A stretch of 8,721 bases of DNA from a bacterium (lineage in GTDB: Bacteria; SM23-31; JAUVVT01). The position numbers were made by a program, and so were the translations under genes. Below are positions 1 to 8,721 of the stretch, piece after piece; position 1 is the first letter of the stretch; the number at the start of each line of letters is the position of its first letter. The stretch spans positions 1-8,721 of the forward strand of contig JAUWXV010000158.1 in assembly GCA_030616165.1 (NCBI GenBank). The letters are read 5' to 3'. Under the pieces are notes generated by a model, which saw only the letters and a list, made by a program, of their open reading frames with translations, was not told the DNA's origin and did not search any database.

Positions 1-131
1 GTTATACAAAATGGTTATTAGTTATTTCTTGGATATGCAAAAACTAAAAATAATAAATTATAAGGATACATTTATTACTTTTTAAAATACACTGAAATGA
101 TGTCTTAACACGAATAAAAAAGAGGAATATC

Positions 132-1562
132 ATGCCAGATATTAGTTACATATGCATGTCAGATATGCATTTAGGAGAGGAAGATAGTTTATTTATTAAT
201 CTGAAAACTGCAAGCTTTGACACTGATCTCACTATACCCAGTCCTACAACGACTGCTTTTGTTGATTGTCTTCGTGATATAATAGAAAAGAATGAAAAAC
301 CAATAAAGCCTGTGTTAATTTTATGTGGTTATATACTTGAGCTTGCTCTTGCAACGACTGATAAAGCAATTATGGCATTTGAACGTTTTTTTGAACTTAT
401 TATGCCAAAGGGAAAAGAACTATTTAATCGCATTATATATGTTCCAGGTAACCATGACCACCACTTGTGGGAAATTGCAAGGGAAACGCAATATATAAAC
501 TATTTAAAAAGCAAGAAAATAAAAGAAGAACTTAATAAACCATGGCATGCGACTAATCTATTCGTAGAAAAAGACCCAAGGTTACCCAATGAAGTCCTGC
601 TAACAAGTGTTGTGCAGCGCCACACTTATCTAAAATCATTTGAAATAAAAACTGCTTATCCAAATTTTGGTGTTATTAATAAAGATTTCAGTAAAGCTAT
701 TGTTTTTAATCATGGTCATTTCACAGAACCTCTGTATCAACTAATGACTAATGTGATGAATCTTATCTTTCCAGATAGAGAAAAACCCAAAACAGTTTGG
801 GATATTGAAACAGAGAATTATGCATGGATAGATTTTTTTTGGTCAACCTTGGGTAGGTCAGGGAAGGTGGGCGAAAATATTGAAGTGATTTATGAAAATC
901 TTGGAGACAAAAAGCAATTAAAAAAACTTTTACGCTCACTTGCAAAAGGTCTTGCTAAAGAATATGATTTACCTGGGTGGGGAGATTGGATGGAAGAAAA
1001 AATAGCAGCATTTGCTTTTAAGAAAGCAGCAGATATATTTGGCAAAAGAGAAAGATCTATTGTTGAAGACCCTTTGAGTAAATCAACTGAAAAAGGTTTA
1101 TGGACTTATGTCACTGGACCACTCTATAACCAAATAATGCTTGAGCGTAAAGAAAAGATGCCTGCAGATATGACAATCGTTTTTGGTCACACACACAAGC
1201 CATTTCAACAGGATATGAACTTTAAGGACTATCCTAAATGGGTGAACGTATACAATACAGGTGGATGGGTGGTTGAATCTGTTGAGTCGGTATCAATACA
1301 CGGAGGAGCTGTTGTTTTAGTAGATGAGAATCTTGATGCTGCAACTCTGAGAATGTATAATGAAACAGAAAAACCAGAAGACTATCAAGTCTATATTGAA
1401 GAAGCAGTACGTGCTGGACAAGAAAAAAATCCCTTTTACAAAAGACTGAATAGTTTAATTAAACCAACAAAAAAGCCTTGGAAAACATTTTCAGAAATTG
1501 TTGCCCGTGCTGTATATGTGAGATCTCAGAATATACGTGCAAAAATTAATGAAAAGCTGTAA
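132..1562 (+). CDS. Calcineurin-like metallophosphoesterase, large form, with altered GD motif
   Basis: A 476-residue protein with the ordered signature of dinuclear-metal phosphoesterases (PF00149 type): D11-M-H13 near the N-terminus, G106-N107-H108-D109, N193-H194-G195-H196, and G352-H353-T354-H355. The second block, normally Gly-Asp, reads L64-C65-G66-Y67-I68-L69-E70-L71, so the Asp that bridges both metals in the family is Tyr (codon TAT at 330-332, one base from GAT). The protein is about twice the length of LpxH-type enzymes. The extra length lies mainly between the third and last motifs (about residues 200-345) and in a C-terminal tail after residue 380. No signal peptide or membrane segment is visible, so it is probably cytoplasmic. 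The ATG at 132 is preceded by GAGGA at 122-126. The substrate cannot be read from the sequence. The fold assignment is secure, but activity is doubtful because of Y67. Confidence 0.93.
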   Translation: MPDISYICMSDMHLGEEDSLFINLKTASFDTDLTIPSPTTTAFVDCLRDIIEKNEKPIKPVLILCGYILELALATTDKAIMAFERFFELIMPKGKELFNRIIYVPGNHDHHLWEIARETQYINYLKSKKIKEELNKPWHATNLFVEKDPRLPNEVLLTSVVQRHTYLKSFEIKTAYPNFGVINKDFSKAIVFNHGHFTEPLYQLMTNVMNLIFPDREKPKTVWDIETENYAWIDFFWSTLGRSGKVGENIEVIYENLGDKKQLKKLLRSLAKGLAKEYDLPGWGDWMEEKIAAFAFKKAADIFGKRERSIVEDPLSKSTEKGLWTYVTGPLYNQIMLERKEKMPADMTIVFGHTHKPFQQDMNFKDYPKWVNVYNTGGWVVESVESVSIHGGAVVLVDENLDAATLRMYNETEKPEDYQVYIEEAVRAGQEKNPFYKRLNSLIKPTKKPWKTFSEIVARAVYVRSQNIRAKINEKL

Positions 1563-1658
1563 TCAAGGTTGGACTGTTTAATTTTTCCCGGGCCAATTTT
1601 CTATATTTGTGATAAAGCTTATTGGAATAACTATTGAAATAAGTAAGAATTAGAAAAT

Positions 1659-1916
1659 TTGGATATTTCAATTATTCCTGATTTGTATACTCGGATAAGA
1701 AATAACTTAATTCAAAAAAACATTAAAACTATTGAGAACCTTTCAAAAAAAAATACCGCAATAAGCAGGCTGAAAGAATTGATAAAAATTGAACTTGCTG
1801 GAGATGAATATGTTAGGGCAGAAAGAGATAGTATTCTTGCAACTATTAATAATCATAACCGTGTAACTTTATACAATCATAGCCAAAGTATTGCTTTACC
1901 TGACCTGTTTTATTAA
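1659..1916 (+). CDS. Weak 85-codon ORF, hypothetical or gene fragment
   Basis: This open frame begins after an in-frame TAA at 1644-1646 and would have to start at TTG 1659, because it contains no internal ATG. No convincing Shine-Dalgarno precedes it. The predicted product is hydrophilic, rich in Ile, Asn, Lys and Arg, with a charged helical-looking middle (residues 25-60) and an abrupt end in Leu-Pro-Asp-Leu-Phe-Tyr. It has a mixed amino-acid composition that looks more like real protein than translated spacer. I do not recognise a family. The lack of a good start and its place in an otherwise non-coding spacer suggest the 3' remnant of a longer gene rather than an active small gene, but a genuine TTG-started protein cannot be excluded. 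Confidence 0.35.
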   Translation: MDISIIPDLYTRIRNNLIQKNIKTIENLSKKNTAISRLKELIKIELAGDEYVRAERDSILATINNHNRVTLYNHSQSIALPDLFY

Positions 1917-1945
1917 GATTAATAATGGTTATAAGAGAATGTTCA

Positions 1946-1994
1946 ATTAATTTATAAATATTTTGTAATATTTCTTAAATTTTTATAAATTAAT
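1946..1994. repeat. 13-bp perfect AT-only inverted repeat
   Basis: ATTAATTTATAAA at 1946-1958 is the exact reverse complement of 1982-1994, with a 23-nt spacer. A second pair, AAATATT at 1956-1962 and AATATTT at 1967-1973, nests across the left arm with a 4-nt loop. The two stems overlap and would be mutually exclusive. It lies just after the 85-codon ORF. Because it is all A/T in an AT-rich spacer, it may be chance. It has no GC stem and is not a standard intrinsic terminator. Confidence 0.4.
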
Positions 1995-2103
1995 ATGCTA
2001 TATAAAGTAAAGATTTCTATTTTTATTAATTTTTAATGTTTTTTCATATGTATTTTTATAGAAAAAATCAATTAATAAAGTAAAATCAGAAGAAGGAAAA
2101 ATT

Positions 2104-2343
2104 ATGGATATGGCACCTGCATTTACAAAATCTTGTTACTATCTGCAAGAAGGTAATATTGCCATTCCATATATATGGTGAAATTACTATACAGTGCATT
2201 TTCAATGCAATGCTTTTTTCTCAAGACCAAAGCAGTTTTGAATTTCCAGTCTATTGGTAGGATGATGCAATTTATTCAAACTAAGCAGGAAGTGGCCTAT
2301 TCGTATAATTTAGAACAGTCAGAAATAATATATTTTAATAGAA
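2104..2343 (+). pseudogene. Possible eroded coding remnant upstream of DUF362 gene
   Basis: A short frame starts at ATG 2104, with AGAAGG at 2091-2096 placed like a ribosome-binding site, and reads 25 codons to a TGA at 2179-2181. Past that stop the same frame continues with protein-like composition (Asn-Tyr-Tyr-Thr-Val-His-Phe-Gln) up to a T-run at 2214-2219. After a one-base shift the text again looks coding (from 2219, Ser-Gln-Asp-Gln-Ser-Ser-Phe-Glu-Phe-Pro) before further stops. This pattern of stops plus a frame change at a homopolymer fits a decaying gene. The Met-Asp-Met-Ala-Pro-Ala start recalls a motif of some ISL3-type transposases, but the match is too short to name. An alternative reading is chance. 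Confidence 0.25.
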
Positions 2344-2345
2344 GT

Positions 2346-2350
2346 GAGGA
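2346..2350 (+). promoter_or_regulatory. Ribosome-binding site fixing the DUF362 gene start
   Basis: GAGGA sits 5 nt before ATG 2356. The longer in-frame alternative, GTG 2344, overlaps this motif and has no SD of its own, so ATG 2356 is the better start. Confidence 0.7.
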
Positions 2351-2355
2351 TAAAT

Positions 2356-5139
2356 ATGAACACAAAAAATTACCAAAAAACTTATGAATTTGAAATGACA
2401 GAAACCATGTGGGGATTTATGTCATTGGGGGCATCCTCGTTTAAGGAGGGTTATGAGGAGGGAAAAAGGAAGGGGAATAAACTGCAGTACGAGGTCACAT
2501 TGCACGTAGAGAATTTTCGAGAATTTAAATCTCCTTCCGGAAGGAGAGCACCCATGACAGGCTGGGTATCCTGTAAGAATCTCTTCGGTGAGAAATTGCC
2601 AATCTATAATGGTGAATATGGTTTGTATTGGGTAGATCCAGAAACAGGTGGCAGAAGAATTTCTTATGATTTCTATTTCAAAGATAAAGGAGGAAATGAG
2701 TACCATTTTTTTGGTTATAAAGTAATTGTTCATGAACCCTGGAAGCTTGATATGTTGGAGGACCAGACGACTCTTTATGCAAAAATTGGAAAAATTGATG
2801 GTGGTGGTGAAAAAATTGTAGCACTGGGAATTATTCATTATCATGTTGAAGATTTCGCTGACATGGTCTTTTCTATTAGAACTCCCAAAAAAGACAATTT
2901 GTTAAATAGATTGCGGATGAGTAGAAAATTTTTCTCCTTTGTCTCCAAGGAAATTAGCGAATACTTTAAAGAAATCAATCCTATGTATCGTGCAGAGTAT
3001 AACAATCTTGTGTGCAAAGGTATTGCTTCAATAGACAGCAAAGACATAGAGTTCTTCTTTTTTTCGGGAGTGCATGATAAGGGCTTCCCATGGGGAGATA
3101 ACGTCGGTTTTTGGGACGTCGCTTTACTGATACGTGAAGATAATATTTGGAGGCGCTTTGCACTTACTGAGCGTGCTATCTCTAAACTTAAACTAAGGAT
3201 AACTGAAGGAACATACACTTTCGAAGGCCATCTGTTTGAGATAACAGCCGGTAATCAGGTCTCTTTTAAAGATATGCATCGAGATCAACTGCCCGATCAT
3301 CTGCGAAAAGTTAATGTAAAAATTGAATTACGCTTTAAACCAGATATTATTGAAAAAAGGAATATACCTTTCGAAAAGTGTTTTGATGAGGTTAAGAATT
3401 TAACTCGAGGATTTTGGGATAAAATAAAGTTGTTCAGAGATATGCGTAGGCTTGAAAAATGGCGAAAAGATTTTAATGGATTGGGATATACTACCAATAT
3501 CTATCGACTAACAGAAATAGCAGGTAACTTCGTGGTGAATAATACCAACTATTCTATATATAAAAATAAAACCCTCGGTGAAGGAGAAATCGGTCAACTG
3601 GCAGGCTTGAGAAATCCTAAACTCTATTATAACTATTTCTGTGGTATAGAGCCAGAAGCAGGCCTGTTCAGAGTACATATTCGTTCTGGGATTTTACGGT
3701 CCCTATCAAAAGACCTTTTTAGCAACAAGGCTGAAGAACTTATGGGAAAGGTAATTGGGCAGTTTGTGAGGATGGATCTGCAGGTCAAAGACGAACAAAA
3801 AGAAGATATTAAATCAGAAGAGGCAGATTTCCTAATAGTACCACAGGAGGATTTACTTGAGATAAACAACGACCATTATCCCACTGCAACCTTCCAACGT
3901 CGCGTAGTGACACTTCCAAACTCTACTGGCAGAAGGATGCTGGCGTTGGAGGAGGATATGAGTATTATCAATTTAGAATCTGACCGAAGTTCTAAAATTA
4001 CTTTCGTAGCAGCTATCAAAGACCCTGACCGCTTTAATGCTCTTGATAAGGTATTAGAAGAGACCGGCTTTTTTGACTTGCTGGATAAAACTCAACGAAG
4101 CTCAGGTAAGAATAAAGAGGATTTCTCAATTATTATAAAACCCAATCTCAGCTTTATGTATTCTCTTACAGATATTTCTACTTTCACTGACCCTAATTTA
4201 GTAGAGCATTTAGTAGACAGAATTTATGAGAGGGGATATAGGAATATTTCAGTTGCAGAAGCTCAAAGTACATACTGTATATTTTTTAACAATAGAGACG
4301 TACTAACATTGGCAAGATATATTGGCTTAAGTGGCAAAAATTATAAGATTATTGACCTTTCGGAAGATACGGTTGAACATGATTATGGCAGGACATTAGG
4401 TAAGCACGAAGTCCACCCTGAATGGAGAGATGCTGACTTCAGAATTTCTTTTGCCAAGAATAAAACCCATTCCTATGCTTTCTATACGTTAACTATAAAA
4501 AACATCTACGGTGCCCTGCCAAAGAAAAATAAATTTAAGGAATATCACTGTAATGAAAAATTAGGTATTTATATTCCGGCTATAGATTACATAGATGAGT
4601 TTCCCATACATTATGGCTTAATCGACGGATACATCAGTGCTGACGGCGCATTTGGGATATTTGCTGATGTCGAGCCAAATTTTACCAGCACAATCATCGG
4701 CGGAGGTAACCTTGTAGCCGTAGACTGGGTAGGAGCTTCAAAGATGGGGCTTGATCCCATGATAAGCACTTATATGGAATTGGCGGTTGAGAGGTTCGGC
4801 AAGCCCGAGATCAAGCTCATTGGAGATCATTCACTTTATACGGGTTGGCGTAATGTTCCGGAATTTGTATCTAAAGCAGCCTTCGAAATCATGGACAGAA
4901 ATTACACCTTTGGTAATTTCCTTTATTCAGTTATGGCTACGATGGATCCTTTTTTTAGATTTAAACAAGATGAATTGTACCGGAGAGCTGCCAGGCTTTT
5001 TAGTGAACCATTACGTAAACTTCTCTTTGAATGGGTTCATGGAGATAGGGAAGAGCTTACTTGGGAACATCTGATAGGAATGTTTGACCGGGATCAGCTC
5101 GAGAATGCTGAAGAACTTATTAAGGTATTATTAGAATAA
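2356..5139 (+). CDS. Multidomain protein: GMC-oxidoreductase-associated N-terminal domain plus C-terminal DUF362 domain
   Basis: A 927-residue protein without signal peptide or membrane segments. Residues about 12-205 (Thr-Glu-Thr-Met at 15-18, Thr-Thr-Leu-Tyr at 138-141) resemble, by recall, the accessory domain at the N-terminus of some large cholesterol-oxidase-type GMC oxidoreductases. Residues about 210-340 and 345-480 are two further regions I cannot assign. Residues about 547-900 match DUF362 (PF04015): K595-P596-N597, K703-T704-H705, K715-N716 followed by I-Y-G, Y730-H731, D757-G758, and V787-A-V-D790 with M797-G-L-D-P801. No Cys-rich ferredoxin motif is present, unlike DUF362 proteins that carry Fe-S domains. 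Typical DUF362 proteins are far shorter. The biochemical function of DUF362 is not established. A lipid or sterol link is inferred only from the N-terminal resemblance. The nearest upstream gene is the phosphoesterase, about 0.8 kb away, so the gene probably has its own promoter. Confidence 0.85.
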   Translation: MNTKNYQKTYEFEMTETMWGFMSLGASSFKEGYEEGKRKGNKLQYEVTLHVENFREFKSPSGRRAPMTGWVSCKNLFGEKLPIYNGEYGLYWVDPETGGRRISYDFYFKDKGGNEYHFFGYKVIVHEPWKLDMLEDQTTLYAKIGKIDGGGEKIVALGIIHYHVEDFADMVFSIRTPKKDNLLNRLRMSRKFFSFVSKEISEYFKEINPMYRAEYNNLVCKGIASIDSKDIEFFFFSGVHDKGFPWGDNVGFWDVALLIREDNIWRRFALTERAISKLKLRITEGTYTFEGHLFEITAGNQVSFKDMHRDQLPDHLRKVNVKIELRFKPDIIEKRNIPFEKCFDEVKNLTRGFWDKIKLFRDMRRLEKWRKDFNGLGYTTNIYRLTEIAGNFVVNNTNYSIYKNKTLGEGEIGQLAGLRNPKLYYNYFCGIEPEAGLFRVHIRSGILRSLSKDLFSNKAEELMGKVIGQFVRMDLQVKDEQKEDIKSEEADFLIVPQEDLLEINNDHYPTATFQRRVVTLPNSTGRRMLALEEDMSIINLESDRSSKITFVAAIKDPDRFNALDKVLEETGFFDLLDKTQRSSGKNKEDFSIIIKPNLSFMYSLTDISTFTDPNLVEHLVDRIYERGYRNISVAEAQSTYCIFFNNRDVLTLARYIGLSGKNYKIIDLSEDTVEHDYGRTLGKHEVHPEWRDADFRISFAKNKTHSYAFYTLTIKNIYGALPKKNKFKEYHCNEKLGIYIPAIDYIDEFPIHYGLIDGYISADGAFGIFADVEPNFTSTIIGGGNLVAVDWVGASKMGLDPMISTYMELAVERFGKPEIKLIGDHSLYTGWRNVPEFVSKAAFEIMDRNYTFGNFLYSVMATMDPFFRFKQDELYRRAARLFSEPLRKLLFEWVHGDREELTWEHLIGMFDRDQLENAEELIKVLLE

Positions 5140-5273
5140 TAATTTAACTTAATGAAGCCTGGAAACACAGTATAAAAACACGATAGTTTATGAGGTGTAT
5201 GTCTTCAAAACATCTTGGACACTTCTCTCTAAAAATTAAGTATATTGTTGAATAATAATTCTAAATTTGTCTA
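5140..5273. other. Convergent intergenic region
   Basis: The DUF362 and ceramidase-like genes end facing each other across 134 bp. A bidirectional terminator would be expected, but I see no GC-rich stem with a T-run. There is only a weak AT stem (AATAATA 5251-5257 with TATTATT 5272-5278), and an 11-bp direct repeat GAATAATAATT at 5134-5144 and 5250-5260. Confidence 0.5.
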
Positions 5274-6578
5274 TTATTTAGGTCCAGGCTTATCTCTCAT
5301 TATTCCTCTCAAACGATAAAGATTTTCAAGATGTTTATTCATAATTGCTTCACCAGCACCAACCTGTATTCTCCTTGGACTGTCATCAGCACCATACCCT
5401 CCATACGCTGCTGATTTAATATCACATACATATCCAGGATTATCTCCTCCGGAACTCAAAGTGTAACCAAAAAAGAATGGATGAGCAATTTCAGCATGTT
5501 CTTTCCAGTAAAACTGGTGCTGTACAAACGGTTCTCCTTGCATTGTTGCTATAGCGATATCATCATTTATCAGAACAGTTGTAAAGTGCATATTATAAGT
5601 AAGATTTTTATCAAACCTTCCTGTAAACTTCAATGAATCACACATTGCTTTCAATGTTGTCTGCTCATTTGTTTGTGGAGGTAAAGATTTTACTACCTTT
5701 ATTACTTCATTTGCTAAAATAGTCCCCATTTTTTCTTTCTGTGTGTAATCGGTGGCTGGATCACCATTTGGACCTCTGCTCGGACTTCTGAACATAGGAT
5801 TAATTTCACCTGCACCACCCTGAATAAACATACACATGGTATTATTTCCAAACTCTTCATCTACTTTTCTTGTGGCGGCACCGGGATAGTCTGCCGAAAT
5901 TTCATAGTTAACAGCATTTACAACAGAATGACAGGCATACGTCATAAGAATAACTCGTGGATTACCATTTACATCCTCAATTTTTATCACCCCAACCTCT
6001 GGGTCCACAGGTCCATACGGTATCCTGTCCCAATCCATCCACAATGCCCGCCTATGTCCATCCTCTCTCATGGTAAGCCTGTTATACCCAAGCTGAGGAA
6101 AAGTTGCGGAACCGGCAGAAATTCTTGCCGGAAACATATTCTTGATTGCTTCATCTAATCCATCAACAATAGCTTTTTCCACTGAACGAGCATACGAATC
6201 AGAATCTCTAAGGTTAGGACCTGAGTGAGTATGAGAACTGCATACTAATAAATTGGGAATATTAAATCGTTCCTTAGCAATATCTAAAATATCTCTATCA
6301 TTATAGAAAATCAAATCACCGCAAATAATAGCAACCCGATATCCATTAACATCAAGCACTAAAACTCGTATATAAAGCGGATCATTGATACCTTCTGATG
6401 GTTCTTTATCTCTCTTACCATACCCACCAACCAGTCTTATGCCAACTGGCGGTGTAATATCAACTTTTGCAGTGCCAACATATAATTCTCCTGTAGCACA
6501 AAAAGAATCAGTGTTTGGAATAAATCCAGACAACCCGAATAATATAATGAATACAAAAAAGAATTTTATTTTGTTCAT
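5274..6578 (-). CDS. Secreted neutral/alkaline ceramidase-like hydrolase
   Basis: A 434-residue protein resembling the catalytic N-terminal domain of neutral/alkaline ceramidases (PF04734), zinc amidases that cleave the N-acyl bond of ceramides. Residues 1-28 form a Sec-type signal peptide (Lys-rich start, Phe/Ile/Leu core, Cys27-Ala28), so the product should reach the periplasm or outside. The mature part opens with the family hallmark V34-G-T-A-K-V-D-I-T-P-P44. Probable zinc-site elements are S115-H116-T117-H118-S119-G120-P121, A215-C-H217-S, G348-E349-P350, and Tyr383 or a nearby Tyr. The loop that holds the nucleophilic Ser in characterised ceramidases (Gly-x-x-Ser-Pro) is here G257-E258-I259-N260-P261, with Asn instead. 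The protein lacks the C-terminal domain that takes Pseudomonas ceramidase to about 650 residues. AAGGAG lies at 6588-6593 on the minus strand, 9 nt before ATG. The family is clear. The substrate is not, and it may be another amide or ester. Confidence 0.9.
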   Translation of the reverse strand: MNKIKFFFVFIILFGLSGFIPNTDSFCATGELYVGTAKVDITPPVGIRLVGGYGKRDKEPSEGINDPLYIRVLVLDVNGYRVAIICGDLIFYNDRDILDIAKERFNIPNLLVCSSHTHSGPNLRDSDSYARSVEKAIVDGLDEAIKNMFPARISAGSATFPQLGYNRLTMREDGHRRALWMDWDRIPYGPVDPEVGVIKIEDVNGNPRVILMTYACHSVVNAVNYEISADYPGAATRKVDEEFGNNTMCMFIQGGAGEINPMFRSPSRGPNGDPATDYTQKEKMGTILANEVIKVVKSLPPQTNEQTTLKAMCDSLKFTGRFDKNLTYNMHFTTVLINDDIAIATMQGEPFVQHQFYWKEHAEIAHPFFFGYTLSSGGDNPGYVCDIKSAAYGGYGADDSPRRIQVGAGEAIMNKHLENLYRLRGIMRDKPGPK

Positions 6579-6611
6579 TGTTCTATTCTCCTTTAATTTA
6601 AATGCCCACTT

Positions 6612-6640
6612 AATATTAATTTTGATAAAATAAAAGGCAA
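6612..6640 (-). promoter_or_regulatory. Candidate promoter of the ceramidase-like gene
   Basis: Read on the minus strand, TTGCCT (6635-6640) and AATATT (6612-6617) are 17 nt apart, each matching four of six consensus bases, and sit 34 nt upstream of the ATG. A competing pair, TTGATA (6710-6715) and TATACA (6689-6694), has only a 15-nt spacer. In DNA this AT-rich neither is decisive. Confidence 0.28.
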
Positions 6641-7292
6641 ACTAATTTTTTACCATTAATAAAAAAACATATATAAAAACGCATTGAATGTATATAATTT
6701 CTTCTTTTTTATCAAGTGTTATTTAAAAATTTTGACGTTTTATTATGTTAATATCATTTTAATTAAGAAAGAAAAAAATTTAACAATCCAGCAAAATCTT
6801 CTTGAATACATATTTCTATTGAAAATATAATGAGTTTCTTGGACTTTTTAGAATAATATTTTAAAAAAAAATTGATTTCCCTTTTTTCAAAATTCTTCAC
6901 TCATCATTTAGATATTTTTCGTTGTTTAATTGTTCAAAAAATGTAATTTTTTTAGTATATTGACAATTCTTAAAAAATAATTTGATTATTTTAAAAATCT
7001 TATCAAGGATGTAAGAAAAGATGAAATTACTGGAGATATGGAATGGAGATCGTAACAGGTTAATATTATATTTTGATTCCAAAAATACTATTATTCGCTT
7101 GCATCTTACAGAACAATGTGATATATTTTTACGATAAATTAGCAGAATCCTGAACATTCTCTTTTAGAAAATTAATATGGGGAATATCGGATTATTCTTC
7201 AGGGTGACATTAGAATATTTTTATCAATAATTTATTTTTTTACTGTTTATTTTCATAAATGATAATTAATTATATAAAATAGTTAATAAGTA

Positions 7293-7301
7293 TGTTATAA
7301 T
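7293..7301 (+). promoter_or_regulatory. Extended -10 promoter for the NIF3-like gene
   Basis: TGTTATAAT combines a perfect TATAAT (7296-7301) with the TG one base upstream, the classical extended -10. The place for a -35 box about 17 nt upstream shows only A/T with no TTGACA resemblance, which is usual for extended -10 promoters. Transcription would begin near 7308, giving a leader of about 45 nt. Confidence 0.6.
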
Positions 7302-7353
7302 CTATAAAGATTAATTTATTGGTCTTACTTGTATAAATGGAGGAGGGAAAAGG

Positions 7354-8265
7354 ATGAGCGTAATCAGTAATGAAAACAGAATTAGCAGGCGTCGATTTAT
7401 TTCACGGTCTTCTACAGCAATTGCTTACTTGGCTGTTGCATCCAGAGTATATCCCCAGCCCATGAAGAAGAAGCTTACAGCGGGAGAATTAAATAGTTAT
7501 CTAAATTCACTGGGAACTGATTGGGTGGATCTGGGCAAAACCGTAGATACATTTAAGTCCGGCGGGCATGAAGTAGAGGTGAAAGGTATTGCGGTAGGAT
7601 GGATGTCCTACACCGGTTCATTAAAAAGGGCATTGGAATTGGAATGTAACGTTTTCATTACTCATGAACCCACATACTATAACCATCGGGATAACGATGA
7701 GAAAATTTTCCGTTTTGAACAGGTTGCTAAAAAGCGGGAATTTATTGAAAATTCAAAAATCACTATTATCCGCTGTCATGACGTTTGGGACCAGTATCCC
7801 GATATTGGTATCCCTACAGCATGGGGAAAATTTCTGGGATTAGGCGAGCCGATAGACGGGAGCGGATATTTTTATGTCTATGACGGAAGAGGTCAAACAG
7901 CAGTTGAGATTGCCCGGAAAATTTCAACAAGGGTTAAAGACCTTGGTCAACCGGGAGTACAGTTTATCGGTCCCGATAAAAAATCGGTTCGAAGGATAGT
8001 GCTGGGTACAGGTGCGATTACGCCTATGTTCCGTTTTATCGAAAATCTGGATGCAGACCTTGCAATATGCACTGACGACGGATTTGTTTACTGGCGGGAT
8101 GGTGCATTTGCAATCGATAATGATTTTCCGGTGGTCCTTGTCAATCACCCTGTTTCTGAAGATCACGGAATGAAACTCCTGGCAGGTCACTTATCGAAAG
8201 TATTCCCACAAGTACCTGTACATCATATTCCCCAAAAATGTATGTACAAAATAATTCGAGGATAA
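7354..8265 (+). CDS. Tat-exported NIF3-like dinuclear metal-centre protein
   Basis: A 303-residue protein. The N-terminus carries a twin-arginine signal, S11-R12-R13-R14-F15 followed by a short hydrophobic stretch (about 20-30), so folded export with bound metal is predicted. The remainder resembles the NIF3/YbgI/DUF34 family (PF01784). I102-T-H104-E105-P106 stands where the family has its His-His-Pro block, C141-H142-D143-V-W-D146 corresponds to the central His/Asp metal block, and N264-H265-P-V-S-E269 keeps the His-x3-Glu spacing of the C-terminal ligands. V216-L-G-T-G220 fits the Gly-rich strand in the middle. Length is near the family norm once the signal is removed. ATG 7354 is preceded by GGAGGAGGG (7339-7347) at 6 nt. 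NIF3 proteins are usually cytoplasmic and of uncertain function, so a Tat-exported member is notable. Its substrate is unknown. A Tat-exported reductase gene follows downstream. Confidence 0.88.
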   Translation: MSVISNENRISRRRFISRSSTAIAYLAVASRVYPQPMKKKLTAGELNSYLNSLGTDWVDLGKTVDTFKSGGHEVEVKGIAVGWMSYTGSLKRALELECNVFITHEPTYYNHRDNDEKIFRFEQVAKKREFIENSKITIIRCHDVWDQYPDIGIPTAWGKFLGLGEPIDGSGYFYVYDGRGQTAVEIARKISTRVKDLGQPGVQFIGPDKKSVRRIVLGTGAITPMFRFIENLDADLAICTDDGFVYWRDGAFAIDNDFPVVLVNHPVSEDHGMKLLAGHLSKVFPQVPVHHIPQKCMYKIIRG

Positions 8266-8546
8266 AAACTCAACGTTTCACCGGGTTAATAATATATTGT
8301 AATAATCAATGTACATCATTAAAACATTTTAAACACTTTGTACTGAAAATTAAGATATAGATTTTGACATTTCAAATGTTTTTTTATAAATTTTAATCCT
8401 TTCTTATTCCGGCAGACTATTTTAATATTTGATAAATGAAATTATAAGATATATTTTGTTTTAACTTTTATTTTTAGTATAATATAGCAATTTTCTCATA
8501 TTTAATCAAAAATAATTAATTAGTTAAATATAATAAGGAGTATATC
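8266..8546. other. Intergenic region between two Tat-protein genes
   Basis: 281 bp of AT-rich DNA. Just after the NIF3-like stop, AACTC (about 8268) could pair with GGGTT (about 8284) including one G-U pair, but no T-run follows, so it is not a convincing terminator. The promoter of the next gene lies at its right end. Confidence 0.45.
8456..8483 (+). promoter_or_regulatory. Candidate sigma70 promoter for the aldo/keto reductase gene
   Basis: A perfect TATAAT at 8478-8483 is preceded at 16 nt by TTGTTT (8456-8461), which keeps the important TTG of the -35 box. The predicted start near 8490 would leave a leader of roughly 57 nt. This suggests that the gene can be transcribed independently of the NIF3-like gene. 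Confidence 0.5.
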
Positions 8547-8721
8547 ATGAAAAAGAAAATTTCTCGTCGAGATTTTATTAGTAAATCCGCATTGGGTATC
8601 GGATTTGTAAGCATTAATGAAAAAAATGTATCAAATCTTAGCGCATTGAAAAAAATGTCTGGCGAAATGTCCAAACGTAAATTAGGTCGCACTGGTAGAA
8701 TGGTTTCATGCATTGGTTTTG
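8547..8721 (+). CDS. Tat-exported aldo/keto reductase, N-terminal part (runs off window)
   Basis: The first 58 codons of a gene that continues past the window edge. AAGGAG at 8535-8540 lies 6 nt before ATG 8547. Residues 1-20 form a twin-arginine signal: K-I-S6-R7-R8-D9-F10-I-S followed by A-L-G-I-G-F. From about residue 37 the sequence reads M-S-K-R-K-L-G-R-T-G then R-M-V-S-C-I-G-F, the conserved first strand region of aldo/keto reductases (PF00248), which are NAD(P)H-dependent carbonyl reductases. The catalytic Asp/Tyr/Lys/His lie beyond the window, so activity cannot be judged. The family is usually cytoplasmic. Export by Tat with a nucleotide cofactor recalls periplasmic oxidoreductases of the glucose-fructose type. 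It lies 281 bp downstream of the NIF3-like gene in the same direction. Confidence 0.82.
   Translation, partial: MKKKISRRDFISKSALGIGFVSINEKNVSNLSALKKMSGEMSKRKLGRTGRMVSCIGF

Follow-up and report, generated by a model that had tools for sequence, protein, structure and literature searches.

A rare fusion protein joining a GMC-associated barrel and a predicted double barrel to a LarA-like DUF362 domain, a candidate nickel-pincer enzyme

The locus described here raises the question of what a DUF362 domain may do when it is joined, in one chain, to a domain shared with large GMC oxidoreductases and to a further module lying between the two. In the window, the whole stretch of 8,721 nucleotides that was analysed, the gene is a single unbroken open reading frame on the plus strand, running from GTG 2344 or ATG 2356 to 5139. 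We regard ATG 2356 as the likelier start, since a likely ribosome-binding site, GAGG (2346..2349, plus strand), lies 6 nt before it. The gene then occupies 2356..5139, stop codon included, and encodes 927 aa; a start at GTG 2344 would give 931 aa. Residue numbers used here begin at GTG 2344, and subtracting 4 gives the numbering from the ATG. The initial annotation had described a 927-residue protein with DUF362 in its last third and without an Fe-S or Cys-rich motif. Each of these observations is borne out: the ATG 2356 reading frame has this length, Pfam places DUF362 at residues 596-798 (E 1.2e-19, 71.7 bits against a cut-off of 24), and the protein sequence contains no CxxCxxC-type or cysteine-rich motif. 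The full-length AF2 model (pLDDT 78.5, pTM 0.50) was built without templates, from an input alignment without LarA or CrtC sequences, and its inter-domain packing is unreliable. It ends in a helical C-terminal tail (residues 837-931; 4852..5136, plus strand) that is modelled with low confidence and partly conserved.

Six other genomes encode proteins of this full architecture, at 36-63% identity. The homologue from Candidatus Fischerbacteria RBG_13_37_8 (L031/L069) is 63% identical over its full length and that from Myxococcota MO_167.B37 (L032) 57%, likewise over its full length, followed by a full-length homologue at about 40% identity in one further genome (L096/L115) and by three more full-length Myxococcota homologues at 36-37% (L055, L056 and L057). 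An assembly artefact or chance reading frame is ruled out, since the same architecture is repeated in seven genomes, the window's own included. The fusion gene is rare and widely scattered: it is present in 4 of the 282 Myxococcota genomes surveyed and in 2 of the 386 genomes sampled around the window's own genome, which is itself counted, and no match to it was found in the plasmid collection. Neither Pfam nor NCBIfam has a named family for the full architecture, and NCBIfam gave no match near its cut-off. The initial view that such a fusion to DUF362 is unusual is thus upheld, and the finding is a new architecture assembled from known folds.

The N-terminal module, Domain A (residues 16-208; 2389..2967, plus strand), had been linked by the initial annotation (as residues 1-205) to an accessory domain found in large GMC enzymes, and this relationship stands. 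It was first seen as 24% identity over residues 17-206 with a C-terminal segment of a GMC oxidoreductase (E 5e-12). A blastp search with residues 1-210 then matched the region after GMC_oxred_C at L068 (E 9e-17), L065 (2e-14), L067 (3e-12) and L066 (2.5e-11). Pfam recognises both GMC_oxred_N and GMC_oxred_C in L065, L066 and L068, two of which also have a following alpha/beta hydrolase, while the L067 frame has only a partial flavoprotein match. Homology of Domain A to this unnamed C-terminal accessory barrel is therefore well supported at the level of sequence comparison. Its AF2 model is a closed antiparallel beta-barrel with a long helix (pLDDT 86.8, pTM 0.83). Searches of Domain A against Pfam, NCBIfam families and PDB sequences returned nothing credible, and the fold search retrieved only generic barrels, the nearest solved folds scoring Z 8.4 or less; we therefore claim no function from its fold. 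The initial proposal that DUF362 simply replaces the flavin enzyme does not hold. Whereas the barrel follows the GMC domain in large GMC oxidoreductases, it is N-terminal in the fusion, and a CrtC/AttH-like module stands between the barrel and DUF362. Large GMC oxidoreductases also carry the flavin domain, whereas the fusion protein has no Pfam match to GMC_oxred_N or GMC_oxred_C. In one of the Myxococcota genomes (G125), a gene encoding a GMC domain, Domain A and an alpha/beta hydrolase is separated by about 4.4 kb from the DUF362 fusion (L055:624-3980, plus strand, and 8416-11295, minus strand), so that two Domain A proteins are near neighbours there.

The module between Domain A and DUF362, Domains B+C (residues 213-545; 2980..3978, plus strand), is predicted to form a two-barrel fold like that of CrtC, AttH and kievitone hydratase. 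The initial annotation had left two regions, of about 270 residues together, unassigned. By sequence they remain unassigned, as residues 205-560 found no credible match in Pfam or among PDB sequences, CrtC/AttH included, but the region comprises about 330 residues and is predicted as one two-barrel module. Its model matches kievitone hydratase 7a0q (Z 16.9, 236 residues, 3.6 A), AttH 2ich (Z 15.9), fungal pericyclases (Z about 13-14) and 25-phosphosteroid lyase 9g2i (Z 12.8), the last being the best Foldseek match (E 3e-6). The two-barrel fold is thus common to all these proteins, while B+C differs from the CrtC/AttH-type family in sequence and in being fused to other domains, so that the likeness is one of fold only. 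In CrtC, the terpene substrate is bound in a cavity between the two barrels (PMC12402844), and the target of 25-phosphosteroid lyase is the side chain of the sterol (PMC11061730). That B+C shares its predicted fold with isoprenoid hydratases and with this lyase lends indirect support to the earlier suggestion of a lipid- or sterol-related enzyme, for which the reaction and substrate can so far be proposed only by inference.

These fold matches also bear on whether B+C might be the real catalyst, working in the manner of an isoprenoid hydratase or phosphosteroid lyase, with DUF362 serving it, for example by acting on a hydroxy-acid side chain that their shared substrate carries. Hydratases and 25-phosphosteroid lyase are the strongest matches of residues 213-545, and H244, D252, D258 and N509-D510 are invariant, as are E413, E415, R519 and R520, among the B+C residues of the seven homologues. 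However, the catalytic residues of RgCrtC (D268, W110, W283 and W285; PMC12402844) could not be placed on B+C, and the same fold occurs in pericyclases and in proteins of other chemistries. We consider it very unlikely that the double barrel is the main catalyst.

Domain D (residues 559-836; 4018..4851, plus strand) contains the DUF362 match and is predicted to adopt the fold of the N-terminal domain of LarA, a likeness that had no part in the initial annotation. DUF362 (PF04015) was matched in 7 of 7 full-length homologues and is the only credible Pfam domain even with the E limit raised to 1 or 5; Lar_N (PF09861) was not matched. The Domain D model aligns with 6d6z, of the LarA/malate racemase type, at Z 15.8 (210 residues, 3.1 A), with 9eia at Z 15.8 and with 5huq at Z 14.9, and with the single-histidine enzymes 9q3j and 9q3k, which use the nickel-pincer nucleotide (NPN), at Z 13.9 and 13.4. 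A superfamily relation between DUF362 and LarA was already known, as DUF362 and DUF2088/LarA belong to the same Pfam clan, CL0471 (PMC11770544); the residue-level alignment is what is new here. When a direct link to LarA was sought with a DUF362 profile against PDB sequences, the matches were swamped by ferredoxins. A profile alignment of 17 DUF362 sequences with 7 LarA sequences, made at the sequence level and not on coordinates, scored 27.9, whereas 150 column shuffles averaged 15.7 and did not exceed 26.4; the E-value given by hhalign itself was modest (0.009-0.018).

In this alignment, H709 (4468..4470, plus strand) corresponds to the LarA catalytic His174, K719 (4498..4500, plus strand) to the cofactor-tethering lysine, Lys184, and H735 (4546..4548, plus strand) to the nickel ligand, His200. 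The numbers 184 and 200, which we take to be those of LarA, agree with invariant columns of the LarA alignment. Every one of the 17 aligned DUF362 sequences has the equivalents of H709, K719 and H735, whose spacing in the fusion protein, H-x9-K-x15-H, is exactly that of the LarA sequences. The alignment of the cofactor residues and their invariance are thus well supported by sequence. In LarA, the lysine holds the NPN via a thioamide, the histidine completes the nickel coordination, and His108 and His174 form the acid/base pair (PMC12611868). The equivalent of His108 is missing from the fusion protein, where the region reads S642-T643-Y644, and the DxTR motif of LarA is without counterpart in its DUF362 domain; LarA chemistry can therefore not be transferred unchanged. 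For a LarA homologue without one histidine, hydride transfer to an adjacent site has been proposed (PMC7583248). The single-histidine LarA proteins lack His174 (PMC12611868), whereas DUF362 lacks His108. DUF362 would thus share with LarA/DUF2088 (PF09861; 5huq, 6d6z, 9eia, 9q3j) the N-terminal-domain fold, the clan, the Lys/His residues and one catalytic His. For the C-terminal domain of LarA, in contrast, there is no clear match in the fusion protein, which has the added barrels. At 927 aa and without ferredoxin motifs, the fusion also differs from most sampled DUF362 members, whose reading frames span about 290-470 aa and in many cases encode such motifs.

The lack of conservation of His108 and DxTR, and the ferredoxin motifs of many DUF362 proteins, which suggest other redox chemistry, speak for a protein that has kept the LarA fold and residues and yet binds another cofactor or ligand in place of NPN, such as another nucleotide, a metal or a phosphate group, while still being a lipid or isoprenoid enzyme. 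Against it, the protein keeps in register the NPN-tethering Lys, the His that ligates nickel and one of the catalytic His residues. We consider binding of another ligand possible, if doubtful, and the genome distribution described below provides arguments on both sides.

Residue conservation also bears on a role as a lipid or sterol carrier or scaffold, in which the barrels would be combined with a catalytically dead DUF362 domain and no nickel chemistry would take place. Lipocalin-type folds often merely bind ligands, and probably non-catalytic DUF362 domains do exist. They occur in a second type of DUF362 fusion (L059:1098-2906, L060:6563-9277 and L061:7579-9444, all on the plus strand, and L062:4721-6649, minus strand), in which DUF362 follows an N-terminal domain that bears an ExxH-type motif and has itself lost both the conserved Lys and the second His. 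The protein at L060 has a further C-terminal hydrolase-like stretch. A different arrangement is seen at L063:160-2010 (plus strand), where a 616-aa protein begins with DUF362, its His/Lys/His triad complete, and continues with a hydrophobic stretch and a C-terminal domain. DUF362 has thus been recombined with other modules, and inactive versions probably occur among them. In the present fusion, however, few stretches of the seven sequences are as well conserved as the triad and its surroundings (KNKTH, KNIYGALP and YHC), unlike what would be expected of a dead domain, which makes a mere carrier distinctly unlikely.

A nickel-pincer enzyme would depend on the availability of its cofactor. LarE was found above its curated cut-off in 6 of the 6 fusion genomes tested and LarC in 5 of them, some of the genomes being incomplete MAGs. 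The genome G125 has LarE and LarC and no Lar_N match, and a genome outside the six-genome test (G413) was found to have LarC in the wider set. Since both proteins are common and some MAGs are incomplete, their presence is weak evidence when taken alone. Among 241 genomes, 98 had both DUF362 and LarC, 28 DUF362 only, 30 LarC only and 85 neither, which corresponds to an odds ratio of 9.9 (p 3.5e-16; phylogeny and lifestyle uncorrected). In genomes without LarA, DUF362 was present in 35 of 52 LarC-positive and 16 of 93 LarC-negative genomes (odds ratio 9.9, p 2e-9; phylogeny and lifestyle uncorrected). Restricting a 60-genome subset to genomes of 2.0 Mb or more, or of 2.4 Mb or more, leaves the association in place. 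The statement that every DUF362 needs NPN is rejected as it stands: 28 of the 126 DUF362-positive genomes are without LarC, several of them at 98-100% completeness, so that DUF362 cannot require LarC everywhere. In the control set, LarC and DUF362, but not Lar_N, are matched in Synechococcus elongatus; of the pair, LarC alone is present in Corynebacterium, M. jannaschii and Haloferax, and DUF362 alone in Bacteroides ihuae. In the genome G558, a LarC-type reading frame (239 aa) overlaps by 4 nt with a downstream Fe-S-type DUF362 reading frame (376 aa; L092:5180-6310 and 6307-7026, both minus strand), an arrangement that suggests that a DUF362 protein is translated together with a protein of nickel-pincer maturation. 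For the binding of another ligand, the 28 LarC-less genomes, of which some are complete and encode several DUF362 copies, count in favour, whereas the LarC association and this one gene overlap count against. In about 15% of surveyed genomes, larB, larC and larE are present and larA is absent (PMC11796402). The association of DUF362 with LarC provides a lead on which proteins use NPN in such LarA-less genomes.

We tentatively favour, with somewhat less than even confidence, a single-chain enzyme for a hydrophobic hydroxylated substrate, of the LarA type and probably with a nickel-pincer core. We propose that (i) the barrels of Domain A and B+C would bind a greasy, probably isoprenoid- or sterol-like, substrate; (ii) B+C may hydrate, dehydrate or isomerise the side chain of this substrate; (iii) K719 and H735 would hold a nickel-pincer-type cofactor in the DUF362 domain; and (iv) with H709 as the sole acid/base residue, a hydride would be moved at the alcohol carbon, resulting in isomerisation or epimerisation. 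According to this scheme, the reaction would not be a two-histidine racemisation of a small 2-hydroxy acid. We infer the cofactor, the reaction and the action of all domains on one substrate, and likewise the substrate class, which is drawn from the folds and from the company of Domain A with GMC-barrel enzymes.

Until now, the nickel-pincer nucleotide has been linked to LarA-type racemases, and fold, residue and genome evidence make the widespread DUF362 domain a candidate user of it. The fusion provides one specific protein, with hydrophobic pockets predicted, on which such use could be tested. A nickel-pincer reading would, if true, carry organonickel hydride chemistry to substrates other than small 2-hydroxy acids and give the large orphan family DUF362 a chemistry. 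A bolder version, which we regard as unlikely, is that DUF362 forms a second large branch of NPN enzymes with one histidine, explaining many of the LarA-less genomes with NPN genes, and that the fusion is a member of this branch joined to a hydratase-type double barrel and acting on isoprenoid- or sterol-like alcohols.

The gene surroundings show no conserved operon, as no neighbour recurs across distant fusion genomes. L055 and L056 have neighbours in common because their genomes are closely related, and the neighbours at L057 are signalling genes. A calcineurin-like phosphoesterase near the fusion, in the window and at L055, was considered as a link and rejected, the two being of different type. 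The one in the window, a metallophosphoesterase of 476 aa (132-1562, plus strand) upstream of the fusion, weakly matches an anti-phage phosphoesterase model, far below the cut-off. The one at L055 (4974-8120, plus strand) is a protein of 1048 aa that combines a calcineurin-like phosphoesterase with STAND-type NTPase motifs and is reminiscent of defence proteins. Convergent with the fusion gene, the window encodes a 434-aa protein with a Ceramidase_alk N-terminal domain and a likely signal peptide (5274-6578, minus strand), which covers the first part of the ceramidase model only. Further downstream, a NIF3/DUF34 protein (7354-8265, plus strand) has an apparent Tat-type N-terminus, which is unusual for a family generally regarded as cytosolic.
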